Shown here: positions 1 to 38,714 of the stretch, piece after piece
How the letters are laid out: every line of letters begins with the position of its first letter
How positions within the stretch are numbered: the stretch's first letter is position 1
DNA from: Methanosarcinaceae archaeon
GTDB lineage: Archaea; Halobacteriota; Methanosarcinia; Methanosarcinales; Methanosarcinaceae
DNA length: 38,714 nucleotides
NCBI GenBank assembly: GCA_003565715.1
Contig: PXAV01000141.1
Location: 1-38,714, forward strand
Direction of reading: 5' to 3'
Made by a program: the position numbers and the translations under genes
The notes under the pieces: model-generated
What the model was told of the DNA's origin: nothing
Databases searched by the model: none
Seen by the model: the letters and a program-made list of their open reading frames with translations, nothing else

Positions 1-1203
1 CACCTGGTGGGTTATGGATGTCTGACATGTATAGGTAACAGCGGTCCTCTGGGAGAAATGGTCTCTGCAGAGATAGAAAACAAAGACCTTACAGTAGCTG
101 CGGTTCTTAGCGGTAACAGAAATTTTGAAGGAAGGATCAATGCACAGGTAAAAGCCAACTACCTGGCCTCACCAATGCTGGTTGTTGCATATGCCCTTGC
201 AGGTACCGTAGATATAGACCTTAGCACCGAGCCCATAGCATGTGATCCCAACGGCCAGCCTGTTTATCTGAAGGACATATGGCCAGGCAAAGAAGAGCTC
301 AATTCTTATATTCAAAGATATGTAACTCCCAGTTTATTCAAAGAGCAATATACCAACATATATGAAGGAACAGAGCTATGGAAAGGTCTGGAAGCTCCAA
401 TGGGTCTACTATATGACTGGAATATTCAGTCCACATATATCAGAGAGCCACCATTTTTCAAGGATTTCCCTTTAGAAGCAGGGACCCCAGGAGATATAAA
501 AGATGCCAGAGCTCTTGTTTTATTAGAGGACAGCATTACCACAGACCACATATCTCCTGCCGGATCCATCCCATCAGGATACCCTGCTGGCCAGTACCTA
601 ATGTCCGAAGGTGTAAAGGAGAAGGATTTCAATTCATATGGCTCAAGACGAGGCAATCACGAGATCATGATGAGAGGTACATTTGGGAATGTACGCCTTA
701 AGAACAAATTAGCTGATGGAAAAGAGGGGTCATGGACAATTCATCTTCCCGATGAAGAGCTGATGCACATATACGATGCAGCGATGAAATATTCAGAATC
801 CAAAAACCCACTTATTGTCATAGCAGGGAAGGAATACGGAACCGGAAGCTCACGTGACTGGGCGGCAAAAGGCACACACCTGCTGGGGATAAGAGCTGTG
901 ATCGCTGAGTCCTATGAAAGGATACACCGTAGTAATCTTGTTGGCATGGGTGTGCTCCCATTGCAATTCAAGGAGGGAGAATCTGCTGAAACCCTTGGAC
1001 TTAGCGGTAAAGAACAATTTGATATCACCTGCATTTCTGATATCAGGCCATTTGGTGATTTAAAAGTGATTGCAAGGTCCAGCACAGGGAATGAGAAGGT
1101 ATTTGATGTTCATGTACGTCTGAACTCTGAGATCGAAGTTGAGTATTTTATAAACGGCGGAATTCTACACAAATTCTTAAGGGACAGGATAAAAGAACAG
1201 TGA
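1..1203 (+). CDS. acnA: Aconitate hydratase (AcnA type), C-terminal 400 residues, cut by left edge
   Basis: Interconverts citrate and isocitrate with a [4Fe-4S] cluster in the cytoplasm. The reading frame is open at base 1, so the N-terminal half is outside the window. Just inside the edge is GYGCLTCIGNSG, holding two of the three cluster cysteines in the C-x2-C arrangement. Further on are DSITTDHISPAGSIP, the substrate-binding stretch YGSRRGNHEIMMRGTFGN, and the C-terminal swivelling domain with KEYGTGSSRDWAAKG, which carries the catalytic serine and arginine. The sequence follows the AcnA/IRP1 family rather than the two-subunit homoaconitase type. Citrate synthase lies 164 bp downstream on the same strand, which is what an incomplete oxidative TCA branch to 2-oxoglutarate needs; isocitrate dehydrogenase is not in the window. 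The family call is secure. Confidence 0.95.
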   Translation, partial: HLVGYGCLTCIGNSGPLGEMVSAEIENKDLTVAAVLSGNRNFEGRINAQVKANYLASPMLVVAYALAGTVDIDLSTEPIACDPNGQPVYLKDIWPGKEELNSYIQRYVTPSLFKEQYTNIYEGTELWKGLEAPMGLLYDWNIQSTYIREPPFFKDFPLEAGTPGDIKDARALVLLEDSITTDHISPAGSIPSGYPAGQYLMSEGVKEKDFNSYGSRRGNHEIMMRGTFGNVRLKNKLADGKEGSWTIHLPDEELMHIYDAAMKYSESKNPLIVIAGKEYGTGSSRDWAAKGTHLLGIRAVIAESYERIHRSNLVGMGVLPLQFKEGESAETLGLSGKEQFDITCISDIRPFGDLKVIARSSTGNEKVFDVHVRLNSEIEVEYFINGGILHKFLRDRIKEQ

Positions 1204-1270
1204 TTTTATCATTTCCCTTTTTCATAGACATTTTAATATAGCATTGATGTTCATTTTTAAACAGATGCGA

Positions 1271-1300
1271 GATATATAATTACAGTAAGCCTTATATAGA
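1271..1300 (+). promoter_or_regulatory. Putative TATA elements before citrate synthase
   Basis: Two TATA-like stretches, gatatataat at 1271-1280 and cttatataga at 1291-1300, lie 68-97 bp before the citrate synthase start in a 164-bp AT-rich spacer. Either would give a leader of about 45-65 nt. This suggests citrate synthase has its own promoter in addition to any read-through from aconitase. Inferred from sequence only. Confidence 0.4.
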
Positions 1301-1367
1301 GATAGTCTAAAATGATTTAGTTACCATATTTTAGAAAAACGTATGCTCAACCAACCGGGGGACTTTA

Positions 1368-2465
1368 ATGGAAGAGATGAAAAAAGGACTAGAAGGCGTA
1401 GTAGCTTTAGATACCAGGATTTCTTTTATTGACGGTGCCAAGGGAATCCTGAAGTATAGAGGAATAAACATAGAGGAGCTTACAGATCTTCCATATGATA
1501 CTGTTTCCTATCTTCTTATCAACGGAAAACTCCCCAATGAACTAGAGCTGATCGAATATTCACAAAGAATCCGAGAGGATCGCTGTGTAAATGCTAAACT
1601 TTTAGAAATGCTGAAAAACATTTATTTTGGAGAAGAAGCCCTGGATGGACTGAGAACTGCTGTTTCCTTGATATCACATTTCGACTATGAGAATGATGAT
1701 CATTCCTCTAATGCAAATAAGAACAAAGCCATAAGACTTGTTGCCAAGTTTCCAACTATTGTTGCAGCATTGAACAGCTGTTATGAAGGGCATGAGTACA
1801 TAGAACCACATAGTGATCTATCGCATGGAGGGAATTTCCTTTACATGCTTAAAGGCTGCATTCCAACAGAACTTGAGGCAGAAGCTCTAGAAAAGGATCT
1901 TATACTAAGTGCTGAACATGAGTTGAACCCTTCTACATTCTCACTGAGAATAGCAGCTTCAACACGCTCTGATCCTTATTCTGCTATAATATGTGGCCTT
2001 TGTACCTTAAAAGGGAACCTGCACGGTGGTGCAAGAAAAGGTGTAATGGAAATGCTTGATGAGATCAGGAAACCTGAAAACATCAAAGGTTATGTTGCTG
2101 ATAAGTTTGAAAAGCGGGAAAAGATCATGGGATTTGGTCACAGGGTATATAAAACATGGGACCCAAGGGCAAGATTATACAAACAAGTTGCCAAGAAACT
2201 GGCACTGGAAAAAGGCGATAGATACTTGTTCGACATGGCAGAGGAGCTCGAGAAGGTACTTTACTACGAATTTGTTGAAAAAAGAGGAAAAGCGATATAT
2301 CCAAACGTTGATTTCTACTCTGCTGTCGTGTACAAGTATCTTGATATACCTTCTGAACTGGCAACATCGATTTTCGCTATGGGTAGAGTATCAGGTTGGA
2401 TAGCTCATTGTATGGAACAATACTCTGAAAATAAAGTTATCAGGCCAAGGGCACACTTTGTGTAA
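1368..2465 (+). CDS. gltA: Citrate synthase
   Basis: Condenses acetyl-CoA and oxaloacetate to citrate; cytoplasmic, feeding 2-oxoglutarate and glutamate synthesis. The 365-residue length fits the compact archaeal/Gram-positive citrate synthases. The active-site set is visible: H184 (AEHELNPST), H219 (NLHGGARKG), H258 (GFGHRVYKTWDPRA) and D315 (YPNVDFYS), at nearly the same positions as in the Thermoplasma enzyme. The loop after the LHGG histidine reads ARKG where most family members have ANE. The ATG at 1368 follows a gggggac ribosome site. It lies downstream of aconitase. Its 3' end overlaps the convergent SRPBCC gene by 26 bp. 2-methylcitrate synthase is the main alternative, but the aconitase neighbour favours citrate synthase. 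Confidence 0.92.
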   Translation: MEEMKKGLEGVVALDTRISFIDGAKGILKYRGINIEELTDLPYDTVSYLLINGKLPNELELIEYSQRIREDRCVNAKLLEMLKNIYFGEEALDGLRTAVSLISHFDYENDDHSSNANKNKAIRLVAKFPTIVAALNSCYEGHEYIEPHSDLSHGGNFLYMLKGCIPTELEAEALEKDLILSAEHELNPSTFSLRIAASTRSDPYSAIICGLCTLKGNLHGGARKGVMEMLDEIRKPENIKGYVADKFEKREKIMGFGHRVYKTWDPRARLYKQVAKKLALEKGDRYLFDMAEELEKVLYYEFVEKRGKAIYPNVDFYSAVVYKYLDIPSELATSIFAMGRVSGWIAHCMEQYSENKVIRPRAHFV

Positions 2466-2904
2466 TTTCCCTTTTCATTTCGCATTGCCTTTTCAGCTCA
2501 TGGTTCATTATATTAAATCCTTCTTTTATCTTCTCCCCGATAAGAAGAAGTATTAGTGGTGCAAGTATACCTTTAAATTTTTCACAATTTATGAGCCTTG
2601 TTCTATTGTCTTCTAAACCTTCAAGCCTGAAAGCATGTTCTGAATCAAAGATACCTTTTATCCAAAGCTCTCCCATCCACCTTAACTCCCGCATCGTATC
2701 GATTTTTGTTACCACCGGATTAAGTTCATTTACTTTCATCCCCGGGGGATGCATCAACACCTTGATCTTTGAACCTGGTTCAAGTTTACCATATATATTT
2801 GTGTAAAAGGAGTTCCATTTTTCAAAACCCTCAAAATCCGTCATTTGATCCCATACAACATTTAAAGGAGCTTCAATTATTATATCTGTACAAATCTTAT
2901 GCAT
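2440..2904 (-). CDS. SRPBCC-family (START/Bet v 1-like) protein
   Basis: A 154-residue protein with the pattern of the SRPBCC lipid/ligand-binding fold. It opens with IIIEAPLNVVWDQMTDFEGF, the usual first strand and helix (I-x-A-P-x-x-V-W-x-x-L/M-T-D). A middle strand ends in RELRWMGELW, and a long C-terminal helix spans about residues 112-140 (LILLLIGEKIKEGFNIMNHEL). Members bind hydrophobic ligands, but the ligand here cannot be told from sequence. The start at 2904 has GGAGG about 11 nt upstream. The last eight codons lie antisense to the end of citrate synthase. It stands alone on the minus strand, with no evident operon partner. Confidence 0.75.
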   Translation of the reverse strand: MHKICTDIIIEAPLNVVWDQMTDFEGFEKWNSFYTNIYGKLEPGSKIKVLMHPPGMKVNELNPVVTKIDTMRELRWMGELWIKGIFDSEHAFRLEGLEDNRTRLINCEKFKGILAPLILLLIGEKIKEGFNIMNHELKRQCEMKREITQSVPLA

Positions 2905-3244
2905 TTCAAAGAGAGCCTCCGGTTGAGAAGGAATTATGAAAGAGAAAATACATCGTGGTTACACCAAATCCCTGTTTTTATATTCAAAGAAACGTGATCT
3001 AACAAAGTCTATGTCACATGATAATAGTAGCAATATGATCAAGAACAAAATCACCTGCGTTCATACGAAAAATAGGTATTCTTTATTTGTAAGCATATAC
3101 ACCGTTATCCAAACTTTCTAGGGCTGCATAGATTAAAAATCTTACTGTGCCAACAACCTTCAAATAAATGTTTCTTTCTCGATGACTTTTCCGACAGTCT
3201 CTTATTATATAACAGGCATAAAAAACCCTTATGGAGAATTATTA
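2905..3244. other. Divergent spacer between SRPBCC gene and slipin
   Basis: About 340 bp between two divergently transcribed genes. A 61-codon open frame at 2936-3121 (plus) has a weak gaagg site before its ATG, but it has no recognisable motif, its composition is like that of spacer DNA, and nothing else supports it. No repeat or hairpin stands out. The region presumably holds both promoters. Confidence 0.5.
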
Positions 3245-4006
3245 ATGGTTTCAATTGAGATTTTATTACCTCTGGCTATAGTGGCGATTATCATACTGTC
3301 ACAAGCCGTCAAGATCGTAAACGAATATGAGCGTGTGGTTATTTTCCGTCTTGGAAGAGTGATCGGTGTAAAAGGTCCTGGTATATTCCTGATAATCCCT
3401 ATAGTGGATACAGTTGTGAAGCTGGATCTTCGTGTTGTTACCATCGATATCCCTAAACAGGCTGTCATCACCAGGGACAATGTAACTGTTGCCATTGATG
3501 CTGTAGTATATTATCAGGTCATAGATCCTTCAAAATCTGTCAATGCAGTGGAGAACTTCAAATATGCTACCGCTATGCTTTCACAGACCACACTGCGTGA
3601 TGTTGTAGGTCAGCTCGAGCTTGATGATGTGCTCTCGAGCAGAGATGAGGTGAACAGGAGCATACAGGAGATTCTGGATATTTCAACCGACCCCTGGGGA
3701 ATAAAGGTCACAAGTGTAACCTTGAGGGATGTGAGCATCGATGATTCCATTCAGCGTGCAATTGCCAAACAGGCAGAGGCAGAGCGTGAAAAGAGGGCTC
3801 GTATCATCCTTGCAGAAGGCGAGTTCATTGCGGCTACAAAGATGAAAGATGCTGCCCGTCTCTATGAGGAAGTACCTGTTGCTATAAAGCTCAGAGAGCT
3901 TCAGACCTATGCAGAAATAGCAAGAGAGAGGAATATGATCGTTGTGACCAGCTCTACGGAAGTAGGGGGAATTGCAGCGCTTTCCAAGGCCTTTACTGAT
4001 AAATGA
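3245..4006 (+). CDS. Slipin (SPFH/stomatin/prohibitin family membrane protein)
   Basis: Membrane-anchored SPFH-domain scaffold protein, 253 residues from the chosen start. A single N-terminal hydrophobic segment (about residues 5-18, ILLPLAIVAIIILS) is followed by the SPFH core: VNEYERVVIFRLGRVIG, PGIFLIIPIVD, RVVTIDIPKQAVITRDNV, VDAVVYYQVIDP-like strands and TTLRDVVGQLELDDVLSSRD. A helical region rich in A/E/R follows (RAIAKQAEAEREKRARIILAEGE at the coiled-coil start). An in-frame ATG at 3182 would add 21 residues, but the ATG at 3245 has GGAG 8 nt upstream and gives the usual slipin N-terminus. Slipins are normally encoded next to the NfeD membrane protease; here only a signal-peptide-like remnant follows (4011-4110). 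Confidence 0.9.
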   Translation: MVSIEILLPLAIVAIIILSQAVKIVNEYERVVIFRLGRVIGVKGPGIFLIIPIVDTVVKLDLRVVTIDIPKQAVITRDNVTVAIDAVVYYQVIDPSKSVNAVENFKYATAMLSQTTLRDVVGQLELDDVLSSRDEVNRSIQEILDISTDPWGIKVTSVTLRDVSIDDSIQRAIAKQAEAEREKRARIILAEGEFIAATKMKDAARLYEEVPVAIKLRELQTYAEIARERNMIVVTSSTEVGGIAALSKAFTDK

Positions 4007-4010
4007 TCAA

Positions 4011-4110
4011 AGGAGGAAACATGAGACATAAGTGCCGGTAATATCTGAGCACTTTTCTTTTTATAATAATTGTGCTTGTCCTGCTATCAGGTAATACATA
4101 CGATGCCGGG
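4011..4110 (+). pseudogene. Signal-peptide-like remnant, possibly decayed nfeD
   Basis: Directly after slipin there is a strong ribosome site (AGGAGG, 4011-4016) and an ATG at 4021. The frame reads MRHKCR, then TAA at 4039, then continues in the same frame as YLSTFLFIIIIVLVLLSGN up to a TAG at 4108. Taken together this is a textbook basic-hydrophobic-small signal peptide broken by a stop. Long-form NfeD proteases begin with such a signal and are the usual neighbour of slipin, so the best guess is the 5' end of a lost nfeD. The remnant is too short to prove homology. Only 49 bp separate it from the end of the convergent hydrolase gene. Confidence 0.45.
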
Positions 4111-4159
4111 GATAACACCTAGGGCAGGGTACCAATGCATGGTCTGCAGGGACAGAAAT

Positions 4160-5122
4160 TTAGGTTGCTTTTCCAATAAGTTTCCTACTTTTCTCTGCAA
4201 CCAACTCAGGATCATCAATATGCATATAATGGCCTACATCCAATATATAATACTCTCCACCTGTTGCTTTTGTATAAGAGATTATACTTTTCCTCCAATA
4301 TTCTTCTTCATTCTCACTAGAAATGAAAGCATTGAATGGTATATCAGGATCTCCCTGCTCAAACACTGTCTGAGAGTTAATTGGTATCATATCCGCTTCT
4401 TCCAACATATTCTTTGTTTGGACACGGCGGAAAAATATTGTTCTGGCAATTTCAGCTTCCTCTTCTGTCAAATGCCCTTTTTTCATGGCTGGGAAATTAT
4501 CGCGAAAAACATCTGGTTGATTTCGCATGAGGCCGGTACGTGCCAGTAAGGTTATTATAGTTGAAAAGGAAGGTTTTTTCTCAGTTTGCTCATAATAACC
4601 TGGAACAAGAGGGTCCAATCCAATAATGGCTTTAATTTCCTCTGGGTAGAGATTAGCCCAATATAATGCTTCCAGTCCAGCCATAGAGTGTGGAAACAAA
4701 ATATAGGGAGGATCTTCTCCAGAAAGCTGCAATGCAGTACGGGTTTCTTCTAGAACATTATCAATGTTTCTAGGACTGGATGTAGTATCACTCCAACCAT
4801 ATCCAGCCCTTTCGATTACGACAATTCGGTAATCATCAGATAATTTATTATAAAGAACTTTGAAATCATATACTGGAGAGCTAGTTCCAAGCCCTGACAT
4901 AAAAACAAGAGTTTCGTTCCCTTCCCCCTCTGTGTAAACATGCAGTTTGTCGTAATTATCATTGATAACTACAAGAACACCCGGTGCTGGATATTCGTTT
5001 TTTTCCTGTTCCACTAAATCCCTATGATTAATATAGCTACTCCCAACTATAAACGTTATACTCACAATTAACAAAAGTAGTATTCCAATGGTTGTCTGTA
5101 TAAGTATTTTCTTCTTTCCCAT
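4160..5122 (-). CDS. Membrane-anchored alpha/beta-hydrolase
   Basis: A 320-residue hydrolase with an N-terminal membrane anchor (about residues 6-28, after MGKKK), so the catalytic domain is probably outside the membrane. The fold is visible: LVFMSGLGTSSPVYDF (oxyanion strand and loop), RIVVIERAGYGWSD, and nucleophile elbow FPHSMAG with S146. D170 (IIGLDPL) and H298 (DVGHYMHIDDPE) complete the triad. The elbow is unusual: the first glycine of the common G-H-S-x-G-G is proline and the fourth position is alanine. A cap region of about 90 residues separates Asp and His. The closest general class is the proline iminopeptidase/esterase-like hydrolases; the substrate is unknown. No strong ribosome site is seen before the ATG. 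It converges on slipin and its remnant. Confidence 0.85.
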   Translation of the reverse strand: MGKKKILIQTTIGILLLLIVSITFIVGSSYINHRDLVEQEKNEYPAPGVLVVINDNYDKLHVYTEGEGNETLVFMSGLGTSSPVYDFKVLYNKLSDDYRIVVIERAGYGWSDTTSSPRNIDNVLEETRTALQLSGEDPPYILFPHSMAGLEALYWANLYPEEIKAIIGLDPLVPGYYEQTEKKPSFSTIITLLARTGLMRNQPDVFRDNFPAMKKGHLTEEEAEIARTIFFRRVQTKNMLEEADMIPINSQTVFEQGDPDIPFNAFISSENEEEYWRKSIISYTKATGGEYYILDVGHYMHIDDPELVAEKSRKLIGKAT

Positions 5123-5498
5123 TTACTATCTACTCTATGCTTGTACACTGCATTTTTTCAGCATTCTTTTTGTTTAATCCAAATATTTGAAAGCTGAAAT
5201 ATAATCTATATTTAGCTAAAAACTATTCTTTTAGATATTTCTTTTGCATAACATTTAATAGTAACTGTTCAGCCTAGCTAATTTCCATTGCGCTGAGTTC
5301 TCTATCTAGGCTCAATTATGAATAATTGAATCCCAGGGAACATTGCACAGATAGAGTCAATAATAGACATAGAATTCTTGAGGCTTCTTTGATAAAAATG
5401 GATAATATATTGCTTTTGATCAAAAAAACAGGTAAATATTCAGTCCTATTATCTTCAATTATGCAAAAACAAATATACTATGAGCATAGTGCCGTTTT
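5123..5498. other. AT-rich spacer with inverted repeats
   Basis: About 376 bp between divergent genes with no credible coding frame. It holds an 8-bp-arm palindrome (TCAATTAT-GA-ATAATTGA, 5312-5329) and a wider pair AGCCTAG (5271-5277) / CTAGGCT (5306-5312) that could fold with a 28-nt loop. Read leftward, ATCTAAAAGAATAGTTTT (5236-5219) nearly matches a segment upstream of ravA. It presumably carries the promoters of both flanking genes; a small RNA cannot be excluded. Confidence 0.5.
5312..5329. repeat. Palindrome, 8-bp arms
   Basis: TCAATTAT and ATAATTGA flank a 2-bp centre. A perfect dyad of this size in a promoter-bearing spacer is a candidate operator, about 170 bp before the plus-strand membrane-protein gene and 190 bp before the minus-strand hydrolase gene. 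Confidence 0.5.
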
Positions 5499-6395
5499 AT
5501 GAAAAATAGCAGGATAGTTACCATTCTGGTGTTACTGATAACCGTACTTTCAGGTTTTGCCACTGTTATAGGGATCATATCAGATAATGGCCCCGGCGAG
5601 TATGTGTATACATCCATTCGCGGAGATGACATCACCATTTACGGGAAAGGTATCTACCAGCATATGTCTGCAGATGTGGCAATCCAGGGAATTGCACAGG
5701 ACTACGTTACCCTTTTTATAGGGATTCCACTGCTACTTATCGGATCCGGTCTTTTCGCAAAGGAGAGCATTAAAGGACAGTTGCTCTTATCCGGAACACT
5801 GATGTATTTTTTAGTGACCTATCTATTTTACACTGCCATGGGCATGTACAATTCACTGTTCCTCTGTTATGTGCTGTTACTATGCTTATCCTTCTTCGCT
5901 TTCATGCTCACTTTTTCCTCATTTGACCATGAAAATATAGGCAAAATGTTATGCTCACAGAGACTGCTGCAATATGCGGGCATATTCCTTGTGCTCAACA
6001 GCCTGATGGTCGCATCATTATGGCTGAGTATTGTCATTCCTCCGCTTCTGGATGGGTCCATCTATCCCGAGCAACTTCAGCATTACACAACATTGATAGT
6101 TCAGGGATTTGATCTGGGTCTGTTGCTGCCCATTGCAATCGTCTCAGGAGTGCTTGCAGTAAAAAAGAACAGCTATGGATACCTGTTCACAACGATATAC
6201 CTTATATTCCTATCAATACTGATGGCTGCCTTGACATCCAAGATAATATTCATGGCCAGCTCAGGAGAGAACGTAATCCCTGTCATATTTATTATGCCGA
6301 CCATCTGCCTGATATCAGTGGCCTTCTCTGTAACCATTCTCAAACGAGTTAACCCTGGCAGCCTTTCAGAAGATACCAATACCTGCATACATTAA
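5499..6395 (+). CDS. Polytopic membrane protein of unknown function
   Basis: A 298-residue protein with about eight predicted membrane helices: residues 7-29, 70-87, 93-113, 117-139, 155-180, 198-220, 225-250 and 268-290. Between the first and second helices is an extracytoplasmic stretch of about 40 residues with acidic residues and glycine (DNGPGEYVYTSIRGDD). The C-terminus is a short polar tail. No transporter or enzyme signature is recognised. It stands alone, with 376 bp of spacer before it and 297 bp after it. No clear ribosome site precedes the ATG, but the N-terminus MKNSRIVTILVLLITVL is a natural membrane-protein start. That it is real and membrane-embedded is clear; its function is not. 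Confidence 0.75.
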   Translation: MKNSRIVTILVLLITVLSGFATVIGIISDNGPGEYVYTSIRGDDITIYGKGIYQHMSADVAIQGIAQDYVTLFIGIPLLLIGSGLFAKESIKGQLLLSGTLMYFLVTYLFYTAMGMYNSLFLCYVLLLCLSFFAFMLTFSSFDHENIGKMLCSQRLLQYAGIFLVLNSLMVASLWLSIVIPPLLDGSIYPEQLQHYTTLIVQGFDLGLLLPIAIVSGVLAVKKNSYGYLFTTIYLIFLSILMAALTSKIIFMASSGENVIPVIFIMPTICLISVAFSVTILKRVNPGSLSEDTNTCIH

Positions 6396-6692
6396 TTGCA
6401 AAGTCCTTCCACGCCCACAGATGACAAGCGCATTATTTATCATTATGATGTGCCCATAAAATATATCAAATACCTTGCCAAACAGACACCTTAAAAGCAG
6501 TTTTATCACAGAGACAATCAACTACATTGAACACCTTTCTGAGATATAAGCATGTCTTAAATACTCTCAAGTAAACAAAGATGTTGTATAAAAAAGATGC
6601 CTTAAGAAGCAAACCACGATATGTTTGATTAATATATAATTACTGACTTAATGTTGCGATAACTTATAATAATAAATAACAATGGAGATACT
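6396..6692. other. Spacer without a visible gene
   Basis: 297 bp of AT-rich DNA between two plus-strand genes. No open frame, hairpin or repeat stands out. TATA-like aatatataatta near 6632-6644 could serve the thioesterase gene. Confidence 0.5.
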
Positions 6693-7148
6693 ATGGTTGA
6701 TAACTATAGAATAGATAAAGAGAAAAAAATGAATATTGAGCCTAATATGGATGATATCATACGATATTTTTCACAACAGAACTTTGCATCGAATTCGGGA
6801 ATGAAATTTGTCTCCATATCTAAAGGGTATGCTAAGACAGAGATGGAAATCGAAAAGATACATCTCAATGTACTTGGAACTGTACACGGTGGAGCTATAT
6901 TCACACTTGCAGATATGGCCTTTGCAGCAGCTTCGAATTCACACGGGTATGTGGCAGTTGGCATTAATGCTGACATATCATATGTGAAAGCTGCCAGGGG
7001 AGGAATCCTTTATGCTGAAGCAAAGGAAACGTCCCTACATCCCAGAATATCAACCTATGTTGTTAACGTCACCGATGATAAAAATGAGATTGTTGCTATT
7101 TTTAATGGTATGGCCTACAGGAAGAAAGATGAACTTGCTATCCCCTGA
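6693..7148 (+). CDS. PaaI-type hotdog-fold acyl-CoA thioesterase
   Basis: A 151-residue protein with the single hotdog domain of the PaaI/YbgC group, which hydrolyses acyl- or aryl-CoA thioesters in the cytoplasm. The diagnostic helix is VHGGAIFTLADMAFAAASNS, with H65-G66-G67 and D74 the usual active-site positions. Strand NADISYVKAARGGILYAEA and the end strand EIVAIFNGMAYRK complete the fold. The ATG at 6693 has GGAG about 6 nt before it; an internal ATG at 6729 has only a weak site and would give 139 residues. It converges on the marker-8/phenylacetate-CoA ligase pair. PaaI thioesterases act on aryl-CoAs made by PaaK-type ligases, so a functional link is plausible though not shown by an operon. 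Confidence 0.88.
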   Translation: MVDNYRIDKEKKMNIEPNMDDIIRYFSQQNFASNSGMKFVSISKGYAKTEMEIEKIHLNVLGTVHGGAIFTLADMAFAAASNSHGYVAVGINADISYVKAARGGILYAEAKETSLHPRISTYVVNVTDDKNEIVAIFNGMAYRKKDELAIP

Positions 7149-7181
7149 AGTGAATTGTCTTCATGGCTTATGTAACCTTGA

Positions 7182-8030
7182 TCATATAACATCTTTAGGT
7201 TGTCTTTCATCTGGTAATAAAGGCAGTTTTGTAGAGCTTATCAGAATCTGGGAATCAACATCTTTTGCCCTTTCAAGAAGAAGTTCCTTTCCTCTTTGTG
7301 TAAGACCAAAAAGTGGTACTGCATTTCCCACCTGAACAAGAGGTTTGACAAGACAACGAATGTTTTTTGATGCACAGCTTGTGACTATGTCTGCACATTC
7401 AAGCAGTTCTTTTGCATGATCTTTGTCAATTCCGGTCAAATGTGCACCTATTATAGTCAGTTCAACATCAAGTTCTGACTCAAGTTCCCTCAGGTGCCTT
7501 GCAGTATCGGAGAATACCACTGTAACCGCTATCCTCTCATAGCCAAGCTTTACAGCTTTTTTTACACCTTCGACCGGGTCTATCTTTGCGGTAGAGGGAT
7601 CAAGAACTATACCACATCTTTCACTTATACCATTTATTATCTCATCTATTGGTTCAGTTTCCACAAGCCCGGATATGCGGGCACCCATACCCTGAACAAG
7701 AAGAGGATTATTCGAAATTACAGTGCCTGCACCATCACATGCTGTTACAGTAGTATCAAGTAGGCCCCTGTAAAGTCCCGACATCATTGTTTCCGATGCA
7801 CCAAATCCAACAAAGACATCCATTTCAAGTTTTCTGCTGCTTGTGAAAAGTCCAAAATCCCTGATACGAAATTCTATGTTCTTACGAATCTCATCTTTGT
7901 TTATCTCACTTATACCTCTGGCCTTTTCAAAGATAGGACACCAGCTTATAACAGGGGCACCCACCTCAACGACCTCACCATCCTCGACAACAACCCTGGC
8001 TTTTCCCAATAGTTCCATTATATGAGGCAT
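7182..8030 (-). CDS. Methanogenesis marker protein 8 (DUF2099)
   Basis: A 282-residue protein recognised as the methanogen-restricted marker 8 family, whose function has not been established to my knowledge. The N-terminus HIMELLGKARVVVEDGEVVE and the glycine-rich GFGASETMMSGLYRGLLD followed by TVTACDGAGTVISNNPLLVQ are characteristic. Six cysteines are present (C31, C98, C139, C212, C219, C226), the last three in a cluster that could bind a metal or Fe-S centre; this is only a suggestion. The start at 8030 has AGGTGA 4 nt upstream. It lies 70 bp downstream of the phenylacetate-CoA ligase gene on the same strand, probably co-transcribed. Presence of the family marks the organism as a methanogen. 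Confidence 0.88.
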   Translation of the reverse strand: MPHIMELLGKARVVVEDGEVVEVGAPVISWCPIFEKARGISEINKDEIRKNIEFRIRDFGLFTSSRKLEMDVFVGFGASETMMSGLYRGLLDTTVTACDGAGTVISNNPLLVQGMGARISGLVETEPIDEIINGISERCGIVLDPSTAKIDPVEGVKKAVKLGYERIAVTVVFSDTARHLRELESELDVELTIIGAHLTGIDKDHAKELLECADIVTSCASKNIRCLVKPLVQVGNAVPLFGLTQRGKELLLERAKDVDSQILISSTKLPLLPDERQPKDVI

Positions 8031-8100
8031 TTTTTCACCTTTTATCCTTTTTATCTGCTTTTACGAGCAAAAAATAAGCTCATTAAACCATACTACATGA

Positions 8101-9402
8101 TCAAAGTGCATTCCTTCGGTCTATTACCTTCTTTGATTTGCCTTCTGTTCGTGGTATAGTACCTCTCTCTACAAGTTCGACATTTGTCCTTATATTAAGC
8201 ACGCTCTTAAGCTCGTTCTCAACATGCCTCCTTACAGAAGCAAGATCTTTTAGTTCTCCAGTAAAAGCATTCTCTTCAAGTTCAACCTTTACAGTTATCT
8301 CATCAAGCATCTTTACGTTCCTGTCAAGAATTACCTGAAAATGCTCCGTTATTTCAGGTATCCTAACTATTACATCCTCTATCTGCGAGGGGAAGACGTT
8401 TATTCCCCTGACTATGAGCATGTCATCAACCCTACCAAGGAGCCTTGATATACGTGGTGTAGTGCGTCCACAGGAGCATTCACTTTCCAGCAACCTTGTG
8501 ATATCACCAGTCCTGTACCTGATAACTGGAAGAGCTTCCTTTGTAAGGGATGTGATTACAAGTTCACCTTTTTCTCCCTCTGATACTTGTTCACCATTCT
8601 GATCAAGTACTTCCACAAAGAAATGGTCACCCCATATATGCAATCCATCCTGTTGCTCACACTCAAAGGCAATACCAGGACCCATAAGCTCAGACAAGCC
8701 ATAGGAATCATAGGCCTTGATATCAAGTGATTTCTCAAGTTGCTTCCTGGTATTGGAAGACCATGGCTCTGCACCAAAGCATCCAACCTTTAATGAAAGC
8801 TTATCAACAATACCCATTTCATTTGCAGTCTCTGCAAGATAGAGAGCATAGGATGGAGTACAATGAACTGCAGTAACACCAAAATCCATCATCATTTCAA
8901 GCTGCCTGCATGTATTGCCGGTTCCGCTTGGAATTGTCATAGCACCTATTCTTTCCACACCATAATGAAAACCAAGCCCACCCGTGAAAAGTCCATAATT
9001 TACAGCATTCTGAAAAACATCATTATTATCAAGCCCGACCATAGTGAGGTTCCTTGCCATGAGCTCTGACCAGTTTTCTATATCATTGTGCGTATAACCA
9101 ACAACTGTAGGCTTGCCGCTTGTACCCGACGATGCATGTATCCTGACAATCTCGTTATTTGGAACCGCAAATAACCCAAAAGGGTAATTATCCCTCATAT
9201 CTGTCTTGAAAGTCATTGGTAGCTCACAGATATCATCTACAGAGCTGATGTTATCAGGGCCAACGTCAAGCTTGTTGAACTTCTCCCTATAGAAAGGAAC
9301 GTTTTGATAGACTGCTGCAGCCGTCTTCTTCAAGCGTTTTAGCTGTAGTTGAGTAAGTTCTTCTTTCTTCATTGTTTCATATTTTGGCTGCCAGTATCTC
9401 AT
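8101..9402 (-). CDS. paaK: Phenylacetate-CoA ligase (adenylate-forming)
   Basis: A 433-residue cytoplasmic ligase that activates an aryl acid such as phenylacetate through an acyl-AMP to its CoA thioester. Visible family motifs are the phosphate-binding loop SSGTSGKPT (residues 91-99), the adenine motif YDSYGLSELMGPG, and the hinge region YRTGDITRLLE followed by CSCGRTTPRISRLLGRVDD. The C-terminal subdomain has GINVFPSQIEDVI and a conserved lysine region near the end (GKSKKVIDRR). Length is normal for PaaK. The ATG at 9402 has GGAG about 8 nt upstream. Methanogens carry such ligases for aryl acids from aromatic amino acid metabolism, usually near indolepyruvate oxidoreductase, which is not present here. 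The next gene, marker protein 8, is likely in the same transcript. Confidence 0.93.
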   Translation of the reverse strand: MRYWQPKYETMKKEELTQLQLKRLKKTAAAVYQNVPFYREKFNKLDVGPDNISSVDDICELPMTFKTDMRDNYPFGLFAVPNNEIVRIHASSGTSGKPTVVGYTHNDIENWSELMARNLTMVGLDNNDVFQNAVNYGLFTGGLGFHYGVERIGAMTIPSGTGNTCRQLEMMMDFGVTAVHCTPSYALYLAETANEMGIVDKLSLKVGCFGAEPWSSNTRKQLEKSLDIKAYDSYGLSELMGPGIAFECEQQDGLHIWGDHFFVEVLDQNGEQVSEGEKGELVITSLTKEALPVIRYRTGDITRLLESECSCGRTTPRISRLLGRVDDMLIVRGINVFPSQIEDVIVRIPEITEHFQVILDRNVKMLDEITVKVELEENAFTGELKDLASVRRHVENELKSVLNIRTNVELVERGTIPRTEGKSKKVIDRRNAL

Positions 9403-9639
9403 GGGATCATCTCCACTTGCACATCACATAGCATAGGAGTACATATTTAAATGATTTACTATTAGGGACCATTTCCAAACCAAGTATAATTTCTTAAAAA
9501 GAATATGACCTCTACATAAAATGAGATATTTTTGACATACATATATAATTTTAACTGAATATTTCTGTTTTTTTGTACACAATTATTTTAATCATGTCCA
9601 TAAAAAACGAATCAATGCCATCATAGATAAAAAGATGTA

Positions 9640-9653
9640 CATAAATATTTATT
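9640..9653 (+). promoter_or_regulatory. TATA element before the gluzincin peptidase
   Basis: cataaatatttatt lies about 12-25 bp before the ATG at 9665. An archaeal start site about 25 bp downstream of the box would fall at or next to the ATG, so the transcript may be leaderless; no ribosome site is present. Inferred. Confidence 0.4.
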
Positions 9654-9664
9654 GTTAGATATAA

Positions 9665-11014
9665 ATGGCATTTCGCGATAAAAAACGAATTTTTGTAATG
9701 ATTATCCTTATTCTATTTCTAATGTGTACTATACATATAACAGTGGCAACTGTAAACCATGATGATAGAGCAAAGACAGAGGTCTTTTCCACTTACATCG
9801 CTGTTCCGGAGGAGGAGACAGTTAAAGTTTCAAAAGAGATTATCTTCTTTAATATGGATACTTCTACACAGTTCATGAGAGGATATTATTCCAGCTACAA
9901 TTATTATTTACCTAAAAATGCCAAGAATATTGAGGCACGTGATGATGCAGGTTATATATCCTTTGAAAAATCTCCCAATGGGTATCACGTGTTTAATTTT
10001 AGAAGAAAGGTCTGGTTTGAACAGTCATATACCTTTCATATAGAATATGAACTGCAAATAAACCACAACACAGCGGTCTTTGCTTTGCATGAGTCGGGAA
10101 GCAATACAGAGGTCACCTTAAAGATACCATCTGATTTTGATACTCAAATTGGAAGAAGTGATTATACCCTGAAAAACAATGACGATCAGAATATTTATGT
10201 TTTTGAAAAAGGAAAGCATTGGAACAGGACCTATACTGTTGATTCTGTAAGGTCTACACCTTACATGGTACTCACAGGTACGGCTGACCTTAAAGAGAAA
10301 GATGTAGAGATAGAGATAAGATACTGGGAAGGTGAAGAACTGTGGGCACAGGAGACGATGCAGACAACAATAGAGAGCTTAAAGATCCTTGAAGAAAAAT
10401 GGGGAATACCATATCCAGTCTGTTACAATATAAGCATAACACAAGCAAACATTGATCAGACAGGTGGTTATGGTGGTTATAACAAAGGAAGTCAGGGGAT
10501 ATGGCTTTTACATAGCTCAAGCCAATGGATACTGATTCATGAGCTTGCACACTACTGGACAAGAGAGTTTAACTTTGAACAATTGTGGATGGATGAAGGT
10601 TATGCAGATCTATATGCATATCTTGTTCTTAAGGAAATTGATCCCCATGAGGCACAAAAAAGACGGGAAAATTTCATTAAAAGATATAATTCCCTGAAGG
10701 ATACACATGAATATCCGTTATCTGAGTGGAGCACACCTCCAAATATCACAGATCATAATATGGAATATGTTACCTTTGGATACACAAAGTCATTCTATCT
10801 CAAGTGGACAATATATGATTCAATAGGTATAGAATCACTAAAAAAAATAAATAAAAATTTAATAACATATGAAGGTGGCATCTGTAATCCAGAATATATC
10901 CATACAGTAAACTCATTAGCAAATCAGGATATGTCCTTTATTTATGACTACATCTTTGATCCCACAGTAAACATTGAAACCAATAATGTAGATAATCATC
11001 TCGATTTTATTTAA
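9665..11014 (+). CDS. Membrane-anchored M1-like (gluzincin) metallopeptidase
   Basis: A 449-residue protein with an N-terminal signal anchor (about residues 9-28), a beta-rich region to about residue 215, and a zinc peptidase domain. The zinc site is HELAHYW (H292, E293, H296) with the third ligand probably E311 in LWMDEGYAD. In classic M1 aminopeptidases the last histidine and this glutamate are separated by 18 residues; here there are only 14. The GAMEN exopeptidase motif is replaced by GGYGGYNKGSQG. Together these suggest an extracytoplasmic peptidase related to but distinct from aminopeptidase N. No ribosome site is visible; a TATA element sits so close that a leaderless message is likely. 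A VTT-family membrane protein follows after 156 bp. Confidence 0.8.
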   Translation: MAFRDKKRIFVMIILILFLMCTIHITVATVNHDDRAKTEVFSTYIAVPEEETVKVSKEIIFFNMDTSTQFMRGYYSSYNYYLPKNAKNIEARDDAGYISFEKSPNGYHVFNFRRKVWFEQSYTFHIEYELQINHNTAVFALHESGSNTEVTLKIPSDFDTQIGRSDYTLKNNDDQNIYVFEKGKHWNRTYTVDSVRSTPYMVLTGTADLKEKDVEIEIRYWEGEELWAQETMQTTIESLKILEEKWGIPYPVCYNISITQANIDQTGGYGGYNKGSQGIWLLHSSSQWILIHELAHYWTREFNFEQLWMDEGYADLYAYLVLKEIDPHEAQKRRENFIKRYNSLKDTHEYPLSEWSTPPNITDHNMEYVTFGYTKSFYLKWTIYDSIGIESLKKINKNLITYEGGICNPEYIHTVNSLANQDMSFIYDYIFDPTVNIETNNVDNHLDFI

Positions 11015-11170
11015 GGTGCAAGCAGATATTAAATACTACTTTGTTCTAATATACCTTTGAGCTATGTGATTATATATTCCACTTTTCTGACAGATATATA
11101 AACACTTCTCCTCCCATCAGCATTAAAATGTAAAGGTAAGGGAGTCCTACTATACCCAGGAAGCATTAAT

Positions 11171-11779
11171 TTGACAGGGACTACTCGTTTAGATAGAACT
11201 GAACTATCGGGACATTGCATCTTCGATAGGAAAAAGAATAGGTTTATATTTACCCTAATAGCATTGTTCATAGTACTATGGACAGCCGTTCTTTACTTTT
11301 ATTCTCCTGAACAGATAGTGAAAATGATCGGAGTACATAACGTTTACATTTTCATTCTCCTGTTAGCAATGACCGGAGGTGTATCTATTTTCACTACAAC
11401 CCTTTTCTATACATCACTTGTTGCAATATCATTAGGTGGTGTGAATATTTTATTGATTTCGCTTTTTGCAAGCACCGGTCTTCTTTTTGGTGACATTGTG
11501 TTCTATTATCTGGCCCACACAGGAAGCAGGTGTGTACCAGAGAGATACGAGACCGGGATTCTTAGCTTAAAAAAGTGGACAAAGGAGTACGGTGACAGAA
11601 AAATGGTACTGATCATCTTTTTGTATTCAATGACACCACTACCCAGTGATTTGATATCCATCTTTCTTGGAACTGTGACTTTTCCCATTAAAAAGATTAT
11701 TCTGCCAATGATCTTTGGAAAGTTCATATTGATAATTGTATTCTTAGAGCTTGTAAAAATCGGTTACGGGTTTTTGTGA
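11171..11779 (+). CDS. VTT/DedA-family membrane protein (SNARE-associated domain)
   Basis: A 202-residue membrane protein with about five hydrophobic segments (residues 24-46, 54-76, 78-112, 142-166 and 170-200). The central part TLFYTSLVAISLGGVNILLI followed by SLFASTGLLFGDIVFYYLAH has the glycine-rich pattern of the VTT domain of DedA proteins and TMEM41/VMP1 scramblases. SMTPLPSDLISIFLG matches the conserved proline-containing stretch near the C-terminus. Such proteins are linked to lipid flipping and envelope homeostasis. No ATG is available between the upstream stop at 11099 and the first helix, so a TTG at 11171 is taken as start, with aggaag 7 nt upstream. The family call is fair rather than certain. 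Confidence 0.65.
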   Translation: MTGTTRLDRTELSGHCIFDRKKNRFIFTLIALFIVLWTAVLYFYSPEQIVKMIGVHNVYIFILLLAMTGGVSIFTTTLFYTSLVAISLGGVNILLISLFASTGLLFGDIVFYYLAHTGSRCVPERYETGILSLKKWTKEYGDRKMVLIIFLYSMTPLPSDLISIFLGTVTFPIKKIILPMIFGKFILIIVFLELVKIGYGFL

Positions 11780-11887
11780 TTAAAAGGAATAATGCATACT
11801 AGAGAAAAGTTAAGACTATATCAAAAGCATTATTAACCAAAAAAAGATATATCCAGGACAGAGATTAACATATCAGGTGCATAACAT

Positions 11888-12460
11888 ATGAAAATAAGAA
11901 TAGCAACTTATTTGGCAATAGTTGCAGTTGCATTAATAATACTGATCACTGTTTTAAAGGAACCTGGTACTACCCTGGAAATGGTATACAGAACAGCAGG
12001 ACTTTTTGCATTCCTTTTTCTTTTTTTGGTAATATTGTCATCAGAATACATGCCACAAATGAAAAAGATTTTTGGAATGAAATTTATCGATGTTCATCAT
12101 AATCTTGCCAGAATTGGTATTTTCCTGATGCTTGTTCATCCTTTTGCATTTGCATTGAGAGTACAAAGCCTGTCTGTATTTGTTCCAAAGTTCTATCCTC
12201 TTATGGATTTTTTTATACTTGCAGGGAGACCTGCTCTATATATGGTATTATTAGCTGCGACCATAGCCATGTACAGAAAAAAGATGATAAAGAGGTGGAA
12301 AACTACACATTATTCTATGTATCCTGCGTTTTTACTTATTTTTACCCACTCATGGCTAATAGGTACGGATCTGCAATCTGGTATTCTGCAAATTCTATGG
12401 CCAATAATGATATTGATAGTATTTGGGATATTTGTGCATAAACACATTATAAAAAGATAA
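11888..12460 (+). CDS. Ferric-reductase-like transmembrane protein (bis-heme b)
   Basis: A 190-residue polytopic protein with about six helices. Two helices carry spaced histidine pairs: H70/H84 (14 apart) and H141/H154 (13 apart). This is the same spacing as the four heme ligands of NOX2 and the ferric reductases, so the protein probably holds two stacked b hemes and moves electrons across the membrane. There is no fused FAD/NAD domain, which makes it resemble the stand-alone heme subunits of the YedZ/MsrQ type. No molybdopterin partner (MsrP) or flavoprotein is nearby. Methanosarcinaceae make b-type cytochromes, so heme supply is expected. It sits between a VTT protein and a PAS histidine kinase, all on the plus strand with 108- and 174-bp spacers. 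Confidence 0.8.
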   Translation: MKIRIATYLAIVAVALIILITVLKEPGTTLEMVYRTAGLFAFLFLFLVILSSEYMPQMKKIFGMKFIDVHHNLARIGIFLMLVHPFAFALRVQSLSVFVPKFYPLMDFFILAGRPALYMVLLAATIAMYRKKMIKRWKTTHYSMYPAFLLIFTHSWLIGTDLQSGILQILWPIMILIVFGIFVHKHIIKR

Positions 12461-12529
12461 GGTAATAAATATACATAAATTAATTTATATAGTAAAAGTA
12501 CCATTCCTGTGTTAAATATAGTTTTGGTA

Positions 12530-12543
12530 GATATATTTATAAC
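12530..12543 (+). promoter_or_regulatory. Putative TATA element before sensor kinase
   Basis: gatatatttataac lies about 92 bp before the kinase ATG in a 174-bp AT-rich spacer, giving a leader of about 70 nt. Sequence inference only. Confidence 0.35.
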
Positions 12544-12634
12544 TAAAAAAGACATATTTTCATTGGGGTTGTTTGGATTTAAATAAAAGGAGTACTATTA
12601 AATACCGGTCTTCACCTTATGTGAGAAGTTTACA

Positions 12635-15217
12635 ATGGGAGAAAAAAATCACAAATCTCAAGTTAGAACTGTGGATACAAAACACATTGTAGATCACTTG
12701 TTTAAACAGAAATCTGTTGAAGATATGCTTCAAGTACTTGTAAATAACGTAGCATATTTTTTTCCTGAAGCTGAAAACATATCAACCAGAATTGTATTGA
12801 ATGATCAAGTATACATATCATCTGATTTCCAAGAAAACCATTTTATAAGCAGTGATATCCTTATAAATGGTGTAAAAGAAGGAAGTATAGCCATAACGGT
12901 AAACGATATTGATAACTGTTCTAATTCTGACCTAAATTTAAGTGAATACAAAAAAACCCTCAATACAATTTCCGGAATCGCTGCTGTAGCAATTGAAAAA
13001 GTAAAAGAACTAAACCCTTCAAAAAGAGAAACTGCTACTTCTTGTTACTGTTGCAACCTCCTTGATGACTACATTTTCGTTTTGGATAAAAGTTGTAATA
13101 TAATAGATTCAAATAGTAGTTTTGAAAAATGTACAGGATATAGTTCATCTCAGCTTAGCAAAATGAACATGAAGGACATATTTTCTCAGAGTGAAAACAA
13201 TCACTCTGCTATGAAAAAGATACTAAAAGCTTTTGATAAAGGAAACTGTGAATTTGAGATAGAAAATAAATGCATGGATGGCGAATATGTTACATTGAGC
13301 GTTAAATGCAAACCATTTAAACATAAAGACAATGCGTGCCTTTTTTGTGTGGCTAAAGATATATCGAAAAGAAAAATTGCTGAATGTGAGCTTAAAAAAT
13401 CAGAGAAGAAGTATTCAACTTTAGTAAAAAAAGGAAATGATGGTATAGTCATCCTTGTTGATGGTGTGATCAAATTTGCCAATAATAGCATAATTGATAT
13501 TGCAGGGTATGGGCTGACAGAGCTAGAGGGAAAGGATTTCTTGAGATTATTAAATCCCATAGACCATGACAGATATCTTGATTGGATAAAGACATCTTAT
13601 AGAAATGGACCAGGAGAAGATTTATTCAATGTCAATTTCCTTAAAGATAATGGATATTACATACCTGTAGAGATATGTGCTTCTTTTATTGACTATGAAG
13701 ATAAGGAAGCCTTGCTTCTTATAATCAGGGACATAAGTGAGAGGATAGAAAGTGAAAAGTTCCTTCAAATGGAAAGAGACAGACTTTTGAACTATCTGGA
13801 CGTTGCTGGATCAATAATAGGCATCGTTGACAATAATGCAAAGATAATTTTTGTGAACAAGAAGGGAACTCAGATACTTGGTTATAAAAATAAGGAAGAG
13901 ATAATAGGAAAGGACTGGTTTTATGATTTCCTTCCTGAAAGGTTACAAAACATTACAAAAGACATGTTCAAAAAAGTCATGAATAATGAAGTTGACCCTC
14001 CACCTTATTTTGAGAACTACATCCGAACAAAGCAAGGAGAAGAGAGGTTAATATTCTGGCATGATGTACCGCTTGAAGATGAGAATGGAAGAAGGACAGG
14101 CATGATCAGCTCAGGTGAGGATATAACCGAGAACAGAAAAATGGAAGCTATGCTAATGGAGTCTGAGAAGAATCTCAAGACAATATTTGATCACGTAAAT
14201 GATCAGATATATATCTACAGACCCTATGGCAATTTCATAGACGTTAACCAGGAACTTCTCAACTCTACGGGATACACAAAAGAAGAGATGCTTGGAATGA
14301 ACCCAAAAGATCTTTTGCTGCCTGAAGAGAAGTATTTGAAAGATATATACACAGAGCGCGTGCTTGAAGAAAATAATTGTATCTTTGAGATAGCACACAT
14401 AAACAAAATCGGTGAATTAGTTCAGCTAGAAATTAATGCCAGATTGATAGACTACAAAGGTGAAAAAGCAATACTGTCAGTTGCAAGGAATATTACTGAA
14501 AGAAAGAAGGCAGAAGAAAGCCTGAAAATCTATGCTTGTGAACTTAAGAAATCAAATGAACATAAAGAACTTTTTACAGATATTATCAGGCATGATCTGC
14601 TTACCCCTGCAAGTGTGGTAAAAGGATATACTGAAGAACTTCTACATAACATTAAAGATGAGCAGGTCATATGGCTGGCAGAAAAAATAAGAGACAATAA
14701 TGACAGGCTGATTGATCTGCTGGAAACCGCCACAAAACTTGCAAAGCTAGAAAAGGAAGAGGATATTGTTTTTGAAAGAATGGACATACAGGCTGTTTTT
14801 AAGAATGTGGCCAGCGTTTTTAAAGATCAACTTGATATGAAAGAACAGGAACTTTTGTTCAGTGAAGAGAGACACTGTTTAGCCCTTGTAAATCCAGTAA
14901 TAGAAGAAGTATTTTCAAACCTTCTTTCAAATGCTATCAAATATAGCCCCCCAAAAAGTAAAATCGAGATCATATTTGAAGAAGAGCAGGACAGGTGGAG
15001 AATATGTGTGATAGATTATGGAATTGGTATTACAAATAACGATAAAAAACTCCTTTTCAACCGTTTCCATCGTGCAGATAAGGCAGGAATAAAAGGAAGC
15101 GGGCTTGGACTTGCAATCGTAAAGAGGGTAATTGAACTGCATGACGGAGAATATGGAGTGAAGGATAATCCTAGTGGAAAAGGAAGTGTTTTCTGGGTGA
15201 CTGTCAAAAAAGAGTGA
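12635..15217 (+). CDS. Multi-PAS sensor histidine kinase, probably cytoplasmic
   Basis: An 860-residue kinase without membrane segments. Domain order: an N-terminal sensory domain (about 15-125), PAS1 (140-250), PAS2 (258-372), PAS3 (385-502), PAS4 (512-625), HisKA (643-705) and HATPase (745-858). The phospho-acceptor is H653 in IIRHDLLTP. The ATP-binding part shows the N box NLLSNAIKYSP, G1 DYGIGIT and G2 GSGLGLAIVKRV. Each PAS ends in a variant of the I-R-D-I-S/T-E-R linker. PAS1 is cysteine-rich (CYCC at 137-140, C225, C235, C238). No response regulator is encoded nearby, as is usual for Methanosarcinaceae kinases. Its N-terminal domain resembles that of the other kinase in this window (29865-31811). 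A tiny membrane protein follows. Confidence 0.93.
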   Translation: MGEKNHKSQVRTVDTKHIVDHLFKQKSVEDMLQVLVNNVAYFFPEAENISTRIVLNDQVYISSDFQENHFISSDILINGVKEGSIAITVNDIDNCSNSDLNLSEYKKTLNTISGIAAVAIEKVKELNPSKRETATSCYCCNLLDDYIFVLDKSCNIIDSNSSFEKCTGYSSSQLSKMNMKDIFSQSENNHSAMKKILKAFDKGNCEFEIENKCMDGEYVTLSVKCKPFKHKDNACLFCVAKDISKRKIAECELKKSEKKYSTLVKKGNDGIVILVDGVIKFANNSIIDIAGYGLTELEGKDFLRLLNPIDHDRYLDWIKTSYRNGPGEDLFNVNFLKDNGYYIPVEICASFIDYEDKEALLLIIRDISERIESEKFLQMERDRLLNYLDVAGSIIGIVDNNAKIIFVNKKGTQILGYKNKEEIIGKDWFYDFLPERLQNITKDMFKKVMNNEVDPPPYFENYIRTKQGEERLIFWHDVPLEDENGRRTGMISSGEDITENRKMEAMLMESEKNLKTIFDHVNDQIYIYRPYGNFIDVNQELLNSTGYTKEEMLGMNPKDLLLPEEKYLKDIYTERVLEENNCIFEIAHINKIGELVQLEINARLIDYKGEKAILSVARNITERKKAEESLKIYACELKKSNEHKELFTDIIRHDLLTPASVVKGYTEELLHNIKDEQVIWLAEKIRDNNDRLIDLLETATKLAKLEKEEDIVFERMDIQAVFKNVASVFKDQLDMKEQELLFSEERHCLALVNPVIEEVFSNLLSNAIKYSPPKSKIEIIFEEEQDRWRICVIDYGIGITNNDKKLLFNRFHRADKAGIKGSGLGLAIVKRVIELHDGEYGVKDNPSGKGSVFWVTVKKE

Positions 15218-15283
15218 GTAACGGTAAAGAACCAAAAACTCCATGACGAATATTGAATATGAGATTCTGTTTCTGAAAAAAAA

Positions 15284-15298
15284 CATGGTTTTACCATG
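15284..15298 (-). terminator. Weak hairpin plus T-run, leftward
   Basis: Read on the minus strand, CATGGT-AAA-ACCATG (6-bp arms) is followed by eight T residues. It would stop leftward transcription coming from the CobW-like gene, but it lies past the small plus-strand gene at 15452-15574, so its role is uncertain. Confidence 0.3.
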
Positions 15299-15451
15299 AT
15301 AAATAATTCCATTGATCAGCATTGTACTTTGATATATGTCGTTGTTCTTGACATTTGAACTGATGGATAAGCATAAATAAAATAAATACAAGCATACATC
15401 TGAACTATTTATCATACAAAAAAAAAGTATATAATGAAAGTGGTGTAAACA

Positions 15452-15574
15452 ATGAGTGATGAAAATAATAAAAAAAATCTGTTGAATAATATTATGATCG
15501 TTATAATGGCTACATTTGTTATAGTTATCTTGACTGTTTTCTTTGCAATCATGATGGAAATGGGAATACTTTAA
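15452..15574 (+). CDS. 40-residue single-pass membrane protein
   Basis: A complete short frame, ATG to TAA, encoding a polar basic/acidic N-terminus (MSDENNKKNLLNN) and one continuous hydrophobic helix, about residues 14-36 (IMIVIMATFVIVILTVFFAI), ending in MMEMGIL. This topology is typical of regulatory micro-membrane proteins. GGTG about 6 nt before the ATG can pair with the archaeal 16S tail. A TATA-like AT-rich stretch (gcataaataaaataaata, near 15369-15386) lies about 70 bp upstream. It follows the PAS kinase gene by 234 bp on the same strand. No family is recognised. The hydrophobic run in the correct frame of AT-rich DNA could arise by chance, but start, ribosome site and topology together favour a real gene. 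Confidence 0.55.
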   Translation: MSDENNKKNLLNNIMIVIMATFVIVILTVFFAIMMEMGIL

Positions 15575-15633
15575 TTCCACACTATCAAATAAACAAACAC
15601 TGAATAAATTTATTTATATATTATATATAGCCA

Positions 15634-16230
15634 TCAAAAAGTATAATTTGTGAGCATATTAACAAAATCACTAAATCTGTGTCCTTCTAAACCAGAAGAG
15701 TGCTCAAATATATGTGCATCAGGATTCGTCTCTTTAATTATACTCCTCAGCCCTAATACTTTTTTCTTATCGATCGGATAAACATCTGCATATACTATCT
15801 CTGTATCTTTGATCTGCCTACTAACTATCCTGGGAAGCATATGCACACCCTTTTTCAGGATATCAATATCAAATACAAAAATAATAGGTCCAAAGGTAAT
15901 ATCCTTTAACTTCAAATTTAAAAGTTCCTTCCTTACCTTCCCAGGCTGTAAGCTGAATGGGAGCTCTATTAGGATATGGTCAAAAGTTGATATATTATTG
16001 GTTTCCTGTAGATAATCCAGCAGTTCGGTCGTAAATGTGCATGGAATGTTCATCATCTCTTTTATGATAATAGAAGAATCCTTAAAATTTAGGTTCTTTA
16101 TATTGGTTTCTGTCTCCTCAATGACAATTACCCCTATCTTATGACCTCTTGTGGTCAGTTCATTATCGAGAGAAAAAATAAATTTTTTCTTATCAATTCC
16201 TGCAAAACCGCCTATCAAATGAATTTGCAT
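15634..16230 (-). CDS. Degenerate CobW/COG0523-like P-loop protein
   Basis: A 198-residue protein with the layout of the GTPase domain of CobW metallochaperones. The P-loop region is GGFAGIDKKKF: K14 is kept, but the glycine before it is Asp and the Thr/Ser after it is Lys, so Mg-nucleotide binding is doubtful. The family CxCC metal motif is reduced to one cysteine (IPCTFTTELLDYL, C64). DHILIELPFSLQPGKV corresponds to the switch strand ending D-x-x-x-I-E-P/L, and the NKxD loop is replaced by YADVYPID. About 40 residues upstream could be added in frame, but the ATG at 16230 has GAGGAG 7 nt upstream and gives a proper family start. The C-terminal CobW domain is absent. It is probably an inactive or repurposed paralogue; its partner is unknown. 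Confidence 0.6.
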   Translation of the reverse strand: MQIHLIGGFAGIDKKKFIFSLDNELTTRGHKIGVIVIEETETNIKNLNFKDSSIIIKEMMNIPCTFTTELLDYLQETNNISTFDHILIELPFSLQPGKVRKELLNLKLKDITFGPIIFVFDIDILKKGVHMLPRIVSRQIKDTEIVYADVYPIDKKKVLGLRSIIKETNPDAHIFEHSSGLEGHRFSDFVNMLTNYTF

Positions 16231-17062
16231 TAGATTGCTCCTCGAAAATGTTTGATACAGAATATAAAAGATGATAGTAATAATGTGTGTGCATAATGTT
16301 GAGGTGATACATAGTTGTGAGGTAGATTTGTTTGCTGAAAAGAAGTGACACACAATCTATACAGTTATCGCTGTTTATGTATAAAAATATAACCTTTTTT
16401 ATGAAATAAAAATACACAGGTAACTTCTCCTTTCGACCAGGTCCACAATATAGGAAAAATATTCCTGCTATTTTTCGTCTCATTTCGAAACCATTCTGTT
16501 AGGAATGATACATATGAACAAGCCTGTTTGCCATAGACTATCAATCTTATATTGATAGTTTGTACAAAGAAATTATGATTGAACTGCTTCAAGAGAGTGT
16601 TTACTGCACTATTCTATTCTCTGTATATACTATAACCACATCCTGTAATTATGCATTAGGTTACTGTGTAGCATATCTTATAAAGACATACAGATAAAGC
16701 ATTTCTTTAATTAAGATAATTACTTTGACAGAAACAAAAGCTTTGCTGGAGTCAAAATATCGTTTTTTTATCAAACCACTGATGTATCTTTTGACTTTTT
16801 AATTATCTAAAGAATAGTTTTATATCAACTATTGTGCCTGTTTATAACTGAGGTATAATGGGACTATTCAGACATTTACTTTATTAAGACTACAATATAT
16901 CTCTTGGTAAGCTTAAGAAGATTTTAAGATATAATATTTGGTGCTTTAGAAATCTGGAGTGTTTAGAGAAAGATAAAACTTAGTAATAACTCAAAATGAA
17001 CTATCAAGCATTAAACTTATTAGGGCTTCTTGAAAGTTAAGACAGCAGGAGTATAACTTTAC
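16231..17062. other. 832-bp gene-poor spacer between divergent genes
   Basis: The longest non-coding stretch in the window. Two minus-strand open frames (16193-16483 and 16365-16592) overlap each other in different frames, have no motifs and look like chance. It holds a 9-bp-arm inverted repeat at 16537-16559, a 5-bp-arm repeat AGGAA/TTCCT at 16452-16466, a segment (16805-16821) nearly repeated upstream of the hydrolase gene, and TATA-like agatataata at 16928-16937 that may serve ravA. A remnant gene or small RNA is possible but not shown. Confidence 0.5.
16537..16559. repeat. Inverted repeat, 9-bp arms
   Basis: ACTATCAAT and ATTGATAGT flank a 5-bp centre (cttat). It lies in the long spacer about 300 bp upstream of the CobW-like start and 500 bp upstream of ravA. 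It could be an operator dyad or an RNA hairpin. Confidence 0.5.
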
Positions 17063-18685
17063 ATGGATCGTGATATATCAAATACCTCAATGATAGAGAG
17101 AGTTACAGAGTTGATCAATGTCTGCTCTGAAGGACTGTACGAAAGAGAGGAGATTGTTGCAGTTTCACTTCTTTCAGCCATTTCCGGACAATCTGTTTTC
17201 CTTTATGGTTTACCAGGGACGGCAAAAAGTCTGATTGCACGCCGTATATCAAAGGTCTTTAAAGATGCATCACATTTTGAATATCTGATGCAGAGCTTTA
17301 GTACTCCAGAAGATATTTTTGGACCAGTGAGCATCCAGGAACTAAAAAAAGACAACTACGTTCGTAAAACTGAAGGATATCTGCCTACTGCAGATTTTGC
17401 TTTTCTTGATGAGATATGGAAAAGCAGTCCTGCTATCCTGAACACATTGTTGACAGTTATCAACGAAAGGATTTATCGAAACAATGGCCGAGAAGAAAAG
17501 GTTCCACTAAAGGCATTGATAGCTGCAAGCAACGAAACACCACCATCCAACCAAGGTCTTGAAGCTCTATATGATCGTTTCGTGATGCGGGTGGTAGTAA
17601 ATCCAATGCATGAAAGAGAGAACTTTGAGAAATTGCTTGAAGGCGGACCAGTTTCCATTGATATAATGGTTCCTGATTGGTTGCAATTCTCACATGCTGA
17701 GTGGGAAGAATTGCCTGATGAGATCTACAAGGTAACTATTTCAAGAGAAGTATTTGCTATTATCAATTCTATCAGATGTCTGATCGATGAATTCAATAAG
17801 AATAATCCCGATATTGCAGTTTATGTTTCCGACCGCAGATGGCAAAAAATATCATTTGTATTAAAGGCTTGTGCATTTTTATGTGACAGAACTGAGGTTA
17901 TACCTGTTGATACATTCATATTGAGACATTGCCTGTGGACACTTGAAGAGAACATAGCACATATTGATGAAATCGTTTTTAGAAGTGTGAAACAATTTAG
18001 CTTGCCTTATAGTGAAAGGTTAGATCATTGGATATCAACTTATAATGATATTGAAAAAGATGTATCAAAAGTATTTTTCTATACAGAGGATATTTACGAT
18101 ACAAAAAAGATTGATGGTAAAGAATGCTTTTCAGTTATCTCCCCGGAAATCAAAAGAGACCCCAATAGTCCTGATCCTGTCAAGATAAAAGTTAGTTTTT
18201 ATATACCTGTAGAGAAGATGGGGACATGTGAATCCTTTGAACCACTTGATGAGAGTGGAAAGTTGCTTTCCAAGTTGGAGTGTAACTTTAACGGACGAAA
18301 TTCATGTAAGGTCAAAATACAGGAAAAATTACTCAAAAGTGGATGGAATTTTCCTCTTAAAACCACATCATATGTTGATTGGTTTGAAATAGAACCACCT
18401 ATAAAATTTGAAAGGGATAGTCAAAAAAGTATTACTCCGAATGTTAAACATGATTTTGAAGTTATGTGTAAAAGCTCTCTGGAACATATAGAGGACATTA
18501 TTGATGATGCAAGCACTTATATAAATAAACAAAAAAAGTATAATAGAACTCCATTTATACCTGCTGAGAATAGAGAACTTATACATGCTAGTTTGCATGG
18601 TTTTCTCAATGATCTGGAGAACCATAGGTTAAATGTTGAGCATTTATTGTATAAGGTGCGATCGCATGAAATCTATGAACCATGA
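17063..18685 (+). CDS. ravA: RavA, MoxR-family AAA+ ATPase
   Basis: A 540-residue hexameric-type AAA+ ATPase of the RavA branch of the MoxR group, partner of ViaA. Walker A is GLPGTAKS (49-56), Walker B FLDE (114-117), sensor 1 N157 in AASNETPP, and the arginine finger R172 in ALYDRFVMR. RavA-specific stretches are LYEREEIVAVSLLSAISGQS, FSTPEDIFGPVSIQELK and DEIWKSSPAILNTLL. The C-terminal part (about 340-450) is beta-rich like the LARA domain of E. coli RavA, and the protein is about 40 residues longer than that one. RavA-ViaA in E. coli is tied to respiratory complexes and membrane lipids; the role in archaea is open. It overlaps viaA by 20 bp, so the two are translationally linked. Confidence 0.93.
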   Translation: MDRDISNTSMIERVTELINVCSEGLYEREEIVAVSLLSAISGQSVFLYGLPGTAKSLIARRISKVFKDASHFEYLMQSFSTPEDIFGPVSIQELKKDNYVRKTEGYLPTADFAFLDEIWKSSPAILNTLLTVINERIYRNNGREEKVPLKALIAASNETPPSNQGLEALYDRFVMRVVVNPMHERENFEKLLEGGPVSIDIMVPDWLQFSHAEWEELPDEIYKVTISREVFAIINSIRCLIDEFNKNNPDIAVYVSDRRWQKISFVLKACAFLCDRTEVIPVDTFILRHCLWTLEENIAHIDEIVFRSVKQFSLPYSERLDHWISTYNDIEKDVSKVFFYTEDIYDTKKIDGKECFSVISPEIKRDPNSPDPVKIKVSFYIPVEKMGTCESFEPLDESGKLLSKLECNFNGRNSCKVKIQEKLLKSGWNFPLKTTSYVDWFEIEPPIKFERDSQKSITPNVKHDFEVMCKSSLEHIEDIIDDASTYINKQKKYNRTPFIPAENRELIHASLHGFLNDLENHRLNVEHLLYKVRSHEIYEP

Positions 18686-20135
18686 AATTGCTAATGTATA
18701 CGATATGGCCAACATTCTTTTAAAAGAAAAATTCCCAGAGCTGGCTGAAGAAAGATTTAAAGTTGTATTAAACAGAAAAGTCAGTAAGTGGGAAAGTACA
18801 ATCCGTAGTCATCTGGAACAAAATGATCCTTTTAAAGAGCATGGATCAAAGTTGAATTTTGCTGAGTGGGATTTCAAGACGAATGGTGCATGCAAAGAAT
18901 CGATACAAAATGACTTGAATAATTACAGATTACTTCATCCATCTGTAAATGTCACATTCTGGGAGAAAAAAACACATATTCTAAAAAAATACGGGGGAGA
19001 AAAGAGTGGAATATCATTAACATACGCCCTCAATACGATTCGTAGAAATGAACTGGAAGCATGGAAAAATGAGTACAAAAACCAGTCGCTAAAATGGCAC
19101 ATAAAGGAAATAAAAAGACATAGCCAACAGTTAGCCAAAGAATTGGAAGAATGGTTTGAAACGGTAAAGGAAATCAAGGAGGCTTTTGATGAGCTTGCTA
19201 TTGACTCTGGTATCCTCTGGGATCTGTGCGCAGAGGACTTAAGTGAGCAGGATGTTTCCTTCCTTAAACAGTGGACTGAATATCTCAGAATGGATAAAAA
19301 TGTCCTAAAAATGTGTGAATTGATGGGGAGGTTACAAAAAGAACATCCATCTGAACGCACAGAGACCATCGATTCGACTATCACACAATGTGTCAGCAAA
19401 GCAGATAAGAATTTAAATGAACTAGTAGTTGGAATTGGACTTAACAGGGATCTGGAAAATGTTATACCACTGGAGATGGCTCTTTTAAGTGATCTTGATT
19501 TTGAATTACTTTTTGACTTAAAGTATGTTGAAAAGAGACTGATGTGTTTCTCCAAGCAAGGGTTTAAAAAAGAGATGATTGAAGAAAACATTCAGAGAAC
19601 TGTTACAGTTATTGATGAAGAAAAGAAGGGACCTGTAATCATTTGTCTTGACACAAGTAATTCTATGTCAGGACCTCCGGAATACATAGCCAAGGCATTG
19701 ACCCTGAATATAGTATCAAGGGCAGCTTCACAAAAGAGAAGGTGTTATTTGATCAATTTCAGCAGCTCAATAGAAACCTTTGATCTAACCCCTCCGGGAG
19801 GTATCCGTGATATGATAGATTTCCTCAAAATGAGCTTTCATGGCGTTACTGATGTTGTGCCGGCTTTACGCGAGGGGATCCATATGATGCAAAACAAGGA
19901 TTATAAAAAAGCAGACCTATTGGTCATATCTGATTTCCTGTTCCCTCAGTTGCCTTGCGACATTGTTGCCATGTGCAAAAAACAAAAACAGAAAGAAAAC
20001 CGTTTTTTCGCATTGGTTATCAATTCTTTTCTCAATAACAATGTTGACCAGGATGTTTTTGACCGTTGCTGGAACTATAACACTGATATCGGTAGCCTGT
20101 CAGAAATGAACAAAACTACTGATATGGCTCTGTAG
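18666..20135 (+). CDS. viaA: ViaA, VWA-domain partner of RavA
   Basis: A 489-residue protein: a helical N-terminal two-thirds and a von Willebrand factor A domain from about residue 322. The metal site (MIDAS) is D329-T-S331-N-S333, with T395 in FHGVTDVVPA and D423 in LLVISDFLFP. The family string RRCYLINFSSSIE is present and length matches E. coli ViaA (483). An in-frame ATG at 18633 exists, but the ATG at 18666 has AGGTG about 7 nt upstream and gives the expected N-terminus. The gene ends in TAG, the only amber stop among the complete genes here; read-through would add 12 codons to a TAA at 20169-20171. A T8 run (20150-20157) follows. It overlaps ravA by 20 bp. Confidence 0.93.
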   Translation: MKSMNHEIANVYDMANILLKEKFPELAEERFKVVLNRKVSKWESTIRSHLEQNDPFKEHGSKLNFAEWDFKTNGACKESIQNDLNNYRLLHPSVNVTFWEKKTHILKKYGGEKSGISLTYALNTIRRNELEAWKNEYKNQSLKWHIKEIKRHSQQLAKELEEWFETVKEIKEAFDELAIDSGILWDLCAEDLSEQDVSFLKQWTEYLRMDKNVLKMCELMGRLQKEHPSERTETIDSTITQCVSKADKNLNELVVGIGLNRDLENVIPLEMALLSDLDFELLFDLKYVEKRLMCFSKQGFKKEMIEENIQRTVTVIDEEKKGPVIICLDTSNSMSGPPEYIAKALTLNIVSRAASQKRRCYLINFSSSIETFDLTPPGGIRDMIDFLKMSFHGVTDVVPALREGIHMMQNKDYKKADLLVISDFLFPQLPCDIVAMCKKQKQKENRFFALVINSFLNNNVDQDVFDRCWNYNTDIGSLSEMNKTTDMAL

Positions 20136-20149
20136 ACCAGTCTTATATG

Positions 20150-20157
20150 TTTTTTTT
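20150..20157 (+). terminator. T8 run after viaA
   Basis: Eight T residues 15 bp after the viaA stop, the common archaeal termination signal, ending the ravA-viaA transcript before the opposing tRNA gene. Confidence 0.5.
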
Positions 20158-20169
20158 ATATATTAAGTT

Positions 20170-20175
20170 AAAAAA
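20170..20175 (-). terminator. T6 run after tRNA-Val
   Basis: On the minus strand a run of six T residues begins 7 nt after the tRNA 3' end, matching the oligo-T terminators used for archaeal tRNA genes. Confidence 0.45.
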
Positions 20176-20181
20176 GTGAGG

Positions 20182-20255
20182 TGGGCCCGCTGAGATTCGA
20201 ACTCAGGATCCCCGCCGTGTAAAGGCGATGTCATAACCGGCTAGACCACGGGCCC
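20182..20255 (-). tRNA. tRNA-Val, anticodon UAC
   Basis: A 74-nt cloverleaf on the minus strand. The acceptor stem pairs GGGCCCG with CGGGCCC plus discriminator A. The anticodon loop is TTTACAC, reading UAC (valine) and closed by a 5-bp stem with one G-U pair. The T arm contains GTTCGAAT closed by a 4-5-bp stem (TGAG/CTCA). The D arm contains CTAGCCGGTTATGA. CCA is not encoded: the bases after the discriminator are CCTC. There is no intron. A strong TATA/BRE lies 65 bp upstream. Confidence 0.95.
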
Positions 20256-20273
20256 CTATTGTTTACTAAAAGT

Positions 20274-20303
20274 TTGTTCGTTGACGGTTTCGTCTACGAG
20301 CAA
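20274..20303. repeat. 12-bp hairpin just upstream of tRNA-Val
   Basis: Arms TTGTTCGT-T-GACG and CGTC-T-ACGAGCAA close on a 4-nt loop. Twelve pairs form (one of them G-T), interrupted by a single T-T mismatch. It sits between the tRNA-Val TATA box and the mature tRNA 5' end, right at the expected transcription start, so it is either an operator-like dyad or a hairpin at the 5' end of the precursor. Confidence 0.6.
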
Positions 20304-20320
20304 CCACCTAATGTAACTAG

Positions 20321-20340
20321 TTATATATAATCTTTTTCTT
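20321..20340 (-). promoter_or_regulatory. BRE plus TATA promoter of tRNA-Val
   Basis: Read leftward: AAGAAAAAGA followed by TTATATATAA, a purine-rich BRE directly before a near-ideal archaeal TATA box. The expected start is near 20298-20303, giving a 5' leader of about 45 nt before the tRNA. Confidence 0.65.
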
Positions 20341-20444
20341 ACTGGTGTGCTTTTTGCCTCTTACGGGACAATTGCAAACAGGAATATAAGGTCATAATAC
20401 ACAAAAGTAAAAGAGAGCTAGTAAGAATATTCAATTAAATGCAT

Positions 20445-20747
20445 TTATACCATATAATCTACAACTATGCGATTCTTGCTTATCTTGCCGACAAATTCAG
20501 CAACATCCAGGTGATCCGGGTGATTCAGATACAACGTGAACCTTGCTTTATCCCTAAACTCTGAATAAAGCACCACATCATATGCTGATTTTGAGGGATT
20601 TATGTTTATGCCCACCTCTATCTTCTCTATCTCAGGTATCATATCCCTCAGAGCTTCAAGCATCCCCTTCATAATCATGGCGTTCTCTGTTTTGCTATTA
20701 TCCTCAGCATAATCCTTTAGCTCCCACATCACAATATGTTTTAGCAT
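20445..20747 (-). CDS. Dabb-domain (stress-responsive alpha/beta-barrel) protein
   Basis: A 100-residue protein made of one Dabb domain. The start MLKHIVMWELKDYA, the central strand IEKIEVGININPSKSAYDVV, the strand/helix YSEFRDKARFTLYLNHPDHL and the closing FVGKISKNRIVVDYMV are all standard for the family. These small dimeric ferredoxin-like barrels have varied and mostly unproven roles. GAGGT lies 6 nt before the ATG. It stands alone, on the same strand as the tRNA-Val downstream of it and divergent from the cation transporter operon. No catalytic residues can be claimed. Confidence 0.85.
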   Translation of the reverse strand: MLKHIVMWELKDYAEDNSKTENAMIMKGMLEALRDMIPEIEKIEVGININPSKSAYDVVLYSEFRDKARFTLYLNHPDHLDVAEFVGKISKNRIVVDYMV

Positions 20748-20856
20748 TCAATTACCTCTCTTCATCAAATGCACACATCTCTTTTATGTTTAACCATAGA
20801 ATACTGAAAACCTGAAAATATTAAACGATTTTCTGGTATCATGCACCTCTCTGATA

Positions 20857-20867
20857 GATATAAATAA
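20857..20867 (+). promoter_or_regulatory. TATA element of the SLC41/PhoU operon
   Basis: gatataaataa lies 23 bp before the first ATG of the operon. A start 22-27 bp downstream of the box centre would fall within a few bases of the ATG at 20891, so the message is probably nearly leaderless and the nearby AGGTGA may not be in it. Inference. Confidence 0.45.
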
Positions 20868-20890
20868 TAAGAAACATTAGTACAGGTGAA

Positions 20891-21514
20891 ATGTCCCATG
20901 ATGGAAGTGATGATGGCCAGGAATATGAGATAGAGGCCGTTGATGAATACATCGGTGATTACGGAAGTGTCCGTTCCATTGTACGCGAGGCGTTGCCATT
21001 TGAACTTTTGGCCACCTTGGGAGGTGTAATGGCAGGAGTCATCCTCTCAGGTATGACAGAAGAATTAGAGATGTTACCTGGACTACTTGTAATAACTCCT
21101 GCAGTACTTGGAATGCGTGGTAACATTTCATGTGCACTTGGCTCCCGTCTTGGAAGTGCCATACACATGGGTCTTATAACAAAGATAGATGCAAATCCTG
21201 AACTTGTAAACAACGTATCAGGCTCACTTTTATTAAGTTTATTATTGTCGATTGTACTGGGGTTTTTAGGTCATATAATAACTATGGCTTTTGGAATGGA
21301 AAGTGCAGGTGCACTTACCCTTATAATGATAGCGGTCATTGCCGGGGTAACTTCTGGCATAATACTTGCAGTAATCGCTGTGTTGCTGGCAATTGGAATG
21401 TTCAGGTTTGGATTTGATCCTGATAATGTAGTAACACCAATGATAGCAACAATCGGTGATGTGGTAGCCATGCTGATACTCTTCTGGACTGCAAAGGTGG
21501 TGCTGATGATATGA
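20891..21514 (+). CDS. SLC41/MgtE-type divalent cation transporter subunit, first half-transporter
   Basis: A 207-residue membrane protein with an acidic cytosolic N-terminus (about 40 residues) and about five helices. The family signature is PAVLGMRGNISCALGSRLGS, which lines the ion path of MgtE/SLC41 proteins, followed by AIHMGLI. The second signature near the end is GFDPDNVVTPMIATIGDVVA. It is one integral domain, half of an SLC41 carrier, so it must pair with another subunit, most simply the product of the next gene. The two genes overlap by 4 bp (ATGA), so translation is coupled. Mg2+ is the best-known substrate of the family, but another divalent ion is possible. It lacks the N and CBS domains of bacterial MgtE; a separate cytosolic protein downstream may replace them. 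Confidence 0.85.
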   Translation: MSHDGSDDGQEYEIEAVDEYIGDYGSVRSIVREALPFELLATLGGVMAGVILSGMTEELEMLPGLLVITPAVLGMRGNISCALGSRLGSAIHMGLITKIDANPELVNNVSGSLLLSLLLSIVLGFLGHIITMAFGMESAGALTLIMIAVIAGVTSGIILAVIAVLLAIGMFRFGFDPDNVVTPMIATIGDVVAMLILFWTAKVVLMI

Positions 21515-22068
21515 GCTATTATACAGTAAAAGGTATAGTTAGCAGAGGCATGCCTGTTCTTTTGGCCACATCTGTGATAGGTGTCCTGGCGGGTCATTTC
21601 CTGAACATGGAGATAGAGAACCTTGTTTCCATGCCTCTTATACTGGTATTGATCCCGGCTCTCATCAAGATTGGAGGCGACACCGGGAGCATGCTTGGAG
21701 CAAGGGTTTCAACATCACTGCATATGGGTCTTGGAAGTCATATACACAAAAATCCTGTGGTTCGCAACAGTGTTATAGCAGCACTTATCGTTGGAATATC
21801 TGCCTGCACATTCGTAGCATTTACAGTATGGTTCACTGGAATCCTACTTGGAATATCAATGCCACTTATGACTTTACTGGCTCTGTGTCTTATTGCAGGT
21901 ACTTTCGAGCTGTTCGTAGTTTTTGCATTGAGCATATCAAGTGCGTTCATATCCCAAAGAATAGGAGTGGATCCTGATGATACTGTAATTCCAATTGTTG
22001 CGACATTTGGGGATCTTGTAGGTGTAATAGGAATAATATTTACAATGGGTCTGCTGGGTTTAATCTAA
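21511..22068 (+). CDS. SLC41/MgtE-type divalent cation transporter subunit, second half-transporter
   Basis: A 185-residue paralogue of the preceding gene, with about five helices and almost no soluble part. Signatures line up with it: PALIKIGGDTGSMLGARVST then SLHMGLG, and near the end GVDPDDTVIPIVATFGDLVG. The glycine-rich pore signature differs (GGDTG against RGNIS), so the two halves are not interchangeable and a pseudo-symmetric heterodimer is likely. Translation starts inside the stop of the first gene (ATGA). The PhoU-TrkA_C protein follows after 60 bp. It is slightly shorter than its partner because it lacks the acidic N-terminal extension. The ion is not determined by sequence. Confidence 0.85.
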   Translation: MSYYTVKGIVSRGMPVLLATSVIGVLAGHFLNMEIENLVSMPLILVLIPALIKIGGDTGSMLGARVSTSLHMGLGSHIHKNPVVRNSVIAALIVGISACTFVAFTVWFTGILLGISMPLMTLLALCLIAGTFELFVVFALSISSAFISQRIGVDPDDTVIPIVATFGDLVGVIGIIFTMGLLGLI

Positions 22069-22128
22069 AGCATAATATAAGTGTAAAAACAATAACGATA
22101 ATGTACTAACAATGAGCGGTAGGAATTT

Positions 22129-23340
22129 ATGAGTCCAAAGGAAATAAAGTATGCTCCACGCAACCTTAAAGACCTTATTAAGGAAATGAAAGATACATCG
22201 GAGCTTATGGTTGATCTTGCCTATTCGGCTATGATCTACGATGATGAGGATATTGCAGAAGAGGTCCTGCGACTTGAAGAAAAGATGGATACACTTGACT
22301 ATCACACAAATATTGCTGCAATGTTAAGTGTCAGGCGAGTCGAGGAAGCTGAGGAAATGTCTGGTGTACTGAAAGTTGCAAGTGCATCTGAAATAATAGC
22401 GAATGCAGCAGGAGATATCGCCAAGATAGTTCTTATAGATATGAGCATCCCCACAGAGCTAAAACTTGCAATGAGGGAAGCTGATGAAACCATAATCAGA
22501 GCAACTGTTTGTGAGAATTCCAGTATTGCAGGAAGGAATCTGGAAGATATAGAGTTTGATACAGAAGGCGGCATGTGGATCATAGCTATTCGTAGAAATG
22601 ATGAATGGATATATGATCCCAGCCATTCAACCCGTATCAGACAGGATGACGTGCTTTTTGCCCGTGGCCATGAAGAAGGCGTTCCTGTGTTCATGGAACT
22701 TGTAACCAACTGTAAGTACACTCCCCGGGATATACAACATGACAGATTCCTTATAGACCTTGAAAGAGCAGTAGATATAATTGTAGAAATGAAGAACATG
22801 AGCGAGCTTTCTGTTGGCCTTGCCTACTCAGCTCTGCTATTTAACAATGAGGACATCGCCCACGAAGTCAAAGCACTGGAATTAGAGATGGACTCCATGA
22901 AACATGAGCTTCAGCACTGGGTGCTTGAAACCGCAAAGCATGTTCCTGATGTCAATATATTACGGGGACTACTTCAGCTTGCTGATTCGGCAGAGTCTAT
23001 ATCAGATGCTGCCTATGCAATTGCTGACACTGTCCTAAGAGACATAGATCTCCATCCAGTCATTACCATTGCTGTCAGGGAATCTGAGCAGATAATAACA
23101 AAATTAATTGTGCAGGACTGCTCACCAATAGTCGGAAAAAATCTTGGCCAGCTGAAGCTTGAGACTGAAACTGGCTTACATGTCATGGCTATAAAAAGAG
23201 ATGAGAAATGGGTATATAGACCAAACAAAAGAACTGCTGTCATGGCCGGAGATATCATGATAGCGAGGGGTTCACGCACAGGTGAAGAGGTTTTGTTCGA
23301 GATGTGTGCATGTCCTCTTGATGAGGAAAATGATTCCTGA
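22129..23340 (+). CDS. Tandem PhoU-TrkA_C protein, predicted transporter regulator
   Basis: A 403-residue soluble protein built from two copies of a PhoU-like helical domain plus a TrkA_C (RCK-C) ligand domain: copy 1 about 8-200, copy 2 about 204-395. Corresponding stretches are LMVDLAYSAMIYDDEDIAEE and LSVGLAYSALLFNNEDIAHE, then AREADETII-type and VRESEQIITKLIVQD strands, then WIIAIRRNDEWIYDPSHSTR and HVMAIKRDEKWVYRPNKRTA. TrkA_C domains bind ions or nucleotides and gate transporters; PhoU helices bind metal clusters or membrane partners. As last gene of the SLC41 operon it probably senses the ion or a nucleotide and controls the channel halves. The two-repeat build mirrors the two half-transporters. 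It ends before T-rich DNA shared with the convergent rpiA gene. Confidence 0.85.
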   Translation: MSPKEIKYAPRNLKDLIKEMKDTSELMVDLAYSAMIYDDEDIAEEVLRLEEKMDTLDYHTNIAAMLSVRRVEEAEEMSGVLKVASASEIIANAAGDIAKIVLIDMSIPTELKLAMREADETIIRATVCENSSIAGRNLEDIEFDTEGGMWIIAIRRNDEWIYDPSHSTRIRQDDVLFARGHEEGVPVFMELVTNCKYTPRDIQHDRFLIDLERAVDIIVEMKNMSELSVGLAYSALLFNNEDIAHEVKALELEMDSMKHELQHWVLETAKHVPDVNILRGLLQLADSAESISDAAYAIADTVLRDIDLHPVITIAVRESEQIITKLIVQDCSPIVGKNLGQLKLETETGLHVMAIKRDEKWVYRPNKRTAVMAGDIMIARGSRTGEEVLFEMCACPLDEENDS

Positions 23341-23419
23341 CCATATGTCCAGGAACTTAATTTATTTGTTTTTATTTCCTTTTAATAGATTTTAACTTTT
23401 CACATGTTTTAATTTTTTT

Positions 23420-24124
23420 TCATTTTTTTTGGGATTTGAGCATCCCCACCTTGCCATTCTTTTTTCCAATGTAGACATCATCCACATTGATGAATATTCC
23501 ATGTTCGACAATACCTGTGATATGAGAAAGATTTTCAGATAGTGCAAGGGGATCATGGATCATTCCAAAACTGGCATCTATAATGAAATTACCATTGTCA
23601 GATATTACAGGTCCATCTTTTTTTGATGCAAGGCGAAGTACAGGATCACCACAAATATCTTTGATCTTTTTGAACACAAGTTCTCTGGCATAAGGAAGGA
23701 CTTCCAGTGGTACATAGTGATCCAATTGATCACTCATCTTGGACTCATCTGCCACGATCACAAACCTTTTAGCAGCGCATGAAACTACCTTCTCACGGGT
23801 ATGTGCTGCACCGCCACCCTTAATGACATTAAGATTGGAATCTATCTGATCAGCACCATCTATTGCTATATCGATTTCCGGGTGCTCGGCCAGTGAAGTT
23901 AGTGTAATACCTGCCTGGATGGCAAGCATCTCGGACTGGTAGGATGTCACCACAGCTATTATATCAAGACCTCTAGCCACACGCCTGCCAAGTTCTGATA
24001 TTGTGTAAGCGGTTGTGGAACCAGTACCAAGTCCCACTACCATACCATCGCTGACAAGGTCTGCAGCAGCTATACCTGCTGCTTTTTTTTCAGGGCTTTC
24101 TCTTGAGGGATTTCTATCTTTCAT
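23420..24124 (-). CDS. rpiA: Ribose-5-phosphate isomerase A
   Basis: A 234-residue enzyme interconverting ribose 5-phosphate and ribulose 5-phosphate, needed for nucleotide ribose supply in methanogens that lack the full oxidative pentose pathway. Motifs seen: [16 protein letters not shown] (phosphate loop), [11 protein letters not shown] (catalytic Asp pair), [13 protein letters not shown] (catalytic Glu and Lys region) and FVIVADESK. Length is standard. AGGAAG lies 7 nt before the ATG. It follows aspS by 18 bp, so it is very likely co-transcribed with it. Its C-terminus SQKK is encoded within a T-rich stretch that also serves as a terminator region. Confidence 0.95.
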
Positions 24125-24142
24125 ATTATACTTCCTTGTATA

Positions 24143-25474
24143 TCACGGAGAAAGTCGTCGCCTGTCTCTTGGGAAAAGCACTACATCCCGTATGTTATCA
24201 ACACCCAGCATGCTCATAACAAGTCTTTCACATCCAATACCCCAGCCAGCATGTGGTGGCATCCCATAGCGGAATGCCTTTAGGTAGAACTCAAAACCTT
24301 CTGGGTCAAGACCTTGTGATTCTATTCTGCCTATAAGCATTTCAGGCACATGTACACGTTGAGCTCCTGATGACAATTCCATTGTTCTGTGCATCATATC
24401 AAATGCCTTTGAAAGTAAAGGATTTTCTTCATACGGAATGGCATAGAATGGTTTTATCTCTGTTGGCCAGTCAATTATAAAATAATGTGACTCACCGGTT
24501 TCCTTATAGACATGCTCACCAATAATGTGCTCTGCCATTGTACCAAGGTCATCGCCCCAATTGAGCATCTCATCACTGCTTGCGTTGACTATCTCTATAG
24601 CTTCATCATAGGTCAGTTTCAAAAAGGGTAGTTTTGGTACTTTAAGCTCCGCACCAAGAAAGGCAAGGGATGTTGATGCATTCTCAATGACCTGCTCATA
24701 TATGTAGGCAACCATATTTTCCAGTATCTCCATCACATCGAAATGGTCACAGAAACTTGCCTCTATATCAATGGATGTTGCCTCGTTCAAGTGTCTGCGG
24801 GTGTCATGTTCCTCTGCCCTGAAGATCGGGCCAATTTCAAATACCCTGTCAAGCCCCCCTGACATAAGTATCTGCTTGAACAACTGAGGACTCTGATTCA
24901 GGAATGCCTCTCTATCAAAGTACGTTATTGGAAAAAGTGATGTGCCACCTTCGGTTGCTGTTGCCACTACCTTTGGACTGGAGGTTTCAATAAAACCCCT
25001 GTCTGTAAGGAAAGAGCGTACAGCCCTTAGAACTTCATGCCTTATCCTGAATATGGCTGTTGTCCGCTCTCTCCTCAGGTCTATGAACCTTGAATCAAGG
25101 CGTGTGTCCAGTTCAGCTTCAACCTTTCCTGTTGTGTCCATTGGCAATGGGGATTGTGCCTCATTTAACAGTATTATTTCCTCAGGAATAAGCTCATAAC
25201 CGTTTGGTGCCTTAGACTCCGGTTTGATCATTCCTCTGATAGATACTACAGATTCCCTGACAAGTTTTCTGGCAGTATCCAGCATTTCAGGATCTGTCTT
25301 CTTCTTCACCAGTGTTACCTGTGCCCTTCCTTCACGGTCCCTGAGCACAACAAAACAAATTCCACCAAGGTCACGAACCTCGTGTACCCAACCAGCCAGC
25401 GTGACCTTCTGATCACTAAGCTGTTGCGGATCTATCTGTGACGTATAATGTGTCCTGAGATTTGCTAATGACAT
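24143..25474 (-). CDS. aspS: Aspartyl-tRNA synthetase, archaeal, probably non-discriminating
   Basis: A 443-residue class IIb synthetase with an N-terminal OB-fold anticodon domain (about 20-110) and a catalytic core. Motif 2 is [20 protein letters not shown] and motif 3 [15 protein letters not shown]. In the anticodon-binding region H31 ([11 protein letters not shown]) and P90 ([11 protein letters not shown]) occupy the two positions where non-discriminating enzymes have His and Pro, and enzymes specific for tRNA-Asp have other residues. It therefore probably also charges tRNA-Asn with aspartate, to be amidated by GatCAB; that amidotransferase is not in the window. AGGTGA precedes the ATG. 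Co-oriented with gatD upstream and rpiA downstream, which groups two indirect-aminoacylation genes. Confidence 0.95.
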
Positions 25475-25607
25475 GTATTCACCTTTTTTACTGGGTCCTT
25501 ATACTATATTTTGTAACTGATACTTGCTCCAATAGTTAGCTACTTCATTATAAACTTAATTATTATAACCCTATCATACTCTCAATATCAAATCAAGAGG
25601 AGCAACT

Positions 25608-26873
25608 TCATGAAATATTACATGATGTGCTTCTTTCATTTATTTCACCTATGATATTGTTTTTGAGCAGATCACAAACAGTATTGTAATCATCAGATTG
25701 TCCAAGCGCCCACATCATCTTCACAAGTGCAACCTCAGAGAGCATATCCTCTCCTTCAATGGCACCAGCCTTTATAATATCCCGGCCAGTATCATATACC
25801 CTGTTACATATCCTTCCGCTCAGGCATTGGGAAGTGATGAAGACCGGTATTTCAAGGGATGTAGCTCTCTCTATTTGAGGGATCCATTCTGTTGATACGT
25901 GCCCAAGACCTGTACCTTCAATAACTATGCCTTTGTATCCTTGGTCAACGAACCAGCCAAGAATATCCGGGTTTGCACCCGGAGTGAATTTTACAAGCGT
26001 GCATTGTGCTTCAATTGAACTTTTAAGTACAAGCTGTCTCTCATTTCTCATTATATATGGAAGGAACAACTGTATCTCCCCTGTGGCATAGTCCACACAA
26101 CCTATAGGAGAAGAATTTATTGATCTGAAGGCATCTCTTTTTGATGTATGCATTTTCCTTACTTTTGTTGCGCGGTGAATATAGCACCTGTCATCTGAAG
26201 TATCACCATGCATGACAACGCTGACCTCTGCAATATCGCTTACTGCCACCCTTGCAGCACATATGGCATTCATAACATTGTCACTACTTGGCCTGTCAGC
26301 ACTTCTCTGCGACCCTACAAATACAATTGGAACAGGAGTATCTATCATGAAAGATAAAGCAGCAGCAGAATACATCATCGTATCCGTGCCGTGGGCAATT
26401 ATCACACCATCTGCCCCTCCCTCTATTTCCTCAGCAACTGCTTTTGCAAGTTCCTGCCAGTAGGCTGCTTTCATGTTCTCTGACAATATGTTGTAGATCG
26501 CTCTGCCGCTGAATGTGGCGATCTCAGTAAGCTCTGGTATCGCCTGGAGGATATCATCAGCTGAGAACTGGGAACTAACCGCTCCTGTCCTGTAATCGAT
26601 CTTACTGGCGATCGTCCCACCTGTGGACAATATTGATACCTTTGGAAGGTCTTTTTTTAATTGAACAGTGTCCTTTGGCCTAGAAGGATCTGAAATAATC
26701 CTGTCCTTTTTTTTATGAACAACTAAGACCGTAGCTCCCTTAAGATCGATACCTGCGTTATAGCCACTGTCCATCTTTATGACCATGTGATCGCTTGTGC
26801 TTGGCATAAAAATGCCTTCGTACTCAATTCCATTTTTCTGAACCTTTACTCTGTCACCCTCTTGGAACTCCAT
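25608..26873 (-). CDS. gatD: Glu-tRNA(Gln) amidotransferase subunit D
   Basis: A 421-residue asparaginase-like subunit of archaeal GatDE, which turns Glu-tRNA(Gln) into Gln-tRNA(Gln) by releasing ammonia from glutamine or asparagine. A small beta domain ([20 protein letters not shown]) precedes the asparaginase fold. Catalytic threonines are in STGGTIASK and [11 protein letters not shown], with further conserved [16 protein letters not shown] and [19 protein letters not shown]. The frame is open from an ATG at 26915, but the ATG at 26873 has AGGTGA 5 nt upstream and begins at the family start (MEFQEGDRV). GatE is not in the window. It stands between argH and aspS on the same strand, with spacers of 108 and 133 bp. 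Confidence 0.95.
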
Positions 26874-26981
26874 GGCCCTCACCTGCTTATTTGTAGATAT
26901 TATTTTTGTTAGCACGCATTTGCTTAATTAATACTTCATATCAGAATCTATCTCTATGCCTATGTAGCTGCACAATAATGA

Positions 26982-28457
26982 TTACTTCCCAGTATAGCCA
27001 TCAACGACTCTGAAAAGAACATTAAGTGATTTTTCTATAGCATTGTTCATGCCTGAGATCCTCTCATATTTCTTTTCCTTCTCTTTATGGCGTTTCTTTA
27101 TGGCCCTTTTTACCTCATCTGGTGCAGGACCTCCTGCTATGGACCTTTTACTTACATTGAGCACAGGGTCGAGAGCTTCTATTACCATAGCTTCTGTTAG
27201 TCCCCTATGACTAAGGTCCTCACCAATGATCCCATAAGCAGCAACATCTATCTGGCCAAGTGTAGGTTTTCCATCACCCCTTGCAAGAACACCAACTATC
27301 TGATGAGCTGTCCTGAAAGGTATGTTACAACTCCTTACAATTGTGTCTGCCAGTTCTGTAGCCGTGGTAAAGCCCATCACAGACTTTTCGGCCATTGATC
27401 CAGTGTTCACTTTCATACTTGAGATCATTCCTTTGCTTATACGTACAGCACTTCTGGTGATCGTGACAGCATTCCAGACATTAGGTGTTGCCTCCTGAAG
27501 GTCACGGTTATAGCTCAGTGGAAGAGCTTTGCATATAGACAAAAGAGACATTAAAGAACCTATCACTGTACCTGTTTTGCCCCTAACCAGTTCAGCAGAA
27601 TCAGGGTTCTTCTTCTGTGGCATAATGGATGATGTTGATGCATACATGTCATCAAGTTCTATAAAAGAGAACTCCGAACTTGACCAGATGATTATCTCTT
27701 CTGCCATCCTGCTTAGATCGACCATTATATTTGCCATCACAGACACTGATTCTATCAGAAAGTCACGAGTACTGACAGCATCCATTGAATTATCAAGCAG
27801 ATCATCAAAGCCAAGCAGGCGACAGGTCCTGTTGCGATCAAGATCAAAACCCGTGGAAGCAAAAGCTGCAGAACCAAGAGGACACTTGTTCATCCTTAGA
27901 AAAGCTTCTGTTACACGATCGATATCCCTGCCAATTGCATCTGAGTGGGCAACAATATGATGTGCAAAGGTAGTTGGCTGCGCATGTTGAAGATGGGTAA
28001 AGCCAGGCATGATAGTCTCGATATTCCCTGAGGCTTTATCAAGTAATGTACTTTGAAGTTCTATCAGTTCTTCAGCAAGGGACAAAAGTTCATCCCTTAA
28101 TCTAATCCTGATACAGGTTGCAACCTCATCATTACGAGAGCGACCGGAGTGCATCCTCCCTCCGATATCCTCACCGACCATATCTATAAGTCTTGATTCA
28201 AGAGATATGTGTATATCCTCGTATGAATGATCAAGTGCTTCAATACCATCTTCCCTTATTTTCAAAAGGCCTCTTAGAATTGCACTACAATAATCCTCTT
28301 TTATGATCCCTTGCTCATGGAGCATAACGGTGTGGGCCATGTCCACAAGTATATCTGCCTCAAATATCCATTTATCAGCTGACATTGATGAGGTGAAGTT
28401 TATCATGTCCTCATCAGGTGTTGACGATAAACGTCCCCTACGTAAGATATCGCTCAT
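26982..28457 (-). CDS. argH: Argininosuccinate lyase
   Basis: A 491-residue cytoplasmic enzyme splitting argininosuccinate into arginine and fumarate, the last step of arginine synthesis. The fumarase/aspartase superfamily signature is SSIMPQKKNPDSAELVRGKT, with the catalytic serine in the flexible loop. HSGRSRNDEVATCIRIRLRD and PGFTHLQHAQPTTFAHH are the substrate-binding regions. The N-terminus (ILRRGRLSSTPDEDMINFTSS) is the usual ArgH start. A gaggt site precedes the ATG at 28457. It is the first gene of the leftward argH-gatD-aspS-rpiA run; the other arginine genes are not here. Confidence 0.96.
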   Translation of the reverse strand: MSDILRRGRLSSTPDEDMINFTSSMSADKWIFEADILVDMAHTVMLHEQGIIKEDYCSAILRGLLKIREDGIEALDHSYEDIHISLESRLIDMVGEDIGGRMHSGRSRNDEVATCIRIRLRDELLSLAEELIELQSTLLDKASGNIETIMPGFTHLQHAQPTTFAHHIVAHSDAIGRDIDRVTEAFLRMNKCPLGSAAFASTGFDLDRNRTCRLLGFDDLLDNSMDAVSTRDFLIESVSVMANIMVDLSRMAEEIIIWSSSEFSFIELDDMYASTSSIMPQKKNPDSAELVRGKTGTVIGSLMSLLSICKALPLSYNRDLQEATPNVWNAVTITRSAVRISKGMISSMKVNTGSMAEKSVMGFTTATELADTIVRSCNIPFRTAHQIVGVLARGDGKPTLGQIDVAAYGIIGEDLSHRGLTEAMVIEALDPVLNVSKRSIAGGPAPDEVKRAIKKRHKEKEKKYERISGMNNAIEKSLNVLFRVVDGYTGK

Positions 28458-28784
28458 ATAAAAACCTCATAATTGTAAACAATTGAATGATTATCCAGAA
28501 CTATTATTCCGTATATGTAGTTATGATGTAGCGTGGGTATTGCCCTAAATGGTTAAATAGGAATCGGTTTTTGGATATTTTTTTACTTTTTGGATATGTT
28601 CACGATTTTTGAAGGAAATATGCATGTGACTTAAAGGCTGTCTGACAATTAAAATTGAAGAGAAGTTATTTATACATAGTACATTAATATATTCTTAAAT
28701 AATATATAATACACTTCATGGTGTGCATATATAATGCATTCTTTGGGAAGTGATATCTATTTACATTTTCACAGAGGTATAGAA
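28458..28784. other. Divergent promoter region, argH / cheW
   Basis: 327 bp without a gene between divergent starts. It holds several TATA-like stretches for the rightward cheW (aatatataat at 28701-28710, catatataat near 28727-28736). Its GC content is low throughout. No hairpin or repeat stands out. Confidence 0.45.
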
Positions 28785-29267
28785 ATGGAGAAAGAAATGG
28801 ATATGAGTGACACATACACTGACAACACCAACACTAACCTTCAGCAACTTGTTGTTTTCAGCCTGGGTGTAGAAGAGTTTGGCATTAATATAATGCAGGT
28901 ACAAGAGATAATACGCATGCCAGAAATAACAAGAATTCCAAGGTCCCCAAATTATGTCAAAGGAGTGGTTAACCTTAGAGGGAAAATAATTGTGGTTATG
29001 GACCTAGATAAGCGCTTTGGTATGAATTCAAAAGAGCTTACCGATGATTCGCGTATCGTAGTGGTTGACATAGATGGTACTGTTGTTGGACTGGTAGTTG
29101 ATTCTGTCAGTGAGGTTATACGCCTACAAGAATCGAATATAGAAAAAACACCGGATATAATTACCCAGAAGATAAATGCCGAATATTTAAAAGGCGTTGG
29201 AAAACTGAATGAAAGATTGCTAATACTTCTTAATCTGGAAAATATAGTTAATGAAACTGCAGAATGA
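28785..29267 (+). CDS. cheW: CheW-like chemotaxis coupling protein
   Basis: A 160-residue CheW-domain protein that would link a methyl-accepting receptor to the CheA kinase. The domain spans about residues 17-155: LVVFSLGVEEFGINIMQVQE, IIRMPEITRIPRSPNYVKGV, NLRGKIIVVMDLDKRFG, VVDIDGTVVGLVVDSVSEVI and EYLKGVGKLNERLLILLNLE are all canonical. The frame opens 17 codons earlier at 28734, but the ATG at 28785 has GAGGT about 7 nt upstream and avoids a non-conserved leader. No cheA, receptor or other che gene is nearby, so it is an orphan here. A GC-rich hairpin follows at 29307-29327. Confidence 0.93.
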   Translation: MEKEMDMSDTYTDNTNTNLQQLVVFSLGVEEFGINIMQVQEIIRMPEITRIPRSPNYVKGVVNLRGKIIVVMDLDKRFGMNSKELTDDSRIVVVDIDGTVVGLVVDSVSEVIRLQESNIEKTPDIITQKINAEYLKGVGKLNERLLILLNLENIVNETAE

Positions 29268-29306
29268 ACACTAGAACAAATAAAATATAGTTCTACTGTA
29301 CACAGC

Positions 29307-29327
29307 GGAGTCCTCTTTGTGGACTCC
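29307..29327 (+). terminator. Hairpin after cheW
   Basis: GGAGTCC and GGACTCC form a perfect 7-bp GC-rich stem with a 7-nt loop, 40 bp after the cheW stop. No T-run follows, so it is more likely a 3'-end stabilising or processing hairpin than a simple intrinsic terminator. Confidence 0.4.
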
Positions 29328-29436
29328 CCGTCGAAATTATGCTGGTAAAGACCACATATCACTGTGTTATCTTCTAAATCCCCTTAACATTGAAAATATA
29401 GCAACATATGTTTAATATAACTGGGACTTAGCTAAA

Positions 29437-29460
29437 TTTCACTACCATTTTCACTACCAT
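29437..29460. repeat. Exact 12-bp tandem repeat
   Basis: TTTCACTACCAT occurs twice, head to tail without a gap, ending 16 bp before the ATG of a small hypothetical gene and overlapping its likely promoter. A pair of binding sites one helical turn apart is a plausible reading. Confidence 0.6.
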
Positions 29461-29476
29461 ATATACATTATCACCA

Positions 29477-29767
29477 ATGTTAAAACTCACTGTCCTTAAG
29501 TTCTACAGAGATGAATCACACAGCAAAACTTTTTCTTCAGTTAATGAAGAAGAAGATTTACTTATTGATTTTATTGATGAGGATGTAAATATTGCATTAC
29601 CTGTAAAAAGGATTCTTCATGTTTGTGTGAACACATTGATTACAATCCACTTCAAAAATATAGAATGGATAAAGCACACATCGCCTATAGGTTTTCCATT
29701 CCATATGCATTACACCAGTGGACTTGCAGATGATTCTCCTGAAAGGAAAAAGATATCATTTTCCTAA
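29477..29767 (+). CDS. Small hypothetical protein
   Basis: A 96-residue open frame, not recognised. It is soluble by composition, with an acidic middle (SSVNEEEDLLIDFIDEDVNI) and several histidines towards the end (HFKNIEWIKHTSP, FHMHYTSG). There is no membrane helix and no cysteine pair. No ribosome site precedes the ATG, but atatata (29458-29464) just upstream could drive a leaderless message. A tandem 12-bp repeat overlaps the region in front of it. It lies between cheW and the convergent sensor kinase. It could be a chance frame; the balanced amino-acid composition and the promoter-like upstream DNA favour a gene slightly. Confidence 0.4.
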   Translation: MLKLTVLKFYRDESHSKTFSSVNEEEDLLIDFIDEDVNIALPVKRILHVCVNTLITIHFKNIEWIKHTSPIGFPFHMHYTSGLADDSPERKKISFS

Positions 29768-29864
29768 TTATAAGCTTATACAAATCTATTTAAGTGGAAA
29801 ATCGTTTAAATTAGAGGAGAAAGAGTATAGTCTAGCTGGATTAACTCATATAGGCACATCTTCG

Positions 29865-31811
29865 TTATCCCAGTATAGGTTTATCATACCGGGCTGGATA
29901 TGGGCGTGGCGATGTATGGTTTTTTTTCTGCTCAAAAGGAAGCAGTACATGAACATCAGTTCCTTTTCCTTTTTCACTTTCTATCCATATTTGTCCTTTG
30001 TGGCTTTCAACAATTATTTTACTTATGTACAGTCCAAGGCCATTGCCCCCATAATTTCTTGTAGATGAGCTGTCTATTTGGTAGAATTTTCTAAATAGAC
30101 CAGGTATGTTACTTTCACTTATACCTATTCCTGAATCACCTATAACGATATGTACAGCATTAGCTTCTTCAAAAGCCTCAAGTGTGACATTACCCCCATG
30201 ATCAGTGAATTTTACGGCATTGTCCAACAAATTTAAAAAAATCTGATTAATGTAAGTCCTGTCGGCCTCTATAAAGCATGAATCAAAGGTAATATCGGTG
30301 TGTATGGTTATTTTCTTTTCAATGGACCTGTCAACAAAACAATTCACTGTATCTTTTAGAAGAGAAAATATATCTATTTTTTCAAAATTATATTTTAGTG
30401 TACCATTCTGATTGACACTAACAAACAACAAAGAATCTATAAGATGTTGCAACTTGTAGGATTTTGCCACCACTCGCTCAATTGCATCCATCTGTTTCTC
30501 ATTCAGGGGACCAAGGGCACATTCATGCAAAAGCTCACTGAAACCTTTGATAGAGGTTAGTGGGGTGTTAAGTTCGTGTCTTAGGTTTGAAAGGAATTCA
30601 TCCTTTAACTTATCAAGGGATTTTAGGTCCTCGTATGCTTTCTCTAACTCCACTGTTGATTTTTTCAGTGCTTCCTCTGTCTGCTTGCGTACTGTGATAT
30701 CACGTATGTGACTTACAGCCATTACTACATCACCTTTTGTGTCATGAACAGGGAATATACGAAAATCCCGTGTCTTTTTATCAACAGGATCTTCATATTC
30801 AAATTCTGTCATATTTCCCGTTGAAAATACTTTTTTTACAGGACATGGATCACATGGCATTAGATTGTGACCAAAGCATTCAAAGAGGTCAGGGTGAGCC
30901 CCGGGTTGCTGTGGCATGGACATCTCCTCTGATTTCCAATTACTGGTCACTATTCTCATATTCCTGTCAACAACGATTATAAGGTCTTGCAGGGCATTAA
31001 AAGTACTTGTAAGAAGCTCTTTTTGATTTTGTAGCTCATCCTCGTAATTTTTGTTTGCCGTTATGTCCGCTATTAAACCGATACCACCTTCACTGGTATC
31101 TTCCCTGGACCTGATAGGGACATAATATGACCTGAGGTATACTTCACTTCCATATACAATTGCAGAGTACTCGTTCTCATAAAATGGAAGATGCTTTTCA
31201 GATGAGCCCAAAAACACCTTGCAAAGACGTTTATCGTCTAAATAATCAAATATATTTGCACCCATGACATCATTATGTGATAATTTGAAGATCTTTAAAA
31301 AACTTTTATTACAATGAGTAATAACACCTTTTTTGTCAACAAATATACCAATTGGAGATGCGTCAAATATCAGCCTGTGCCTTCTCTCAGAATCCAGAAG
31401 TGCTTCTTCAACATACTTTCTTTCCAAGACCTTGCAAAGTCTTGATGTAATAACATCAAGTAAACGCTGCTCTTCTTTTAAAAAAGGCCCCATATCATGC
31501 ATTGGGCGTTCCTCACAATAGGAAATATTAACTGATCCTCTCTTATTACCATTTACTATAATATCACTGAAAAGAGTATGCGAATTTATTTTAAAATTAT
31601 CTGACTTATACTCCTTTCCATCTAATATAATACAGGAAACAGCCACATCAGAGTAAAGAAATGCATTTGGCAATCGTTGTATGATTCCTTTGAGCAGAGA
31701 ACTAATAGGCAGGTGCATATCAAAAAGATCCGATACCCTGTAGATACATTCAAGTTCTTTCTCCCTTTTTTCCAGAGCATGATGATTTTTGTCGTAAATA
31801 ATAATCCACAC
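29865..31811 (-). CDS. PAS sensor histidine kinase with CxxC-type PAS
   Basis: A 648-residue cytoplasmic kinase. Order: N-terminal sensory domain (about 15-132), PAS1 (143-255), PAS2 (267-378), short coiled coil, HisKA (395-465) and HATPase (510-625). The phospho-acceptor is H412 in LSNLRHELNTPL. The ATPase part has NLLDNAVKFTD, GDSGIGISE and GGNGLGLYISKII. PAS2 carries C312 and a PCDPCPVKK motif (C320, C323), a cysteine arrangement found in a subgroup of PAS domains that may bind a metal, heme or redox signal. The N-terminal domain resembles that of the kinase at 12635. The start is a GTG at 31811 without a good ribosome site; AT-rich TATA-like DNA just upstream suggests a leaderless message. 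No response regulator is adjacent. Confidence 0.92.
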   Translation of the reverse strand: MWIIIYDKNHHALEKREKELECIYRVSDLFDMHLPISSLLKGIIQRLPNAFLYSDVAVSCIILDGKEYKSDNFKINSHTLFSDIIVNGNKRGSVNISYCEERPMHDMGPFLKEEQRLLDVITSRLCKVLERKYVEEALLDSERRHRLIFDASPIGIFVDKKGVITHCNKSFLKIFKLSHNDVMGANIFDYLDDKRLCKVFLGSSEKHLPFYENEYSAIVYGSEVYLRSYYVPIRSREDTSEGGIGLIADITANKNYEDELQNQKELLTSTFNALQDLIIVVDRNMRIVTSNWKSEEMSMPQQPGAHPDLFECFGHNLMPCDPCPVKKVFSTGNMTEFEYEDPVDKKTRDFRIFPVHDTKGDVVMAVSHIRDITVRKQTEEALKKSTVELEKAYEDLKSLDKLKDEFLSNLRHELNTPLTSIKGFSELLHECALGPLNEKQMDAIERVVAKSYKLQHLIDSLLFVSVNQNGTLKYNFEKIDIFSLLKDTVNCFVDRSIEKKITIHTDITFDSCFIEADRTYINQIFLNLLDNAVKFTDHGGNVTLEAFEEANAVHIVIGDSGIGISESNIPGLFRKFYQIDSSSTRNYGGNGLGLYISKIIVESHKGQIWIESEKGKGTDVHVLLPFEQKKNHTSPRPYPARYDKPILG

Positions 31812-31999
31812 CGAACTAATATGATAATAATATATTATTTTAATTTATATTATTAATTTTAATAGATTTTGTTTTTTGCTGTGTACAATACACCGAAATT
31901 ATCCTAATTAATACTATGCTCTTAAATAGGTGTGAATCAATAGAGAGGAGTGCATAGATGCCAAATGGCACATAAAATGCTATAAAATAAGGTGAATAA

Positions 32000-33157
32000 A
32001 TGTATTCTGACAGGATAAACTCATTGCCCCCGTATTTGTTTGCAACTATAGACGAGTCAAAGGCAGCGATGAAAGAAAAAGGAGTAGATGTCATTGATCT
32101 GGGTGTAGGTGACCCTGATCAGCCAACTCCTGAGCATATAGTTGAGTCGATGTGCAAAGCAGTACACGATACACAGACCCACACGTATCCTTCCTATGCA
32201 GGAATGACTGCGTTCAGGGAAGCTGCTGCAGACTGGTGTAAAAAGACAAGAGGAATGGACCTTGACCCTGCTTCAGAGGTACTGACCCTTATAGGTTCAA
32301 AAGAAGGAGTGGCGCACATCCCCCTTGCTTTCATAAACCCCGGTGATGTGGCCCTTTGTCCTGACCCCGCTTACCCTGTATACAAGATAGGGACACAATT
32401 TGCAGGTGGCGAACCACATATAATGCCACTGCTTGAAGAGAATGATTTCCTTCCTGATCTGGATGCTATACCCAGGGATAAGCTCGATAAGGCAAAACTG
32501 ATGTTCTTTAACTACCCCAACAATCCAACTTCTGCTATTGCGGATAAGAAGTTCTTTGAAGAGGTAGTACAGTTTGCCAGAGACAACGATATTGTAGTTA
32601 TACATGACAACGCATATTCAGAAATGACATATGATAACTACAAAGCTCCAAGTTTTTTAAGTGTTGATGGAGCAATGGATGTTGGTGTTGAGCTATATTC
32701 GCTTTCTAAAACATACAACATGACAGGCTGGAGACTTGCTTTTGCTGTTGGTAACAAGGATATAATCGCAGGGATAGGGAAGGTAAAGTCCAATGTTGAC
32801 TCCGGAGCCTTTGATGCTATACAATATGCTGGTATAACTGCGCTATCTGAGTCCCAGCAGTGTGTTGCTGACATGAACATCATCTACCAAAAAAGAAGAG
32901 ATGTATTGCTTAAGGGATTGCGGGAACTGGGACTTGATGTAAAGCCACCAAAGGCAACATTCTACGTCTGGGCACCAGTACCGGATGGCTATGATTCAGT
33001 AGGATTTGCCAAACTATTACTTGAGAATGCAGGTATAGTTGCAACGCCTGGTGTTGGTTTTGGAAGCTATGGCGAGGGTTACATAAGGTTCGCTCTAACA
33101 AGATCGGTAGAAAGGATCAACGAAGCAGTTGAAAGAATGAGCAGGCTGGATATATAA
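32000..33157 (+). CDS. dapL: LL-diaminopimelate aminotransferase (class I/II PLP enzyme)
   Basis: A 385-residue PLP aminotransferase. It converts tetrahydrodipicolinate directly to LL-diaminopimelate in the methanogen lysine pathway. The N-terminus [17 protein letters not shown] and [20 protein letters not shown] match the DapL group. Cofactor residues are visible: N175 in [10 protein letters not shown]203 and Y206 in [13 protein letters not shown]237 in [12 protein letters not shown] (Schiff base) and R245. AGGTGA lies 6 nt before the ATG. The gene stands alone, divergent from the sensor kinase and convergent with tfb. A general aspartate/alanine aminotransferase is the alternative, but the N-terminal signature favours DapL. 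Confidence 0.82.
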
Positions 33158-33421
33158 TATTATTCAACTTGCTTTTTATTTTTAAGTGTAAATTAGACCG
33201 GTCAACTACCTCTATCTCACGGAAGAGGATTTAGTATCTCGATTAAGTATTATCCCCAGCTTATGCCAGGTTATTTCTGCTATAAGAAGTTGAGATCAAG
33301 CAGTATAATTTACACAAAAAGTACAATATTGCAGAAAATATGCAAGGACAAAGAAGAAATAGTGAATTTCTACTTTGTTCTATTAAAAAAGAATCTTTCT
33401 TTAAAGGAGAGTTCTTCCTTA

Positions 33422-34435
33422 TCAGAGAATGATCTCAATATCAAGCTCTTCTGCAAGCTCTTTGTATCTATTGCGTATGGTTACCTCTGTCACACCTGCA
33501 ACATCAGCGACCTCACGCTGAGTACGGCGTTCACCACATAGAATAGATGCTATGTATATAGCAGCAGCCGCAACACCTGTGGGACCACGGCCACTGGTGA
33601 GCTCTTTCTCGGATGCCTGCCTGAGAATCTCTACCCCTTTGGACTGCACCTCACCTTTAAGGTTTAGGCCTGAGCAGAACCTTGGAACATAATCTATAGG
33701 TGATGTAGGCATGAGCTTCAGGGACAGTTCTCTTGAAATGAAACGATATGTTCTGCCAATCTCTTTCCTGCTGACCCTTGATACTTCTCCTATCTCATCG
33801 AGTGTTCTTGGTACACTGCACTGGCGACATGCTGCATACAGTGCTGCAGCAGCCACACCTTCAATGCTCCTTCCACGGATCAGGTTCTTGTCAACTGCTT
33901 TCCTGTATACCACAGCAGCTGTCTCACGTACGGTCCTTGGCAGACCGAGGGCCGATGCCATACGGTCCAGCTCGGAGAGTGCAAACGCAAGGTTTCTTTC
34001 AGTAGCATTGCTAACACGTATCCTACGCTGCCATTTTCTCAACCTGTACAGCTGTGCTCTGTTCTTGGATGAAATAGACTTACCGTAAGAATCACGGTTT
34101 CTCCAGTCGATCATCGTGGAGAGACCTTTGTCATGAATGGTATACGTCATTGGTGCACCCACACGGGAACGTTTCATTCTCTGGTCGTGATCAAATGCAC
34201 GCCATTCAGGCCCTTCATCAACGAAATCCGCATCAACTACAAGTCCGCAGTCAGAGCATACAAGCTCTGCCCTCTCGTAGTCCTGCACAAGGTTGCGACT
34301 ACCACACTCAGGACACTGTACCTTTGCTTTTTCAACCTCTGCACTCTTATCTTTTTCTTTACGTGCTTTAATCATTGCACGTATCTTCTCCCTTTCGGAA
34401 GTGTCAGAATATCGTATCCTTTCAACTTCGACCAT
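33422..34435 (-). CDS. tfb: Transcription initiation factor B (TFIIB)
   Basis: A 337-residue archaeal TFB, which bridges TBP at the TATA box and RNA polymerase. A charged N-terminal extension (about 38 residues, with runs of K and E) precedes the zinc ribbon (C41-x2-C44, C60-x2-C63 in CPECGSRNL and [11 protein letters not shown]). The B-reader/linker follows ([20 protein letters not shown]), then two cyclin repeats (about 145-225 and 240-335). The C-terminal helix-turn-helix for BRE contact reads [28 protein letters not shown] precedes the ATG. gar1 lies 103 bp upstream on the same strand, a pairing conserved in many archaea. Confidence 0.97.
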
Positions 34436-34538
34436 TCAAATCACCTTTAATAATCCATCAAAAATATATTTACCATATTTACACACTTTCATTTACAGTC
34501 GTTCACTATGATATATCATCATGCCATCTTTCGCTTCA

Positions 34539-34799
34539 TTATTGAACGTAGACCCGCTCGTCTACAAGTTTTTCCAATCCTGAAGCCAATGCACCTTTAT
34601 CTGGTTTCAGAGTGAAATATGGCTGGTCAACTGGACCAAATATGCCGGAAACTTTACCGACGGGCTTAACGGACCTGTCAAGAACAGAAGAGTTCATCCT
34701 GGGTAACTCCTTCATAGATCCATAAAACTGTTTTTTGTCGCCTCTGACAACAATCTCATTTTGTTTTGAGATATGTAGTATCTTACCTAATCTTTTCAT
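34539..34799 (-). CDS. gar1: Gar1-like H/ACA RNP component
   Basis: An 86-residue protein of the archaeal Gar1 family, a subunit of the H/ACA guide RNP that makes pseudouridine in rRNA with Cbf5, Nop10 and L7Ae. It is a small beta-barrel: MKRLGKILHISKQNEIVVRG, then LDRSVKPVGKVSGIFGPVDQ with the conserved G-x-V-x-x-I-F-G-P-V core, then PYFTLKPDKGA. Length suits an archaeal Gar1, which lacks the eukaryotic GAR tails. It precedes tfb on the same strand, as in other archaea, which supports the call. The ribosome site is weak (gaaagag). Confidence 0.88.
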   Translation of the reverse strand: MKRLGKILHISKQNEIVVRGDKKQFYGSMKELPRMNSSVLDRSVKPVGKVSGIFGPVDQPYFTLKPDKGALASGLEKLVDERVYVQ

Positions 34800-34986
34800 A
34801 AGTGCTCTTTCATTGTATTTAGATTTTGTATTATATGGTACGTTTATGTTATAAATACTTATCGTAAGTGTTTTTATGTTCTTTTTTTTCAGTACAAAAA
34901 CATATCCATCGTATAATTAACCACATTTGCCCCTTAAAGACCACAACCTTAAAGAGAGAAAAGAACATTTTGGACTCGTCTTAATA

Positions 34987-34997
34987 CTTATAAAATA
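34987..34997 (+). promoter_or_regulatory. TATA element of ppdK
   Basis: cttataaaata lies 50 bp before the chosen GTG start. The expected start near 35017 gives a leader of about 30 nt that includes the GGAGG at 35036-35040. Confidence 0.45.
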
Positions 34998-35047
34998 ATG
35001 TTAATAATGAATGTCCATCATATATTCTTATGCATGGAGGAAATTGG

Positions 35048-37708
35048 GTGGCAGAAAACAAATTCGTATATTTTTTCGGGAACGAAGAAACTGAAGGCAA
35101 AAATACAATGAAAGATCTGCTTGGTGGCAAGGGAGCCAACCTGGCAGAAATGTCCAATCTGGGAATACCCGTACCACCAGGATTTACCATAACAACAGAG
35201 GTTTGTTTACTTTATCTTGAAAGGGGAGAATATCCAGAAGAGGTTATCAATCAGATAAACAAAGCTATAGCAAAGCTTGAAAAGGTAACAGGTAAAAAAT
35301 TTGGTGATAACCACAACCCTTTACTGCTTTCTGTAAGGTCCGGTGCAAGGGCATCAATGCCAGGAATGATGGACACTGTTCTTAACCTTGGCCTTAACGA
35401 TGATACTGTTGAAGGTCTGGCAAAAAAAACTGGAAATGAAAGGTTTGCCTATGACAGTTATCGCAGATTTCTGACAATGTTCGGAGACGTTGTACTCAAC
35501 ATCGCACATGAGAAATTCGAGCTGGCCCTGTGTGAAAAGAAAAAAGAGATGGAAATCACCCTTGATACAGAACTTAGTGCAGATGTCTTAAAAGAGATCG
35601 TAGAAGTATACAAGGACATAATAAGAAAAGGAATAGGATCTGATTTCCCACAGGACCCACGTGAGCAACTACAAATGTCCATTGATGCTGTGTTCAAATC
35701 TTGGAACAATCAAAGAGCCATAACTTACAGGCGTCTTAACAATATACCCGGTGAATGGGGTACTGCTGTCAATGTTCAGTCCATGGTCTATGGGAACATG
35801 GGAGAAACATCCGGAACAGGTGTGGCTTTTACAAGAGATCCCGCAACCGGAGAAAAGTGTTTTTATGGAGAATATCTTATTAACGCTCAGGGAGAGGACG
35901 TAGTTGCTGGCATAAGGACACCAGAACCAATAGATACCCTTCAAAAAGCAATGCCTGAAGCCTATGCTAAACTTGAGGAGATATACAGGAAACTGGAAGA
36001 TCATTTCAAAGATATGCAGGACATTGAGTTCACGATAGAGGAAAAGACTTTGTACATGCTGCAAACAAGAACTGGAAAACGTACTGCTGCAGCAGCCCTT
36101 AAAATTGCCGTTGACATGGTCAGCGAAGGTCTCATTGATAAAAAAGAAGCACTGATGAGAGTATCACCAGAGCAGATAGACCGTCTATTACATCCAACAA
36201 TTGATCCTCAAGCTTCCTACAAAGTAATTGCCGACGGTCTTCCTGCATCACCAGGAGCTGCCGTAGGCAAAGTTGTATTTACCGCAGAGCATGCAGAAGA
36301 GATGGCAAAGAAAGGTGAAAAGGTCATTCTTGTGCGAACAGAAACCTCACCTGAAGACATAGGTGGCATGGATGCTGCCCAGGGAATACTTACTGTAAGA
36401 GGAGGTATGACCTCACATGCAGCCGTGGTTGCAAGGGGCATGGGCAAACCATGTGTTGCAGGATGTGGAGCATTGGCCATTGATAATAAAAACATGACTT
36501 TTACTGTTTCTGGTACCACTGTTAAAGAGGGAGATTATATTAGTATTGACGGTACTAAAGGCAGCCTGATATTCGGAGAGGTAGACCTGATAACACCCGG
36601 GGTTAGTGGTGAACTTGGAGTTTTTCTTTCCTGGGCTGACGAAGTGAGAATAATAGGAGTTAGAACCAATGCAGATACTCCACACGATGTCCAGGTTGCC
36701 AGGGATTTTGGTGCAGAAGGCATTGGCCTTTGCAGAACTGAGCACATGTTCTTTGGAGAAGAGCGGATCCCAGCCGTAAGGGATATGATACTTGCAAAGG
36801 ATAGTTTTGAGAGGAAGGCTGCCCTTGATAAACTCCTACCAATGCAAAAAGAGGATTTTATCGAAATTTTCAGGGTGATGGAAGGTTATCCTGTAACCAT
36901 CCGTCTGCTAGATCCCCCACTGCACGAATTCCTTCCAAAACAGGAAGAGCTTTTAGAGAGACTAAGTAAACTTAAAGCAGATAGTGGGAGTTCTGAGGAA
37001 ATAGAGCAAGTCAAGCTACTTATGGAACGTGTGGAGTCCATGCTGGAAATTAATCCTATGCTTGGCCACAGAGGATGTCGTCTTGGGATAACATACCCTG
37101 ATATATATGAGATGCAGGTAAGAGCCATCATAGAAGCAGCATGTGAGCTCAGGTCAGAGGGAATGAAAATAGTTCCTGAGATAATGATACCACTGATTTC
37201 TCATGTCAATGAGCTAAAACTTGTGAAAAAACAAGTAGTGGCCGTGGCAGAATCTGTTATTTGCGAAAAGAATGTAGAGATGGAGTATCTTGTGGGTACG
37301 ATGATAGAGCTACCCAGGGCTGCCCTGACCGCAGATAAGATAGCCACAGAAGCAGAATTCTTCTCTTTTGGGACAAATGACCTGACACAGACAACCTTTG
37401 GTTTTAGCCGGGATGATGCGGGAATGTTCCTCCCAACATATGTAGAAAAGTCCATACTTGCAAATGACCCTTTCGTAGTCCTGGACCAGGAAGGTGTTGG
37501 AATGCTTGTCAAAATAGGTATTGAGAAAGGGCGTTCAACCAGAAAGGATATAAAGATAGGCATATGCGGTGAACATGGAGGAGAGCCAAGTTCAGTTAAG
37601 TTCGGATGTAAACTTGGAATGAACTACGTAAGTTGTTCCCCATTCCGTGTACCAATAGCAAGGCTGGCAGCTGCACAAGCTGTTATAGAGAATCAGGATA
37701 ATATCTGA
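35048..37708 (+). CDS. ppdK: Pyruvate, phosphate dikinase
   Basis: An 886-residue enzyme interconverting pyruvate, ATP and phosphate with PEP, AMP and pyrophosphate; in methanogens it links C3 intermediates to gluconeogenesis. The N-terminal ATP-grasp part starts FFGNEETEGKNTMKDLLGGK and holds LLSVRSGARASMPGMMDT. The swivelling phosphohistidine domain has GGMTSHAAVVARG with H457, close to H455 of the Clostridium enzyme. The C-terminal barrel has FGTNDLTQTTFGFSRDD and catalytic C840 in GICGEHGGEPSS. An ATG at 35030 is in frame, but GTG at 35048 has GGAGG 7 nt upstream and is preferred. The stop lies inside the 3' arm of a terminator hairpin. PEP synthase is excluded by the N-terminal half and length. 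Confidence 0.96.
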   Translation: MAENKFVYFFGNEETEGKNTMKDLLGGKGANLAEMSNLGIPVPPGFTITTEVCLLYLERGEYPEEVINQINKAIAKLEKVTGKKFGDNHNPLLLSVRSGARASMPGMMDTVLNLGLNDDTVEGLAKKTGNERFAYDSYRRFLTMFGDVVLNIAHEKFELALCEKKKEMEITLDTELSADVLKEIVEVYKDIIRKGIGSDFPQDPREQLQMSIDAVFKSWNNQRAITYRRLNNIPGEWGTAVNVQSMVYGNMGETSGTGVAFTRDPATGEKCFYGEYLINAQGEDVVAGIRTPEPIDTLQKAMPEAYAKLEEIYRKLEDHFKDMQDIEFTIEEKTLYMLQTRTGKRTAAAALKIAVDMVSEGLIDKKEALMRVSPEQIDRLLHPTIDPQASYKVIADGLPASPGAAVGKVVFTAEHAEEMAKKGEKVILVRTETSPEDIGGMDAAQGILTVRGGMTSHAAVVARGMGKPCVAGCGALAIDNKNMTFTVSGTTVKEGDYISIDGTKGSLIFGEVDLITPGVSGELGVFLSWADEVRIIGVRTNADTPHDVQVARDFGAEGIGLCRTEHMFFGEERIPAVRDMILAKDSFERKAALDKLLPMQKEDFIEIFRVMEGYPVTIRLLDPPLHEFLPKQEELLERLSKLKADSGSSEEIEQVKLLMERVESMLEINPMLGHRGCRLGITYPDIYEMQVRAIIEAACELRSEGMKIVPEIMIPLISHVNELKLVKKQVVAVAESVICEKNVEMEYLVGTMIELPRAALTADKIATEAEFFSFGTNDLTQTTFGFSRDDAGMFLPTYVEKSILANDPFVVLDQEGVGMLVKIGIEKGRSTRKDIKIGICGEHGGEPSSVKFGCKLGMNYVSCSPFRVPIARLAAAQAVIENQDNI

Positions 37709-37726
37709 TTCTCAAAACTTTTTTTT
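37688..37726 (+). terminator. Hairpin plus T8 overlapping the ppdK stop
   Basis: GAGAATCAG (37688-37696) and CTGATTCTC (37705-37713) form a perfect 9-bp stem with an 8-nt loop, followed by AAAAC and eight T residues (37719-37726). The ppdK TGA (37706-37708) lies in the 3' arm. It looks like a bacterial-style intrinsic terminator. Confidence 0.65.
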
Positions 37727-37750
37727 AAAATATTATATAAAATATTATAT
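37727..37750. repeat. Exact 12-bp AT tandem repeat
   Basis: AAAATATTATAT occurs twice head to tail directly after the ppdK T-run, in the spacer between convergent genes. Low complexity, so chance or slippage is likely. Confidence 0.5.
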
Positions 37751-37796
37751 AGCACACTGGTATTTTATATTTTTAGTTTGAAAAGTAAAGGAAAGA

Positions 37797-38714
37797 TCAA
37801 TATGACCTTTTGATCATATAATCCGCTATTTCCAGTAGTATATCCTTGGCAGGAGAATCTTCAACTATATCCAGAAGGTTCTTTCCTTTTTCCACATAGG
37901 AAAAAGCAAGACACCTTACATAATCGATCGATCCTGCATCTTCAAGCACACACACAGCCTCATTGATCTCTTCTGTTGTAGCTCTGCCCTTGCCAAATAT
38001 ATCAAGCTGTACCCCGTTATTAAGAGCATGTATAGCTATCAGGGTCTTTTTGCCTTCCATAATGTCACTGCCTCTTACCTTGCCAAGTATCTCCTCAGCA
38101 CTTGTCATATCAATGACATCATCATATATCTGGAAAGCAATGCCAATAAGTCTTCCCGACTCATAGAACGCATCAGCCACCTCGTCAGATGCACCACCCA
38201 TTATAGCTCCGATCATCATGGAAGCAGCATAAAGCACACCAGTCTTTTTTTCGATCATTTCAAGATACTCTTCTTCTGTAACATCTGAACGATCCTCAAA
38301 TTCCACATCCATCCACTGACCTTCACATATATCCCGGCATGCACGGGAAAGTACATCAACGCATTTAAGGATGCGTGATGGCTCACCTTTAGCATTGGTA
38401 ATTATCTCAAAAGCCTTTGAATAAAGTGTGTCACCTGCAAGGATAGCTGCAGCCTCGCCCCATTTAACATGCACTGCAGGCATACCACGACGTATGTCAT
38501 CACTATCCATTATGTCATCATGTACCAGTGTGAAATTATGAACAAGTTCAACAGCCACTGCAGCAGGAAGAACGGTCCTGATATCAGAACCTACAGCCTC
38601 TGCTGCAAGAATCACTGCTGCGGGACGAAGCCTTTTACCCCCAGCATCCGGAAGGTATCTGGCTGCTTTATAGAGCTCATATGGCTTTTCTATTGGCAGA
38701 TATTCCTCTATCCC
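37797..38714 (-). CDS. idsA: Geranylgeranyl diphosphate synthase, N-terminus cut by right edge
   Basis: An isoprenyl diphosphate synthase that builds the C20 chain of archaeal membrane lipids (and C15 on the way). The 305 residues present run off the right edge: the frame is open to the last base, reading GIEEYLPIEKPYELYKAARY inward. Both aspartate-rich motifs are present, DDIMDSD and YDDVID. The fifth residue before the first is Phe (FTLVHDD), as in archaeal GGPP synthases. KRLRP is the allyl-diphosphate-binding region, and KKT near GSDIMEGKKT is the late conserved lysine. Only about 20 N-terminal residues are likely missing. It converges on ppdK. Product length is inferred from family resemblance. 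Confidence 0.92.
   Translation of the reverse strand, partial: GIEEYLPIEKPYELYKAARYLPDAGGKRLRPAAVILAAEAVGSDIRTVLPAAVAVELVHNFTLVHDDIMDSDDIRRGMPAVHVKWGEAAAILAGDTLYSKAFEIITNAKGEPSRILKCVDVLSRACRDICEGQWMDVEFEDRSDVTEEEYLEMIEKKTGVLYAASMMIGAIMGGASDEVADAFYESGRLIGIAFQIYDDVIDMTSAEEILGKVRGSDIMEGKKTLIAIHALNNGVQLDIFGKGRATTEEINEAVCVLEDAGSIDYVRCLAFSYVEKGKNLLDIVEDSPAKDILLEIADYMIKRSY

What the first reader, a model, noticed from the sequence alone, without database searches (positions are those of the whole stretch)
20891..23340. Three-gene SLC41/SLC41/tandem PhoU-TrkA_C operon: a split, regulated divalent cation transporter
Two half-size SLC41/MgtE subunits with different pore signatures overlap by 4 bp and are followed by one soluble protein of two PhoU-TrkA_C repeats. 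The duplicated regulator mirrors the duplicated transporter, which suggests a fixed heterodimer gated by one sensor, replacing the N-CBS gate of bacterial MgtE with an RCK/PhoU-type gate. The gene families are known; the combined system and its ion are, as far as I know, not characterised.
Basis: partly seen in the sequence, partly recalled or inferred. Interest (0 to 1): 0.7.

Follow-up and report, generated by a model that had tools for sequence, protein, structure and literature searches.

The report
Archaeal magnesium transporter with cytosolic regulator
Three adjacent genes in a methane-producing archaeon encode the two halves of a magnesium-type transporter (kin of human SLC41) and a separate two-repeat regulator protein; across a whole archaeal phylum the transporter and this regulator are kept or lost together, which points to an undescribed way of controlling this class of transporter.

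Summary
The three genes are real and correctly placed. SubA (20891-21514) and SubB (21511-22068, 4-bp overlap) each carry one MgtE domain. Reg (22129-23340) is PhoU-TrkA_C twice, 60 bp downstream. In the window's family (Methanosarcinaceae by named kin) Reg lies within 1 kb of the pair in 99 of 99 testable genomes. Across 295 genomes of the phylum, Reg and the transporter are both present in 242 and both absent in 41; only 12 are discordant. Where the transporter is one fused chain, the same regulator sits beside it in several families, in other gene orders; in about a dozen families the two are unlinked but still co-occur. First and second transporter halves form two ancient lineages, and all sampled fused proteins are one clade, so a fixed A/B heterodimer is the best reading. 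Reg's closest solved structure is PH0236, of unknown function. Direct gating, ligand and ion are inferred. A c-di-AMP ligand was tested and is not supported. No paper in the searched library describes the pairing. Reader: partly supported. The link is stronger than claimed, but the system is not specific to the split form, and the split looks ancestral rather than derived.

The parts
20891..21514 (+). SubA: first half of an SLC41-type transporter (207 aa, one MgtE domain, acidic N-terminus, PX6GN at TM2, P(D/A)X4PX6D at TM5)
   Evidence: ORF; PF01769 E 3.1e-21; 'first half' lineage; motif counts
21511..22068 (+). SubB: second half (185 aa, one MgtE domain, PX6GD in place of PX6GN, P(D/A)X4PX6D kept)
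   Evidence: ORF; PF01769 E 4.4e-17; 'second half' lineage; D at the GN position in 5 of 5 sampled family members
21511..21514 (+). 4-bp ATGA stop/start overlap of SubA and SubB; suggests translational coupling
   Evidence: sequence; same 4-bp overlap in most family members
22069..22128 (+). 60-bp gap between SubB and Reg; no terminator-like site on this strand
22129..23340 (+). Reg: soluble protein of two PhoU-TrkA_C repeats (403 aa), proposed gating/regulatory subunit
   Evidence: ORF; PF01895 x2 and PF02080 x2; AlphaFold2 pLDDT 89, pTM 0.89; closest solved structure 1vct/PH0236

Best explanation
SubA and SubB together form one SLC41-type divalent-cation (most likely Mg2+) transporter: an obligate A/B heterodimer in which each half gives TM2 and TM5 to one pore, as the two identical subunits do in bacterial MgtE. 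It has no N or CBS gating domains. Reg, a soluble pseudo-dimer of two PhoU-TrkA_C repeats, is its dedicated cytosolic regulator: it docks on the transporter and opens or closes it when an unidentified ligand (a nucleotide or the ion itself) binds the TrkA_C pair. Shown here: the domains, the gene unit, the fixed A/B partnership, the phylum-wide co-retention and co-loss of Reg with the transporter, and the predicted fold of Reg. Inferred: heterodimer contact, physical binding of Reg, direct gating, Mg2+ as the ion, and the direction of transport.
For: Linkage: 99 of 99 family genomes within 950 bp. Gene orders differ between families (SubA-SubB-Reg, fused-Reg, fused and Reg divergent, Reg convergent with the pair), so adjacency was kept or regained more than once. 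Co-occurrence: 242 both / 9 Reg only / 3 transporter only / 41 neither of 295 (Fisher 1e-37, not corrected for kinship; discordant genomes are mostly incomplete MAGs), with joint absence in several families. Where Reg is unlinked, the ten neighbours tested are unrelated and offer no recurring rival transporter. A/N and B/C halves form two lineages, 97/86, and the sampled fused proteins one clade in each. The pore Asp equivalent to TtMgtE D432 is invariant in 86 of 86 halves. Fused proteins have an extra hydrophobic linker helix, 5+1+5, as needed to keep the halves parallel. Reg folds confidently and resembles PH0236, then RCK gating domains and PhoU. Mg2+: in a chosen set of 68 genomes, 10 of 34 with the system lack CorA over cut-off against 2 of 34 without it; the no-system families f14 and f16 mostly carry two or more CorA genes.
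Against: No physical interaction, transport or ligand was tested. In about a dozen families Reg and the transporter are unlinked, so regulation could be indirect. The AlphaFold model of the fused transporter failed (pLDDT 43), so the pore and docking site rest on homology. The CorA pattern is confounded by kinship (f16 is one family). The window's genome also has a CBS-type MgtE and a CorA, so the system's own role is not isolated.
Confidence: 0.68

Rival explanations
1. Reg senses c-di-AMP through its TrkA_C domains and thereby ties Mg2+ transport to the osmotic/K+ signalling system.
For: Reg's TrkA_C matches KtrA RCK_C solved with c-di-AMP (4xtt), KtrC (6i8v) and BusR RCK_C (7b5u). Most of the phylum has a diadenylate cyclase (264 of 295). 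In one genus of f9 the cyclase lies within about 1 kb of Reg.
Against: Cyclase and Reg are only weakly associated (229/22/35/9, p 0.03). Near-complete genomes with Reg but no PF02457 cyclase exist (G309, G143, G271, G220, G178, G204). The Arg and Asn of the KtrA c-di-AMP motif (motif recalled from Kim et al. 2015, not re-read) are Asp144/Trp150 and Glu345/His351 in the window's Reg (alignment). In that f9 genus another gene lies between the two, and they are convergent.
Confidence: 0.12
2. Reg is a general ion- or phosphate-homeostasis regulator (PhoU-like) that shares a regulon with the Mg2+ transporter but does not bind it.
For: PhoU domains are known in phosphate signalling; in many families Reg is not next to the transporter; Mg2+ and phosphate/ATP levels are linked physiologically (general knowledge).
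Against: No phosphate-transport gene was found beside Reg in the ten neighbours tested. Reg is absent from complete genomes that lack the transporter, which a general regulator would not need to be.
Confidence: 0.15
3. The transporter is an effluxer or exchanger (Na+/Mg2+ antiporter as reported for some mammalian SLC41 proteins), with Reg acting as a brake on efflux, rather than an uptake channel. This differs from the best explanation only in direction of transport.
For: SLC41A1 is reported as a Na+/Mg2+ exchanger (PMC9276622); the archaeal halves share a conserved His and Arg after TM2 that the MgtE sequences compared lack.
Against: The same review cites growth rescue of a Mg2+-uptake-deficient bacterium and Na+-independent transport; the complementary pattern with CorA, an uptake channel, points to uptake.
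Confidence: 0.3

Closest known systems
SLC41 family (human SLC41A1-3; archaeal double-motif proteins)
   Same: two MgtE domains per functional unit, PX6GN and P(D/A)X4PX6D motifs, no CBS domains; fused archaeal relatives have a 5+1+5 helix plan by hydropathy
   Different: here the two halves are separate genes, and a dedicated cytosolic PhoU-TrkA_C partner exists; no such partner is described for SLC41 in the papers searched
Bacterial MgtE (T. thermophilus 2YVX/2ZY9)
   Same: homologous 5-TM pore domain; TM5 Asp432 equivalent invariant
   Different: MgtE is a homodimer with N and CBS domains on the same chain; these halves have neither
PH0236 of Pyrococcus horikoshii (1VCT, 2BKN, 2BKO, 2BKP)
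   Same: PhoU-TrkA_C unit, about 40% identical over one repeat, same fold
   Different: one repeat per chain instead of two; function unknown and genome context not available here
KTN/RCK regulators TrkA, KtrA, KtrC
   Same: soluble partner of a membrane ion transporter, with a TrkA_C (RCK_C) ligand domain
   Different: no RCK_N Rossmann domain; PhoU helices instead; partner is an SLC41-type divalent transporter, not a K+ channel

Membership tests
SLC41-type / MgtE (PF01769) superfamily | MgtE pore domain above the curated cut-off | tested here: met
   76.4 and 63.0 bits against cut-off 27.6
SLC41-type / MgtE (PF01769) superfamily | PX6GN and P(D/A)X4PX6D motifs | tested here: inconclusive
   SubA has both; SubB has P(D/A)X4PX6D but PX6GD instead of PX6GN
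SLC41 proper | both MgtE domains in one polypeptide | tested here: not met
   two genes in the window; fused only in other families
SLC41 proper | no CBS domains | tested here: met
Bacterial MgtE (TIGR00400) | N domain and CBS pair on the same chain, equivalog score | tested here: not met
   only PF01769 found; TIGR00400 21.6 bits against cut-off 232.75 for SubA, none for SubB
KTN/RCK regulator (TrkA/KtrA) | RCK_N (TrkA_N) Rossmann nucleotide-binding domain | tested here: not met
   Pfam finds only PhoU and TrkA_C; model shows helices then a small alpha/beta domain
KTN/RCK regulator (TrkA/KtrA) | RCK_C (TrkA_C) domain | tested here: met
   two PF02080 stretches
KTN/RCK regulator (TrkA/KtrA) | binds and gates a membrane transporter | not testable with these tools
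   genomic link only
PhoU phosphate signalling protein (TIGR02135) | equivalog score for full-length PhoU | tested here: not met
   25.2 bits against cut-off 130.25
PH0236-like PhoU-TrkA_C proteins | PhoU followed by TrkA_C with the same fold | tested here: met
   E 3e-58 sequence profile; Foldseek TM 0.87-0.88 on the target
c-di-AMP receptor of the KtrA RCK_C type | Arg and Asn of the binding motif (recalled from Kim et al. 2015) | tested here: not met
   both repeats differ at both sites; the motif is also loose in known binders (PMC12453120)

The most novel reading that the evidence does not exclude
A phylum-wide class of two-component divalent-cation transporters in which a PhoU-TrkA_C pseudo-dimer, not CBS domains, gates an SLC41-type A/B pore: a regulator type not described for this superfamily, with both pore and regulator duplicated before the phylum arose.
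Probability: 0.55. Interest if true: 0.75.

Novelty: new variant of a known kind. Interest (0 to 1): 0.6.

Why it matters
A 2022 review (PMC9276622) states that archaeal and animal MgtE/SLC41 proteins lack CBS domains, that SLC41 proteins might be differently regulated, and calls for large comparative genomic work. This finding names a specific partner protein for the archaeal branch, suggests a function for a structure released in 2005 as 'potassium channel related' or 'unknown function' (PH0236), and supplies natural split (A + B) and fused versions of one transporter for biochemistry. It makes the regulation of the SLC41 superfamily testable in genetically tractable archaea such as Methanosarcina and Haloferax, whose control genomes carry PF01769 proteins.

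Tried and rejected
c-di-AMP as obligatory ligand: tested by cyclase co-occurrence and motif, not supported. AlphaFold2 of the fused transporter with 8 close relatives: pLDDT 43, not used except that its helix layout agrees with hydropathy. Mixed alignment of fused and half proteins: MAFFT laid both halves on the N half, discarded. Rfam leader/riboswitch near the genes: none, only a tRNA. Promoter/terminator scan: no more than chance, and bacterial consensus at that. Literature search for MgtE or SLC41 with PhoU/TrkA_C: no paper describing the pairing (CC-licensed PMC only). The 749-aa Reg ORF in L174 looks like a read-through of a GC-rich frame, not a fusion (judged by eye). Co-folding of subunits with Reg was not possible with the single-chain tool.

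Full report
1. What is there. The window is contig 17 of a 2.06-Mb draft genome. Its nearest named kin are Methanolobus, so family f1 is Methanosarcinaceae. SubA, SubB and Reg are intact ORFs on the + strand, with a 4-bp ATGA overlap between the first two and 60 bp before the third. SubA and SubB each have one MgtE domain and nothing else; Reg has PhoU and TrkA_C twice. The same genome has a separate CBS-type MgtE on contig 52 and a CorA on contig 55, so these halves are not broken pieces of the ordinary MgtE.

2. Conservation in the family. Of 112 family genomes, 101 have MgtE-domain hits and 104 have Reg. In 99 of 99 genomes for which both places are listed, Reg lies on the same contig, 80-950 bp from a listed MgtE-domain hit.

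3. Conservation in the phylum. Of 295 genomes drawn evenly, 251 have Reg and 245 have a SubA-like transporter; 242 have both, 41 neither, 9 only Reg, 3 only the transporter. The 9 Reg-only genomes are all 92% complete or less; of the three transporter-only ones two are multi-contig drafts listed at 95% and one is 66% complete. The 41 'neither' genomes include every sampled member of families f7, f14 and f16, part of f6 (genera g24 and g27) and part of f25, so several separate joint losses (or absences) are implied. The Fisher test (1e-37) ignores kinship and should be read as descriptive.

4. Split, fused, linked, unlinked. Neighbourhoods of the fetched loci show split pair + Reg in one direction (f1, f11, f17, f21); fused transporter (about 400-435 aa) directly beside Reg on the same strand (f8, f19, f26, f27, f32; f25 at about 2.8 kb); fused and divergent (f2, ANME-2); and split with Reg convergent or within about 1 kb (f18, f23). 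In f29 the transporter lies about 0.9 kb from Reg in two overlapping frames. In f9, f10, f12, f15, f22, f24, f28, f33 and f34, among others, no linkage was seen although both genes occur by the phylum search. For f3 the transporter itself was not sought. Ten neighbours of unlinked Reg are unrelated to one another (e.g. His-tRNA synthetase, CofC, NAD kinase), and none is a recurring transporter; one (L167) is a weak VIT1 match.

5. Ancestry. In a tree of 86 half-domains plus two MgtE sequences of the bacterial type, first halves (A or N) and second halves (B or C) separate once (97/86; 100% of bootstrap trees), and the N and C halves of all 24 sampled fused proteins each form one clade (100/99). 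With MgtE as outgroup the split forms are the outer branches, so a split pair is the likelier ancestral state; the outgroup branch is very long (3.7), so this rooting is tentative. One oddity: f2 is in the same order as f1 but falls in the fused clade, so gene and species histories differ (transfer or differential loss). Reg's repeats R1 and R2 also separate once (100/99); PH0236 was left out of the groups and its place is unsure.

6. Pore and topology. The TM5 Asp that matches TtMgtE D432 is present in 86 of 86 halves, and so are the Pro seven residues before it and an Asp five residues before that Pro. The Asn of PX6GN is kept in 35 of 43 first halves but only 15 of 43 second halves; in the window's family it is Asp. 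A His and a Gly after TM2 are invariant in all 86 halves; the compared MgtE sequences (own genome, Thermus) lack the His. Nearly all fused proteins carry an extra hydrophobic stretch between the halves (22 of 24 by a simple scan; the other two probably through a misplaced domain edge, not checked). Since each half spans the membrane five times, such a linker helix is what two parallel halves in one chain would need; this is inference from hydropathy.

7. Reg. AlphaFold2 with 48 sequences gives pLDDT 89 and pTM 0.89: three-helix PhoU unit and small TrkA_C domain, twice. Closest solved structures are PH0236 (TM 0.87-0.88 on the target), then GsuK, TrkA and MthK gating domains and PhoU. TrkA_N is absent. 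The conserved TrkA_C residues (Trp160/361, Arg156/357, Asp174/375, Gly180/381) recur in both repeats and in PH0236.

8. Ion and ligand. The ion is assigned by family. Added circumstantial support: in a hand-picked set of 34 genomes with and 34 without the system, CorA over cut-off is missing in 10 of the former and 2 of the latter (one of these two has an MgtE of about 454 aa, the other is an 88% complete draft), and the no-system families f14 and f16 mostly have two or more CorA genes. The set was not random and is confounded by kinship. c-di-AMP was tested and is not supported as obligatory ligand.

9. Verdict. Known gene families, an undescribed pairing. The functional link between Reg and the SLC41-type transporter is the firm result; heterodimer contact, docking, gating, ligand and direction of transport are inferred. 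Literature coverage is limited to openly licensed PMC papers, so 'undescribed' means not found there. The 2022 review PMC9276622 already notes double-motif, CBS-free archaeal proteins and that SLC41 proteins might be differently regulated; the passages read mention no partner.

Noticed in passing
window 17063-20135 (+): MoxR AAA ATPase (bpMoxR PF20030, AAA_lid_8) followed by a VWA-domain protein, just upstream; looks like a MoxR-vWA pair
   Followed up: partly
window 20182-20255 (-): tRNA gene between the VWA gene and the transporter operon
   Followed up: no
L001 1471-2550 (-) (contig 52 of the same genome): separate CBS-type MgtE in the same genome; PF01769 matches of this strength appear in only a few family members, so perhaps acquired
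   Followed up: partly
L196, L197 and G246/G195/G358 (f9, one genus): diadenylate cyclase gene lies about 1 kb from Reg, convergent, with a small gene between
   Followed up: partly
f6 genomes G220, G271, G309 and others: no PF02457 diadenylate cyclase found in any sampled f6 genome, including near-complete ones
   Followed up: partly
f2 loci L090, L093, L103, L139, L140: ANME-2 family f2 has the fused, divergently placed transporter although it is in the same order as the window's split-pair family; gene tree and taxonomy disagree
   Followed up: partly
window 20445-20747 (-): small Dabb (stress-responsive A/B barrel) gene, divergent from SubA
   Followed up: no
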